Below, piece by piece: positions 1 through 39,884 of a stretch of DNA of 39,884 bases. How positions within the stretch are numbered: position 1 is the stretch's first letter; each line of letters begins with the position of its first letter. The notes beneath the pieces are model-generated. The model was given only the letters and a program-made list of their open reading frames with translations, was not told where the DNA came from and made no database searches. Source of the stretch: a virus; IMG/VR virus record IMGVR_UViG_3300010430_004805, positions 1-39,884 of that record. The stretch is one strand, 5' to 3'. The position numbers and the translations under genes are program-made.

Positions 1-84
1 GGGCAGGATGTTCTTCAATCCGATCAGCGGCGTGTTGCCGATCCGGTCCAGGATGGAACTGTCGAGCATGGGTTGGCGTGTCAT
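1..84 (-). CDS. cysK: Cysteine synthase-like protein, N-terminus only (host gene)
   Basis: Read leftward, 28 codons begin at an ATG preceded by GGAAGAGAAG, a good ribosome binding site. The visible peptide contains DRIGNTPLIGLKNI, which matches the N-terminal signature of O-acetylserine sulfhydrylase (PLP fold-type II), the enzyme making cysteine from O-acetylserine and sulfide. Only the start is in the window, so cystathionine beta-synthase or another close relative cannot be excluded. This is host DNA: the prophage begins about 40 bp upstream of this start codon and must have cut into or replaced its upstream promoter region. Confidence 0.75.
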   Translation of the reverse strand, partial: MTRQPMLDSSILDRIGNTPLIGLKNILP

Positions 85-123
85 CTTCTCTTCCGTCTTG
101 GGCAAAGGATTCTGCCCGGCGGC

Positions 124-155
124 TGTAGGTGGACACTAGGTGTTGCAGTAACCGG
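124..155 (+). repeat. Prophage left terminus and transposase site L1
   Basis: A TGTAGG at 124 resembles the TGTA start of Mu. It is followed by GGTGTTGCAGTAACCGG at 139-155, which shares the TTGCAG...ACCG core with the two sites at 242 and 282. By analogy with Mu, L1 lies a few bases inside the terminal TG, so 124 is preferred over the TG at 141. The 5-bp flank would then be gcggc (119-123). The alternative end at 141 cannot be ruled out without the right junction. Confidence 0.6.
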
Positions 156-241
156 GACTATCCGGGATGAGGCGGGAAATACCGGGATAGGCTAGGCATT
201 CCGTGGCGTCGGGGCAATCCGATGAACTCGATCGCGGCCGG

Positions 242-264
242 CATCTGGTTTTGCAGAGAACCGA
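242..264 (+). repeat. Transposase-binding site L2 (direct repeat)
   Basis: The site reads CATCTGGTTTTGCAG then AGAACCGA. It matches the site at 282-304 at 18 of 23 positions in the same orientation, exactly 40 bp apart. Directly repeated sites of about 22 bp at the left end are the binding sites of MuA-type transposases, and the A gene is present 3.7 kb to the right. Confidence 0.65.
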
Positions 265-281
265 AAAATCGGCCGGCTCGC

Positions 282-304
282 CATTTGATTTTGCAGTACA
301 CCGA
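282..304 (+). repeat. Transposase-binding site L3 (direct repeat)
   Basis: The site reads CATTTGATTTTGCAG then TACACCGA. It is the third TTGCAG...ACCG element of the left end, in the same orientation as L1 and L2. The 73 bases after it (305-377) hold only the leader of the next gene. Confidence 0.65.
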
Positions 305-377
305 TTTATGAGGCGCCCATCTCAAGGACGTCTCAGGTGCATATTAGACCCCAGACCGATAATCAGGTATCCCTCAA

Positions 378-1091
378 TTGAAAACCAGCTTCGTTGTGGG
401 GGTGCAGTTGGAACTTCGTTTGGCCGCGGCATATGTCCTGACCGAGTGCGATAAGCTGTTGCACGATCAAGGTCTTTCGCTCTTCGTAAGTACTGACTTC
501 GAAGCCTATCACACCCTCCGCGCGGGGGACGCCTGGCCGAACGAGAGTGCGTTTTTCGACCGTCGTCTGAACGATTTACTGCCTCACAATGCATTTTGGG
601 TTGGCGGAATTTCTCAGACGTCTGGCCAAATCGCGCTGACGCAAGCCGTGCGTGTCGATTATTTGGGAGGGTCGACGTTACGGGAACTGTGGCGAGTTCA
701 ATTGCAACGATGGTTCGGCAACGACATCCAAACCGCCGAGATCCGACGGAAGTCCAATGTCCTGGACCAAATCAAAGGCACCGCGGCCTACCACGGCGAT
801 CTATATGCCCTTGAGGAACTCCGAGGCGGCGGGATTGCGGCAATCGCGGCCCGTTATGCGATGGCCTGCGCCGCGCTGAAATGGCCGCTGGATTGGATGT
901 ATGGCTTGCAGATCAAGCGCGTCGCATTGAGCGGCTTCGGCATGCGCGAGGGATATTGGCACTGGGAGCAGATCGGAGACGAATGGCGATGGGGCGCGCC
1001 GTTCCTGGATAAAGAGGACTTTGTCGCCTCTATGAGCGCGCCTGATCTACTGCAAATGTTCTCGGCCTACCACCCGCACAGAAACGCGTGA
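378..1091 (+). CDS. GNAT-like acyltransferase family protein (tentative), lysogeny cargo
   Basis: A 237-residue protein starting at TTG 378; an in-frame stop lies at 360, and GTG codons at 396 and 402 are alternative starts. I do not recognise the family firmly. The centre has DNAF-type and AYHGDL segments, followed by LRGGGIAAIAARYAMA (about residues 147-162), which resembles the acetyl-CoA-binding motif A of GNAT enzymes (R-x-x-G-x-A). The remainder is aromatic-rich, for example YWHWEQIGDEWRWG. It sits between the transposase sites and the repressor, a common cargo position in Mu-like phages, and it looks richer in A+T than the structural genes. Its 3' end overlaps the convergent gene at 1030-1515 by 62 bp. 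Confidence 0.55.
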   Translation: MKTSFVVGVQLELRLAAAYVLTECDKLLHDQGLSLFVSTDFEAYHTLRAGDAWPNESAFFDRRLNDLLPHNAFWVGGISQTSGQIALTQAVRVDYLGGSTLRELWRVQLQRWFGNDIQTAEIRRKSNVLDQIKGTAAYHGDLYALEELRGGGIAAIAARYAMACAALKWPLDWMYGLQIKRVALSGFGMREGYWHWEQIGDEWRWGAPFLDKEDFVASMSAPDLLQMFSAYHPHRNA

Positions 1092-1515
1092 GAGAGCCTA
1101 CAGCTGTCCCGCAGCCGGTATCGAACGGGAAAACAAGTCTCCAGAACGATATTTTGGTTACGGCGCCAGGTGAGCCGGTCAATTTCAATTCCACCCGTGC
1201 GAATGAGTAGCCGCGATCTCTTGCGACCCTGTGGAAGTCCTCATCGACAAACCGCAGGAAATCGGACTCCACGTTCGGCAGCTGGGACTTGCCGAGCAGT
1301 GCTTTGGCCAAACCGCTCCCGTACAATTCCGCGGTGGTCGATTGATCGCCGCAGAAGATATAGGGTGCCGATCCGTCCGGCTGCGGTGCGAAAATCTGGA
1401 GCAGAGGCAACAAACCGCCACGATCAAACCGGCTTCCAGGGTTTGCAAAGAAGTCCGCGTAGCTGGCATCGGCTTCCACAAGAGTGGATTTGGACACTGG
1501 CTCAAAACGTGTCAT
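1030..1515 (-). CDS. Hypothetical protein, second gene of a leftward pair
   Basis: A 161-residue protein with no family I recognise. The first ~110 residues look protein-like (LRFVDEDFHRVARDRGYSF, RVELKLTGSPG). The last ~40 residues are less convincing because they overlap the convergent gene. Its ATG overlaps the stop of the upstream gene (1512-1515), so the two are probably translationally coupled. Expression is likely from the leftward lysogenic promoter that also drives the repressor, so it may act in the lysogen, for example in superinfection exclusion. That role is inferred only from position. Confidence 0.55.
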   Translation of the reverse strand: MTRFEPVSKSTLVEADASYADFFANPGSRFDRGGLLPLLQIFAPQPDGSAPYIFCGDQSTTAELYGSGLAKALLGKSQLPNVESDFLRFVDEDFHRVARDRGYSFARVELKLTGSPGAVTKISFWRLVFPFDTGCGTAVGSLTRFCAGGRPRTFAVDQARS

Positions 1516-1751
1516 GCGCGGCCCTGCGTTCGCGAGAGTAGGTTCAATATTTCATCGACAGCGTCTACGACATCGTCCAACGGGATCAATAAATTACCGC
1601 CTGACGTATCAAGTTTTAGTCGCTGCGATACGGCTTCCTCAAGCACCTCACGCATCTCTTTCGTGATGAACCTGAAACCACCTTGAGATAAGACAGCACT
1701 TTGAATTATTTCGTCTATTTGCTGTCCAATACGATCTTCTCTGTAATCCAT
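1512..1751 (-). CDS. Small hypothetical protein, first gene of a leftward pair
   Basis: A 79-residue acidic helical protein (MDYREDRIGQQIDEIIQ, EMREVLEEAVSQRLKLD) with a G-rich ribosome binding site upstream. No domain is recognised and there is no signal peptide or membrane segment. It is coupled by an ATGA overlap to the next gene and lies 61 bp downstream of the repressor in the same direction. A small helical protein coupled to a larger unknown one fits an antitoxin/toxin or immunity pair, but nothing in the sequence proves it. Confidence 0.6.
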   Translation of the reverse strand: MDYREDRIGQQIDEIIQSAVLSQGGFRFITKEMREVLEEAVSQRLKLDTSGGNLLIPLDDVVDAVDEILNLLSRTQGRA

Positions 1752-1812
1752 GGTACGCCCCCGGAACTGATTTTCCGCACGGTATCGCGCAACACTTAGC
1801 CGTGTAAACTGC

Positions 1813-2262
1813 CTACATTTTCACAAGCATGTCCGCAAAAGCATCGCTGCCTGGCGCGTCGGCATTCGCATGCCGCAAATGTTGGTAAAGAAGGACAGCC
1901 AGCTTGGGGAACCTCTCTTCATCAAGTTCCAGTCCATGAGCAGCGAGACGCTTTAGGAGCTGCCTCAGCACGGCCTCCAGCAATTCGGCGTCGACATCTG
2001 TTGCCGGCTTCTCAGCGTTTCCTTCTCGGCCAAACACGAGCCAGTCCATCGAAACGCCGGTGTCCTCGCACAGCCTGGCCAGCGCGAAGACGCTTGGATC
2101 GGTTCCATTCATCCAGGCTTGGATGGTCGACTTAGACTTACCGCAGACCTTTGCCATCTCGGCCCTGCGCTCGTAGTGCCGGGCTTCAAGATCTCGAAGA
2201 CGATTTCCAAGTTCCGCAACGGAACTGGGAATCTGGTCACCAACTTCCTTTTTCGTTTCCAA
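1813..2262 (-). CDS. c-like phage repressor, XRE-type helix-turn-helix
   Basis: A 149-residue protein, read leftward from a TTG start preceded by GGGGGA. Residues about 33-75 form a lambda-repressor-type HTH (EMAKVCGKSKSTIQAWMNG) followed by SVFALARLCEDTGVSMDWLVFG, typical of phage XRE repressors. The C-terminal helical part (90-149) probably mediates oligomerisation. There is no LexA/CI-type Ser-Lys protease domain, so RecA-stimulated self-cleavage is not expected. It faces the Ner-like gene across a 148-bp control region with a perfect palindrome, the arrangement of Mu c and ner. It should keep the early promoter silent and maintain lysogeny. Confidence 0.85.
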   Translation of the reverse strand: METKKEVGDQIPSSVAELGNRLRDLEARHYERRAEMAKVCGKSKSTIQAWMNGTDPSVFALARLCEDTGVSMDWLVFGREGNAEKPATDVDAELLEAVLRQLLKRLAAHGLELDEERFPKLAVLLYQHLRHANADAPGSDAFADMLVKM

Positions 2263-2324
2263 GTTTCGATCCCCCGCAGGATTCCGCGACAGTTTGTTTT
2301 TCGATCTATCGAACCGATAAACAG

Positions 2325-2347
2325 AACTAGGAAACGATTTCCTAGTT
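2325..2347. promoter_or_regulatory. Early operator: perfect inverted repeat
   Basis: Arms AACTAGGAAA (2325-2334) and TTTCCTAGTT (2338-2347) are exact reverse complements around a 3-bp spacer. The element lies between the divergent repressor and Ner-like genes, and its right edge touches a TTGACT -35-like hexamer. Binding of the repressor or the Ner-like protein here would block rightward early transcription. Confidence 0.8.
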
Positions 2348-2376
2348 GACTGGACCGAAAAATCACCCCATCAATT
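2346..2376 (+). promoter_or_regulatory. Putative rightward early promoter
   Basis: TTGACT (2346-2351) is a near-consensus -35 hexamer, overlapping the operator arm by two bases. About 18 bp further on, ATCAAT (2370-2375) is only a weak -10 match. The position upstream of the Ner-like gene fits the Mu early promoter. The -10 box is the uncertain part. Confidence 0.4.
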
Positions 2377-2387
2377 AACGAACGTTA
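2376..2387. promoter_or_regulatory. Second dyad in early control region
   Basis: TAACG-AA-CGTTA is a 12-bp inverted repeat next to the expected transcription start. It may be an additional Ner or repressor site, since it has different half-sites from the main operator. It is short enough to be chance. Confidence 0.35.
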
Positions 2388-2410
2388 CAACCTCTACCGC
2401 GAGAGATTGG

Positions 2411-2749
2411 ATGACGCTTCACACAGAGCGCGCCGAGGCTTCCGAACCCAGGAATGTTAACCCGGAAGACCTGAAGGCCCGTATTCGCAAGGAATTCGGC
2501 ACCTTGAAGGCGTTCGCCATTAAGAACGGCTTGAACCCTTCCACTCTTCGCGTTGCGCTGATCAGGCCTGTCCCAGTGGCACAAAGCGTGATCGCCAATC
2601 ACTTCCACGAACCGAAAAATCGACTTTGGCCTGAATGGTATGACGTCCAGGGCAACCGGATCTTCCGACCGACAGAGACTAGCAAGAGTCTCGATGGGGC
2701 GCACAGGCAAAACGCCAACGAGTCGATGCAAAAGAGGAGCGCCGCGTGA
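2411..2749 (+). CDS. ner: Ner-like winged-helix DNA-binding regulator
   Basis: A 112-residue protein. Residues 18-80 match the Ner/Nlp family: EDLKARIRKEFGTLKAFA, GLNPSTLRVAL (recognition helix region), VAQSVIANHFH and RLWPEWYD; Mu Ner has the corresponding TLANALER, IIANAL and VIWPSRY. Ner represses both early and repressor promoters early in lytic growth and favours the lytic path. The protein is longer than Mu Ner (about 75 residues), with an extra N-terminal arm and a polar C-terminal tail. It is the first gene of the rightward early operon, and its stop overlaps the GTG start of the next gene. Confidence 0.82.
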   Translation: MTLHTERAEASEPRNVNPEDLKARIRKEFGTLKAFAIKNGLNPSTLRVALIRPVPVAQSVIANHFHEPKNRLWPEWYDVQGNRIFRPTETSKSLDGAHRQNANESMQKRSAA

Positions 2750-3537
2750 CATCCGCCCTGATCAAAATTGACCTGATCGACAGCAATGATCGGCTCCGCA
2801 CCGCCGACCCGGCGTATGTTGAAGGCCTCGCTGAGAGCATCCGGATCGCCGGTCTGGACAACCCGATATCTGTCCGCCCGGTTGGCGAGCGGTTTCAGCT
2901 GATCGCCGGGCTTCATCGGCTCGAGGCGCATAGGTTGCTCGAGCGGTCGGAGATTATGGCCTCGGTCTTGGATGTATCCGAGGATGAAGCCCGGCTGATC
3001 GAGATCGACGAGAACCTTTTTCGAAAGCGCCTAACTGCGCTGGACCGCGCGCTTTTTCTTGCAACCAGAAAAACACTCTATCTGCGGCTGCACCCTGATG
3101 CCGCCCGCGGCGGCGCGAGAGGCAATCAGCATGTCGGCGGTCGCCAAAGCGACACGATGTCGTTTAGCCAAGCAACCGCCGAAAAACTTGACCTCGGCGC
3201 CCGCACCATCGAGCGGGCGGTCCAGATCGCCGAACGGATTCCCATGGATCTGCTTCGCGAATTGGCCGGCACGCCGATGGCGGACAACCAGAAGGAACTG
3301 CTGCGCCTGTCCGGCAGCAGCGAGGACATGCAGCGCGAGATCGTCTCGCGCATGTGCCGCGAGTTTCAGCCCGCCCGCTCGCTCAAGGCGGCCATCGCGG
3401 AAGTCGCTGGGCATACCGAGGCCAAGGACGACCCGGCAGATGTGGCCTACCGCCAGCTGCTGGACCGTTGGGACCGCGCGCCGAAGAAGGCGCGCGACCG
3501 TTTTCTGGCGGAACTGAGAGAGCGCGGAGAACTGTGA
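2746..3537 (+). CDS. ParB N-terminal-domain protein, early gene
   Basis: A 263-residue protein from GTG 2746, overlapping the Ner-like stop. Residues 1-100 carry a ParB/Srx-type fold: VEGLAESIRIAGLDNPISVR (about 25-44), then LIAGLHRLEAHR (52-63), the counterpart of the ParB G-E-R-R nucleotide-binding box with H in place of E-R. Helical DNA-binding segments follow (SQATAEKLDLGARTIERAVQIAERI). It has no ParA partner nearby, so plasmid-type partition is unlikely. ParB-like proteins directly upstream of the transposase occur in other Mu-like phages, and a role in target or donor DNA organisation is inferred. The 3' end overlaps the next ATG. Confidence 0.8.
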   Translation: MTSALIKIDLIDSNDRLRTADPAYVEGLAESIRIAGLDNPISVRPVGERFQLIAGLHRLEAHRLLERSEIMASVLDVSEDEARLIEIDENLFRKRLTALDRALFLATRKTLYLRLHPDAARGGARGNQHVGGRQSDTMSFSQATAEKLDLGARTIERAVQIAERIPMDLLRELAGTPMADNQKELLRLSGSSEDMQREIVSRMCREFQPARSLKAAIAEVAGHTEAKDDPADVAYRQLLDRWDRAPKKARDRFLAELRERGEL

Positions 3538-4001
3538 TGGTACGGAAGCGCACGGACAACCTGACGCAGGACTTGTTTGATTGGAAGCCCAAGATCCCGG
3601 TCGAGCGGTATGAGGATCACGTCACCCGCGCAGCGACCCTGCAGGGCCGGATCAGTCTGGCGGTCAGCAAGACTTTGAACGACGCGACCGACGCTGAAGG
3701 TCGCAAGCTGGCACGCGACGATGTTGCCAAGCGGATGGCCGCCTATCTCGGCGAGAAAGTGTCCAAGACAACATTGGATGCCTATGCCAGCGAGGCCCGC
3801 GAAAACAGCATCCCGCTGGACCGCGCCGTGGCGCTGATGATCGTCACCCAGGATTTTCGCCTGCTCTCACTTCTAGCCGATCCGGTCGACCACGCGGTCA
3901 TCCCGGCGAAATACCAGGGCGCTGTCGTTGAAGCGATGCTGGTGGAGAAGCGCGAAGAAATCGACGCAATGATCAACGACTCCCGGCGGGCGCGCAAATG
4001 A
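3537..4001 (+). CDS. Conserved hypothetical protein upstream of transposase
   Basis: A 154-residue protein starting at the ATG of a TGATG overlap; a longer in-frame reading exists upstream but it only shadows the ParB-like gene. The middle (ARDDVAKRMAAYLGEKVSKT, TLDAYASEARENSIPLDRAV) resembles a helix-turn-helix with an adjoining helical bundle. I recall similar proteins just before the transposase in other Mu-like phages, annotated without function. It overlaps the transposase start by ATGA, so it is probably translated in step with it and may be a small DNA-binding cofactor. Confidence 0.75.
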   Translation: MVRKRTDNLTQDLFDWKPKIPVERYEDHVTRAATLQGRISLAVSKTLNDATDAEGRKLARDDVAKRMAAYLGEKVSKTTLDAYASEARENSIPLDRAVALMIVTQDFRLLSLLADPVDHAVIPAKYQGAVVEAMLVEKREEIDAMINDSRRARK

Positions 4002-5941
4002 AGACATGGTGGTCGCCGAAGGAAATGGTCGATGCCGGCCTTGCCGGGATGCCGACCACTGTCCGCGCCATCAACGTCCGGGCCGGTAAAGAGGGCTGGG
4101 CGGAACGCCGCAACCTCGCCGGAGAACCACTTGCCCGTCCGCGCCAGGGCCGCGGCGGCGGCCTTGAATACCACGTCTCTCTCCTGCCGGACGAAGCCCA
4201 GGTTCAGTTGGTGAAGGCCCGCACGCGGGAGGCTCTCGCCGCACCGGCGGCAAAGAAGCCGTCGAGCGCCATATGGGAAACCTTCGAATCCCAGCCTGAC
4301 CGGCAGAAGCAGAAGGCGCGCGATCGACTGCAGGCGCTGATGGATGTAGAGGCGCTGATCCGCGGCGGCCTGCAGAAGAACATCGCGGTCAGCACGATCG
4401 CCGCGCAGCGCGGCGTATCCACCCGGAGCATCTACAACTGGTACGATCTGGTTGTCGGCCATGACGAGAGCGATTGGCTGCCGCTATTGGCGCCGAAACA
4501 CGCCGGCCGTCACGCAACCGTCCCCTGTGATCCAGCGGCCTGGGCCTTCTTCAAGGCGGATTATCTTCGCCTCGCTCAGCCGAGCCTGGAGAGCTGCTAC
4601 CGCCGCCTGCAGATGACGGCCGAGGAAAACGGCTGGACCATCCCAAGTAGCCGGACGCTGCACCGCCGGATCGAGCAGGAGATCCCGGCCGCCGTTCACG
4701 TACTGCTTCGGGAAGGCCAAGAAAAGCTGAAGCGCCTCTACCCGGCGCAGGAGCGCGACCGCTCGAGCTTCCACGCGCTGCAGGCCGTCAACATGGACGG
4801 TCACAAGTGGGACGTCTTTGTCCGGTGGCCTGAAGACAACACCGTCGCTCGACCTATCATGGTCGCCATACAGGATCTGTATTCCGGCAAGATTCTCGCG
4901 TGGCGGATCGACAGGACTGAGAACGCGGACAGCGTGCGCCTCGCCTGCATGGACATGTTCCGGGCCTATGGCATTCCTGACGAGATGAGCTTGGACAACG
5001 GCCGCGCCTTCGCCAGCAAGTTCATCACCGGCGGTGCGACCAACCGCTTCCGCTTCAAGGTGAAGCCGGAGGAGCCGACCGGCATCCTGACCGCCATGGG
5101 CGTCAAGCTGCATTGGACGACACCTTATTCGGGCCAGTCCAAGCCGATCGAACGCGCCTTCCGGGATCTGTGCGACACTGTGGCAAAGCACCCCGCATTC
5201 GAGGGCGCCTATACCGGCAACAGCCCAGACGCCAAGCCCGAGAATTACGGCAGTCGGGCGGTGCCCCTTGAGACCTTCCTGGAGGTCGTCGATCAGGGCA
5301 TTCGGATGCACAATGCCCAGGCCAAGCGCCGGTCTCGCGTATGCCAGGGCATCTATTCTTTCGACGATGTGTTCGCCGCGTCCTACCAGGGCGCGTTGAT
5401 CAAGCGGGCTTCCGAGGCCCAGCTGCGCATGTGCCAGCTGGCCGCCGAGAATGTCCGCGCCAATACCGAAGACGGTTCGATCAACTGGGCCAAGAACCGC
5501 TACTGGGCGGAATTCCTTCTCGAGGTGCGCGGCACCGCGCTGACGATCCGGTTCGATCCGGACGACCTGCAGTCAGGGATCGACGTCTACCGCCTTGATG
5601 GCACATTCATCGGCCGTGCGGAATGCATCGCCGCTGTCGGCTTCAGCGACCAAGCCGCCGCCCGCGATCACAGCCAGAAGCGCCGCAAGTTCATTAGGGC
5701 AACCAAGGACGCAGCGGCCCTCGGCCAGCAGCTGTCACGCGACGAGCTGCTCCGCCAAATGCCGAAACTCGACAACGACGACGAGCCTTTTATCCCGGCC
5801 GCCGTTCGCCTTGCACCCCATCACCGGAATGCCGCGGCGCTGGCCGTCGCGACAAGAAGGCAGCCGGAAGAGCTGCCGGAATTCGAAGACGTCAGTGAGC
5901 ACTGGATGGCCGGTCTCCGGCTGATCTCCGACGACGACTAA
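3998..5941 (+). CDS. A: DDE transposase A (MuA-like)
   Basis: A 647-residue protein, close to MuA (663). The N-terminus (WSPKEMVDAGLAGMPTTVRA) is the Mu-type winged helix that binds an internal site. Residues about 121-151 (IRGGLQKNIAV, TIAAQRGVSTRSIYNWYD) form the second HTH, which binds end repeats. The RNase H-like core has D267 (NMDGHKWD), D333 (SLDNGRAF) and E385 (KPIERAFRD), matching MuA D269/D336/E392. The C-terminal part includes the Mu_transpos_C beta-barrel and a tail that should contact B. It cuts and joins the prophage ends to target DNA during integration and replicative transposition. All catalytic residues are present. Confidence 0.96.
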   Translation: MKTWWSPKEMVDAGLAGMPTTVRAINVRAGKEGWAERRNLAGEPLARPRQGRGGGLEYHVSLLPDEAQVQLVKARTREALAAPAAKKPSSAIWETFESQPDRQKQKARDRLQALMDVEALIRGGLQKNIAVSTIAAQRGVSTRSIYNWYDLVVGHDESDWLPLLAPKHAGRHATVPCDPAAWAFFKADYLRLAQPSLESCYRRLQMTAEENGWTIPSSRTLHRRIEQEIPAAVHVLLREGQEKLKRLYPAQERDRSSFHALQAVNMDGHKWDVFVRWPEDNTVARPIMVAIQDLYSGKILAWRIDRTENADSVRLACMDMFRAYGIPDEMSLDNGRAFASKFITGGATNRFRFKVKPEEPTGILTAMGVKLHWTTPYSGQSKPIERAFRDLCDTVAKHPAFEGAYTGNSPDAKPENYGSRAVPLETFLEVVDQGIRMHNAQAKRRSRVCQGIYSFDDVFAASYQGALIKRASEAQLRMCQLAAENVRANTEDGSINWAKNRYWAEFLLEVRGTALTIRFDPDDLQSGIDVYRLDGTFIGRAECIAAVGFSDQAAARDHSQKRRKFIRATKDAAALGQQLSRDELLRQMPKLDNDDEPFIPAAVRLAPHHRNAAALAVATRRQPEELPEFEDVSEHWMAGLRLISDDD

Positions 5942-5961
5942 GAGAACCAAAGGATGCCAAT

Positions 5962-6927
5962 ATGTCAGACGACAACTTTACCGATGGACTAGCCGAAGAA
6001 GACTATATCGACGCTCAGCGCGATGCGCTTCTCAAGCACAAGGAAGACCAGGGATTCTCCTGGGATACGATCGCGAAGAAATCCGACATCGCTCGCGGGA
6101 CGGTCAGTAATTTCGGCAGCGACAATTACACTGGCAACCGGCTTGCCGTCGCCAAAATGGTCGAACGGTATCTGGCGAGCTATGCCGAGCAGCGCAAGCT
6201 GCGCGACCTGGCCGCGGATGGCCCCAAATTCGAACTGACGCCGACCGCCGACAAGATCTGCAACGTATTGAACTGGTCGCATACGCTGAACAGCGTGGCC
6301 GTCATTGTCGGCGAGCCGGGCTTGGGCAAGACGACAACCTTCCGTCGCTACTGCGAGAACACGCCGCACGCCCATCTGGTTACTTTGCGGGCAGAGGTCA
6401 AAACGGTGCCGCGACTCTATTGCGAGATCGCGAACGCGGTAGGGGTCCGGTCCTACAATTACGCCAATGTTCGTGCGCGCATCCTGGATCATGTGAAAGG
6501 GGCGAACCCGCTCTTGATCGTGGACGAGTGCCAGCATGCGTCCATGCAGATGCTGGACGAGATCCGGTCGCTGAACGATCTGAACGGTTTCGCCATCATC
6601 TTCGCCGGCAACTTGAAGGTTCTCGGTTCCATCCAATCGGAGAAGGCGAATTTCGCGCAACTGGCCAGCCGTGTCGGTCTGCGCCTTGTCCTGACGAAGC
6701 CGTCCGCGGGCGACATCACCGCCTATGCCTCCGCCTGGGGCGTCGAAGACGACAACGTCATGACGCTCCTGAAGAAGATCGGCAATAAGCCCGGCGCACT
6801 GCGCAATATCAAGCAGGTCATGGGGCTCGCAACCCTGATCGCCGCCGGTCAGAACCGGCAGGCGGTCGAGCCCGGCGACGTCGAAAAGGCCTGGGCCAAT
6901 CTCGCGGCCAGCGAGGTGATGGCATGA
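5962..6927 (+). CDS. B: Transposition target-selection ATPase B (MuB-like)
   Basis: A 321-residue AAA+ ATPase (MuB has 312). An N-terminal HTH lies near residues 32-51 (GFSWDTIAKKSDIARGTVSN). Walker A is GEPGLGKT (117-124) and Walker B is LLIVDE (184-189). A sensor-type FAGN lies near 215, and the C-terminal helical domain (about 255-321) corresponds to the MuB DNA- and A-interacting part. ATP-bound MuB filaments coat target DNA, stimulate A and confer target immunity. The gene starts 20 bp after A and overlaps the next ATG by 4 bp. Confidence 0.95.
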   Translation: MSDDNFTDGLAEEDYIDAQRDALLKHKEDQGFSWDTIAKKSDIARGTVSNFGSDNYTGNRLAVAKMVERYLASYAEQRKLRDLAADGPKFELTPTADKICNVLNWSHTLNSVAVIVGEPGLGKTTTFRRYCENTPHAHLVTLRAEVKTVPRLYCEIANAVGVRSYNYANVRARILDHVKGANPLLIVDECQHASMQMLDEIRSLNDLNGFAIIFAGNLKVLGSIQSEKANFAQLASRVGLRLVLTKPSAGDITAYASAWGVEDDNVMTLLKKIGNKPGALRNIKQVMGLATLIAAGQNRQAVEPGDVEKAWANLAASEVMA

Positions 6928-7115
6928 GCATGCGAATGCACGTGAACGCACTGGCGGCGGATCTCCGCCGCCTTCGGGACCAAGAGGCCGCCGGCACACT
7001 GACCAAGGCGCATCGCGATCAGATCCTGGACGGCATCGAGCGGCGGATCGCCGGCATGCGCCGCGAGCCAGTCGCCGCCACCTTCGTTTTCAGGAACAGG
7101 AGGAAAGCGGGATGA
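6924..7115 (+). CDS. Small basic hypothetical protein
   Basis: A 63-residue basic helical protein (LAADLRRLRDQEAAGTLT, HRDQILDGIERRIAGMRR), overlapping B by ATGA and the next gene by ATGA. No family is recognised. Tight coupling suggests a real early gene, possibly a nucleic-acid-binding accessory. Confidence 0.65.
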   Translation: MSMRMHVNALAADLRRLRDQEAAGTLTKAHRDQILDGIERRIAGMRREPVAATFVFRNRRKAG

Positions 7116-7612
7116 ACAACGCCCAACGCCTGCACCTGGCGGATGCGCGCTGCAAGCGGATTGCCGCGATCGTGGCCGGCGAGTTCGGTTGTCCCGTCGT
7201 CGACATCTACTCACGGGCCAGGGCATCCGCCGATGCCCGGCACGTGGCGATGTGGCTGGCTCGCGAACTGACGGGATGTACGCAACCCGATATCGCAAAG
7301 CTGTTCGGAGGGTTCGACTTGTCGACCGTCCAAAGCGCAATCCAGAGCGTGGGGCGTCGGCGTCAGAGCGATCGCCAGTATGCCGCGCGAACCACCGCGA
7401 TCCTGGATAAGGCCCGCCCTGAAATCGAGAGGATGAACGCCGCCGAATTCGAGATCGGCTCGGTCAAGGAAGCGTGCGCCATCGTCGACGCCGGCCTGGC
7501 GGAAATCGGCAAGGCCTTCGAGATCCGGGCGCACACGATGGCGAGAAAGAATCCGGCAGGATTTCTGGCTCTGATGTCCGAATTCACCGAACGCTTGGGA
7601 GAGACGTCATGA
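7112..7612 (+). CDS. DnaA domain IV-like DNA-binding protein
   Basis: A 166-residue protein whose residues ~18-85 resemble DnaA domain IV: VVDIYSRARASADARHVAMW, LARELTGCTQPDIAKLFGGF, DLSTVQSAIQSV. In DnaA this is the DnaA-box-binding HTH with the signature G-G-R-D-H-T-T-V; here it is GGFDLSTV (66-73), so the His is replaced by Leu. The AAA+ and domain I parts of DnaA are missing. The C-terminal half (90-166) is unrelated and helical. It follows the transposition genes A and B, so it could bind host DnaA boxes or recruit replication factors, or act as a plain HTH regulator. The domain call is firm; the role is inference. Confidence 0.8.
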   Translation: MNNAQRLHLADARCKRIAAIVAGEFGCPVVDIYSRARASADARHVAMWLARELTGCTQPDIAKLFGGFDLSTVQSAIQSVGRRRQSDRQYAARTTAILDKARPEIERMNAAEFEIGSVKEACAIVDAGLAEIGKAFEIRAHTMARKNPAGFLALMSEFTERLGETS

Positions 7613-7731
7613 GGCATCGCCGTCCGCCGCTGCTGCTGCAGCTTGCCCGCTGGTGGTGGAACACCTGGATCAAGCCGCTTTGGGACAACCGTATCAAGCC
7701 GCTTTTGGAGGGACTGCACGATGCCGCGTAA
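7609..7731 (+). CDS. Very small hypothetical peptide (40 aa)
   Basis: Starts at an ATGA overlap with the previous gene and overlaps the next start by 11 bp. The peptide has a basic N-terminus and a Trp-rich patch (LARWWWNTWIKPLWDNRIK), suggesting an amphipathic or membrane-associated helix. WIKPLWDN and RIKPLLEG look like a short internal repeat. There is no known family. It is supported mainly by its perfect fit between coupled genes. Confidence 0.5.
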   Translation: MRHRRPPLLLQLARWWWNTWIKPLWDNRIKPLLEGLHDAA

Positions 7732-8266
7732 GAAGAAGGAAGATCCGCCCGCCCTGACTGAGATCGAGGCGCTGTGCAAGGCGCATTCGGGCAAGGTTCT
7801 GAGTCTTGCCATGCTGACGCTGAAGGTCCGCACCGCCATGCGGAACGTCCTGGCGAAGAGCGCGGAAGATCTGCGTAAGATGGCCGACGAGGTCGCCCAA
7901 TCGGAACAGGCGATCGCAGCCGCGGTCGACGGCAACCGCGCCGCCTTCAAGTCGCCAAAGACCCGCGTCCTGCACGGCGTCAAGGTCGGACTGCGAACCA
8001 ACCAGGGATCGATCGACTTCGATTGTGACGAAGACGTCATGATCTCTCGCCTGCGCGGAATGTTCGATGAGGAGCGGATCGCCGACTTTGTGGACGTGAA
8101 AGAGACGGTCAAGAAGACCGCGCTGCGGGATCTGTCCCCGGACGAGCGCAAGACCTTGGGCGTCTCTCTGGCAAACAATCTCGACAAGGTCGTGGTCGCG
8201 CTCGACAAAGGCGACCCGGCGAAGATTGCCGAGGCGCTGCTCGCTTTCCAGGGGATCGAGAAATGA
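7721..8266 (+). CDS. Gam-like DNA end-protection protein (tentative)
   Basis: A 181-residue protein starting MPRKKKEDPP. An N-terminal helical stretch to about residue 70 leads into KTRVLHGVKVGLRTNQGS and a segment with DEERIADFVDVKETVKKTAL. This layout (long helix, short beta hairpin, conserved K-E-T-V-x-K helix) resembles Mu Gam, which binds double-strand ends and blocks RecBCD. The early position after A/B also fits Mu gam. The match is by pattern only, and I could not confirm the family. Confidence 0.6.
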   Translation: MPRKKKEDPPALTEIEALCKAHSGKVLSLAMLTLKVRTAMRNVLAKSAEDLRKMADEVAQSEQAIAAAVDGNRAAFKSPKTRVLHGVKVGLRTNQGSIDFDCDEDVMISRLRGMFDEERIADFVDVKETVKKTALRDLSPDERKTLGVSLANNLDKVVVALDKGDPAKIAEALLAFQGIEK

Positions 8267-8646
8267 CCCGCGCCCGTCTGCCCAACCGCCGGCCGTCGAT
8301 GACCGAGACCTTCAGCTTTGTCGACACCAACGGCAACGCGAAGGAATACACGGTCACCATCGGCTTCGATCCCGAAACCGGCCGCGCGGCCGAGATATTC
8401 CTGAACGGCGCCAAAGAAGGCAGCCAGATGGAACACATCCTGGCCGACGCCGCGGTGCTGGTCTCCATCGCACTGCAGAGCGGCAACACGCTGCAGGCCC
8501 TTTCCAAGTCCCTGGCCCGTCTGCCGGCCGTCTCACCGACGCCTTCGGAACTGGATGACGCGCCAAAGGCACGCCTGCCGGCGACGGTCATCGGCGCCGC
8601 CCTGGATGCCGTCAAGCATGTGGAGGACTGGGCCTTCGCGGCCTGA
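8263..8646 (+). CDS. TSCPD-domain-like small protein
   Basis: A 127-residue protein, starting at an ATGA overlap; ATG 8299 is an alternative. Residues ~15-90 match the TSCPD domain otherwise found at the C-terminus of vitamin B12-dependent ribonucleotide reductases: GRAAEIFLNGAKEGSQMEHI and VSIALQSGNTLQALSKSLAR. No reductase catalytic domain is encoded nearby, so this is a stand-alone domain. It might bind nucleic acid or modulate host reductase, but this is unproven. Confidence 0.7.
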   Translation: MTRARLPNRRPSMTETFSFVDTNGNAKEYTVTIGFDPETGRAAEIFLNGAKEGSQMEHILADAAVLVSIALQSGNTLQALSKSLARLPAVSPTPSELDDAPKARLPATVIGAALDAVKHVEDWAFAA

Positions 8647-8653
8647 GACAATC

Positions 8654-8866
8654 ATGAGCGAGCGACCGGAAGATATCCTGGAAGACCTGGCCCTGGCGTC
8701 GGCCCAGTTTCTGGCGACCCATTCGATTGAGGCGCGCCGCGCCCTACGCCGGCAGATCGACCGCTTCAACGAATACAAGGCGCAGCGCAATCTGATCGCC
8801 GCCGCCAACCGTGCCGACCAGGCGCGGGCCGAACAGCCGGGCTACCGGCGCGATCTGGAGGGCTGA
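8654..8866 (+). CDS. Small hypothetical protein
   Basis: A 70-residue helical, charged protein (MSERPEDILEDLALAS, RRALRRQIDRFNEYKAQR). It begins 7 bp after the TSCPD-like gene and ends just before the methyltransferase. No family is recognised. The start is the ATG following the upstream stop; the longer in-frame extension only shadows the previous gene. Confidence 0.6.
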   Translation: MSERPEDILEDLALASAQFLATHSIEARRALRRQIDRFNEYKAQRNLIAAANRADQARAEQPGYRRDLEG

Positions 8867-8869
8867 CCC

Positions 8870-9529
8870 ATGTCGATTCCGAACTGGTACTGGCGAGACC
8901 TGAAGCCGCTGCACTACCGGACGATCCTGATCGACCCGCCTTGGAAATACGAGACGCGGTCGGACGCCGGCCAAGGCCGCAGCGCCGGCCGCCACTACAA
9001 GACTATGACTTTCGACGAGCTGGCCGCGCTGCCCGTTGCGGATCTCGCGATGCCCGATGCGTTGGTTGCGATCTGGGTTACCGACACGCATCTCGTGCAA
9101 GGCATCGAGTTGATGAAGGCATGGGGTATCGAGTACTCGACGATTGGTTTCGTCTGGCTGAAGACCAACCAGAAAACCGACCCAGAGCGATTGAATCGTG
9201 TCGCGGAACAGCTTCAGCTGTTAGAGATCGAGGCCGCGATGGAAACCCTGTTCTTCATGGGCATGGGGCACTGGACGCGCGCCAATCCGGAGATCTGCCT
9301 GCTCGGCAAGTTCGGCGATCCGTCCCGCCTCAAATCCGCCACCAATGTCCGGTCCATCATCGTCGAGCCGCTGCGCGAACACAGCCGCAAGCCCGACGCC
9401 ATCTATACCCGCCTCCGCCGGCTTCATCCAGGCCCCGGCGCCGATCTGTTCGGCCGCCTTCAGGGAGACGACTATTGGGACGTCTTCGGCGACCAGGCGG
9501 GCCTGTTCGGAGAACGGCCCCATGACTGA
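8870..9529 (+). CDS. MT-A70 family DNA adenine-N6 methyltransferase
   Basis: A 219-residue protein with the MT-A70 signature DPPW at 22-25 (TILIDPPWKYETR). The SAM-binding and core motifs are IWVTDTHL (about 68-75), GFVWLKTN and the conserved EICLLGKFGDP. The C-terminal segment has EPLREHSRKPDAIYTRLRRL, the usual H-S-x-K-P-D motif. It would transfer methyl groups from S-adenosylmethionine to adenine N6 in DNA. There is no restriction enzyme beside it, so self-protection or epigenetic control, as with Mu mom in another chemistry, is the likely benefit. Confidence 0.92.
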   Translation: MSIPNWYWRDLKPLHYRTILIDPPWKYETRSDAGQGRSAGRHYKTMTFDELAALPVADLAMPDALVAIWVTDTHLVQGIELMKAWGIEYSTIGFVWLKTNQKTDPERLNRVAEQLQLLEIEAAMETLFFMGMGHWTRANPEICLLGKFGDPSRLKSATNVRSIIVEPLREHSRKPDAIYTRLRRLHPGPGADLFGRLQGDDYWDVFGDQAGLFGERPHD

Positions 9530-9809
9530 CCATGCCAAGGGCGATTGCCTGCATTGCCGCATCCGGGAAATGGTCCTCGAACGGTTCAACGGGATAGACC
9601 AATCCAATCAAATTGCTTGCGACGCCGCGTTCAACGAGACGATCTGCCAGGTCGCCGAGGCGGTCGTTGCGCTGCTTTCCGATGTGCCGGCAGAATCCCG
9701 CGAAGCATGGCTGGCGCAGTTTGCCGGCGCGATGGAAAACGCCTGGAGCCATTACATTGCCGGGACGCTGCAGATCCGGACCGTCACCACGCCGAGGAGG
9801 CTGCACTGA
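9522..9809 (+). CDS. Hypothetical protein with CxxC
   Basis: A 95-residue protein starting at an ATG within the end of the methyltransferase gene (8-bp overlap). The N-terminus has DCLHCR, a possible metal or redox pair, and the rest is helical (FNETICQVAEAVVALL, EAWLAQFAGAMENAW). I do not recognise it. The stop overlaps the GemA start (TGATG). Confidence 0.6.
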   Translation: MTDHAKGDCLHCRIREMVLERFNGIDQSNQIACDAAFNETICQVAEAVVALLSDVPAESREAWLAQFAGAMENAWSHYIAGTLQIRTVTTPRRLH

Positions 9810-10522
9810 TGGCCGCGCCCACATCGAAAAAGTCATCGCTCTCCCTTCGCCGCCGCCAGCTCTACGGCAAGATCGAGATCGCGAAGAAGGATCTCGGCCT
9901 GGACGAAGACACCTATCGCGACATGCTGGAGGAGAAGTTCGGCGTCCGGTCCCGAACCGATCTCCGCGACGGTCAGCTCGTGCAGCTGGTCGAGGATTTC
10001 AAGAGTCTGGGCTGGAGGCCGAAACCGTCGAAGCGACGGCAACGCCGGGACCATGGAAGGCCCCTGGCGGACGATCCGCAGGCGAAGAAGGCCCGCGCAT
10101 TGTGGCTGTCGCTCTATTGGCTCGGCATCGTGCGGGACAAACGCGAGGCAGCGCTGGCCGGTTACGTCAAACGCATGGCCGGCGTCGATGCCCTGCAGTT
10201 CGTGACGAATTGGGAGCCGATCATCGAAGGGCTAAAGGCCTGGGCCACGCGCGAAGGTGGCCCGACATGGGAAGGGTATCCCGTCGCCCCCCGCGGCCGC
10301 TACTACAATGACCGCGCCGAAGTTGCCGAAGCGCAATGGGCGCTGCTGTTCAAGTTGGGCGAGATCTCGATCTCCAATCCAGCCGCGCTTGCCAACTACG
10401 CGATGACGGTGTGCCGGGTAAGCCGGCATCAGGCCATCACGGATTTCACAGACGATCAGCTCGACCTCGTGATCCAGACGCTCGGCCGGAAGGTCCGCAA
10501 AGCAAAAGGGATGCAGGTATGA
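9809..10522 (+). CDS. gemA: GemA regulatory protein (DUF1018, Mu gp16-like)
   Basis: A 237-residue protein, longer than Mu GemA. Residues ~14-68 carry the family pattern: QLYGKIEIAKKDLGLDEDTY, DMLEEKFGVRSRTDL and LVQLVEDFKSLGW. The C-terminal half has KARALWLSLYWLGIVRD and MTVCRVSRHQAITDFTDDQL, also typical. In Mu, GemA affects DNA topology and host gene expression. It overlaps the following gene by ATGA and belongs to the middle of the early operon. Confidence 0.88.
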   Translation: MAAPTSKKSSLSLRRRQLYGKIEIAKKDLGLDEDTYRDMLEEKFGVRSRTDLRDGQLVQLVEDFKSLGWRPKPSKRRQRRDHGRPLADDPQAKKARALWLSLYWLGIVRDKREAALAGYVKRMAGVDALQFVTNWEPIIEGLKAWATREGGPTWEGYPVAPRGRYYNDRAEVAEAQWALLFKLGEISISNPAALANYAMTVCRVSRHQAITDFTDDQLDLVIQTLGRKVRKAKGMQV

Positions 10523-10797
10523 CGCGCTTCGCCCGCAACCAATGCCATCGCCATGCGCTGCGCCGGATCGTCGAGCGCGAGCTGGATCTCGGCATCGAGG
10601 ACATCCTGGAGATCGAGAACACGATCCGGAAATGCCGCGGCATCATCGTCCGCCCATTGGAAAGCCGCTATCGCCTCGGCATCCATCACCGCTGCGCTTC
10701 CTACGCCGTCGTCTATGACAGCGATGTCGATGCTCTTGTTTCAATTTGGGAAGGTATCACCCGCTGCAGTTTCGACCGAGAGGAGATCGACCTATGA
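10519..10797 (+). CDS. Hypothetical protein after GemA
   Basis: A 92-residue protein coupled to GemA (ATGA) and to the next gene (ATGA). The N-terminus is basic (MTRFARNQCHRHALRRIVER); the C-terminal half looks beta-rich (RYRLGIHHRCASYAVVYD, ALVSIWEGITRC). No family is recognised. Confidence 0.65.
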   Translation: MTRFARNQCHRHALRRIVERELDLGIEDILEIENTIRKCRGIIVRPLESRYRLGIHHRCASYAVVYDSDVDALVSIWEGITRCSFDREEIDL

Positions 10798-11624
10798 GCC
10801 AGTTCAATCCCGAAGAGGGAAAGCCTGTACTTGCCTGGATCAGTCCTGAAGCCTGTGTTTCCGACCACCGCTATCAGCGCGTGATCAGTGGCGTTCGCCG
10901 TTCCCAAGGTGTCATTGACAAGATCCTGAAGGATTTTTCCTGGTCGAAGTTCGGTGCGGTCGCCGTGGCGGATAACGGTGATGGCAGCTATTGCGTCATT
11001 GACGGTCAACACAGGGTCGCAGCGGCAAAGGCGCATCCGGCCGTGGCGGAGATCCCAGCCCTGGTTATTGAAGCCGAGACCTTGGCGGAGCAAGCTGGCG
11101 CGTTCTTGGCAGTGAACAGAGACCGCGTCCGCACGAACCCGCTTCAGGAGTTCCACGCCCGTGTCGCTGCGAAGGAACCCGAAGCTGTCGAGATACGGGA
11201 TATCTGCGCGCGAGCGGATGTGAAGATTGCCCGTTCGGCAAAGATATCGGACACGCTGGAACCGAATGAAACGATGGCGATCAAGGCGATTGCCATCGCT
11301 GCCAAACGGTATGGGGCAGGGCCGACGGAAAACGCTCTGAAGGCGATACGGGCGGCCTATCCGAATTTTGCCGGGGAGCTTAGAGCCGCGACCATCAAGG
11401 CGCTGGCGGAGGTCTATTACATCTACGGCGGCCAGGTCCGCATCGATCGCATGGCTGAGGTTCTGCTGTCTAAGTCCGCAGTCGATCGCGAGGACGCTGC
11501 CCGCGTCTTCAAGAACCACACTGGTGGCTCGACGCAGAAGGCGCTGCGCGAGGTTCTCGTACTTGACTACAACCGCCTTCGCGGCGGTCCAAAGCTGGAA
11601 GATCCAGCCAAAAAGAAGGGCTGA
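10794..11624 (+). CDS. ParB/Srx-fold protein (DUF6551-like)
   Basis: A 276-residue protein starting at an ATGA overlap. The ParB-like box is YCVIDGQHRVAAAKAHP (about 66-82), followed by FLAVNRDRVRTNPLQEF, typical of DUF6551. The C-terminal half is helical and may bind DNA (VLLSKSAVDREDAARVFKNH, STQKALREVL). It is unrelated at sequence level to the other ParB-like protein at 2746 except for the fold. Proteins of this type may bind or hydrolyse nucleotides (CTP in ParB); the role in the phage is unknown. Confidence 0.78.
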   Translation: MSQFNPEEGKPVLAWISPEACVSDHRYQRVISGVRRSQGVIDKILKDFSWSKFGAVAVADNGDGSYCVIDGQHRVAAAKAHPAVAEIPALVIEAETLAEQAGAFLAVNRDRVRTNPLQEFHARVAAKEPEAVEIRDICARADVKIARSAKISDTLEPNETMAIKAIAIAAKRYGAGPTENALKAIRAAYPNFAGELRAATIKALAEVYYIYGGQVRIDRMAEVLLSKSAVDREDAARVFKNHTGGSTQKALREVLVLDYNRLRGGPKLEDPAKKKG

Positions 11625-11664
11625 AGGCCCGGTCACCCAACCCAAAAAACCAAGGATAAAACTG

Positions 11665-12144
11665 ATGCCAAGAGACGATGACAACATGGAACTGAAGACG
11701 ATCATTCCCGCCGGCCGCCCCGGCATAGCAAACCCGATCGACGTGCATGTCGGTAACCGCATGCGGATGCGCCGGATCATGCTGGGCATGAGCCAGCAAA
11801 CCCTCGCAGCGCATGTGGGCCTGACCTTCCAGCAGGTCCAGAAATACGAGCGGGGGACGAACCGCATGGGGGCGTCCCGCCTGTGGGATATGTCGAACGT
11901 CCTGGACGTGCCCATCACCTTCTTCTTCGAGGACATGCCCGAAGCGATCGCCAGCAACAGCCCGCGTCTGCGCGCCGGCGTCTGCGACACGACGCCGCCG
12001 GAGATCGAGTTTGAGTCCGATCCGATGGCCAAGCGGGAAACCCTCGAACTGGCCCGCGCCTACTACAAGATCCGCGACCCCAAAGTGCGGAAACAGGTCT
12101 TCGAATTGGTGAAGGCCCAGGCAAAGAGTTACGGCAATGGCTGA
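11665..12144 (+). CDS. XRE-family transcriptional regulator
   Basis: A 159-residue protein; ATG 11665 follows AAGGA. Residues 25-85 are a typical XRE HTH: VGNRMRMRRIMLGMSQQTLA, HVGLTFQQVQKYERGTNRMG, SRLWDMSNVLDVPITFFFED. The C-terminal helix (ETLELARAYYKIRDPKVRKQ, VFELVKAQ) resembles that of alphaproteobacterial XRE regulators of this size. It differs from the lysogeny repressor at 1813 and lies within the rightward operon, so it probably tunes early or middle gene expression. It overlaps the next start. Confidence 0.88.
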   Translation: MPRDDDNMELKTIIPAGRPGIANPIDVHVGNRMRMRRIMLGMSQQTLAAHVGLTFQQVQKYERGTNRMGASRLWDMSNVLDVPITFFFEDMPEAIASNSPRLRAGVCDTTPPEIEFESDPMAKRETLELARAYYKIRDPKVRKQVFELVKAQAKSYGNG

Positions 12145-13198
12145 CCGCACCAAGATCGAATGGACGGACGCGACCTGGAACATCGTTACGGGTTGCTCCG
12201 TCGTTTCGCCCGGATGCACCAACTGTTATGCGATGAGGCTGGCAGGCGGTCGCTTGAAAGGCCACCCGAGCCGGAAGGGGCTGACCGCCCCTTCCAAGGC
12301 CGGGCCGGTCTGGAACGGACAGGTTCGGTTCAACGGACAATGGCTGACCCAACCACTTCACTGGAAACGGCCTAGACGGATATTCGTCGCCGCTCATGGG
12401 GACCTTTTCCATCCTGCCGTTGCGGTGGGCACCCTGGACAACATCTTCACGATGATGGCTCGCGCCCCCCAGCATTCGTTCCAAATCCTGACCAAACGGC
12501 CGAATAGGATGTGCCACTACGTCACGGACCTCGGAACCCGCCGCTATGATTTCGGAACAGTGAACGAGATCAGCTACTGCGATTGGCCTTTGAAGAATGT
12601 CTGGCTGGGGACGAGCGTCGAAGACCAGGCTCGCGCGGTCGAGCGCATCCCGTATCTGCTGCGCACGCCGGCGGCCGTCCGGTTTATCAGCGCGGAGCCG
12701 CTGCTTGGCGAGCTGTATCTTCGGAACGTCAATTACGCCCCCTCAAACCGTGGCTTCATGGACAGCCTGACGGGTCAAACAGAACACGTTGAAGTTCAAG
12801 GAAAGCCCCATGCCGCTGCGCCGTTGCCGGCCCTCGACTGGGTCATCGCCGGCGGCGAGAGCGGGCCAGGCGCTCGGCCGTGCCATCCCGACTGGGTCCG
12901 GGATCTTCGCGACCAATGTGCCGGCGCGAGCGTGCCGTTCCACTTTAAACAATGGGGAGACTGGCTGCCATGGGAGCCAGAACGCGGACCGTGCTGGATC
13001 AGTCAGAACGGCCGCAGCGAAGATCACCACGTCTTATTCCCGGCCGAAATGGATGACGATCCTACCTGGGACGACGGCCTTGCCTACATCGCGGATGGCG
13101 AACGCCATGCCGCGTTCCAGCTTGTCGGAAAGAAGGCAGCGGGCCGGAAGCTGGACGGCGTGACGCACGACGGATTCCCGGAGGTGAGCCATGCCTGA
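12137..13198 (+). CDS. DUF5131 (phage Gp37/Gp68 family) protein, Cys-cluster enzyme
   Basis: A 353-residue protein matching the DUF5131 family: KIEWTDATWNIVTGCSVVSP and GCTNCYAMRLAGG give C20, C27 and C30 (C-x6-C-x2-C), a likely iron-sulfur or radical-SAM-like ligand set. Later family motifs are FQILTKRPNRM, NVWLGTSVEDQ, RFISAEPLLG, DWVIAGGESGPGARP and PFHFKQWG. Length is above many relatives because of insertions near 220-240 and 300-340. Function is unknown; the Cys pattern suggests a radical or Fe-S enzyme acting on nucleic acid or nucleotide. It overlaps the DUF4326 gene by 8 bp. Confidence 0.88.
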   Translation: MADRTKIEWTDATWNIVTGCSVVSPGCTNCYAMRLAGGRLKGHPSRKGLTAPSKAGPVWNGQVRFNGQWLTQPLHWKRPRRIFVAAHGDLFHPAVAVGTLDNIFTMMARAPQHSFQILTKRPNRMCHYVTDLGTRRYDFGTVNEISYCDWPLKNVWLGTSVEDQARAVERIPYLLRTPAAVRFISAEPLLGELYLRNVNYAPSNRGFMDSLTGQTEHVEVQGKPHAAAPLPALDWVIAGGESGPGARPCHPDWVRDLRDQCAGASVPFHFKQWGDWLPWEPERGPCWISQNGRSEDHHVLFPAEMDDDPTWDDGLAYIADGERHAAFQLVGKKAAGRKLDGVTHDGFPEVSHA

Positions 13199-13526
13199 AC
13201 GCATCCAGCTGCGCCGGACGCCCGGATGGCGGAAGCCCGAAGGAACGGTTGTCTGTGCCCGACCGAGCAAGTGGGGAAACCCGTTCAAGGTTGGGTCGAA
13301 AGTCTGCTCCAAGGCCAGCGGCGTTTATCGTGAAGAGCCGATCGAGACGGCCGCGGACGCGGTCGAGCGGTTCAGGGACATGCTTGAGATCGATGGCCGC
13401 AACTATCCACCAACAGAGGAAATCATCCGCGAGCTGCGCGGCAAGGATTTGGCGTGCTGGTGCCTGCCGGACGAACCTTGTCACGTCGACGTGTTGCTCG
13501 AAGTCGCGAATGAGGAGCGGGAATAG
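13191..13526 (+). CDS. DUF4326 domain protein
   Basis: A 111-residue protein spanning the whole DUF4326 domain: RIQLRRTPGWRKPEGTVVCA and RPSKWGNPF at the N-terminus, LRGKDLACWCLPDEPCHVDV at the C-terminus. The C-W-C...P-C-H cluster may bind metal. The enzymatic role is not known to me. It overlaps DUF5131, so the two may act in one pathway. Confidence 0.88.
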   Translation: MPERIQLRRTPGWRKPEGTVVCARPSKWGNPFKVGSKVCSKASGVYREEPIETAADAVERFRDMLEIDGRNYPPTEEIIRELRGKDLACWCLPDEPCHVDVLLEVANEERE

Positions 13527-13528
13527 TC

Positions 13529-13933
13529 TTGACGCACCTTACCGGCATCCTGGCAGAGATCGAGGCGGCGACCGACAGGCGCACGGCCGAGAAGCTTGCC
13601 ATCCGCTTCGGCGGGCAGCGCATCAAGCTGCCGGCGCGGCCGAGGGAGACGTCGCCGCTGGCGAAATGCGTCGGCCTGGATGCCGCCACGGCCATCGTCG
13701 ACGCGATCGGCCATGGCGAGGTGCAGATCCCGATGGCGCATCTGCGCGGCACCGGCGCCCGCCGTTGCGCCGTCGCCAGGCTGATCCAGGAAGGAAAATC
13801 CGTCGCTTCCGCCGCCCAGATCGCCGATGTGCACGAGCGGACGGCATGGCGGATCAAGAGCCGCATGGCTGACGAGGGCTTGCCCTTGTTCGACAGGGTC
13901 ATTGACTCCGGCACTGATTCCGGCGAGTTGTGA
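13529..13933 (+). CDS. mor: Mor-like transcription activator
   Basis: A 134-residue protein from TTG 13529, preceded by GAGGAGCGGG. It carries two copies of the Mor/C dimerisation motif: FGGQRIKLP (27-35) and GHGEVQIPMA (61-70), compared with GGGQVYIPRG in Mu Mor. A C-terminal HTH follows (SVASAAQIADVHERTAWRIK, 91-110). In Mu, Mor activates the middle promoter and its relative C the late promoters by contacting sigma70 RNA polymerase. No second Mor/C gene is seen in the window, so this one may run both roles. It is the last gene before the terminators and the late units. Confidence 0.8.
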   Translation: MTHLTGILAEIEAATDRRTAEKLAIRFGGQRIKLPARPRETSPLAKCVGLDAATAIVDAIGHGEVQIPMAHLRGTGARRCAVARLIQEGKSVASAAQIADVHERTAWRIKSRMADEGLPLFDRVIDSGTDSGEL

Positions 13934-13959
13934 CGCCATTCGCATCGACGAAAACCGCC

Positions 13960-13990
13960 GCCCCTGACATCTGTCAGGGGCGTTTTCTTT
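13960..13990 (+). terminator. Terminator and palindrome after the Mor-like gene
   Basis: Arms GCCCCTGACA (13960-13969) and TGTCAGGGGC (13972-13981) pair perfectly and are followed by GTTTTCTTT. This fits a factor-independent terminator for the early/middle operon. A near-identical palindrome recurs at 21543, where no T-run follows, so the element may also have a protein-binding role. Confidence 0.75.
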
Positions 13991-14034
13991 GCCCGCCCGC
14001 CATACCGTCACCGTGTCGTATTGGCAAAACACTC

Positions 14035-14062
14035 GGCGGCTGAGTTTGCCGCCTTCTTCTTT
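14035..14062 (+). terminator. Second hairpin with T-rich tail before the lysis genes
   Basis: GGCGGC (14035-14040), loop TGAGTTT and GCCGCC (14048-14053) are followed by TTCTTCTTT. It looks like a terminator 10 bases before the endolysin start, so it could attenuate that operon unless transcription is antiterminated or starts just downstream. Confidence 0.5.
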
Positions 14063-14072
14063 GGGGCGGTTC

Positions 14073-14471
14073 ATGCATTTCCCGAAAACTGTCTGGAACC
14101 CGGACGACACGCCGAACTTCACGACCGACGAAATGGCGTGCCGGTGCGGTCAGTGCGGCGGGTTGGCCGACATGGACGGGAATTTCATGGCGGTGCTTCA
14201 GGCGCTGCGGAAGATTCTCGACCGCCCGTTGACCGTCACCAGCGGTTATCGCTGCCCCCGTCATCCGGACGAAATCGGCAAGCGCAATCCGGGCTCTCAT
14301 GCGCAGGGCCGAGCCGCCGACATTCAGGCGGACAGCGCCCTCAAATTCGAAATCATCAAGCATGCACCGTTCCTCGGCTTCGTGGGGATCGGGCCTGCCA
14401 AGACGTTCATTCATCTCGATACGGGTCATGCCTTCGCGCATCGGCCTGCCGTCTTCACCTACGACGAGTGA
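14073..14471 (+). CDS. Peptidase M15-type endolysin (D-Ala-D-Ala carboxypeptidase fold)
   Basis: A 132-residue protein; ATG 14073 is chosen because GGGGCGG precedes it and the upstream extension has no family match. The zinc site of M15 peptidases is visible: SGYRCPRHP, then SHAQGRAADI (H76, D83) and FIHLDTG (H114, D116). C23/C25/C28 (MACRCGQCGG) sit in the N-terminal region. It would cleave peptide cross-links in peptidoglycan at lysis. No signal peptide is present, so release depends on a holin such as the next gene. Confidence 0.88.
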   Translation: MHFPKTVWNPDDTPNFTTDEMACRCGQCGGLADMDGNFMAVLQALRKILDRPLTVTSGYRCPRHPDEIGKRNPGSHAQGRAADIQADSALKFEIIKHAPFLGFVGIGPAKTFIHLDTGHAFAHRPAVFTYDE

Positions 14472-14481
14472 GGTAAGAACC

Positions 14482-15069
14482 ATGGGTAAGGATTGGTGGA
14501 AATCCAAAACGATCTGGGCAAACGCGATCGCCCTGATCTCCACGCTTTTCGGTCTGCTCGGCTATGCGGAGATCCCGCCCGACCAGCAAGCCGCCGTCGT
14601 GGCCGGCGTCATGACGATCGTCAATATCGCCCTACGCTTCGTCACCAGCGAGCCGATTAAGAAGCCGGGCGGCGCTCCGCCGGCGTTGCCGGCGCTCATT
14701 CTGGGATTGATCTTCGCCTCCTCTGTCGCGCTAGGCGGCTGCGCGTCCCGCGTCGCCGAAACGCCGGCGCAGAAGATCTACGCCCTGCAGGCGGACTATG
14801 CGGCCATGCTGGAGGCGGCACTCGCCTACGAGTCGCTGCCTCGGTGCGTGGAGGATAACTCGGTCCCGTCGCCTTGTTCCGACTCCGCGATCGTCGAGGG
14901 AATCCGAAAGGCGGACATCGTCGCCTATGAGGCGATCGGCACCGCCCGCGAAACAATCCGCGCCAGTCCGGCGGATATTCAAGGCATCGACCTTGCCCTG
15001 CTTTCCGCGCGCCAGGCCATTGATGGTCTGGCGCGTATCATCGCCACGCTTAACGGGAGGACCGGCTGA
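14482..15069 (+). CDS. Holin-like membrane protein joined to a lipobox segment
   Basis: A 195-residue protein. Residues 1-55 resemble a small phage holin: WWKSKTIWANAIALIS with a first membrane segment (11-29), then a second (AVVAGVMTIVNIALRF, 38-53). After a short linker with two lysines comes LPALILGLIFASSVALGGC (69-87), a signal-peptide-like hydrophobic stretch ending in a lipobox (ALGGC, Cys87), followed by a soluble helical domain with Cys pairs. The second part reads like an outer-membrane spanin lipoprotein. Either the two are truly fused or the lipoprotein starts internally; no good internal ATG with a ribosome site was seen. Confidence 0.7.
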   Translation: MGKDWWKSKTIWANAIALISTLFGLLGYAEIPPDQQAAVVAGVMTIVNIALRFVTSEPIKKPGGAPPALPALILGLIFASSVALGGCASRVAETPAQKIYALQADYAAMLEAALAYESLPRCVEDNSVPSPCSDSAIVEGIRKADIVAYEAIGTARETIRASPADIQGIDLALLSARQAIDGLARIIATLNGRTG

Positions 15070-15281
15070 TGACCGCCGCCCTGCAATTCGCAGCCGAACT
15101 GATCAAGTACGCCACCCTGGCGGCCGAGGTCGGCATGAATGTCCACGAGCTGCTGCGCCAAGGCGAGGCCGCGGTCAACGCCATGGTCGCCGAAGGCCGC
15201 GATCCGACCGACGCGGAATGGGAAGCACTCAATATTCGCATCGCGCAGATCCGCGAGAAGCTGCACAGCGACGACGCCTGA
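15069..15281 (+). CDS. Small hypothetical protein in lysis region
   Basis: A 70-residue helical protein (ALQFAAELIKYATLAAEV, VHELLRQGEAAVNAMVAEG), coupled on both sides by TGATG overlaps. There is no membrane segment strong enough to call a holin. Function unknown; probably conserved within related phages. Confidence 0.65.
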   Translation: MTAALQFAAELIKYATLAAEVGMNVHELLRQGEAAVNAMVAEGRDPTDAEWEALNIRIAQIREKLHSDDA

Positions 15282-15499
15282 TGGACCCATGCGATTGGGC
15301 GACCGAGGTCGAGACGCGAACGCGCGAGAACGCCATCCGCCAGGCCAGGCGGGTGGCGGAGTTGATGAAGGCCGGCAACACGGCCGAGCGGGAATGCCGG
15401 GACTGCGGATGCGAGATCCCCGAGCCCCGGCGACAAGCGATCCCGAACGTCAAGCGTTGCGTCATCTGCCAGGGAAAACGTGAAAGGCCGGGACCGTGA
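15281..15499 (+). CDS. TraR/DksA-type zinc-finger protein
   Basis: A 72-residue protein with CRDCG (C39, C42) and CVIC (C60, C63), the four-Cys zinc finger of the TraR/DksA family, preceded by a helical arm (RQARRVAELMKAGNTAEREC). TraR-type proteins bind the RNA polymerase secondary channel and mimic ppGpp plus DksA. In Mu-like phages a gene of this type commonly lies at this point of the operon. It overlaps the next GTG start by 4 bp. Confidence 0.88.
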   Translation: MDPCDWATEVETRTRENAIRQARRVAELMKAGNTAERECRDCGCEIPEPRRQAIPNVKRCVICQGKRERPGP

Positions 15500-15903
15500 T
15501 CTTCAATATCCTGAAAGCCATAGCCGACTATGCCGCGCTGGCCCTCGCGCTGGCGTCGATCATCGGCACCTGGGTGATCTGGTTCAGCAGCAGGCAGAAA
15601 GCGACCAAGGATGAGATCAAGGCTGGCGTCGACGGGGTCAAAACGGAACTCAGCTACCGGATCAGCTCGGTGACGGAAACCGCGAACGACCATGCGAACC
15701 GTCTGACCGCGCTGGAGACGAGCTTCCGGCACATGCCAAAACATGAGGACATGGAGAAGCTGCACGTGCGGATATCCGAGGTCCGTAAGGACACAGCGAA
15801 GATGGCCGAGTCGCTGGCATCTGCGACAGCAACGCTGCAGGCGATCGAAAAAAATGTGGACCTGCTGAACCGGCATCGGATCAGCGGCGGCGGAGACGAC
15901 TGA
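15496..15903 (+). CDS. DUF2730 membrane/coiled-coil protein (Mu gp25-like)
   Basis: A 135-residue protein from GTG 15496. A single membrane segment (about 8-30, AALALALASIIGTWVIWF) is followed by a long coiled coil (EIKAGVDGVKTELSYRIS to AIEKNVDLLNRH). This matches DUF2730, found in Mu-like phages between lysis and terminase genes. A role in lysis or membrane tethering is likely but unproven. Confidence 0.85.
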   Translation: MIFNILKAIADYAALALALASIIGTWVIWFSSRQKATKDEIKAGVDGVKTELSYRISSVTETANDHANRLTALETSFRHMPKHEDMEKLHVRISEVRKDTAKMAESLASATATLQAIEKNVDLLNRHRISGGGDD

Positions 15904-16208
15904 TGACGAGTTTGAAGGAACTGGAAAACGCCAACCGGCGCCTGACGATCCTGGAACTGCTGGCCGGCGACGACGACGGACGGACTTCCGCCCGTCTGCT
16001 TTACCAGGCGCTGCCGCATGTCAACACGATGCACCGGCCGACACTACAGCAGGTTCGCGAGGATCTGCTCTGGCTGGAGAAGCGGCTGCTGGTGCAGCTG
16101 ACCGTGGCCGGTGAAGAGACCTTTGCCCAGCTGACGCAGCGCGGCAAGGAAGTCGCTGACGGCCAGGACTCCGTTGACGGCGTCGACGACCCCAAGCGGT
16201 TGCCGTAG
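15903..16208 (+). CDS. Mu gp26-like winged-helix protein
   Basis: A 101-residue protein (ANRRLTILELLAGDDDGR, LLYQALPHV, LQQVREDLLWLEKRLLVQL). The pattern matches the small winged-helix-like proteins found at the Mu gp26 position. It overlaps DUF2730 by TGATGA and precedes the small terminase by 3 bp. Confidence 0.78.
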   Translation: MTSLKELENANRRLTILELLAGDDDGRTSARLLYQALPHVNTMHRPTLQQVREDLLWLEKRLLVQLTVAGEETFAQLTQRGKEVADGQDSVDGVDDPKRLP

Positions 16209-16211
16209 GCC

Positions 16212-16802
16212 ATGCCGCGCAAGTCCTCAATCGCCACACTGCCGGATTCCGTTCGCAAGCGGCTGGACTTCCTTATAGCCGAGGGTGCGCTGTCGCTCGA
16301 CGATCTTACCGCCTTCCTGGACGGTGCCGGCCATGCGCGGTCGCGCTCCGCCATCCACCGCCATGCGCAGAAGCTGGAACAGGTCTCTGCCCGCATGCGC
16401 CAATCGCGCGAAATGGTCCAGGCCCTGGTGCCGGATCTGAACGACGCGAAAGAGCAAGGCGAGCAGGGCCGCCTGTTGGTCGAAATGGCCCGGGTGCTGG
16501 TTTTCGAGTTTCTGATGAAGCTGCAGCCGGACCCGAACGATCCGGACGCCGCGCCGCAGATCGACGCAAAGGACATCGCCAATCTCGGCAAGGGCCTGGC
16601 CGAACTGTCCAGGGCGCTGCGCCTCGATCAGGATTTCGAGGTCAAGCTCCGCACCGTCGTCGAAAAAGAGGAACGCGAGAAGGCGGCCGCGGCGGTCGAG
16701 GAAGTTGCTGCCGGCCTGGGCGAACAGGGTCTGTCCGCCAATACCGTCGCGATGATCAAGGCGCAGATCCTCGGCATCAAGCCGCAGGAGAAAGGCACGT
16801 GA
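16212..16802 (+). CDS. DUF3486 protein, small terminase-like (Mu gp27)
   Basis: A 196-residue helical protein. The N-terminus (SSIATLPDSVRKRLDFLI, GALSLDDLTAFLDG, SRSAIHRHAQKLEQ) is the DUF3486 DNA-binding region, and a long central helix follows. In Mu, gp27 is thought to be the small terminase subunit that recognises the pac site at the left end. It overlaps the large terminase by GTGA. Confidence 0.9.
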   Translation: MPRKSSIATLPDSVRKRLDFLIAEGALSLDDLTAFLDGAGHARSRSAIHRHAQKLEQVSARMRQSREMVQALVPDLNDAKEQGEQGRLLVEMARVLVFEFLMKLQPDPNDPDAAPQIDAKDIANLGKGLAELSRALRLDQDFEVKLRTVVEKEEREKAAAAVEEVAAGLGEQGLSANTVAMIKAQILGIKPQEKGT

Positions 16803-18394
16803 CGCCGGCGCTGGCACAATCCTTTCCCGAAGAACTCCGGCAGATCGGCGACGCGCTGCCGGATATCCTTTTGCCCTACCAGAAGGAAGGCCTTCTCGCG
16901 ACGGCCAGTTACCAGCTGGTCATCTGGGAGAAATCCCGCCGCATCGGTGTGACCTGGGGCATCGCGGCCGACGCGGTTCTCACCTCCGGCGCTGCGCGTT
17001 CCGCCGGCGGTATGGACACGATGTATATCGGCTACAACCTGGACATGGCGCGCGAGTTCATCGACACCAGCGCCATGTGGGCGAAGGCCTTTTTGCCGGC
17101 GCTGACGGGTGTGGAGGAATTCCTGTTTCTCGATGCCGAAAAGGGCAAGGCGGATCGGCATATCCAAGCCTTCCGGATCTCCTTCGCCAGCGGTTTCGAC
17201 ATCGTCGCGCTGACGTCCAAGCCGCGATCCCTGCGCGGCCGCCAGGGCTATCTCATCTTCGACGAAGCCGGCTTCCACGACGATCTTGAGGGCATGCTGA
17301 AAGCCGCCATGGCCTTCCTGATCTGGGGCGGCAAGGTGCTGGTGATCTCGACGCATGACGGCGACGACAATCCGTTCAACCTTTTGATCAAAGATGTCCG
17401 GGCCAAGCGCCGGCCCGGCAAGGTGATCAAGACAACCTTCGACGAGGCGGTTGAGCAAGGTCTGTACAATCGCGTCAAGATGATGCTCGAGGCGCGCGGC
17501 CAATCGGTCCCGACCGAGGAGAAATGGGTCGAAAGCATCTATGCCTTCTACGACAAGGACGCGGACGAAGAACTGCGCTGCATTCCGAGCCAGGGCAGCG
17601 GCACCGTTCTGTCCTCCGCCCTGATCGAAATGCGGATGGAGCCCGACATTCCGGTGCTCCGCTGGGAAGTCGACGAAAAATACGTGCTGACCCCGATCGA
17701 GATCCGCGAACGCGACGCCAAAGACTGGTGTGAGGAGAACCTGAGAGACCTCCTGGACGCGCTCGACCCGAAGCTTATGAGCTACTTCGGTATGGATTTC
17801 GGCCGCACGATCGATCTCTCCGTCATCTGGCCGGTCCAACTGCAGCGCAACCTGGTCCGGCGACCGCCTTTCGTCGTCGAGTTGGGCCGCATTCCCTTCG
17901 AACAGCAGAAGCAGGTGCTCTTCTACATCGCGGACAGGCTGCCGAAGCTGATGGCCGGCGCCATCGATTCCGGCGGCAACGGCGCGTCGACCGGTGAGGC
18001 CGCGGCGGACAAGTACGGTCACAGTCGGATTCACCAGGTGAAGTTCAGCGAGACCTGGTATCTGGAAAACATGCCGCCCTTCATCGGCGCCTTCGAGGAC
18101 GGACTGCTGCGCCTGCCGCAGGATGCGGACATTCGCACGGATCACCGCCAACTGGCCCGGGTGAACGGCGTCATCCGCGTGCCGGCCGTTCGGACCGCCG
18201 ACGAAAAGAGCAAGACCGGCAAGCGCCACGGCGACAGCGCGATCGCCCATGCCTTGGCGCATTTCGCATCCTGCAGCGACGCCGGCCCATTCGATTTCCA
18301 CACGGTGCCGGAACAGCGCGACTCGACCGGGCCCGGGCGCGACTTCGCCTCTCTCGGCGGGTTCACCGATGCCGGCGCATATTTCAACCTGTAG
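16799..18394 (+). CDS. Terminase large subunit (Mu gp28-like)
   Basis: A 531-residue protein from GTG 16799. The ATPase part has a Walker-A-like EKSRRIGVTW (44-53) and Walker B YLIFDEA (151-157, D155/E156). The nuclease part has the RNase H-like acidic residues D333 (GMDFGRTIDLS), D390 (AGAIDSGGNG) and D479 (KRHGDSAIAHALA). It would drive headful packaging starting at the prophage left end, including flanking host DNA, as in Mu. All expected motifs are present. Confidence 0.94.
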   Translation: MTPALAQSFPEELRQIGDALPDILLPYQKEGLLATASYQLVIWEKSRRIGVTWGIAADAVLTSGAARSAGGMDTMYIGYNLDMAREFIDTSAMWAKAFLPALTGVEEFLFLDAEKGKADRHIQAFRISFASGFDIVALTSKPRSLRGRQGYLIFDEAGFHDDLEGMLKAAMAFLIWGGKVLVISTHDGDDNPFNLLIKDVRAKRRPGKVIKTTFDEAVEQGLYNRVKMMLEARGQSVPTEEKWVESIYAFYDKDADEELRCIPSQGSGTVLSSALIEMRMEPDIPVLRWEVDEKYVLTPIEIRERDAKDWCEENLRDLLDALDPKLMSYFGMDFGRTIDLSVIWPVQLQRNLVRRPPFVVELGRIPFEQQKQVLFYIADRLPKLMAGAIDSGGNGASTGEAAADKYGHSRIHQVKFSETWYLENMPPFIGAFEDGLLRLPQDADIRTDHRQLARVNGVIRVPAVRTADEKSKTGKRHGDSAIAHALAHFASCSDAGPFDFHTVPEQRDSTGPGRDFASLGGFTDAGAYFNL

Positions 18395-18403
18395 GCCAAA
18401 CCG

Positions 18404-19966
18404 ATGACCGACGAAACGAACACCGCCAACAAAGCCGCCGTTCTCCTGCGCGAAGTGGCGACGATCGCCAGCGACCCCGCCTATCCGGCCTTCGACGGTC
18501 TGCTTCGGCAGGAGGACGACACGCTCGCCACGCGCGGCCAGGGCCGCGGCCTGAAGCTGTATGACGAGCTGCTGCGGGACACGCGCTGCCATTCGGTCAT
18601 CCAGAAGCGGGCGACGGCCGTCGTCGCCAAGGAATGGTTCGTCGAGCCGGGTGCGGAGGATTCCCGGGCCAAGGCGGCGGCCGAGCTGGTCGAATCCGTG
18701 CTGAAGGAGTTGAACTTCGACAAGCTGTGCATCGACCTGCTGGACGCGATCCTGAAGGGCTATGCCGTTTCCGAAGTTTTCCCGATGATCGAAGGCGGCG
18801 TCGTCAAGATCGACCGCACCATCGCGCGCAGCCAGGACCGTTTCGTCTTCGACGACAAGCGCCGGCCCCGCCTGTTGACCAGGGACGCGCCGATCAAGGG
18901 CATCACGGCGCCGCCGCGCAAGTTCATCATCCACACCTTCGGCGGCCGCGACGGCAACCCCTACGGACTGGGTCTTGGATCCAAACTGTTCTGGCCGGTC
19001 TTCTTCAAGCGCCAGGGCATCAAGTTCTGGCTGAAGCTGGCCGACCGGTTCGGCACGCCGACAACGATCGCCTCCTATCCCAAGGGCGCCGACGACGCGG
19101 AGATCGACACGGTGCTGCGCGCGCTGCGAGCCCTGGCGAATGACGGCATCATCGCCAAGCCGGAGGAATGGGCGATCGAGCTTCTGGAATCGGCGGCATC
19201 CGGCAATGTCACGACGCAGGAGCAGCTCTGCCGTTACATGGACGAGCAGATGGCGGAATGCGTTCTGGGCGAAACCCTGACCACCAATATCGGCAAAGTC
19301 GGGTCCAAGGCCGCCGCCGAGACGCATGACGGCATCCGCGAGATCCTGGTGAAGTTCGACGCCGACATGCTGTCGGAAACCTTGAACCGGTCTCTCGTCA
19401 CCTGGATCGTCGAATGGAACTTCGGGTTCAATGTGGCGCCGCCCAAGGTTTGGCGGTCCTTCACCGAACAGGAGGATCTGAACGAGCGCGTCGATCGGGA
19501 CGAGAAGCTGTCCAAGATGGGCTGGCATCTGACGCCGGAGAAATTCGCGGAGATTTATGGCGAGGGCTACGAATACCGGAAGCCCGCGCCGCCGCCTGCA
19601 GCGCCCGGTACCGGCGAGGAAGATCCGGACGGCGAGGCGGAAGACGAAGAAGACGGCGACGGCACGGCGGAATTCGCCGAGGCGGCGGCCGGCGATTTCG
19701 CAGACCGTCTTTCGGTCATGCTGGACGCCGCGGCGATGCCCGCCATGAACAAACTGGTCGCGCAGATCCGCGGCGCGCTGGCGTCGTCCACCGACCTGGT
19801 CGAATTCGGCGAACGCATCCTGACGCTCTATCCGGAACTGGACGACAAGGGTCTGGCGCAGCTGATTGGCGACGGCCTGGTCGCGGCCGAGCTGGGCGGC
19901 CGCGCCGAGATCCAGGACGGGCAGAAGGCAACGGCCGGAACCGCGAGAGACCGCGGCAGTGTCTGA
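18404..19966 (+). CDS. Portal protein (DUF935, Mu gp29-like)
   Basis: A 520-residue protein. Family motifs include RDTRCHSVIQKRATAVVAKE, FDKLCIDLLDAILKGYAVSE, GRDGNPYGLGLG, FWPVFFKRQGIKFW and LTTNIGKVGSKAAAETHDGI. An acidic, low-complexity stretch near residues 405-425 (EEDPDGEAEDEEDGDG) precedes the C-terminal helical domain. It forms the dodecameric portal through which DNA enters the head. The 3' end overlaps the GTG start of the MuF gene by 8 bp. Confidence 0.94.
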   Translation: MTDETNTANKAAVLLREVATIASDPAYPAFDGLLRQEDDTLATRGQGRGLKLYDELLRDTRCHSVIQKRATAVVAKEWFVEPGAEDSRAKAAAELVESVLKELNFDKLCIDLLDAILKGYAVSEVFPMIEGGVVKIDRTIARSQDRFVFDDKRRPRLLTRDAPIKGITAPPRKFIIHTFGGRDGNPYGLGLGSKLFWPVFFKRQGIKFWLKLADRFGTPTTIASYPKGADDAEIDTVLRALRALANDGIIAKPEEWAIELLESAASGNVTTQEQLCRYMDEQMAECVLGETLTTNIGKVGSKAAAETHDGIREILVKFDADMLSETLNRSLVTWIVEWNFGFNVAPPKVWRSFTEQEDLNERVDRDEKLSKMGWHLTPEKFAEIYGEGYEYRKPAPPPAAPGTGEEDPDGEAEDEEDGDGTAEFAEAAAGDFADRLSVMLDAAAMPAMNKLVAQIRGALASSTDLVEFGERILTLYPELDDKGLAQLIGDGLVAAELGGRAEIQDGQKATAGTARDRGSV

Positions 19967-21215
19967 CGAAGGCGCGTCGCCGGAGATCCTGGCGCAGGGT
20001 ATTCCCTTCGAAGAGGCGATCGACTACCTGCGCGGCAAGGTGCCGATCCCGACCCGCGCCTATACCGATGTGTGGGGGGCGATGCATGCCCGCGCCTTCG
20101 TCGTCGCCGGCGCCGTGAAGGCGGAACTGGTCGCCGATTTTCATTCGGCCGTGACCAAGGCGATCGCGGAGGGCAAGTCGCTGGGAGAGTTCCGGAAGGA
20201 CTTCGACGATATCGTCGCGCGCCATGGCTGGAGCTACAACGGCTCGCGCGGCTGGCGCTCGGCCGTCATCTACAACACAAATCTGCGCATGGCCCAATCC
20301 GCCGGCCGCTGGGCGCAGGCGCAGCGCCTGGCGGAGATCGCGCAAAGGCGCGGCGAAACGGTCTATCTGCGATACGTTGCCGTCCTGGACAGCCGCACCC
20401 GCACGCTGCACCGTGAATGGCACGACATCATCCTGCCGATCGATCATGCGTTCTGGGATTCCCATCATCCGCCGAACGGCTGGAATTGCCGCTGCACGAT
20501 CCAGGTGCTGACCAGGCGTGCGCTCGAACGCCGCGGACTGAAGCCGACCGAGGACAAGGACCTGCCGCCGCCCCGCATGGTTCCGGCCCGGGTCCGCTCG
20601 GCCGACGTTGACCAAACAGTCCTGACGCCGCGGGGAATCGACGCCGGCTTCGGCTACAATCCCGGCCGGGCGGGCTTCGGCCGCGGCGCGGACCTGAAGG
20701 CGATGCAGTCGCATGGCGGTTTCGACGCGCTGAGCAGCCCCTTCGGCGACCGCCCGGCGGACCCGCCGATGCCGCCGGCAAAGAAGCCGGATGTGAAGCT
20801 CGCGCCGCGCGTGACGGAGATAGAGGAGGCGCGGCGGATCTTCAGGGAGGCGATCGGCGGCGACGAGGCCGTCTTCGAAGATCCGCTCGGCGGGCATGTC
20901 ATGCTGAGTCAGGCGATCGTCGATCACTTCGCGGACCGGCCCCACGACCTCAGCGCGCGGACACAGTTCTTTCCGCTCCTCCCCGGCCTGATCGAGGACC
21001 CCTCCGAAATCTGGGTCGGGTTCGCCACGAACAGGATCACCGGCCAGGTCTTCATCCGACGGCGTTATCTGCGCGTGATCGAACTGCCGAACAACAAGTC
21101 GCTCGCGATCGTCGCCGACCAGGATGGCGGCCGCTGGGCCGGGCTGACCACATTCATTGGCGGCGCCACAAAAGCACCACGGGTCCGGACCGGTTTGCGA
21201 ATTTTCGCGAAATAG
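19959..21215 (+). CDS. F: MuF head morphogenesis protein with C-terminal PBECR2-type nuclease
   Basis: A 418-residue protein from GTG 19959, overlapping the portal gene. Residues 1-190 are the MuF/gp30 minor head domain: PFEEAIDYLRGKVPIPTRAY, then SAVIYNTNLRMAQSAGRW, VAVLDSRTRTLHREWHD and the conserved NGWNCRCTIQ (174-182). A Pro-rich linker (about 203-282) leads to residues ~285-418, which match phage-Barnase-EndoU-ColicinE5/D-RelE-like nuclease family 2: FFPLLPGLIEDPSEIWVG, YLRVIE and TTFIG near the end. Such MuF C-terminal domains are proposed to be toxins carried in virions. No neighbouring immunity gene is obvious; 438 bp without a clear gene follow. Confidence 0.85.
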   Translation: MSDEGASPEILAQGIPFEEAIDYLRGKVPIPTRAYTDVWGAMHARAFVVAGAVKAELVADFHSAVTKAIAEGKSLGEFRKDFDDIVARHGWSYNGSRGWRSAVIYNTNLRMAQSAGRWAQAQRLAEIAQRRGETVYLRYVAVLDSRTRTLHREWHDIILPIDHAFWDSHHPPNGWNCRCTIQVLTRRALERRGLKPTEDKDLPPPRMVPARVRSADVDQTVLTPRGIDAGFGYNPGRAGFGRGADLKAMQSHGGFDALSSPFGDRPADPPMPPAKKPDVKLAPRVTEIEEARRIFREAIGGDEAVFEDPLGGHVMLSQAIVDHFADRPHDLSARTQFFPLLPGLIEDPSEIWVGFATNRITGQVFIRRRYLRVIELPNNKSLAIVADQDGGRWAGLTTFIGGATKAPRVRTGLRIFAK

Positions 21216-21542
21216 CCTATATGTCACCTTGATTGAAAGAGGTCTGGGCCGCGTCCCGATAGACCCTTTCGAGCGCCGAGGCCAGACGCGGCGGCCGATC
21301 GGCGGCGATCCTCCCCATACCCCTCCAAAATCGATTGCCCGGAATAAAGCCCTGTAAGGCCGCTCCGGCGGTCCTGCGCCTCATCCCCCATGAAAATCCG
21401 GTTCCTAGCGTCTTAGGCGCGTCTCTGGCGCTCCTGAGCGCTTTCCGATCCGGTTCCGCCGGCGTCATGCGAAACGACTCGACTCCCGCCTCGAAACCCG
21501 GTTAGGGTCCGGCCATTCCCGAACAACGCCCCGCGGACCGGT

Positions 21543-21563
21543 CCCTGACATTTGTCAGGGGCG
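21543..21563. promoter_or_regulatory. Late-leader palindrome, second copy
   Basis: CCCTGACA-TT-TGTCAGGG matches the element at 13962-13982 at 20 of 21 positions, including the GGCG that follows. Unlike the first copy it is not followed by a T-run, so it is unlikely to be a terminator here. It ends 91 bp before the protease start codon, the same spacing as the first copy has to the endolysin start. A dimeric activator such as the Mor-like protein is a reasonable binder. Confidence 0.55.
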
Positions 21564-21604
21564 AATGCCGTGCGTTCGGTTCCTACGGTGCAGGTCTGAT
21601 TTGC

Positions 21605-21632
21605 GCCGCCGCTTCACTGTGAGGCAGGCGGC
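21605..21632 (+). other. GC-rich hairpin upstream of the protease gene
   Basis: GCCGCC (21605-21610) and GGCGGC (21627-21632) flank a partly self-complementary GCTTCAC/GTGAGGC core, giving a strong stem-loop ending about 21 bases before the start codon. The unit at 14035-14053 has a GGCGGC/GCCGCC hairpin at a comparable place. It could be an mRNA-stabilising or attenuating structure. Confidence 0.45.
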
Positions 21633-21653
21633 TTTCGAACCACCGAGGACCGT

Positions 21654-22814
21654 ATGGCCCCCACCCCGATCGAGATATTCCGCCCCGGCAAACACACCGC
21701 GACCAACGGGTCGCGGCTGGAGTTCACCGAGGACATGCTCGAGGCATCGGCCGCCGCCTACGATCCGGATGTCCATGAGGCCCCGATCGTCGTCGGCCAT
21801 CCGGCCAACGACGCGCCGGCCTATGGCTGGATCAGTGGCGTCAGCTACGCCGAAGGCTCCCTGACCGCCATGCCGTATCAGGTGAACGCGAGTTTTGCCG
21901 AACAGGTGAAGCGGGGTGCCTACAAGAAAGTCTCCGCCTCCTTCTACGCGCCGGATTCCGACGCGAACCCGGTGCCGGGCGTCTACTATCTGCGCCATGT
22001 CGGTTTTCTGGGCGCGCAGCCGCCGGCCCTGAAGGGTCTGCGGAGGGTCGAATTCGCCGGCGGCGACGACGGCGTCGTGACGGTAGAGTTCGGCGAATAC
22101 GAGGACCGCGTCGTCGCCCGCATGTTCCGCCGCCTTCGGGAATTCATCCTGGCCAAGCACGGCCAGGAAGACGCCGACACCATCCTGCCGGGCTACGAGA
22201 TCGATCTGCTGGCCGAAGAAGCCGGCCGAACCGACGCGCCGGCCTATGCCGAGCGGACCCCTGCTCCACCGACCCCTGCTGCATCCAAACAAGAGGACGA
22301 TGACATGACCAACGCCGCCGAGGCCGCCGCGCGCGCCGCCGAGCTGGATGAACGCGAAGCCGCCATCCGGCAGCGCGAGGCCGAATTCGCGGAACGCGAC
22401 GCCACCACCCGCCGGACCCAGATCGCCGATTTCGTTTCCGGCCTGGTCGAGAAGGGCCAGGTCCCGGCGCTGCGGAAACCGGCGATGGTCGCGTTCATGG
22501 AAACGCTGCGCGACGGCGCCGAGGGCGCGGTGGAATTCGCCGAGGCCGGCGACGACGGCAAGGAAGTTCCCGTCAAGAAGTCGCAGCTGCAGCTGTTCAA
22601 GGACATGGTCGCCGCGATGCCGGCGCTGGTCTCCTTCGGCGAGGTCGAGGGCGACGAACAGCCGGCCACGATCGCATCGGCCGTGGTCGCGCCGACCGGC
22701 TACACCGTCGACCGCGACCGCCAGGCGCTGCACGAAGAGGCCCTGGCCTATGCCGAGCAGCACAACATCCCTTACATCGACGCCGCCATGCGGGTCGAGC
22801 TGCGCCGCGCCTGA
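21654..22814 (+). CDS. I: Mu I-like prohead protease with C-terminal scaffold
   Basis: A 386-residue protein with GAGGA before the ATG. The N-terminal half is the Mu I protease: PIEIFRPGKHTATNG, APIVVGHP (H49), then KKVSASFY (candidate catalytic Ser94 or Ser96) and YLRHVGFLGAQPPALKGL. Residues ~218-386 form a coiled-coil scaffold (AAELDEREAAIRQREAEFAE), as in Mu where Z is read from within I. It would process the scaffold and head proteins during capsid maturation. The Pro-rich linker 200-217 separates the two parts. Confidence 0.92.
   Translation: MAPTPIEIFRPGKHTATNGSRLEFTEDMLEASAAAYDPDVHEAPIVVGHPANDAPAYGWISGVSYAEGSLTAMPYQVNASFAEQVKRGAYKKVSASFYAPDSDANPVPGVYYLRHVGFLGAQPPALKGLRRVEFAGGDDGVVTVEFGEYEDRVVARMFRRLREFILAKHGQEDADTILPGYEIDLLAEEAGRTDAPAYAERTPAPPTPAASKQEDDDMTNAAEAAARAAELDEREAAIRQREAEFAERDATTRRTQIADFVSGLVEKGQVPALRKPAMVAFMETLRDGAEGAVEFAEAGDDGKEVPVKKSQLQLFKDMVAAMPALVSFGEVEGDEQPATIASAVVAPTGYTVDRDRQALHEEALAYAEQHNIPYIDAAMRVELRRA
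22305..22814 (+). CDS. Z: Internal in-frame scaffold protein (Mu Z-like)
   Basis: ATG 22305 (residue 218 of the protease) follows AAGAGGACG and opens exactly at the start of the coiled-coil part (MTNAAEAAARAAELDERE). Mu produces its scaffold Z from an internal start inside I. This product would be 169 residues. It is inferred from the ribosome site and the domain boundary. Confidence 0.6.
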   Translation: MTNAAEAAARAAELDEREAAIRQREAEFAERDATTRRTQIADFVSGLVEKGQVPALRKPAMVAFMETLRDGAEGAVEFAEAGDDGKEVPVKKSQLQLFKDMVAAMPALVSFGEVEGDEQPATIASAVVAPTGYTVDRDRQALHEEALAYAEQHNIPYIDAAMRVELRRA

Positions 22815-22851
22815 CGCCCGGCCGAACCCCTAGCGAGAGGAACCTCCCAGC

Positions 22852-23193
22852 ATGCCCCCGACCGAAATGCCGATCCTGGCCCTCACCGTAAAAGCCGCCG
22901 CCGCGATCACCGGCCGCCGCTTCGTCGCCTATGACGACGCCATGGCCGGTGTGGCCGGCGAGAAGGTCATGGGCGTCGCCCAACGCAATGCGGAGATCGG
23001 TGATGCCGTCGCCATAACCCGCCTGGGCACCGCCATCGTCGAGACGGGCGGCGTGTTCAACCGTGGCGATGCCGTCATGACCGACAACCAGGGCCGCGCC
23101 GTGGTTCACGGCGGCACCACCGAGTATTTCGCAGGCGACGCGCTGGGTGACTCCGGCGGTGCGGGCGAATTCGTCGAGATCCTGCTGCGCTGA
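22852..23193 (+). CDS. DUF2190-like capsid decoration protein
   Basis: A 113-residue protein rich in beta segments (ILALTVKAAAAITGRRFVAY, GVAQRNAEIGDAVAITRLG, VFNRGDAVMTDNQGRAV). The arrangement matches DUF2190/head-fibre-like small proteins placed between scaffold and major capsid. It probably binds capsomer surfaces. The gene lies 37 bp after the protease gene. Confidence 0.75.
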   Translation: MPPTEMPILALTVKAAAAITGRRFVAYDDAMAGVAGEKVMGVAQRNAEIGDAVAITRLGTAIVETGGVFNRGDAVMTDNQGRAVVHGGTTEYFAGDALGDSGGAGEFVEILLR

Positions 23194-23239
23194 TCCGCGG
23201 CCAAGTCCAACCAGAAGGCACTAGGAAAGGAATTCCACA

Positions 23240-24181
23240 ATGGCGCCGCCCCTCTCTACCAGCGAAGCCCGGGTCGTCGACCCGATCCTGACCAACCACG
23301 CGCGCGGCTACATACATCCGAACCGCGTTGCCCACCTCCTGTTTCCGCATATCCCGGTGACGGTCCGCGGCGGCAGGCGGATCGAGTTCAACAAGGAGTC
23401 CTTCAAGCTCTATCAGACGCTGCGGGCGCCGGGCGCCGACCGGAAAAAGGTTCAGTTCGGTTTCCTGGGCAAGAAGTTCGCGCTCGAACAGCACAATCTC
23501 GTCGGGCTGCTGCCGACGGAAGTCCGCCAGGAAGCGGCAGTCGTCCCCGGCATCGACATGGGACGGCAGGCCGTCGAATCCGTCCAGGACATCATCTCGC
23601 TCGGCAAGGAACATCAGGCCGCCACACTGGCGCGCGACGCCGCGACCTATGACGCGAACCACAAGGTGACGCTCGCCGGCACGGACCAGTGGGACGATCC
23701 CGCCAGCGATCCCAAGGCCGACGTGAAGGTCGCGCGCGAGGCGATCCGCGGCTCCATCGGCATGGAACCGAACACGATGATCCTGGGGCCGAAAGTATAC
23801 CGGCACCTCGACGATCATCCCAAGCTGCTGGAGAAATTCAAATATACCTCCAGCGAATCCGTCACCACCGCCATGCTGGCTCGCTATTTTGACATCGAGA
23901 AGGTCGAAGTCGGTAAGGCGATCTACGCGGACGACAACGACGACTTCGTCGATGTCTGGGGCCTGGACGTCGTTCTGGCCTTTGTTGCGCCGCAAGGCGC
24001 GCAGCGGCAGCAAGCACCGTCCTACGGCTACACCTACCAACTCCAGGGCCATCCGGCCGTCGCGCCTGCGGAATGGGAGAAGGACAACAAGTCCTGGGAG
24101 TGGGACGTGACGGACGAATATTCGCCGGAGGTCGTCGGCGCCGAGGCCGGCTTCCTGATCCAGTCCGCCGTCTCCGGCTGA
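23240..24181 (+). CDS. Major capsid protein
   Basis: A 313-residue protein at the Mu T position. N-terminal sequence VVDPILTNHARGYIHPNRVA leads to RGGRRIEFNKESFKLYQTLR, EQHNLVGLLPTEVRQEA and a central helix (SVQDIISLGKEHQAATLARD). Later segments (EPNTMILGPKVYRHLDDHPK, VDVWGLDVVLAFV, SYGYTYQLQGHP) are typical of HK97-fold coat proteins in alphaproteobacterial Mu-like phages. No N-terminal delta domain is obvious; scaffolding is supplied by the Z-like protein. AAGGAATTCC precedes the start. Confidence 0.9.
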   Translation: MAPPLSTSEARVVDPILTNHARGYIHPNRVAHLLFPHIPVTVRGGRRIEFNKESFKLYQTLRAPGADRKKVQFGFLGKKFALEQHNLVGLLPTEVRQEAAVVPGIDMGRQAVESVQDIISLGKEHQAATLARDAATYDANHKVTLAGTDQWDDPASDPKADVKVAREAIRGSIGMEPNTMILGPKVYRHLDDHPKLLEKFKYTSSESVTTAMLARYFDIEKVEVGKAIYADDNDDFVDVWGLDVVLAFVAPQGAQRQQAPSYGYTYQLQGHPAVAPAEWEKDNKSWEWDVTDEYSPEVVGAEAGFLIQSAVSG

Positions 24182-24222
24182 TCGTTCGCCTAACTGAAAC
24201 CGCTTTCACGGGAAACTGAGAC

Positions 24223-24639
24223 ATGAATACTTATACCTGTAATTGGCCGGTCAAGCTGAACGGCAAGACCTACGGCGCCGGCCAGGACATCCCGGCTGAA
24301 GGCAAGGTCGCGCGCAATCTGGAGAATTCCGGCTCGATCTCGGCGTCCGCGACCGTCGTCGTGGAAAAGGCGAAGCCGGAACCGCTAACCGACGACCAGC
24401 TCGAAATGGTCGTCGCCGGCGCGGTCCGCCAGCTGAACCCGGAAACCAAGGGTCATTTTCTGAAGGACGGCAAACCCGATGTCGCCGCATTGCAGAAGAT
24501 CCTGGACGATGCCGGCATCAAGCATCAGTTGAGCGCGAAACAGCGCGATGCGATTTGGGAGAAGATCAAGCCGGCCCCGGCCGCGACCGAAGCCCCGGTG
24601 ACGGGAAAGACGGAGGGCGAGGGTTCCGCGTCGGCGTAG
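24223..24639 (+). CDS. Mu gp35/HI1506-like head protein
   Basis: A 138-residue protein. The N-terminal beta part (PVKLNGKTYGAGQDIPAEG) is followed by TDDQLEMVVAGAVRQLNP and a helical module (GKPDVAALQKILDDAGI, LSAKQRDAIWEKI), as in FluMu HI1506 and Mu gp35. Its C-terminus is a low-complexity tail (GKTEGEGSASA). The TAG stop lies inside a tRNA gene (bases 8-10 of the tRNA). Confidence 0.82.
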   Translation: MNTYTCNWPVKLNGKTYGAGQDIPAEGKVARNLENSGSISASATVVVEKAKPEPLTDDQLEMVVAGAVRQLNPETKGHFLKDGKPDVAALQKILDDAGIKHQLSAKQRDAIWEKIKPAPAATEAPVTGKTEGEGSASA

Positions 24640-24705
24640 AGCAGATGGTAGCTCGCCAGGCTCATAACCTGGAGGTCGCGGGTTCAAGTCCCGCCGCCGC
24701 AACCA
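24630..24705 (+). tRNA. Initiator-type tRNA-Met (CAU), phage-encoded
   Basis: A 76-nt cloverleaf ending in encoded CCA. D arm GAGC/GCTC with GG at 18-19, anticodon arm CCAGG-CTCATAA-CCTGG (anticodon CAT 24663-24665), variable loop AGGTC, T arm GCGGG-TTCAAGT-CCCGC. Initiator features: unpaired 1:72 (G/A), A11:U24 in the D stem, C3:G70 and G4:C69. Deviations: 2:71 is U/C and the 29:41 pair is A:U rather than G:C. The first ten bases overlap the end of the gp35-like gene. Either a functional extra tRNA-fMet or a slightly degenerate copy. Confidence 0.85.
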
Positions 24706-24727
24706 ATACCTGAGAGCGGGGGAAAGA

Positions 24728-24833
24728 CCGGGACTTGCATCCCGGAATGAAGGGCGGAAGGCCTGATCCAACCGTCCAGACCCCAGACAAGCGGAAGACC
24801 CCCGGCGTCGTGATCAGGCCATGACGCCGGGGG
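24728..24833 (+). other. Structured leader between tRNA and gp36-like gene
   Basis: CCGGGA-CTTGCA-TCCCGG (24728-24745) is a perfect small hairpin. CCCCCGGCGTC...GACGCCGGGGG (24799-24833) extends to a 14-bp stem with one G-U pair. The loop of the latter (GATCAGGCC, 24812-24820) is complementary to GGCCTGATC at 24760-24768, so two alternative folds are possible. No T-run follows, so a classical terminator is not certain. No gene lies in 24706-24852. Confidence 0.55.
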
Positions 24834-24852
24834 CTGCGAATTTAGAGGCATC

Positions 24853-25275
24853 ATGAATTACGCCACGAAACAGGACATGATCGACCGGTTCGGTGAACCG
24901 GATTTGATCGAACTGACGGACCGCGTGGCGCCCTACGTCGCGGCGATCGTCGACGCTGTCCTGGACCGGGCGATGGCCGATGCCGACCAGGAAGTCGATT
25001 CCTACCTGCGCACCCGCTACGACCTGCCGCTCCAGACCGTTCCCGCCATCGTTCCGCGACTGGCCTGCGATATCGCCTTCTATCTGCTGCATCACGGCAG
25101 GGCGACCGAGGAAGTGGCGAAGCGATATCAGAACGCGACCAAGCTGCTGCGGTCGATCTCCAAGAGGGAAATGGATCTCGGTATCGAAGAAGATCAGCCG
25201 CCCTCAACCAACATGAACATCCGCGTCGATTCCCCTGCGCGGATCTTCACCGACGAAACGCTGGGTGATTACTGA
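24853..25275 (+). CDS. DUF1320 head completion protein (Mu gp36-like)
   Basis: A 140-residue protein matching DUF1320: YATKQDMIDRFGEPDLIELT at the N-terminus, AIVDAVLDRAMADADQEVDS and YLRTRYDLPLQTVPAIVPRL in the middle, and KRYQNATKLLRSISK. These form the adaptor below the portal in related phages. It ends with TGATG, coupling to the G-like gene. Confidence 0.93.
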   Translation: MNYATKQDMIDRFGEPDLIELTDRVAPYVAAIVDAVLDRAMADADQEVDSYLRTRYDLPLQTVPAIVPRLACDIAFYLLHHGRATEEVAKRYQNATKLLRSISKREMDLGIEEDQPPSTNMNIRVDSPARIFTDETLGDY

Positions 25276-25787
25276 TGGGCGCACGCATTCACGCCAACGT
25301 CGCCGACATCGTCCGGACCCGAAAGGGCCTGGCGCGGAAACTGGCCCGGGCCGGCCGCAAGGACGATCTGCTGCACGAGATCGGCCTCTACCTGGTCGAG
25401 TCCTCACAGAACCGCTTCGAGGATCAGATCGGGCCGGACGGCAAGGAGTGGAAGGTTTCCGGCCGCGTCGCCGCTTCGGGTGGCCAAACCCTGGTCAAGG
25501 ACGGCCATCTGCGCGCCTCGATCACCTATCGCCTGCGCGGCGGCTCGGTCGAGGCCGGTTCGAACCTGATCTATGCCGGCGTCCATCAGAAGGGCGCGAC
25601 CATCCGCGCGAAAACCGCGAAGGGCCTGATCTTCCAGGTGCCCGGCAAGCCGGGCGACAACGACGTCTCGTACCGAAGGGTTCAGTCGGTCACCATTCCC
25701 GCCCGGCCCTATATGGGCATCAACGCCGCCGATCGACGCGAGATCCGCGAGATCGTCGAAGACCATCTTCGGGAGGCGCTGGAATGA
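25275..25787 (+). CDS. G: Virion morphogenesis / tail completion protein (Mu G-like)
   Basis: A 170-residue protein of the Phage_tail_S family: LLHEIGLYLVESSQNRFEDQ, GPDGKEWKVS, LVKDGHLRASITYRLRGGSV, then IYAGVHQKGATI and IPARPYMGINAADRREI. In Mu, G lies just after F; here it lies between gp36 and gp37 as in some other Mu-like prophages. It acts in tail or head completion. Confidence 0.92.
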   Translation: MGARIHANVADIVRTRKGLARKLARAGRKDDLLHEIGLYLVESSQNRFEDQIGPDGKEWKVSGRVAASGGQTLVKDGHLRASITYRLRGGSVEAGSNLIYAGVHQKGATIRAKTAKGLIFQVPGKPGDNDVSYRRVQSVTIPARPYMGINAADRREIREIVEDHLREALE

Positions 25788-26368
25788 TCGGACAGATCGA
25801 GGACGGCATCCTGGCGACGTTGAAGGCGGCCGAGACGGCGGGTCTGCTGGGCTACCAGTTCGCCAATCTGGAAAGCTATTCCGAACGCCTCACCGAGGAT
25901 CAGCTCGTCGACATGGCCAACCGCGGGCCGTCCGCCTGGGTGGTTTGGGTCGGCGACACCGTCATTCGAACCGTCCAGGGCGAAAAGCATCTCCGCGGCA
26001 CTTTCGACGTGCTGGTGGGCACCCGCAGTCTGCGCAACCAGAAGGCCGCGCGGCACGGCGCCGGCGACACTGTGGGCGCGTATCAGATGGCGGCCGACGT
26101 GGTGGCCGTGCTGGACGGCAGTTCCGTGGGCCTGCCGCTGCTGGCGCCGTTGGAGATGAGCCGCCGCGGCGTCATCGCCGTTCGGGAATCCGACAAGCGG
26201 ACGGCCGCGATCTATGCGGTCACCTTCAGCTGCGACTACGCAATCCAGCGCGCGCATCTCGATCTGGAAGATTTCACCCTGGTCGCCGGCGACTGGGCGC
26301 TGCCCGGGCAGCCGCCGCAGGAAGAGCCCGAACCCGATTATCTGGCCAATCCGGACAATCCGGAATAG
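25784..26368 (+). CDS. Mu gp37-like protein (DUF1834)
   Basis: A 194-residue protein coupled to G by ATGA. Family features: MIGQIEDGILATLKAAET, GPSAWVVWVGDT, RGTFDVLVGTRSLRNQKAAR and IQRAHLDLEDFTLVAGDW. The C-terminus is a short acidic-Pro tail (PPQEEPEPDYLANPDNPE). Likely a tail terminator-type protein at the head-tail joint. Confidence 0.9.
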   Translation: MIGQIEDGILATLKAAETAGLLGYQFANLESYSERLTEDQLVDMANRGPSAWVVWVGDTVIRTVQGEKHLRGTFDVLVGTRSLRNQKAARHGAGDTVGAYQMAADVVAVLDGSSVGLPLLAPLEMSRRGVIAVRESDKRTAAIYAVTFSCDYAIQRAHLDLEDFTLVAGDWALPGQPPQEEPEPDYLANPDNPE

Positions 26369-26403
26369 CCGCGACCGGAACAGCCGCGAAAGGAGCGCGC
26401 AAC

Positions 26404-26586
26404 ATGACCGACAACACGTTGAAGGTTCGACCCAAGGAAGGTCTTTCGGTGCCCTTCCAGGATGGGTCCGGAAACCTGCCGCACGGCAAGGACACGACGG
26501 TGCCGAAAAACCGGTACTGGAACCGCCTGCTGCTCGCCGGCGACGTCGTCGTAGCCGCCCCGAAGCCCACTGCCAAGAAGGACTGA
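26404..26586 (+). CDS. DUF2635 protein (Mu gp38-like)
   Basis: A 60-residue protein: LKVRPKEGLSVPFQDGSGNL and VPKNRYWNRLLLAGDVVV match DUF2635, found directly before the sheath gene in Mu-like phages. Function unknown. GGAGCGCGC precedes the ATG. Confidence 0.9.
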   Translation: MTDNTLKVRPKEGLSVPFQDGSGNLPHGKDTTVPKNRYWNRLLLAGDVVVAAPKPTAKKD

Positions 26587-26593
26587 CCGGACC

Positions 26594-28078
26594 ATGACAA
26601 TCGACTTCAAGGATATCCCGCTCGATCTGCACCGCCCGGGGACCTACGTCGAGATCGACGAGAGCCTGGCCTTCCAAGGCCTCGCCGTCTTCTCGCAGCG
26701 GATCGTCATCATCGCGCAGATGTTCACCGCCGGCGGCAATGCCGGAACGGCCGCGCCGCTCACGTTGCAGAACCTGACCCGCGTGGAGGATGCCGACCAG
26801 GCGTTCGGCCCGGGCAGCATGGCCGCGCGCTGCTTCCGTTCCGTCAAGAACGTGAACGAGCATAACGAAGTGAAGGTCATGGGCATCGCCGATGACGGCG
26901 CGGCGACCGCGGCCGAGGGCGCGGTGGAATTCACCGCGGTACCGACCGTGAACGGTACGCTCGAGGTCCGGATCGCCGGCCAGCGCGTGCGGATCGCGGC
27001 AAAGACGACCGACACGGTGACGACCCTGGCGGCCGCACTGGCGGCGGCCATCAATGACGAAGACCAACTGCCGGTCACGGCCGTCGCCGCGCTCGGCGTC
27101 GTCACGCTGACCGCGAAACATGCGGGCGAGGCCGGCAACGATATCGATATCAGGGTCGGTTATTTCCTGGATGGCCCGCTGCCGCTCGGCATCGGCATCA
27201 CGATCACGGACATGGCGGGCGGGGCTGCCAACCCGGATATCTCGACCGCCCTGGCGGCCCTGGACGAGCTGGAGATCTACGACAGTTTCGTCATCCCCTA
27301 TACCGACGCCGCGAACCTGCTGGCGATCGAGACGGAACTGGCGGACCGGTTCACGGCCCTGCGCGCGGTGGACGGCGTGAACTTCGTCGCGGTCCGCAAC
27401 ACCTATGCCGGCTCCATCACCGCGGCGGAAGCGCGCGACTCGCAGTTCACGCTGATGGCCGCGCTCGGCAAATCGCCGACGCCGCCCTGGGAGATCGCGG
27501 CCGCATATGCCGGCGTCACGACCTATGCGGCGACGGTCGATCCCGGCCGGCCGTTCAAGACGCTCGAGCTGACCGGCGTCCTGCCGCCCAATGAAGGCGT
27601 CGACCGGTTCGACGATACCGAGCGCGAACTGCTGCTGCAGAAGGGCGCCGCCACCTTCAGGATCACGGCCGACAACCGGGTCGTCATCGAGCGCGCCGTC
27701 ACGACCTACAAGACCACGGCGAACGGTGCGGAGGATCCTTCCTATCAGGATCTGAACACGATCCGCCTGATGACCTATTACCGCCGGTCGGTGGTGAATT
27801 GGTGGGACCGAAAGTTCCCGCGCCACAAGCTGGCCGACAACAATCAGCCGGTGAACAACGGCCAGTCCATCATGACGCCGGCGACGGCGGAAGCGCAGCA
27901 GACCGCGCATTACGAGCGGCTGGTGAATGCGGGACTGTTCCAGGATCTCGCCGGCTACAAGCGGGATCTGCGCGCAGAGAAGAACGCCCAGGTGCCGGGG
28001 CGCCTGGATATCTTCGACCGGCCGCGGCCGATCGGCCAACTGCAGATCACCGCCATCCGCGCCGCGTTCCGTCTGTAG
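26594..28078 (+). CDS. L: Tail sheath protein (Mu L-like)
   Basis: A 494-residue protein. N-terminal HRPGTYVEIDESLAFQGLAV and the C-terminal region (GYKRDLRAEKNAQVPGRLDI, QLQITAIRAAFRL) match Mu L. A middle insertion domain lies at about 90-220. The sheath contracts around the tube to drive DNA injection. 45 bp separate it from the tube gene, with AGGAGG before the next start. Confidence 0.94.
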   Translation: MTIDFKDIPLDLHRPGTYVEIDESLAFQGLAVFSQRIVIIAQMFTAGGNAGTAAPLTLQNLTRVEDADQAFGPGSMAARCFRSVKNVNEHNEVKVMGIADDGAATAAEGAVEFTAVPTVNGTLEVRIAGQRVRIAAKTTDTVTTLAAALAAAINDEDQLPVTAVAALGVVTLTAKHAGEAGNDIDIRVGYFLDGPLPLGIGITITDMAGGAANPDISTALAALDELEIYDSFVIPYTDAANLLAIETELADRFTALRAVDGVNFVAVRNTYAGSITAAEARDSQFTLMAALGKSPTPPWEIAAAYAGVTTYAATVDPGRPFKTLELTGVLPPNEGVDRFDDTERELLLQKGAATFRITADNRVVIERAVTTYKTTANGAEDPSYQDLNTIRLMTYYRRSVVNWWDRKFPRHKLADNNQPVNNGQSIMTPATAEAQQTAHYERLVNAGLFQDLAGYKRDLRAEKNAQVPGRLDIFDRPRPIGQLQITAIRAAFRL

Positions 28079-28126
28079 CCGTCCCAACAAGTAAGACCCA
28101 GCACGTAACACTAGGAGGTCACGACA

Positions 28127-28501
28127 ATGGCTAAAATTCTCGGCGATGCCGTCATCAAGGTGAACGGCGGCGTCCTCAAGACCATCGAAGGGTCCGGCCG
28201 GCTTCAGACAGGCGGCCTGAACGGCAAGACCCGCAAAGGCGGCGGTAAGATCCATGGCCCCGCGAAGGTCATGATGGAATCCCGGATCTCCTTCGACGTG
28301 CTGGTCGATGGCGACCTGGACACGGCCGCGCTGCGCGAAATCGACGACGCGACGGTGGAATTCGCGGACGCCAATGGCGGACCGGCCTGGGTCGTCAACC
28401 GCGCCTGGTTCGTCGAGCTGGGCGAGATCGAGGAAGGCGAGGATTCCAAAATGTCCGTCACGCTGGAAGGCGAGCCTGCGCAGAAGGTGGGGGCAAGCTG
28501 A
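28127..28501 (+). CDS. M: Tail tube protein (Mu M-like)
   Basis: A 124-residue beta-rich protein: VIKVNGGVLKTIEGSGRLQT, KVMMESRISFDVLVDGDLDT and FVELGEIEEGEDSKMSVTLE, matching the Mu-type phage tail tube family. It polymerises into the inner tube. AGGAGGTCAC precedes the ATG, the strongest ribosome site in this stretch, consistent with high output. It overlaps the chaperone start. Confidence 0.93.
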   Translation: MAKILGDAVIKVNGGVLKTIEGSGRLQTGGLNGKTRKGGGKIHGPAKVMMESRISFDVLVDGDLDTAALREIDDATVEFADANGGPAWVVNRAWFVELGEIEEGEDSKMSVTLEGEPAQKVGAS

Positions 28502-28902
28502 TGGAAACCCGCGTCACCGTCACTGGGGTCGAAGGCAACGGCATCGTCATCGGCGAGCGTCACTATACGACCGTCGTGATGCGTCAGTTGAACGCGGCCG
28601 AGCTGATCGCCGCGGCCGAGGCGGGCGAGGTCCTGAAGATCATGCCCGGCGCCGGCGCGATCCTGGTGCATTCCGCCGTTGTCACGCTGCGCGAGCGGAT
28701 CTGCCGCAGCGTCGCTCGACTGGAGACGGCTGACGGTCAAGAGCACCCAGGCCCGCTCAACAAGAGCTTTCTCGCGAACTTCTCGAGCACCGACTACGAC
28801 CGTCTCATCGACGCCATGGACGAGATCGACGCGGCCGCGGCCGGCGCCGCCAAGCGCGGGGCGGAACTGGGGCGAAACGAAGGCGCTGGCGGCGAAACTT
28901 GA
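28501..28902 (+). CDS. Tail assembly chaperone, zero-frame product (Mu gp41-like)
   Basis: A 133-residue helical protein (MRQLNAAELIAAAEAGEVLK, LRERICRSVARLETADG, SSTDYDRLIDAMDEIDAAAA) at the usual position between tube and tape measure. It should bind the tape measure during tail assembly. A G-run with CGA (28869-28875) near its end leads into the overlapping frame that gives the longer form. Confidence 0.88.
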   Translation: METRVTVTGVEGNGIVIGERHYTTVVMRQLNAAELIAAAEAGEVLKIMPGAGAILVHSAVVTLRERICRSVARLETADGQEHPGPLNKSFLANFSSTDYDRLIDAMDEIDAAAAGAAKRGAELGRNEGAGGET

Positions 28903-29005
28903 AGACCTGATCCTGATCGTCAGCCGGCTCTGCCCCGGCTGGACCCGAACGGAGATCGCGTCGATGACGCCCCAGCGCCTGGTGCGTCTGGTCCCGAAAC
29001 AGTAG
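28501..29005 (+). CDS. Tail assembly chaperone, frameshifted long product (Mu gp41-42-like)
   Basis: A second frame continues past 28902 to a TAG at 29003-29005 and encodes ALAAKLEDLILIVSRLCPGW and TRTEIASMTPQRLVRLVPKQ, with no start of its own. Joining requires a -2 (or +1) shift; Mu is known to use -2 at this gene pair. A slip at GGGGCGA (28869-28875) would give about 168 residues. The sequence context strongly resembles the Mu case; the exact shift point is inferred. Confidence 0.75.
28869..28875 (+). promoter_or_regulatory. Candidate programmed frameshift site
   Basis: GGGGCGA is read as ctG GGG CGA in the zero frame, ten codons before its stop. Moving back two bases places the ribosome in the frame that runs to 29005. 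Confidence 0.6.
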
Positions 29006-29014
29006 GAGCCGCAA

Positions 29015-30946
29015 ATGACCGACATGAAAGCCTTGGTGGTTGTCGATCTGGACGGCAATCTTCCGCGCGAGGCCCAGCGCTTCGACCGCGCCTTCGGCCG
29101 GATGGCCCAGGGCAGCCGGTCCCATGCCGCCGTCCTGCGCGCGGCCGGCGTCAAGGCCGGTGATGCGATCGACCGGATCGGCAACCGCTGGGTCGCGCTC
29201 GCGGCCGGCGCCGGCGCGGCGGGCACGCTGCGGTACCTCGGCAATCTCGACCAGCGTCTTCGCGCCCTGGGCGTCCAGGCAAACGCACCGGTCGAGCGGA
29301 TCGAGGCGCTGAAGGACCGGATCTTCGAGGTCGCCAACGCGCCGGACATCCGCGTCGATCCCGCCCAGCTGCTGGACGCCGTCGACAAGATCGTCGAGAA
29401 GACCGGCAACCTCGATCTCGCCGAAGCCAACCTCGAAAACATCGGCCTCGCCATGCGCGCGGCCAGCGCCGAAGGCGTCAATGTCGGCGCGATGATCGCC
29501 GACCTGGACGAGAAGTTCCGGATCGACGGTCCCGAACAGATGCGCGCGACCCTGGACGCGCTGGTCAACCAGGGCAAGGAAGGCGCCTTCACGCTGCAGA
29601 ACCTGGCGACGCAGGGTGAGCGGGTGACGGCCGCCTATGGTCAGTTCGGCCGCACGGGTCCGCAGGCCGCGCGGGAAATGGGCGCCGCCCTGCAGCTGAT
29701 CCGCAAGGGGACCGGCTCCGCCGAACAGGCCGCAACCGCTCTGGAAGCGGTCGTCCGGACACTCAACGACGCGCAGAAATCGAAGATGCTGACCGGCGCC
29801 GGCATCAAGCTGATCGACCCGGCCGACCCGAACCGAATGCGATCCATCCTGTCGATCATGGAAGACATCATCCGCGCAACCAATGGCGATGTGCGCAAGA
29901 TCAGCAGCGTCTTCGATGCCGAGGCCATGCGCGCCTTCTCGGCCGCGATCGTGGAATTCAAGCAGACCGGCGGGCTCGCATCGATCGACACTTACATGAG
30001 TGTCAATTCGGACGGCGTGTCCCTGCTGGGCGATGCGAAGCGCAATGCCGAAGGCTTCACCGCCGCCGTACAGTCGTTGCGAAACTCGGCCCAGGCCTAT
30101 GCGGAAACGAACCTGGCCGGGACCGTCCAGGATCTCGCCAGCGCCATCGATCAGCTGGACCCGTCGACCGTGAACGCGGTCATGGACGCCATCGCCAAGG
30201 GCGCGCTCGCGGCGGCGGGCCTTTTCGCCGTGACGAAGGCCGTGCGCGGTGTACGCGCGGTGCTGGGCGGCGTCCGTGCTTTGCGTGGGGCGGGTGCCGG
30301 CGCGGCTGCGGCGGGCGCAGTTGCGGCGGGCGCCATGCCGGTGATCGTTACCAATTGGCCGGCCGGTTTCGGCGCCGGCCAGGCCTTCCGCGGCGGCGGC
30401 CGGAGCCGGCGCGGCGCAAAGGCCGGCGCGGGGCGCGCGCTTGCCACGCTGGCCGACAATGCCGCCGGCCGCGGTTTCGATATGGCCAAGGTTCCGGCCG
30501 CGGTCGCCGGGAAGCCCGGCTTCCTGGCGAGACTCATGGGCGGCGGTTTCACGAAAGGGTCCGGCTTCCTCGCCAAGCTGTTCCGCGGCGGGAAGTCGAT
30601 CGCGGGCAAGGTCGCGTTGCCCCTGACCGCCGCCCTCTCGGCCGTCGATATCGGTATGGCCTTGGCGGAGGGCGACTACGAGGGCGCGGCCGGCGCCGGC
30701 GGCGCCTTGGGCGGCGCGCTGGCCGGCGGCGCCTTGGGCGCCACAGTGGGCAGCGTCGTGCCCGGTGTCGGCACGGCGGTCGGTGGCATCGCCGGCAGCG
30801 TTATCGGCGGTATCGGCGGCGAGAGCGCGGTGCGCAGCCTGTTCCGCCTTCTGGTCGGCGTCGATCCCGAGAATGGGCAAGTGACCGTGCGGACGGTCGG
30901 CAATCCGGACAATATCGAATTCGATCCCGGGGCGGTGTCGCCGTGA
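29015..30946 (+). CDS. Tail tape measure protein (Mu gp42-like)
   Basis: A 643-residue protein with long helical stretches (AEANLENIGLAMRAASAEGV, QAAREMGAALQLIRKGTGSA, AQSARN-type repeats) typical of tape measures. Two hydrophobic Gly/Ala-rich zones lie near 390-450 and 540-610 (GGALGGALAGGALGATVGSV), the latter a glycine zipper that could insert in the inner membrane on injection. Its length sets tail length. GGAGCC precedes the ATG, and the end overlaps the next GTG. Confidence 0.92.
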   Translation: MTDMKALVVVDLDGNLPREAQRFDRAFGRMAQGSRSHAAVLRAAGVKAGDAIDRIGNRWVALAAGAGAAGTLRYLGNLDQRLRALGVQANAPVERIEALKDRIFEVANAPDIRVDPAQLLDAVDKIVEKTGNLDLAEANLENIGLAMRAASAEGVNVGAMIADLDEKFRIDGPEQMRATLDALVNQGKEGAFTLQNLATQGERVTAAYGQFGRTGPQAAREMGAALQLIRKGTGSAEQAATALEAVVRTLNDAQKSKMLTGAGIKLIDPADPNRMRSILSIMEDIIRATNGDVRKISSVFDAEAMRAFSAAIVEFKQTGGLASIDTYMSVNSDGVSLLGDAKRNAEGFTAAVQSLRNSAQAYAETNLAGTVQDLASAIDQLDPSTVNAVMDAIAKGALAAAGLFAVTKAVRGVRAVLGGVRALRGAGAGAAAAGAVAAGAMPVIVTNWPAGFGAGQAFRGGGRSRRGAKAGAGRALATLADNAAGRGFDMAKVPAAVAGKPGFLARLMGGGFTKGSGFLAKLFRGGKSIAGKVALPLTAALSAVDIGMALAEGDYEGAAGAGGALGGALAGGALGATVGSVVPGVGTAVGGIAGSVIGGIGGESAVRSLFRLLVGVDPENGQVTVRTVGNPDNIEFDPGAVSP

Positions 30947-32178
30947 GTTTCGAGAACTACCGCCAGGGCAGCCTCGATGGCGTCCCCTTCGAATGCGTCT
31001 CGCGCGGATCGCGCGGCGGCCGCCGTGTCGACGTGGGCGAGATCCCGTTCGGCGAAACCTGGACGACGCGCGACATGGGCAAGCGTGCGCGCCGGTTCCA
31101 GTTCGACGCCTTCATCTTCGGCAAGGACTGGCTTACCCGCGCCGCCCAGCTGGAGGAAGCGCTCGAGCGGGGCGGTGTCGTGCGCCTCGTTCATCCGACA
31201 CGCGGCGAGCTGGATGTCCTGATCGAGGAATGGTCGGAACGCGAGGACGAAAACGAAGCGCTGGATGAGCGGTCCTACCGGATCGAATGTGTCCTGAGCC
31301 GCGACGTTGAACTGCCGGCGGCCGAGATCCATCACCGCAGCGCCGTGTCGGACGCCGCGGCGGCCGTGCCCGAACCCGTCGCCGCCGCCTTCGTTTCGGA
31401 TTGGGTTCCGCCCGATGGGGAGCAGATCAACATCGTCTCGGACGCCGTAGAGACGGACGCGATCGGCAGCCTGGACGCCTTCGCCGCCGAGTTGCGCGAT
31501 CTGGCCCAGGTGCCCAATCCGCTGGCCGGCGCCGCCGACGCGCTGGCCGCGATCAACGAGCTTAGCGCCAACGCAACCGCCTTGATCCGCGCGCCGGCGG
31601 ATCTCGCCTTTTCCTTCGTCTCGATCGTTTCCGGCATCCGCTCCGCCGTCCTGGCGCCGTTTCAGGCCCTGCTGCGCCTGGCGCGGTTTTCCATCGGGCT
31701 GCCGGATCTCGATCTTGGTTTCTCCCTCGGCCAGGCGGGCGACGCCATCGCCGTGAACCGCTCGGCGCTCGGCCAGCTGGTCGCCGCGAACGCCCTGGCG
31801 CAGGCGGCCGACGCCGCCCTGGATCAAAGCTTCCCGACCTTCGACGACGCGATCGCCGCACGCCGCGATCTGGCCGACACGATCGCAACGGTGGAACGGA
31901 CCGCGCTGGTCTCGCGCCGGCGGGACGTGGCGATCGCCCTGCAGCAGCTGCGCGCGGTCAGCTGGACCGGGCTCGGCGACGTCGCGGTCAGCCTTCCGCG
32001 CCTGACCGATGCAAGCGCCAACGGGCGCCTGTCCGCCCGCGCCTTGAGCTGGCGCATCCGCGGGGACATCGATGCCGCCGACGATATCGTCGCCCGCAAC
32101 CGCCTCGATCATCCGGCCATGCTGCCGCCGAACCGCGACCTGAAGGTCGTCACCGGAGGATCCGATGGCCGCTCTTGA
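30943..32178 (+). CDS. N: DNA circularisation protein N (Mu gp43-like)
   Basis: A 411-residue protein from GTG 30943. The N-terminal DNA_circ_N domain is clear: GSLDGVPFECVSRGSRGGRR, VDVGEIPFGETWTTRDMGKR, RRFQFDAFIFGKDW, GGVVRLVHPTRGELDVLIEE. A long helical C-terminal part follows. In Mu, N is a virion tail-hub component; the circularisation name comes from P22/Mu-related studies. It overlaps the P gene by 14 bp. Confidence 0.92.
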   Translation: MSFENYRQGSLDGVPFECVSRGSRGGRRVDVGEIPFGETWTTRDMGKRARRFQFDAFIFGKDWLTRAAQLEEALERGGVVRLVHPTRGELDVLIEEWSEREDENEALDERSYRIECVLSRDVELPAAEIHHRSAVSDAAAAVPEPVAAAFVSDWVPPDGEQINIVSDAVETDAIGSLDAFAAELRDLAQVPNPLAGAADALAAINELSANATALIRAPADLAFSFVSIVSGIRSAVLAPFQALLRLARFSIGLPDLDLGFSLGQAGDAIAVNRSALGQLVAANALAQAADAALDQSFPTFDDAIAARRDLADTIATVERTALVSRRRDVAIALQQLRAVSWTGLGDVAVSLPRLTDASANGRLSARALSWRIRGDIDAADDIVARNRLDHPAMLPPNRDLKVVTGGSDGRS

Positions 32179-33208
32179 ACTGATCGTGGAAGGTCACAGC
32201 TGGACCCGCTTCCGCGCCGCCAAGGTGGTGAAGCGCATCGGCTCGGCCGCCGGCGGTTTCGACCTGACGCTGGACGACCGCTGGGAACCCGGCGCACCGC
32301 ATCTGCCGTTCCGCGGCCATGCGCCCGTCACGGTGAAGGTCGCCGGCGAGACCGTGATCACGGGCCTGATGGACCGCGTCGAGCCGGAATACGACAAGGA
32401 TGGGTACAAGGTCCGGGTCACCGGCCGCGACCGTTCCGGCCAGCTGGTCGACTGCAGCGCGCCGGTCAAGCCGGGCGAATGGATCGACGCGACGCTGGAT
32501 GCGATCGCCCGCGAACTGGCCGCGCCATTCGGCGTTACGGTTAGGGTCGAGACGGATCTCGGCGCGCCCTTCAAGAAGTTCACGATAAAGACCGGCGAAA
32601 CGGTCATGGCCGCCCTCTCGCGCGCCTGCCGGCACCGGGGCGTGCTGCTGATGCCGGACGGGCTGGGCAACATCCTGTTGACCACCGCCGGCGCCGGCGG
32701 CCGCGCGGAGCGTCTGGTCGGCGGCGTCAACATCTTCGCCGCCAAGGGCGTTTTCGACGAGTCCCAGCGCTTTTCCTCCTACACGGTCATGGGCCAGGAC
32801 GACGCGGTGGGCTGGGCCGATGTCAGCGCCCATGCCTCGGTGCAGGGCGTCGCGACCGACCCGGCGGTCAGGCTGCACCGGCCCTGGATCGACGTCGCAG
32901 AGGTGAAGGGCAACGCGGACGATCTGACCCGCACCGCGCGGACGCAGGCCGCGATCGCCGCCGGCCGGGCGCGCCAGGCCGAGATCACCGTCAAGTCCTG
33001 GACGCAGAGCGACGGCCGCACATGGTGGCCGAACCGGACCGCCTATGTCGACGACGGCTATCTGCGCCTGGCCGAGGATCTGCTGATCGAGGGCGTCTCG
33101 CTCGAGGTGGAAGGCGACCGGGAAACCGCGACCCTGACCGTCGTTCATCCGGACGCCTGGCGGATCGCCGTCCTGCCGGAACGGGAAAGCGAGGGGCTGG
33201 GATGGTAG
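32165..33208 (+). CDS. P: Baseplate hub protein (Mu P/gp44-like)
   Basis: A 347-residue protein with GGAGGA just upstream of the ATG. The N-terminal hub fold is ALELIVEGHSWTRFRAAKVV, FDLTLDDRW, then VAGETVITGLMDRVEPEYD and VRVTGRDRSGQLVDCSAP. The middle and end (VMGQDDAVGWADV, HRPWIDVAEVKGN, AYVDDGYLRLAEDLLIEGVS) match late-control D/gpP-type hubs. It holds the spike at the tail tip. Confidence 0.93.
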   Translation: MAALELIVEGHSWTRFRAAKVVKRIGSAAGGFDLTLDDRWEPGAPHLPFRGHAPVTVKVAGETVITGLMDRVEPEYDKDGYKVRVTGRDRSGQLVDCSAPVKPGEWIDATLDAIARELAAPFGVTVRVETDLGAPFKKFTIKTGETVMAALSRACRHRGVLLMPDGLGNILLTTAGAGGRAERLVGGVNIFAAKGVFDESQRFSSYTVMGQDDAVGWADVSAHASVQGVATDPAVRLHRPWIDVAEVKGNADDLTRTARTQAAIAAGRARQAEITVKSWTQSDGRTWWPNRTAYVDDGYLRLAEDLLIEGVSLEVEGDRETATLTVVHPDAWRIAVLPERESEGLGW

Positions 33209-33819
33209 CCGTCGCCGATATCCTCCGGCATGCGATCCGCCCGCTGGCGAACGCGCTGCGCAGCATCGCCGGCCGCGCCAAGGTCATGCGCGTCGAACCC
33301 GCGAAGGCCGGCCGCATTCAGCGCGTCCAGGTTCTGGGCCGGGCCGGGGCCGCGCGCGGCAAGGTGGATCATTTCGAACCCTACGGCCTGGCCGCGCATC
33401 CCCTGCCCGGCGCGGAAGCGGCCATGATCGCCAATGCCGGCGACGACACCGACCAATACGCCTATGTCATCGGCGACCCGCGCCACCATCCCCTGGATCT
33501 GCAGCCGGGCGAGGTGGTGGTCTATTCCGCCCACGGCCAGATCCTTCACCTGAAGCAGGGCGGCCACACCGACATCCTGGCGCCGGGGGACATCACGCTG
33601 CGCGGCGCCAATGTGACGATCGAGGCGGAGCAGGATCTTCGCCTGCGCGGCGACCGCGTGCTGCGCTATGCCGAGACCGAGGACCGCGAGGACGTCGCCG
33701 GCTATGCCCGCGGCCTGCGCCACGACGGCGGCGCCGACTGGACCTTCCGCAACTGGACGGACGGCGCCCTGCCGGCCACGGAAACCTACGCGATCGAACC
33801 GCCGGAAGTGGATGACTGA
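33202..33819 (+). CDS. Baseplate spike protein (Mu gp45-like)
   Basis: A 205-residue protein: MRVEPAKAGRIQRVQVLGRA and DHFEPYGLAAHPLPGAEAAM are the Mu gp45 OB domain. C-terminal beta-stranded repeats (HGQILHLKQGGHTDILAPGD, ITLRGANVTIEAEQDLRLRG) form the membrane-piercing spike. It ends with a Glu/Asp-rich stretch. The start is the ATG 33202, 4 bp inside the P gene end. Confidence 0.92.
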   Translation: MVAVADILRHAIRPLANALRSIAGRAKVMRVEPAKAGRIQRVQVLGRAGAARGKVDHFEPYGLAAHPLPGAEAAMIANAGDDTDQYAYVIGDPRHHPLDLQPGEVVVYSAHGQILHLKQGGHTDILAPGDITLRGANVTIEAEQDLRLRGDRVLRYAETEDREDVAGYARGLRHDGGADWTFRNWTDGALPATETYAIEPPEVDD

Positions 33820-34292
33820 TGGATCTGCTCCTGGTCTTTCCACCCGATGACGGCCTGCCCGACCTGCAATTCGCCGGCGGCGATCTCGCGGTCGGCGACG
33901 GGCTGCTGGAGGCGATCTGGCTCAGCCTCTTCACCGATGCGCGCGCGCCCGACCATGTCCGGATCGAGGGCGACGACCGCCGCGGCAACTGGCGCGACGC
34001 CGTGGCCGTGCGGCCGATGGGCTCGCTGCTCTGGACCCTCAACCGGGAAAAGCAGACCGAGGAGACCCGGCTGCGCGCCAAGCAGATCGTCGACCAGGCC
34101 GTCGCCTGGATGCCGTCCAGCGACGAACCGGCCGTGCGCGACGTCACCGCCGTGGCGACAAGGGTCTGGTACCCGCGCCGCGGGATCATGGGGATCGAGG
34201 TCATTCCGACCCGCGCCGGCGGCAGCCGCTCCACATTCGAATTCGAGCGCGGCCTGGTCGGCGGCCGGGCCCGCTTGATCGGCACGATTTAG
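33819..34292 (+). CDS. Baseplate wedge protein gp46 (GP46 family)
   Basis: A 157-residue protein matching Mu gp46: LQFAGGDLAVGDGLLEAIWL, SLFTDARA, VRPMGSLLWTLNREKQTEET and RAGGSRSTFEFE. It forms part of the baseplate wedge. It overlaps gp45 (TGATGG) and is followed after 11 bp by gp47. Confidence 0.92.
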   Translation: MDLLLVFPPDDGLPDLQFAGGDLAVGDGLLEAIWLSLFTDARAPDHVRIEGDDRRGNWRDAVAVRPMGSLLWTLNREKQTEETRLRAKQIVDQAVAWMPSSDEPAVRDVTAVATRVWYPRRGIMGIEVIPTRAGGSRSTFEFERGLVGGRARLIGTI

Positions 34293-34303
34293 GGAGGGGC
34301 GGG

Positions 34304-35422
34304 ATGGCCTGGCAGGACCGGACGATCGATCAAATCTACGCGGCGATGCGCCTTTCGATGGAGCAGCGCCTGCAGGCGGGCGGCCTGATGAAGCCGACGC
34401 AGTCGATCGCCGACAACACCTATCTCGGCGTTCAATTGATGGAGGTCGCGGCGCAGATCCACGACCTGCACGGCCATATCCGCTATCGCGGCCGCCAGCT
34501 GCATGCGGACACGGCCGAGCTGGACATGCTCGAGCGCCATGCCGGCGAGGTCGGCATCTTCCGCAAGCCCGCCACCGCCGGCGCGGGCGCGATCATCTTC
34601 ACGGGCGAGAACGGCGCCGAGATCCCGGCCGGAACCCGGCTGCAATCCGCCGCCGCGCCGGGCTTCGTCTTCAAGACCGAGGCGCTGGCCACGATCGCCG
34701 CCGGCGAGGCCACCGCGTCCGTCGCCGCCGCCAGCCCGGGCGCGCTGACCAACCTGCCGGCCGGTTCGACCGTCACCCTTGTCGTGCCGATTGCCGGCGT
34801 CGACCCTTCCGCGACCGTCACGGTGGACGGCATGAGCGGCGGCGTGGATGAGGAGACCGACGCCTCGCTGCTCGAACGCTATCTGTTCCGGAAGCGCAAC
34901 CCGCCGCGCGGCGGCAAGCCGTCCGACTACGTGGTCTGGATGCGCGGCGTGCCGGGCGTGGCGAAAGCCTGGGTGCCGCAGATCCCGGAACCGACCCGGG
35001 GCCATGTCACCGGCCGCTTCATCATAGACCCCGCGGCCGGCGGGCCGATCCCGACCGAGGCGCAGCGCCTGGCCGTCCAGACGCGCGTGGAAGGGCATGT
35101 CAACGAGGTGACCGGCCAATGGGAAGGCAAGCCCGCCGGCGTCGAGTTCCATGCGGTCATCGTCACGCCGTTGGAGATCGATTTCACCGTGAAGCTGGAC
35201 GATCCCTCGCCCGCCGTCATCGCCAATGCGGAAGCGGCCGTGCGGGCGCAGCTTTATCTGGACGCCGTTCCCGGCGGAACGATCCGGTATTCCCGCTTGA
35301 GCGACGCGGTCAGCAGCGTCCTGGGCGAGACCTTCCACAAGCTGGTCGCGCCGGCCGACGATATCGTGCTGGGCGCCAATGAATACCCGATCGTCGGGAC
35401 CTTCACCGGGGAGGTTTACTGA
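34304..35422 (+). CDS. Baseplate J-like protein (Mu gp47)
   Basis: A 372-residue protein with the baseplate J domain: DRTIDQIYAAMRLSMEQRLQ, FTGENGAEIPAGTRLQSAAA, PGALTNLPAGSTVTLVVPIA, YVVWMRGVPGVAKAWVPQIP and VTPLEIDFTVKLDDPS. It links the wedges to the hub. The stop overlaps gp48 (TGATGG). Confidence 0.94.
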   Translation: MAWQDRTIDQIYAAMRLSMEQRLQAGGLMKPTQSIADNTYLGVQLMEVAAQIHDLHGHIRYRGRQLHADTAELDMLERHAGEVGIFRKPATAGAGAIIFTGENGAEIPAGTRLQSAAAPGFVFKTEALATIAAGEATASVAAASPGALTNLPAGSTVTLVVPIAGVDPSATVTVDGMSGGVDEETDASLLERYLFRKRNPPRGGKPSDYVVWMRGVPGVAKAWVPQIPEPTRGHVTGRFIIDPAAGGPIPTEAQRLAVQTRVEGHVNEVTGQWEGKPAGVEFHAVIVTPLEIDFTVKLDDPSPAVIANAEAAVRAQLYLDAVPGGTIRYSRLSDAVSSVLGETFHKLVAPADDIVLGANEYPIVGTFTGEVY

Positions 35423-36027
35423 TGGCCCGGACGGCGCAGGACTATTTCGCGGCGATCCAGGCCGACCTTCCGACCGGCGACGCCTGGCCGCGCGACCGCG
35501 ACGGCGTGGCCGAGGCGTTCTGGCATGTCGTTGCCGAGCATCTGGCCCAGGTCGAGGAACGCGCCGACCAGCTGCAGAACGAGGCGGACCCCCGCACGAC
35601 CGTGGAAATGCTCGAGGACTGGGAACGCATCCTGGGCTTGCCCGATCCCTGCCTCGGTCCCGATCCGGACACGATCCGCCGGCGCGAGGCCGTCGTGATC
35701 AAGGAGACCGCGCAGGGCACGCTGAACCTGCAGGCTTACCAGGGGATCGCGGCCGACATGGGCTACGTGGCGACCTTCAAGGAATACCGCCCCTTCCGCT
35801 GCGGCCTGTCACGCTGCGGCGGCGAGCAGGGGCTGGGCGACGCCCAGATGGTCCACAAGCTGCGCGTGCTGGTGCAAGGCCCGCGGAAGATCCGTTTCCG
35901 CTGCGGCGTCGGGCAATGCGGCAAGGACCCGCTGACCAAGACGATCGGCGGCGAGGACCTGGTCTGCGTCCTGCGCCGGGAGCTGCCGGCCGACCTTCAG
36001 AAATTATTCGTTGTGGATGAGGAGTGA
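35422..36027 (+). CDS. Baseplate protein gp48 (YmfQ/DUF2313-like)
   Basis: A 201-residue protein with the YmfQ pattern: QDYFAAIQADLPTGDAWPRD, ADQLQNEADPRTTVEMLEDW, YQGIAADMGYVATFKEYRPF. Near the end are two copies of an F-R-C-G-x(3)-C-G motif (C127/C132 and C161/C166), where the family usually has F-R-x-G-x-S-R-x-G-D; the paired Cys may bind metal. It ends the Mu-conserved baseplate block; the tail-fibre genes follow. Confidence 0.9.
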   Translation: MARTAQDYFAAIQADLPTGDAWPRDRDGVAEAFWHVVAEHLAQVEERADQLQNEADPRTTVEMLEDWERILGLPDPCLGPDPDTIRRREAVVIKETAQGTLNLQAYQGIAADMGYVATFKEYRPFRCGLSRCGGEQGLGDAQMVHKLRVLVQGPRKIRFRCGVGQCGKDPLTKTIGGEDLVCVLRRELPADLQKLFVVDEE

Positions 36028-36031
36028 GACG

Positions 36032-36622
36032 ATGAAGTATCAAGCGCCCTTCGGTGCGGCCGATCCCGACGACGGTTACGTCGACGACAATCCCGCTCTG
36101 GATATCGACGGCTCGATCCCGCCGGCCAAGGCGATCGAGCATCCGCAGCGCGAGCAGCACGCCCTGATCGTCGGCGCGGGCCTGGTGCCTGACGAGGCCG
36201 ACCTGACGCAGGTCCTGCAGTCCGTCCTTCGCATCGCGGCCGCCTATCAGCACATGACCTTCATGGCGGGTTGGGGCGTCGACGGCGCCGGCGAGGATCT
36301 GGCGGTCCAAATTTATGGCGCGCTGACCGCGCCGGTCGATATGTCGATCGCCGGCGTCTTGGGCAACATTCAGGCCGGGCCGGTCGGCGCCGACCTGATC
36401 TTCGACATCGAGGTCAACGGTGTCTCGATCTTCACCACCAAACCGGAAATCGCGGATGGGTTCACCGCGGTGACCGCGGGTGTCCTGACGAGCGACCCGA
36501 CCAACTTCTTCGTCTCGGCCGGTGACGAGATCGTCTTCAAGATCCTCCAGGTCGGATCGACGACGGCGGGTCAGCGTCTGACGCTCACCATAGTCGCCGG
36601 CCTGCCGGAGGTGCCGGCCTGA
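36032..36622 (+). CDS. Tail fibre N-terminal adaptor-type protein
   Basis: A 196-residue protein; ATG 36032 follows GAGGAGTGAG. The N-terminus (ALDIDGSIPPAKAIEHPQRE, VGAGLVPDEADLTQVLQSVL) resembles the baseplate-attachment segment of Mu-type tail fibres. The second half is a beta-rich domain (AVQIYGALTAPVDMSIAGVL, TFEIEVNG-like strands). It is much shorter than Mu fibre S, so the fibre is probably built from several proteins encoded here. Confidence 0.65.
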   Translation: MKYQAPFGAADPDDGYVDDNPALDIDGSIPPAKAIEHPQREQHALIVGAGLVPDEADLTQVLQSVLRIAAAYQHMTFMAGWGVDGAGEDLAVQIYGALTAPVDMSIAGVLGNIQAGPVGADLIFDIEVNGVSIFTTKPEIADGFTAVTAGVLTSDPTNFFVSAGDEIVFKILQVGSTTAGQRLTLTIVAGLPEVPA

Positions 36623-37155
36623 TGTTGATGCCTCAGCATATCAGCGTCGGCCGGGCGGGCGCTTCCTGCTTCGCGGCGGTCATCGGCGATATCACCAATC
36701 TCGGTATCGGCGCGGCGATAAAGAGCGGGTTCGGGTCGCCACACGTCGCCGAAAACGCCTTTGACGACAACGCCGCCACCGTTTGGCAGTCCGAGACACC
36801 TAAATCGACCGCCAGCTTCATCGGCTGGAACTGGTCGGCGGCGCCCGACACATGCCGGGCCATCGTCCGCCGCGTCGGCCTGCAGCAGTTCAAGAACGCC
36901 ACCAACGGCACCTATGTGGCGACGACGGCTGTCTTGGAAGTTTCCGACAACCTGACGGACTGGACGATTGTGCACACCTTCAACCCTGTCGACGTCGCCG
37001 GCGACACGACCGGGCCGTTGGAATCCTTTGATGTCCCAACGCCGGTCCTGGCCGCCGCCGCGCGCATCCGCGGGACAGTGTTCAGCGGCGGTGGCGGCAG
37101 CCTACCCATAAACGTCTGGAACGTCGCCGAGGTCCAGTTCATCGAAAACACGTAA
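36622..37155 (+). CDS. Discoidin-like (F5/8 type C) receptor-binding protein
   Basis: A 177-residue protein. AFDDNAATVWQSETPKSTA, SFIGWNWSAAPDTCRAIVRR, VLEVSDNLTDWTIVHTFNP and VWNVAEVQFIEN give the start, core and end of an F5/8 type C jelly-roll domain, which usually binds carbohydrate. It overlaps the previous gene by TGATG. It probably contacts surface glycans of the host cell. Confidence 0.75.
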   Translation: MLMPQHISVGRAGASCFAAVIGDITNLGIGAAIKSGFGSPHVAENAFDDNAATVWQSETPKSTASFIGWNWSAAPDTCRAIVRRVGLQQFKNATNGTYVATTAVLEVSDNLTDWTIVHTFNPVDVAGDTTGPLESFDVPTPVLAAAARIRGTVFSGGGGSLPINVWNVAEVQFIENT

Positions 37156-37173
37156 GCTGAGGAGGAGGGCACG

Positions 37174-37818
37174 ATGCCGCTCTACATGAAGAAATCCGCC
37201 GACGGCCTCACGGTCGAAGGTGTTCCGCAGGCCCGCCCGATACGGGTCGACGCGGTGATCGACGGCGATACCTACCGCGCCACGGCCTGTGCCGGCTGGT
37301 CGGACGCGGCGCTCGAGGCATATGCGGGCTGGATCGCCGTCGACCCGGCATCGCCTTACGACCCGGCCGTTCACAACGCCACCGGCGGCGGCGCGATCTC
37401 CGGCGGCGGCCTGGCGCTTCCCGCACATGCGGACCGGTCGCTTGAAACCATCAAGGCGGAGGCTCTCGCCAAGGTCGACGCCGAGGCGGAAACGGCCCGG
37501 CTGCAATTTATATCCGGCGGCGCCGGCATGGCGCTGGTCTATGAGCGCAAGCGGGACGAGGCCGAGGCATACCTCGCCGCCGTGACGCCCGATCCCGCCG
37601 ACTACCCGCTGCTCAAGGCCCGCGCCGAACGCCTTGACCCGATCACCCCCGACTATGCCGCCGTCGCCGCCGATTGGAACGCGCGGGCGGCCGCCTGGGT
37701 GACCGCCGCCGCCGCGATCGAGGATCTGCGCGAGGGCGCGAAGGAAACGATCGCCGCCGCGGCCGACGCCGCCGCGGTCGAGGCCGCAACCGCAATCACC
37801 TGGCCGACGCCGGCCTGA
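37174..37818 (+). CDS. Tail fibre-associated protein, DUF4376-like
   Basis: A 214-residue protein. The second half is an Ala-rich helical region (EALAKVDAEAETARLQFISG, YERKRDEAEAYLAAVTPDPA, WVTAAAAIEDLREGAKETI), resembling DUF4376-type tail proteins and fibre chaperones. The N-terminal part is beta-like (RVDAVIDGDTYRATACAGW). Either a fibre assembly factor or a structural piece. GAGGAGGG precedes the ATG. Confidence 0.6.
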   Translation: MPLYMKKSADGLTVEGVPQARPIRVDAVIDGDTYRATACAGWSDAALEAYAGWIAVDPASPYDPAVHNATGGGAISGGGLALPAHADRSLETIKAEALAKVDAEAETARLQFISGGAGMALVYERKRDEAEAYLAAVTPDPADYPLLKARAERLDPITPDYAAVAADWNARAAAWVTAAAAIEDLREGAKETIAAAADAAAVEAATAITWPTPA

Positions 37819-37836
37819 AGGTAAGGAGATCACCCG

Positions 37837-38202
37837 ATGTACCTGCACCCCAACGTCTACGACAAAGGCCTCGAATGGCTGGTCGCCAACGCCGCGCGGA
37901 TCGACATCTGCTCGGCCGAGCCGGCGACCTATGCGCAGGCCGTGACAGACGCGAACCTGTCCGTCGGCTTTGACGCCGTCGCGGTCGGCGCACCAGCTGC
38001 CGCCGGCACTGGCCGCAAAGTGACTGTGTCAGCGGTTGCCGAAGGCACGGTGACTGAGACCGCTACAGCCACACATTGGGCAATCACCGATGGCCTCGGG
38101 ATCCTGATCGCCGCCGGCGCACTGGCCGCCGGCCAGGTCTTCACGGACGGTAACACCTGGTCGCTGGCCGCCTTCGACATCACCATGCCGGGCCTGGTTT
38201 AA
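37837..38202 (+). CDS. Hypothetical structural protein
   Basis: A 121-residue beta-rich protein: GLEWLVANAARIDICSAEPA, KVTVSAVAEGTVTETATATH, WAITDGLGILIAAGALAAGQ. Similar small proteins are common in alphaproteobacterial phage tail regions, without known function. AAGGAGATCACC precedes its ATG, a strong ribosome site. Confidence 0.7.
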   Translation: MYLHPNVYDKGLEWLVANAARIDICSAEPATYAQAVTDANLSVGFDAVAVGAPAAAGTGRKVTVSAVAEGTVTETATATHWAITDGLGILIAAGALAAGQVFTDGNTWSLAAFDITMPGLV

Positions 38203-38215
38203 AAGGGAGATAATT

Positions 38216-38539
38216 ATGGCCAATATCAACAACCCCCAAGTCAACGTCTTCTGTAACACCCGGCTGCGCCCGTTCTCCGAGACGCTGCTCGCAGGGGTCA
38301 TCGAGGCGGAAGAGCTCACGGACTATTACGACGAGAACATCGCGCCTCTGCTCGCCGCATACGCGGACGCCGATATCATCGAAGACGGCCGGTCGAGCCA
38401 GGGCGTCTCGGTCTTGACCAAGGCGGATATCGAAGGGTTCGTCGCTGTCGTGAAGGCGCTGCGGACTACCTTCACCGATCCATATCGTGCCGTCGTCCGG
38501 AAGCCGACGGTGCGGAAGATCAGCGTCGCGGCGGTGTAG
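38216..38539 (+). CDS. Hypothetical protein before the beta-helix gene
   Basis: A 107-residue protein with an N-terminal NNPQVNVFCNTRLRPFSETL and a helical middle (AYADADIIEDGRSSQGVSVL, IEGFVAVVKALRTTF). AAAAGGGAG precedes the start. No family is recognised. It lies in the same operon 3 bp before the next gene. Confidence 0.65.
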   Translation: MANINNPQVNVFCNTRLRPFSETLLAGVIEAEELTDYYDENIAPLLAAYADADIIEDGRSSQGVSVLTKADIEGFVAVVKALRTTFTDPYRAVVRKPTVRKISVAAV

Positions 38540-38542
38540 TAG

Positions 38543-39661
38543 ATGGCTGACGTATGGGTCACCAATGCAGGCGCGGGACTGCAGGACGGCAGCAGCCTCG
38601 CCAATGCTTATGCGGCGGACGATCTGGCGCAGGCGATGGTGGACCTTTCCGCCGCGTCAACCGGGTCGATCCTCCGGATCTGCGGGGACATCACGACGAC
38701 AGCGGCCCAGACCGTATCGGCAGCCGTTGCCGACACCACCTCGGACGATACAGCGCCGAAAATGGTGCAGGGAAGAGACGCGGCGGATACGGCTGATGCG
38801 CGTGTGACCATCACGACGGCCATCACCACCGGGGCGATATTGACGCTGGCCGGCGCGAACGAGGGTATATCCGGTCTCGTCTGGCGGGATATCACCTTCG
38901 ATGCCGAAGGCAAGGCGGGCGTCGATTGTTTGTATTGGGGTGCCTCCAATTTTTGGGATGCACATGTTTTTCATCGCTGCGCCTTCCTGAACGGAAAAAT
39001 CGGCTGCTACGCCCTTGGCACCGGTAAGCATGTGTTCAATCGCTGCGCCTTCATGGGCAACGCTTCTCATGGATACTCCGGCGGAAATTCGCGCGGGTCG
39101 GCTGACTTTTTTGCATGCCGCATGATCAATAACGGCGGCTGGGGCGTCACCGGCATGTCGCTGGCCCTGCAGCTTTGGTTCTGCGTCGTCTCGTACAACA
39201 CCAGCGGCGGCGTCAATTTCGTACGGCATATCAATCAATGTGTCGCCATCAACTGCACCATCGATCATAACGGCGGTCCTGGGATCATATTCGATGTCGC
39301 CTTCTCGCAGAGTCTTATGTCCAATAGCTCCGCGCCGATGGCTATCAACAATCTGATCACGTCCAACGGGACGTATGGGATCGAATTCGGCTGCGGTGAC
39401 CCGTCCGCCGCCAACTACACCGAGGATTTGATCGCCATCGAAGGCAACGTCCTCTTTGGCAACATCAGCGGGACCTATGCCGAGACAGGCGCTTACCCGC
39501 CGGGCCTCGGTGCTTATGTCGCGGCGAACAACACGCTGGCGGGCAGCGACCCTACCTATACTGACGACACTCTGGCTGGAGGCCTGGATTATTCACTTCC
39601 GCCCGGCAGTGCGGTCATTGGCGAAGGACTGGCCGTCGATGTTACTGACGGGGCGTCCTGA
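38543..39661 (+). CDS. Right-handed beta-helix tailspike-like protein
   Basis: A 372-residue protein opening with VWVTNAGAGLQDGSSLANAY, a usual start of pectate-lyase-like phage spikes. Repeated coils such as HVFHRCAFLNGKIGCYALGT, HVFNRCAFMGNASHGYSGGN, FFACRMINNGGWGVTGMS and CVAINCTIDHNGGPGIIFD show a parallel beta-helix from ~95 to 315. Cys and Asn ladders are visible. Whether it has hydrolase activity cannot be told; the active-site acids of known endosialidase or lyase spikes are not assigned. Confidence 0.82.
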   Translation: MADVWVTNAGAGLQDGSSLANAYAADDLAQAMVDLSAASTGSILRICGDITTTAAQTVSAAVADTTSDDTAPKMVQGRDAADTADARVTITTAITTGAILTLAGANEGISGLVWRDITFDAEGKAGVDCLYWGASNFWDAHVFHRCAFLNGKIGCYALGTGKHVFNRCAFMGNASHGYSGGNSRGSADFFACRMINNGGWGVTGMSLALQLWFCVVSYNTSGGVNFVRHINQCVAINCTIDHNGGPGIIFDVAFSQSLMSNSSAPMAINNLITSNGTYGIEFGCGDPSAANYTEDLIAIEGNVLFGNISGTYAETGAYPPGLGAYVAANNTLAGSDPTYTDDTLAGGLDYSLPPGSAVIGEGLAVDVTDGAS

Positions 39662-39663
39662 CA

Positions 39664-39884
39664 ATGGCGAATTCGACTCCCGGCGCATACTCGATCACGC
39701 CTGGCGCACATATCATCCAAGCCAGTGCGGGCGGCGGCAGCCTGACGGCGACGCCCTTGACGGCGCAGGCGCCGGTGCTGGGCACGCCGGCCGCGGGTCA
39801 GGTGCACACTCTGGCGGCCGCGGATCTTACGGCGCAGGCGGCGACGGTCGGCGCACCGGCGGCTGCCCAGCATCACGTCTTGAC
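39664..39884 (+). CDS. Repetitive tail-region protein, N-terminus only
   Basis: ATG 39664, two bases after the previous stop; the gene runs off the window. After STPGAYSITPGAHIIQASAG it enters a tandem pattern: LTAQAPVLGTPAAGQVHTL then LTAQAATVGAPAAAQHHVL, a repeat of about 23 residues rich in Ala/Thr/Gly/Pro. Similar repeat-rich tail proteins occur in alphaproteobacterial phages. Function unknown. Confidence 0.65.
   Translation, partial: MANSTPGAYSITPGAHIIQASAGGGSLTATPLTAQAPVLGTPAAGQVHTLAAADLTAQAATVGAPAAAQHHVL

Follow-up and report, generated by a model that had tools for sequence, protein, structure and literature searches.

Paired palindromes as very probable late-activator operators in a Mu-like phage

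The stretch beginning at position 21543 raises the question of why one palindrome should stand ahead of two separate late genes of the same phage, and what it does there. The window, that is the whole 39,884-nucleotide stretch that was analysed, is a record of a Mu-like phage, with genes for a transposase (3998-5941), a MuB-like protein (5962-6927), terminase, portal, gpF, protease and capsid. The 18-mer CCCTGACANNTGTCAGGG is found in it twice, at 13962-13979 and 21543-21560, when up to three mismatches are allowed (shuffled sequences give an expectation of 0.08 copies). Direct comparison of CCCTGACATCTGTCAGGGGCG (13962-13982) with CCCTGACATTTGTCAGGGGCG (21543-21563) gives 20 identical positions out of 21, in agreement with an earlier note on this DNA. 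A search of the window for a third site returned only weak matches with five mismatches, and no additional late promoters ahead of P and mom, which are a feature of Mu itself and are not needed for family membership, were found there.

The palindromes and their neighbouring genes

The first copy lies 29 bp after the end of an activator-type gene and ahead of that for an M15 peptidase (endolysin), and the second is flanked by gpF and the head protease gene (Table 1). The product of the activator-type gene matches phrog_836, 'late transcriptional activator' (E = 3.8e-14), with no match to PF08765. Among 16 relatives, all match phrog_836 and 12 match the Pfam Mor family PF08765, while a profile built from the relatives matches Mu Mor itself (PDB 1rr7, E = 0.0066). 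As would be expected of a Mu-type promoter, a phage-encoded activator of the Mor/C family is thereby predicted, the recognition helix of which is HERTAWRIKSR (residues 102-112, including Trp107 and Arg108). Within the early operon, genes for DUF5131 and DUF4326 proteins (12137-13526) immediately precede the activator gene. Elsewhere in the window, the gpF-like protein (19866-21215) has a PBECR2 nuclease-like domain at its C-terminus (PF18810, E = 1.4e-17), and a tRNA gene in the late region (24630-24701; Rfam RF00005, 58.7 bits) overlaps the end of an open reading frame at 24223-24639.

Table 1. Coordinates of the palindromes, predicted promoter elements and adjacent genes in the window
Feature	Position	Strand	Remarks
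Mor/C-family late activator gene (predicted)	13529..13933	+	134 aa
Operator 1 (putative)	13959..13982	+	24-nt perfect palindrome CGCCCCTGACA-TC-TGTCAGGGGCG; shortly after the Mor stop, as in relatives
Operator 1 core, CCTGACANNTGTCAGG	13963-13978	+	
T-run TTTTCTTT	13983..13990	+	3' of the operator 1 stem; may be an overlapping early-operon terminator or a spacer T-tract
Predicted -10 TACCGT, Plys-like promoter	14003..14008	+	conserved xAxx[G/C]T column block
Predicted transcription start, lysis operon	14015	+	placed from +45 from centre, the -10 and relatives' ATG at +45/+46
Endolysin (peptidase M15), first gene after operator 1	14073..14471	+	PF08291, E = 4.1e-16
Operator 2 (putative), CCCTGACATTTGTCAGGG	21543..21560	+	core 21544-21559; flanked by gpF and protease, a placement shared with relatives
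Predicted -10 TACGGT, PI-like promoter	21584..21589	+	conserved xAxx[G/C]T column block
Predicted transcription start, head operon	21596	+	placed from +45 from palindrome centre
Head maturation protease (Mu gpI-like), first gene after operator 2	21654..22814	+	phrog_976, E = 3.1e-113

Position and spacing in related phages

An exact scan for the 18-mer across 2.9 million viral contigs identified 35 stretches, mostly Mu-like phage loci in which the palindrome either directly follows a Mor-like gene or separates gpF from the protease or scaffold gene. Several of these contigs carry both sites (L005, and pairs of loci from one contig). The 3.9-Mb genome of UBA1479, a Rhodospirillaceae bacterium, contains exactly two copies of the 16-mer (at most one mismatch), both in a single prophage closely related to the phage of the window, 63 and 8112 nt downstream of the stop codon of the Mor gene; with only two copies in the whole host genome, the hypothesis that the palindrome is a host repeat was rejected. 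The search of related Mu-like phages that the earlier note had recommended therefore found the palindrome near the lysis and protease genes to be conserved rather than absent. A related-locus search with the protease as query yielded no confirmed relatives.

Some occurrences have a different setting. Two viral contigs (L066 and L086), not Mu-like by the searches, each contain five copies of CCTGACANNTGTCAGG within about 4 kb, identically spaced, and in Rhizobium genomes (L139, L153 and L197) CCCTGACANNTGTCAGGG occurs in pairs separated by about 130 bp, with no link to a Mor gene seen. At L141:1631, a CCTGACAATTGTCAGG palindrome is located about 40 bp 5' of a Mor-like open frame rather than behind it, perhaps reflecting autoregulation.

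Mor loci were also picked by their match to phrog_836, independently of the palindrome, from 289 alphaproteobacterial and 274 gammaproteobacterial genomes and 297 genomes of the order to which UBA1479 belongs, and the DNA behind each match was then read; the 85 loci included had 6 kb or more of downstream sequence. An exactly repeated perfect palindrome, near the Mor stop and again 4.5-10.5 kb further on, is present in 22 of the 85 (null 7/666), rising to 26 (null 2/497) with relaxed matching and a -10 hexamer at both sites. The other 59 loci have no such pair by these rules, being decayed prophages, broken contigs or loci with imperfect sites. The operators vary between phages yet agree within one phage, with half-sites that include CCTGACA, GCTGACA, CCCGACA, GTGACAG, CGGACA, CCGGAAC, CCGGAAG, CTGAAC and GCGCAAC. 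The same layout, each time with its own palindrome, is found in the cultured phages RcapMu, RcWaterboi and RR1-B. One alphaproteobacterial genome (G044; L292, L293, L296 and L307) has five phrog_836 matches, of which at least two are accompanied by an operator pair of their own (GCTGACA; C/GCTGACA). Under the strict palindrome test the signal from B3 is weak. D3112 is also weak, and its pair CGCCAN3TGGCG was rejected as the -10 does not fit. Mu and YPCBV-1 failed the strict palindrome-pair test, the Mu sites being imperfect dyads; as a positive control, Mu gave no strict palindromes at Plys or Pm.

What relatives maintain is the distance from the palindrome to a hexamer of the form xAxx[G/C]T, which is positioned 33-38 nt from the palindrome centre in 35 of 54 non-redundant sites, whatever the operator sequence. 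These 35 sites combine an A at position +34 with a T at +38, against a frequency of 2.5% at other offsets (binomial P ~1e-42). The hexamer looks like a sigma70 -10, and no good -35 hexamer could be found, the best mean match to TTGACA being 2.1 of 6. Because the distance from hexamer to centre is fixed, the operator can be placed at about -44.5 relative to the predicted start, on the assumption that the hexamer occupies -12 to -7. This is near the -43.5 centre of the dyad at -51 to -36 bound by Mu Mor in Pm, a promoter that is itself without a -35 (PMC4390567, PMC4287176). As at a Mu-type promoter, a dyad activator site would thus overlap the -35 region some 43-44 bp upstream of the predicted start.

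In 22 of the 54 sites (~40%), a long reading frame begins with a start codon at +44 to +48, which is where transcription is predicted to start. The 45-49 bin holds an ATG at 19 sites, compared with 0-5 in most other bins and 7 in the highest of them. Leaderless late mRNAs are therefore predicted in many relatives, mostly for the gene that follows the PI-like promoter. In the window, both late genes have apparent leaders of roughly 58 nt, although the endolysin could instead begin at an in-frame GTG, at 14013 (+43 from the palindrome centre). In phage B3 (L314:10858-10888) the annotated protease start is just after the palindrome, within the predicted promoter; the true start may be an in-frame ATG that lies 30 nt further on, close to where transcription is predicted to begin.

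Two further features of the window attracted attention in the earlier note. Both copies do end 91 bp ahead of an ATG (14073 and 21654), but the distance to the start codon is variable in relatives, which keep the distance to the -10-like hexamer instead, and hence the equality is a coincidence. Similarly, GGCGGC/GCCGCC hairpins are indeed present in both leaders, yet ten occur in the window, about 2% of 110-nt stretches contain one, and the stability of the leader folds is unexceptional (z -0.8 and -1.6). Many relatives have no leader at all. These hairpins were rejected as a functional element, being frequent in a G+C-rich genome, not unusually stable and not conserved in relatives.

Recognition helices and rival explanations

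The variation in operator sequence follows that in the recognition helix of the adjacent protein. Across 30 phages, Arg at residue 108 (window numbering) accompanies the half-site GAC in 14 of 14 cases, and any other residue accompanies A at that position in 16 of 16. At residue 107, Arg is found with CGGA in 12 of 14 cases and Glu with CCGA in all three, while an aromatic residue, His or Ser goes with T at the corresponding half-site position; the two exceptions to the residue-107 rule are L283 and L284. Distances between recognition helices and between operators are still correlated once the remainder of the protein is taken into account (partial Mantel r = 0.48, P = 0.0002). On the tree, five changes are needed per trait, and the independent-pairs test is not significant, there being too few independent changes. 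Among 62 Mor loci that had been held out, 6 contained the helix-predicted operator together with its -10, against 0 and 0 when either base was swapped. It seems fairly likely that these pairings represent a Mor/C code, in which residue 108 reads the GAC/GAA position and residue 107 its neighbour, with lineages having re-tuned the activator and both operators to give mutually insulated late switches, many of them with leaderless mRNAs.

The sequences show that the two sites exist, that relatives keep them in the same places, that the -10 spacing is constant and that operator and helix covary; on this basis we infer that the two palindromes are, with high probability, the operators of two late promoters, counterparts of Plys and PI, bound by the Mor/C-family protein encoded beside the first. 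The late-activator site for a Mor-like protein that the earlier note envisaged therefore gains strong support from sequence comparison. The protein would bind each palindrome as a dimer, with one recognition helix per CCTGACA half-site; the bound activator would substitute for the missing -35 and recruit host sigma70 RNA polymerase to the -10 hexamer, 33 nt from the dyad centre. A single activator, expressed early, would in this way switch on the lysis and packaging operon and the head and tail operon together.

Of the competing hypotheses, the proposal that the palindromes are intrinsic terminators ending the early and lysis operons, their likeness to each other being incidental, draws on the strong hairpin formed by copy 1 (-22.9 kcal/mol, z -4.6) and the TTTTCTTT that follows it. 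More generally, TTTT lies directly 3' of the stem on the late strand in 13 of 54 sites, against 0 of 54 in the next interval along, and is absent from the other side of the palindrome; in RcapMu a T-run follows both copies. However, the remaining 41 sites lack the T-run, including copy 2, which bears out the earlier observation that it is limited to copy 1 within the window. Termination would also leave unexplained why the two stems of one phage are identical while those of other phages differ, the constant position of the -10 and the covariation with the helix-turn-helix. It is very unlikely as the explanation of both copies, and is not a general function of the palindrome, as most sites have no T-run. 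Operator and terminator are likely to overlap at a subset of sites, and operator 1 may double as the terminator of the early operon; alternatively, its T-tract may belong to the spacer, where such tracts are reported for Mu Plys and Pmom (PMC4461284).

An antitermination element, also raised in the earlier note, or an RNA leader element acting on the late transcript would fit a hairpin-forming sequence 5' of the late genes. The palindrome would nevertheless be outside the late RNA, because the predicted start is downstream of it, and such an element is difficult to reconcile with the sites at which the start codon coincides with that start, or with leader hairpins of ordinary stability that are not conserved; this explanation is hardly credible. 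Binding by another protein, whether a phage repressor or a host regulator, controlling the same promoters seems extremely improbable. Palindromic operators are common among many regulators, and the CCCTGACANNTGTCAGGG string is present in unrelated genomes too, but such a protein would not account for operators that change with the adjacent Mor-like helix and can be predicted from it in held-out loci, nor for the restriction of the sites in the UBA1479 genome to the two in the prophage.

Relation to Mu and significance

C and Mor of phage Mu are classic activators, and the Mu late promoters Plys, PI, PP and Pmom are activated by C. The sites described here resemble Plys and PI in being found at the same two positions, before the lysis gene and before the protease gene I, as is characteristic of Mu-type late promoters, in having a dyad in place of the -35 region, and in the location of the activator gene directly 5' of the lysis gene; a spacer T-tract is shared by some sites with Plys and Pmom (PMC4461284). 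They differ from the Mu late promoters in being perfect dyads with half-sites of 7-11 bp, in numbering only two in the window, in their association with a single Mor/C protein and no evident separate middle phase, and in the leaderless transcripts predicted for many relatives. The resemblance to Pm and Mor extends to a 16-bp dyad, a -10 without a -35 and a Mor family protein (PMC4390567, PMC4287176). By contrast, Pm drives the C gene, Mu has two paralogous activators with different sites, and the Mu half-sites are of 5 bp with a 6-bp spacer, compared with at least 7 bp and a spacer of about 2 bp here. In RcapMu and RR1-B, both cultured alphaproteobacterial phages, the palindrome likewise follows the activator gene and precedes the protease with the -10 spacing kept, but the operators, CCGGAC and CCGGAAC, match different recognition helices, and the element is unannotated in their records. 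Hence the system in the window would appear to be a simpler version of that of Mu, with two promoters, a single activator, and operators that are highly symmetric and specific to each lineage.

The open-access literature that was searched contained no description of these palindromes, although an earlier mention in the original RcapMu, B3 or D3112 papers is possible, and no account of Mor/C promoter logic across Mu-like prophages, or of its specificity determinants, was found in the literature searched. The element offers a route, from sequence alone, to the late promoters of Mu-like prophages. It also suggests corrected gene starts, such as that of the B3 protease, and leaderless mRNAs for structural genes. 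Furthermore, it predicts pairs of activator and operator that could be swapped in a reporter, which makes the protein-to-DNA code of the family testable.

Follow-up and report, generated by a model that had tools for sequence, protein, structure and literature searches.

Positions 24,630 to 24,705 of a Mu-like phage contig probably hold a functional, phage-specialised initiator tRNA gene, gained by recombination from the tRNA pool of unrelated phages; on the sequence comparisons described below, we put the probability of this reading at about 0.6. Phage-borne initiator tRNAs are already known. What is new is a variant with a U2·C71 mismatch and its unusual place, inside a Mu-like head operon. 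The original prediction knew phage initiator tRNAs from large lytic phages. That they mainly belong to such phages was not supported: lone initiator-like ones recur close to packaging genes in phages of 35–65 kb that are largely temperate.

The question of what tRNA genes do for phages is old, and it is mostly raised for large phages that encode elongator tRNAs in numbers. The case described here is a lone initiator-type tRNA, its tip distinctive and conserved, that turns up repeatedly in phages of small size and largely temperate lifestyle, near the most-produced genes. Because an initiator tRNA is used once per protein, codon compensation is a poor explanation for its presence. The class offers a clean test of two ideas, a boost to initiation and escape from tRNA-targeting defence, and the overlap with a stop codon in the present case makes it easy to ask whether the same transcript can act as both mRNA and tRNA precursor.

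A tRNA gene between gp35 and gp36

The window analysed is the whole of IMG/VR record IMGVR_UViG_3300010430_004805, a virus contig of 39,884 bases (positions 1 to 39,884). Its relevant features are as follows.

3998..6927, + strand: MuA transposase and MuB genes (Pfam DDE_2, 1.3e-60; Phage-MuB_C, 3.2e-20)
18404..19966, + strand: Mu-type portal gene, the query for relatives (Pfam Portal_Mu, 1.8e-106)
23240..24181, + strand: major capsid protein gene (Pfam Phage_cap_E, 3.6e-15)
24223..24639, + strand: gp35-like gene (ORF), 138 aa, between capsid and gp36, overlapping tRNA bases 1–10
24630..24705, + strand: initiator-type tRNA-Met(CAU), 76 nt, CCA encoded (ARAGORN, Rfam RF00005, minimum-energy folding, alignments)
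24637..24639, + strand: TAG stop of the gp35-like gene, forming tRNA U8-A9-G10 (sequence, ORF list)
24663..24665, + strand: tRNA anticodon CAU (ARAGORN position 34, sequence)
24706..24852, + strand: non-coding spacer between tRNA and gp36, 147 nt, strongly folded (z −3.5)
24799..24833, + strand: 14-bp hairpin without a U-tract, 19 nt before the gp36 start (z −6.3 for 24790–24845)
24853..25275, + strand: gp36 head-tail adaptor gene (Pfam Phage_Mu_Gp36, 2e-38; phrog_195)

The contig is that of a Mu-like transposable phage, with MuA, MuB, a Mu portal and gp36 all present; genes for a virion morphogenesis protein and a tail sheath are also found on it. ARAGORN identifies a single tRNA in the window, Met-CAU, at 24630–24705 on the + strand. 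This gene lies downstream of the portal and capsid genes, between the gp35-like gene (whose product matches PHROG 2498 and 6213, both of unknown function) and gp36. The coordinates, strand, length, CAU anticodon and encoded CCA given in the original prediction proved exact by ARAGORN, the sequence itself and Rfam, as did the claim that the TAG stop of the gp35-like gene (24637–24639 in the ORF 24223–24639) makes up tRNA bases 8–10. The covariance score, which had been proposed as a check, came to 58.7 bits for the Rfam tRNA model RF00005, well over the gathering threshold of 29, with E = 2.5e-10 for the whole window; a chance match is therefore excluded. When the 76 nt are folded freely, the minimum-energy structure is the cloverleaf.

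A consensus search at the tRNA revealed no promoter of its own and no intrinsic terminator, and an Rfam scan of the spacer region returned no RNA family other than tRNA. Within the spacer, GGCCTGATC is able to pair with GATCAGGCC, a stretch partly within the loop of the 14-bp hairpin and partly adjacent to it (24760–24768, 24799–24812, 24812–24820 and 24820–24833), such that this pairing and the hairpin are mutually exclusive structures upstream of gp36.

The tRNA is bracketed, at no more than 30 nt on either side, by a 9-bp direct repeat, GGGAAAGAC, at 24603–24611 and 24720–24728. A flanking repeat of this kind is found at ∼1% of window positions, and it may be a mark of tRNA insertion. The end of gp35 at 24612–24626 resembles the variable loop and T stem of the tRNA (24671–24685) at 13 of 15 positions, a match equalled at 0 of 400 random positions, and the stretch 24729–24742, 3′ of the tRNA, resembles the T arm inverted. 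Both resemblances are possible remnants of an older tRNA copy.

Initiator traits and the U2·C71 class

The pairings listed in the original prediction are right: G1·A72 is unpaired and U2·C71 mismatched, followed by C3:G70 and G4:C69, with A11:U24 in the D arm and A29:U41 in the anticodon stem. The latter continues with G30:C40 and G31:C39 and closes on the loop CUCAUAA, and base 73 is A. Of the initiator traits tested, the CAU cloverleaf, an unpaired 1:72, A11:U24 and the host-class form of 29–31:39–41 are present in the window tRNA. G2:C71, which is usual but not defining for bacterial initiators, is absent, its place being taken by U2·C71. For comparison, 98.6% of bacterial initiators are mismatched at 1:72 (PMC5143459).

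Two features had been singled out as oddities, A29:U41 and the 2:71 mismatch. The textbook pattern of three G:C pairs in the anticodon stem is indeed broken at 29:41. Among 30 distinct alphaproteobacterial cellular initiator genes, though, each of the pairs A29:U41, G30:C40 and G31:C39 occurs in 29–30, and A29:U41 itself in all 30. An anomaly at this position is thus ruled out, A29:U41 being the normal alphaproteobacterial initiator form. In E. coli, according to Samhita and colleagues, the middle one of the anticodon-stem G-C pairs is reportedly enough, and unusual initiators are said to occur in Rhizobium; the middle pair, G30:C40, is kept by the phage tRNA class described below. The second oddity is real, and is a trait of that class rather than a sign of decay.

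Cellular alphaproteobacterial initiators carry G2:C71 in 30 of 30 distinct genes, position 2 having been fixed as G by the search pattern. We found the U2-C3 form in 0 of 199 Hyphomicrobiales genomes and the G2-C3 form in 76 of 101, with G9 throughout among the matches listed. In the family that contains Rhizobium, one genome out of 151 has the U2 form. This lone bacterial-genome copy is prophage-borne, flanked on one side by a replication initiation gene and on the other by the terminase, capsid and portal genes. As far as sampled, then, the U2·C71 class is viral. A9 was also considered as a phage marker and is a weak one: it occurs in 15 of 190 alphaproteobacterial genomes, most of them small, in initiators that are normal in other respects.

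The exact tip of the window tRNA, G1·A72 plus U2·C71, occurs also in phiLM21, RHph_TM3_3_3 and RR1-A, phages of Rhizobium or Sinorhizobium. A search pattern in which U2-C3 and the D arm were fixed and base 71 was left free matched 111 viral contigs, which gave 94 structurally sound tRNAs, 51 of them distinct. Base 71 is C, and hence mismatched with U2, in 50 of these 51 (window tRNA not counted), and the anticodon loop is CUCAUAA in 49. The window tRNA belongs to the class, having U2·C71 together with C3, G7, U8, A9 and the initiator D arm.

In the alignment of 52 sequences that includes the window tRNA, both partners vary in 12 of 21 pairs, and compensating cells number 160 where shuffling gives a mean of 47; the D arm, fixed by the pattern, lies outside this judgement. 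Position 2:71 is unpaired in 51 of the 52, and the anticodon and T stems are 99–100% paired. Pair 6:67 is other than G:C in 31 (C:G in the window). Some class members can pair 1:72 (U:A, G:U or G:C), which leaves 2:71 as the sole remaining tip mismatch. Because the mismatch is kept while the neighbouring stems covary, U2·C71 is not decay; these alignments indicate a conserved trait of a class of phage-borne, initiator-like tRNAs. For the class as a whole, pseudogene status is ruled out by the covariation and the constant anticodon loop, even though 17 of the 111 members appear damaged.

Several groups of members depart from the common form. L254 (6038–6114, − strand), L285 and the damaged L231 and L267 have the anticodon CAC in a CUCACAA loop and would read GUG. 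In L261, L265, L306, L324, L233, L237, L251, L282 and L297, the 5′ half is intact and the 3′ half diverged or replaced, the pattern itself having selected for the 5′ half. About 30 contigs of a CAGGG type (L010, L034, L241, L252 and others) carry U2·C71 tRNAs, often with U73 and sometimes with a pairable 1:72; those checked have UvsX-like, ssDNA-binding and exonuclease genes in their neighbourhood, not packaging genes.

Genomic placement and acquisition

To describe where class tRNAs lie, we left out the 30 CAGGG-type contigs, and 39 loci with >4 kb of downstream sequence were testable. Terminase genes are found 0.6–4 kb downstream, on the same strand, in 33 of these 39 loci, which were reached through similarity to a few reference phages, include many rhizobial relatives and are not fully independent. 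Because the terminases come from different PHROG families (9, 15 and 2), the placement does not reflect inheritance of a single block. In 34 of the 53 loci with enough upstream sequence, a NusG-like gene lies 0.1–2.2 kb before the tRNA. Such loci (L240, L245, L253, L275 and ∼30 others) span phages with different terminase genes, and late antitermination might involve the class tRNA or the region around it. The window tRNA is not at the class-typical site upstream of a terminase.

Initiator-like tRNAs also lie beside the terminase in Donnerlittchen, Elanor, ZS04 and CN1A, between Q and the lysis genes in CBW1004C-Prop1, and in the tail operon in NTR1; those of Pan5, RR1-A and PHB04 are placed outside this late-gene tendency. 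The prophage NV1.1.1 carries a tRNA-fMet (PMC10460002). For phiLM21-like prophages, the accessible portion of one report counts single tRNA-Met, tRNA-fMet or tRNA-Val(CAC) genes, with one tRNA-Val(CAC), and in that portion the count comes without analysis of initiator nature or acceptor tip (PMC12429752). Our literature search, which mostly covered work outside subscription journals, returned no description of the U2·C71 class or of its link to terminase genes.

Relatives of the portal were fetched, 80 from viral contigs and 80 from genomes. About 70 of the loci reach gp36, including four named phages, and a few represent the same phage in both collections. A tRNA in the head operon was found in 0 of these ∼70 loci, in agreement with the original view that an initiator-type tRNA inside a Mu-like head operon is unusual. 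The gap between gp35 and gp36 is 213 nt in the window, compared to a median of 2 nt and a largest value of 210 nt in the 58 related loci where it was measurable (in relatives, counted to gp36 from the nearest upstream ORF of 60 aa or more). The closest portal found in genomes, from Rhodospirillaceae bacterium UBA1479, is 51% identical, and the genes of the phage appear by sequence to be akin to those of Rhodospirillaceae-type prophages. A search with the gp35 protein found no close relatives, and the same gp35–tRNA junction was present in none of the other viral contigs, nor was there a second assembly of it. One contig of 4,781 bases (L038, sample 3300005589) encodes a portal protein 100% identical to that of the window and ends before the tRNA; it is probably from the same phage population.

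Given that the Mu-like relatives examined contain no such tRNA, this phage or a close ancestor appears to have acquired it. The original prediction had taken absence from related phages to speak against the gene. Absence from Mu-like relatives was indeed observed, but the class is widespread in unrelated phages, and the two together point to acquisition rather than a spurious call.

Possible roles and relation to known systems

We infer that the window tRNA is transcribed within the late head operon, excised from the late mRNA by host RNase P and 3′ nucleases, charged with Met and then formylated, and that it benefits the phage in initiation, by supplying extra initiator during bulk synthesis of structural proteins. 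U2·C71 would add to G1·A72 in holding the acceptor tip open. RNase P is expected to cut before tRNA base G1. Here, such a cut (24629/24630) would strip the last gp35 codons and cost the gp35 mRNA its stop codon, so that completion of gp35 and release of the tRNA would compete on each transcript. The double mismatch could impair cutting by RNase P, and an encoded CCA has been suggested to help mismatched initiators mature at the 5′ end (PMC5143459).

Stems that covary, an encoded CCA and an anticodon loop that stays constant fit a tRNA used in translation better than a simple mark for processing. Arguing against a working initiator are the damaged class members (17 of 111), which suggest that the gene is dispensable in some lineages at least, and the presence of the tRNA in one Mu-like phage only among the relatives examined. 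A broader proposal is more tentative, and we hold it at well under even odds: that alphaproteobacterial phages share a class of open-tip initiator tRNAs (1:72 plus 2:71) that acts late in infection, resists defences or outcompetes the host initiator, travels as a mobile cassette and, in the window phage, limits gp35 through its processing.

Phage tRNAs have been proposed to evade tRNA-targeting or tRNA-depleting defences (PMC10264068). In agreement with this, the gene could encode a defence-resistant replacement, a special case of a working initiator in which host toxins inactivate tRNA-fMet and the phage copy escapes. Changes in the acceptor stem are the hallmark of the class, and AtaT reads the lower acceptor-stem G-C pairs of tRNA-fMet (PMC7595197), 6:67 being changed in 31 of the 52 phage tRNAs. 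On the other hand, AtaT hardly depends on the 1:72 mispair (PMC7595197), and the unaltered anticodon loop speaks against evasion of loop-cutting VapC. Overall, we regard a replacement initiator as unlikely. Escape from VapC by way of the anticodon loop is itself unsupported, the loop being unchanged in the class.

Alternatively, the cloverleaf might serve as punctuation, splitting the late mRNA between gp35 and gp36, with the hairpin at 24799–24833 shielding the new 5′ end and free tRNA of minor importance. The overlap with the gp35 stop, the strong hairpin without a U-tract directly ahead of gp36, and the recurrence of class tRNAs at operon borders in other phages are consistent with such a role. 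Yet punctuation needs no conserved anticodon loop, initiator traits or CCA, all of which the class keeps, making this improbable in our view. Similarly improbable is a passenger, meaning a phage-borne tRNA gene that recently inserted by chance and is intact but of no benefit in this phage. Its occurrence in no other Mu-like phage examined, the common damage within the class and the flanking 9-bp direct repeat (∼1% of window positions) agree with this, but every functional part of the gene is present and unbroken, and its source class is under selection.

Many temperate phages integrate in tRNA genes, but an attachment-site remnant from an integrating element is very improbable and was rejected, as this phage, with its MuA and MuB, inserts by transposition, and its tRNA gene is whole and internal rather than at a phage end. 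According to the same report on phiLM21-like prophages, moreover, the tRNAs these carry differ from the integration-site tRNA (PMC12429752).

A phage-specialised initiator, the reading we prefer, can be set beside several known systems. RcapMu, RcWaterboi, ThpS-P1 and YPCBV-1 have the same gene order as the window, namely portal, head genes, capsid, small gene(s) and gp36. They differ in that their head operons contain no tRNA, and most relatives also lack a comparable gp35–gp36 gap. Alphaproteobacterial tRNA-fMet shares with the window tRNA the CUCAUAA loop with its CAU anticodon, A11:U24, the unpaired 1:72, A73, the encoded CCA, and the stem pairs A29:U41, G30:C40 and G31:C39; in genomes hosting related prophages, full-length matches are 81–85% identical to it. 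In contrast to the cellular tip of C1·A72 plus G2:C71, the window has G1·A72 plus U2·C71. It also has A9, C6:G67 and C27:G43 in place of the cellular G9, G6:C67 and U27:A43, and a D-loop of a type shorter by two bases, unlike that of alphaproteobacterial tRNA-fMet.

Among phages, the phiLM21-like prophages of Sinorhizobium, RHph_TM3_3_3 and RR1-A likewise carry a single gene with G1·A72, U2·C71 and A9, and in phiLM21 and RHph_TM3_3_3 it adjoins the packaging genes. (The phiLM21 tRNA is annotated on the opposite strand in its record; the matching sequence is on the + strand.) Unlike the window phage, the phiLM21-type and Rhizobium phages are integrase-type and non-Mu, and their tRNA lies between a NusG-like gene and the terminase. 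Large phages with tRNA arrays, such as the cluster C1 mycobacteriophages, also encode an initiator-type tRNA-Met (82–86% identity among the mycobacteriophages listed), but there the gene forms part of a long array in a 150-kb phage, whereas in the window it stands alone in the head operon.
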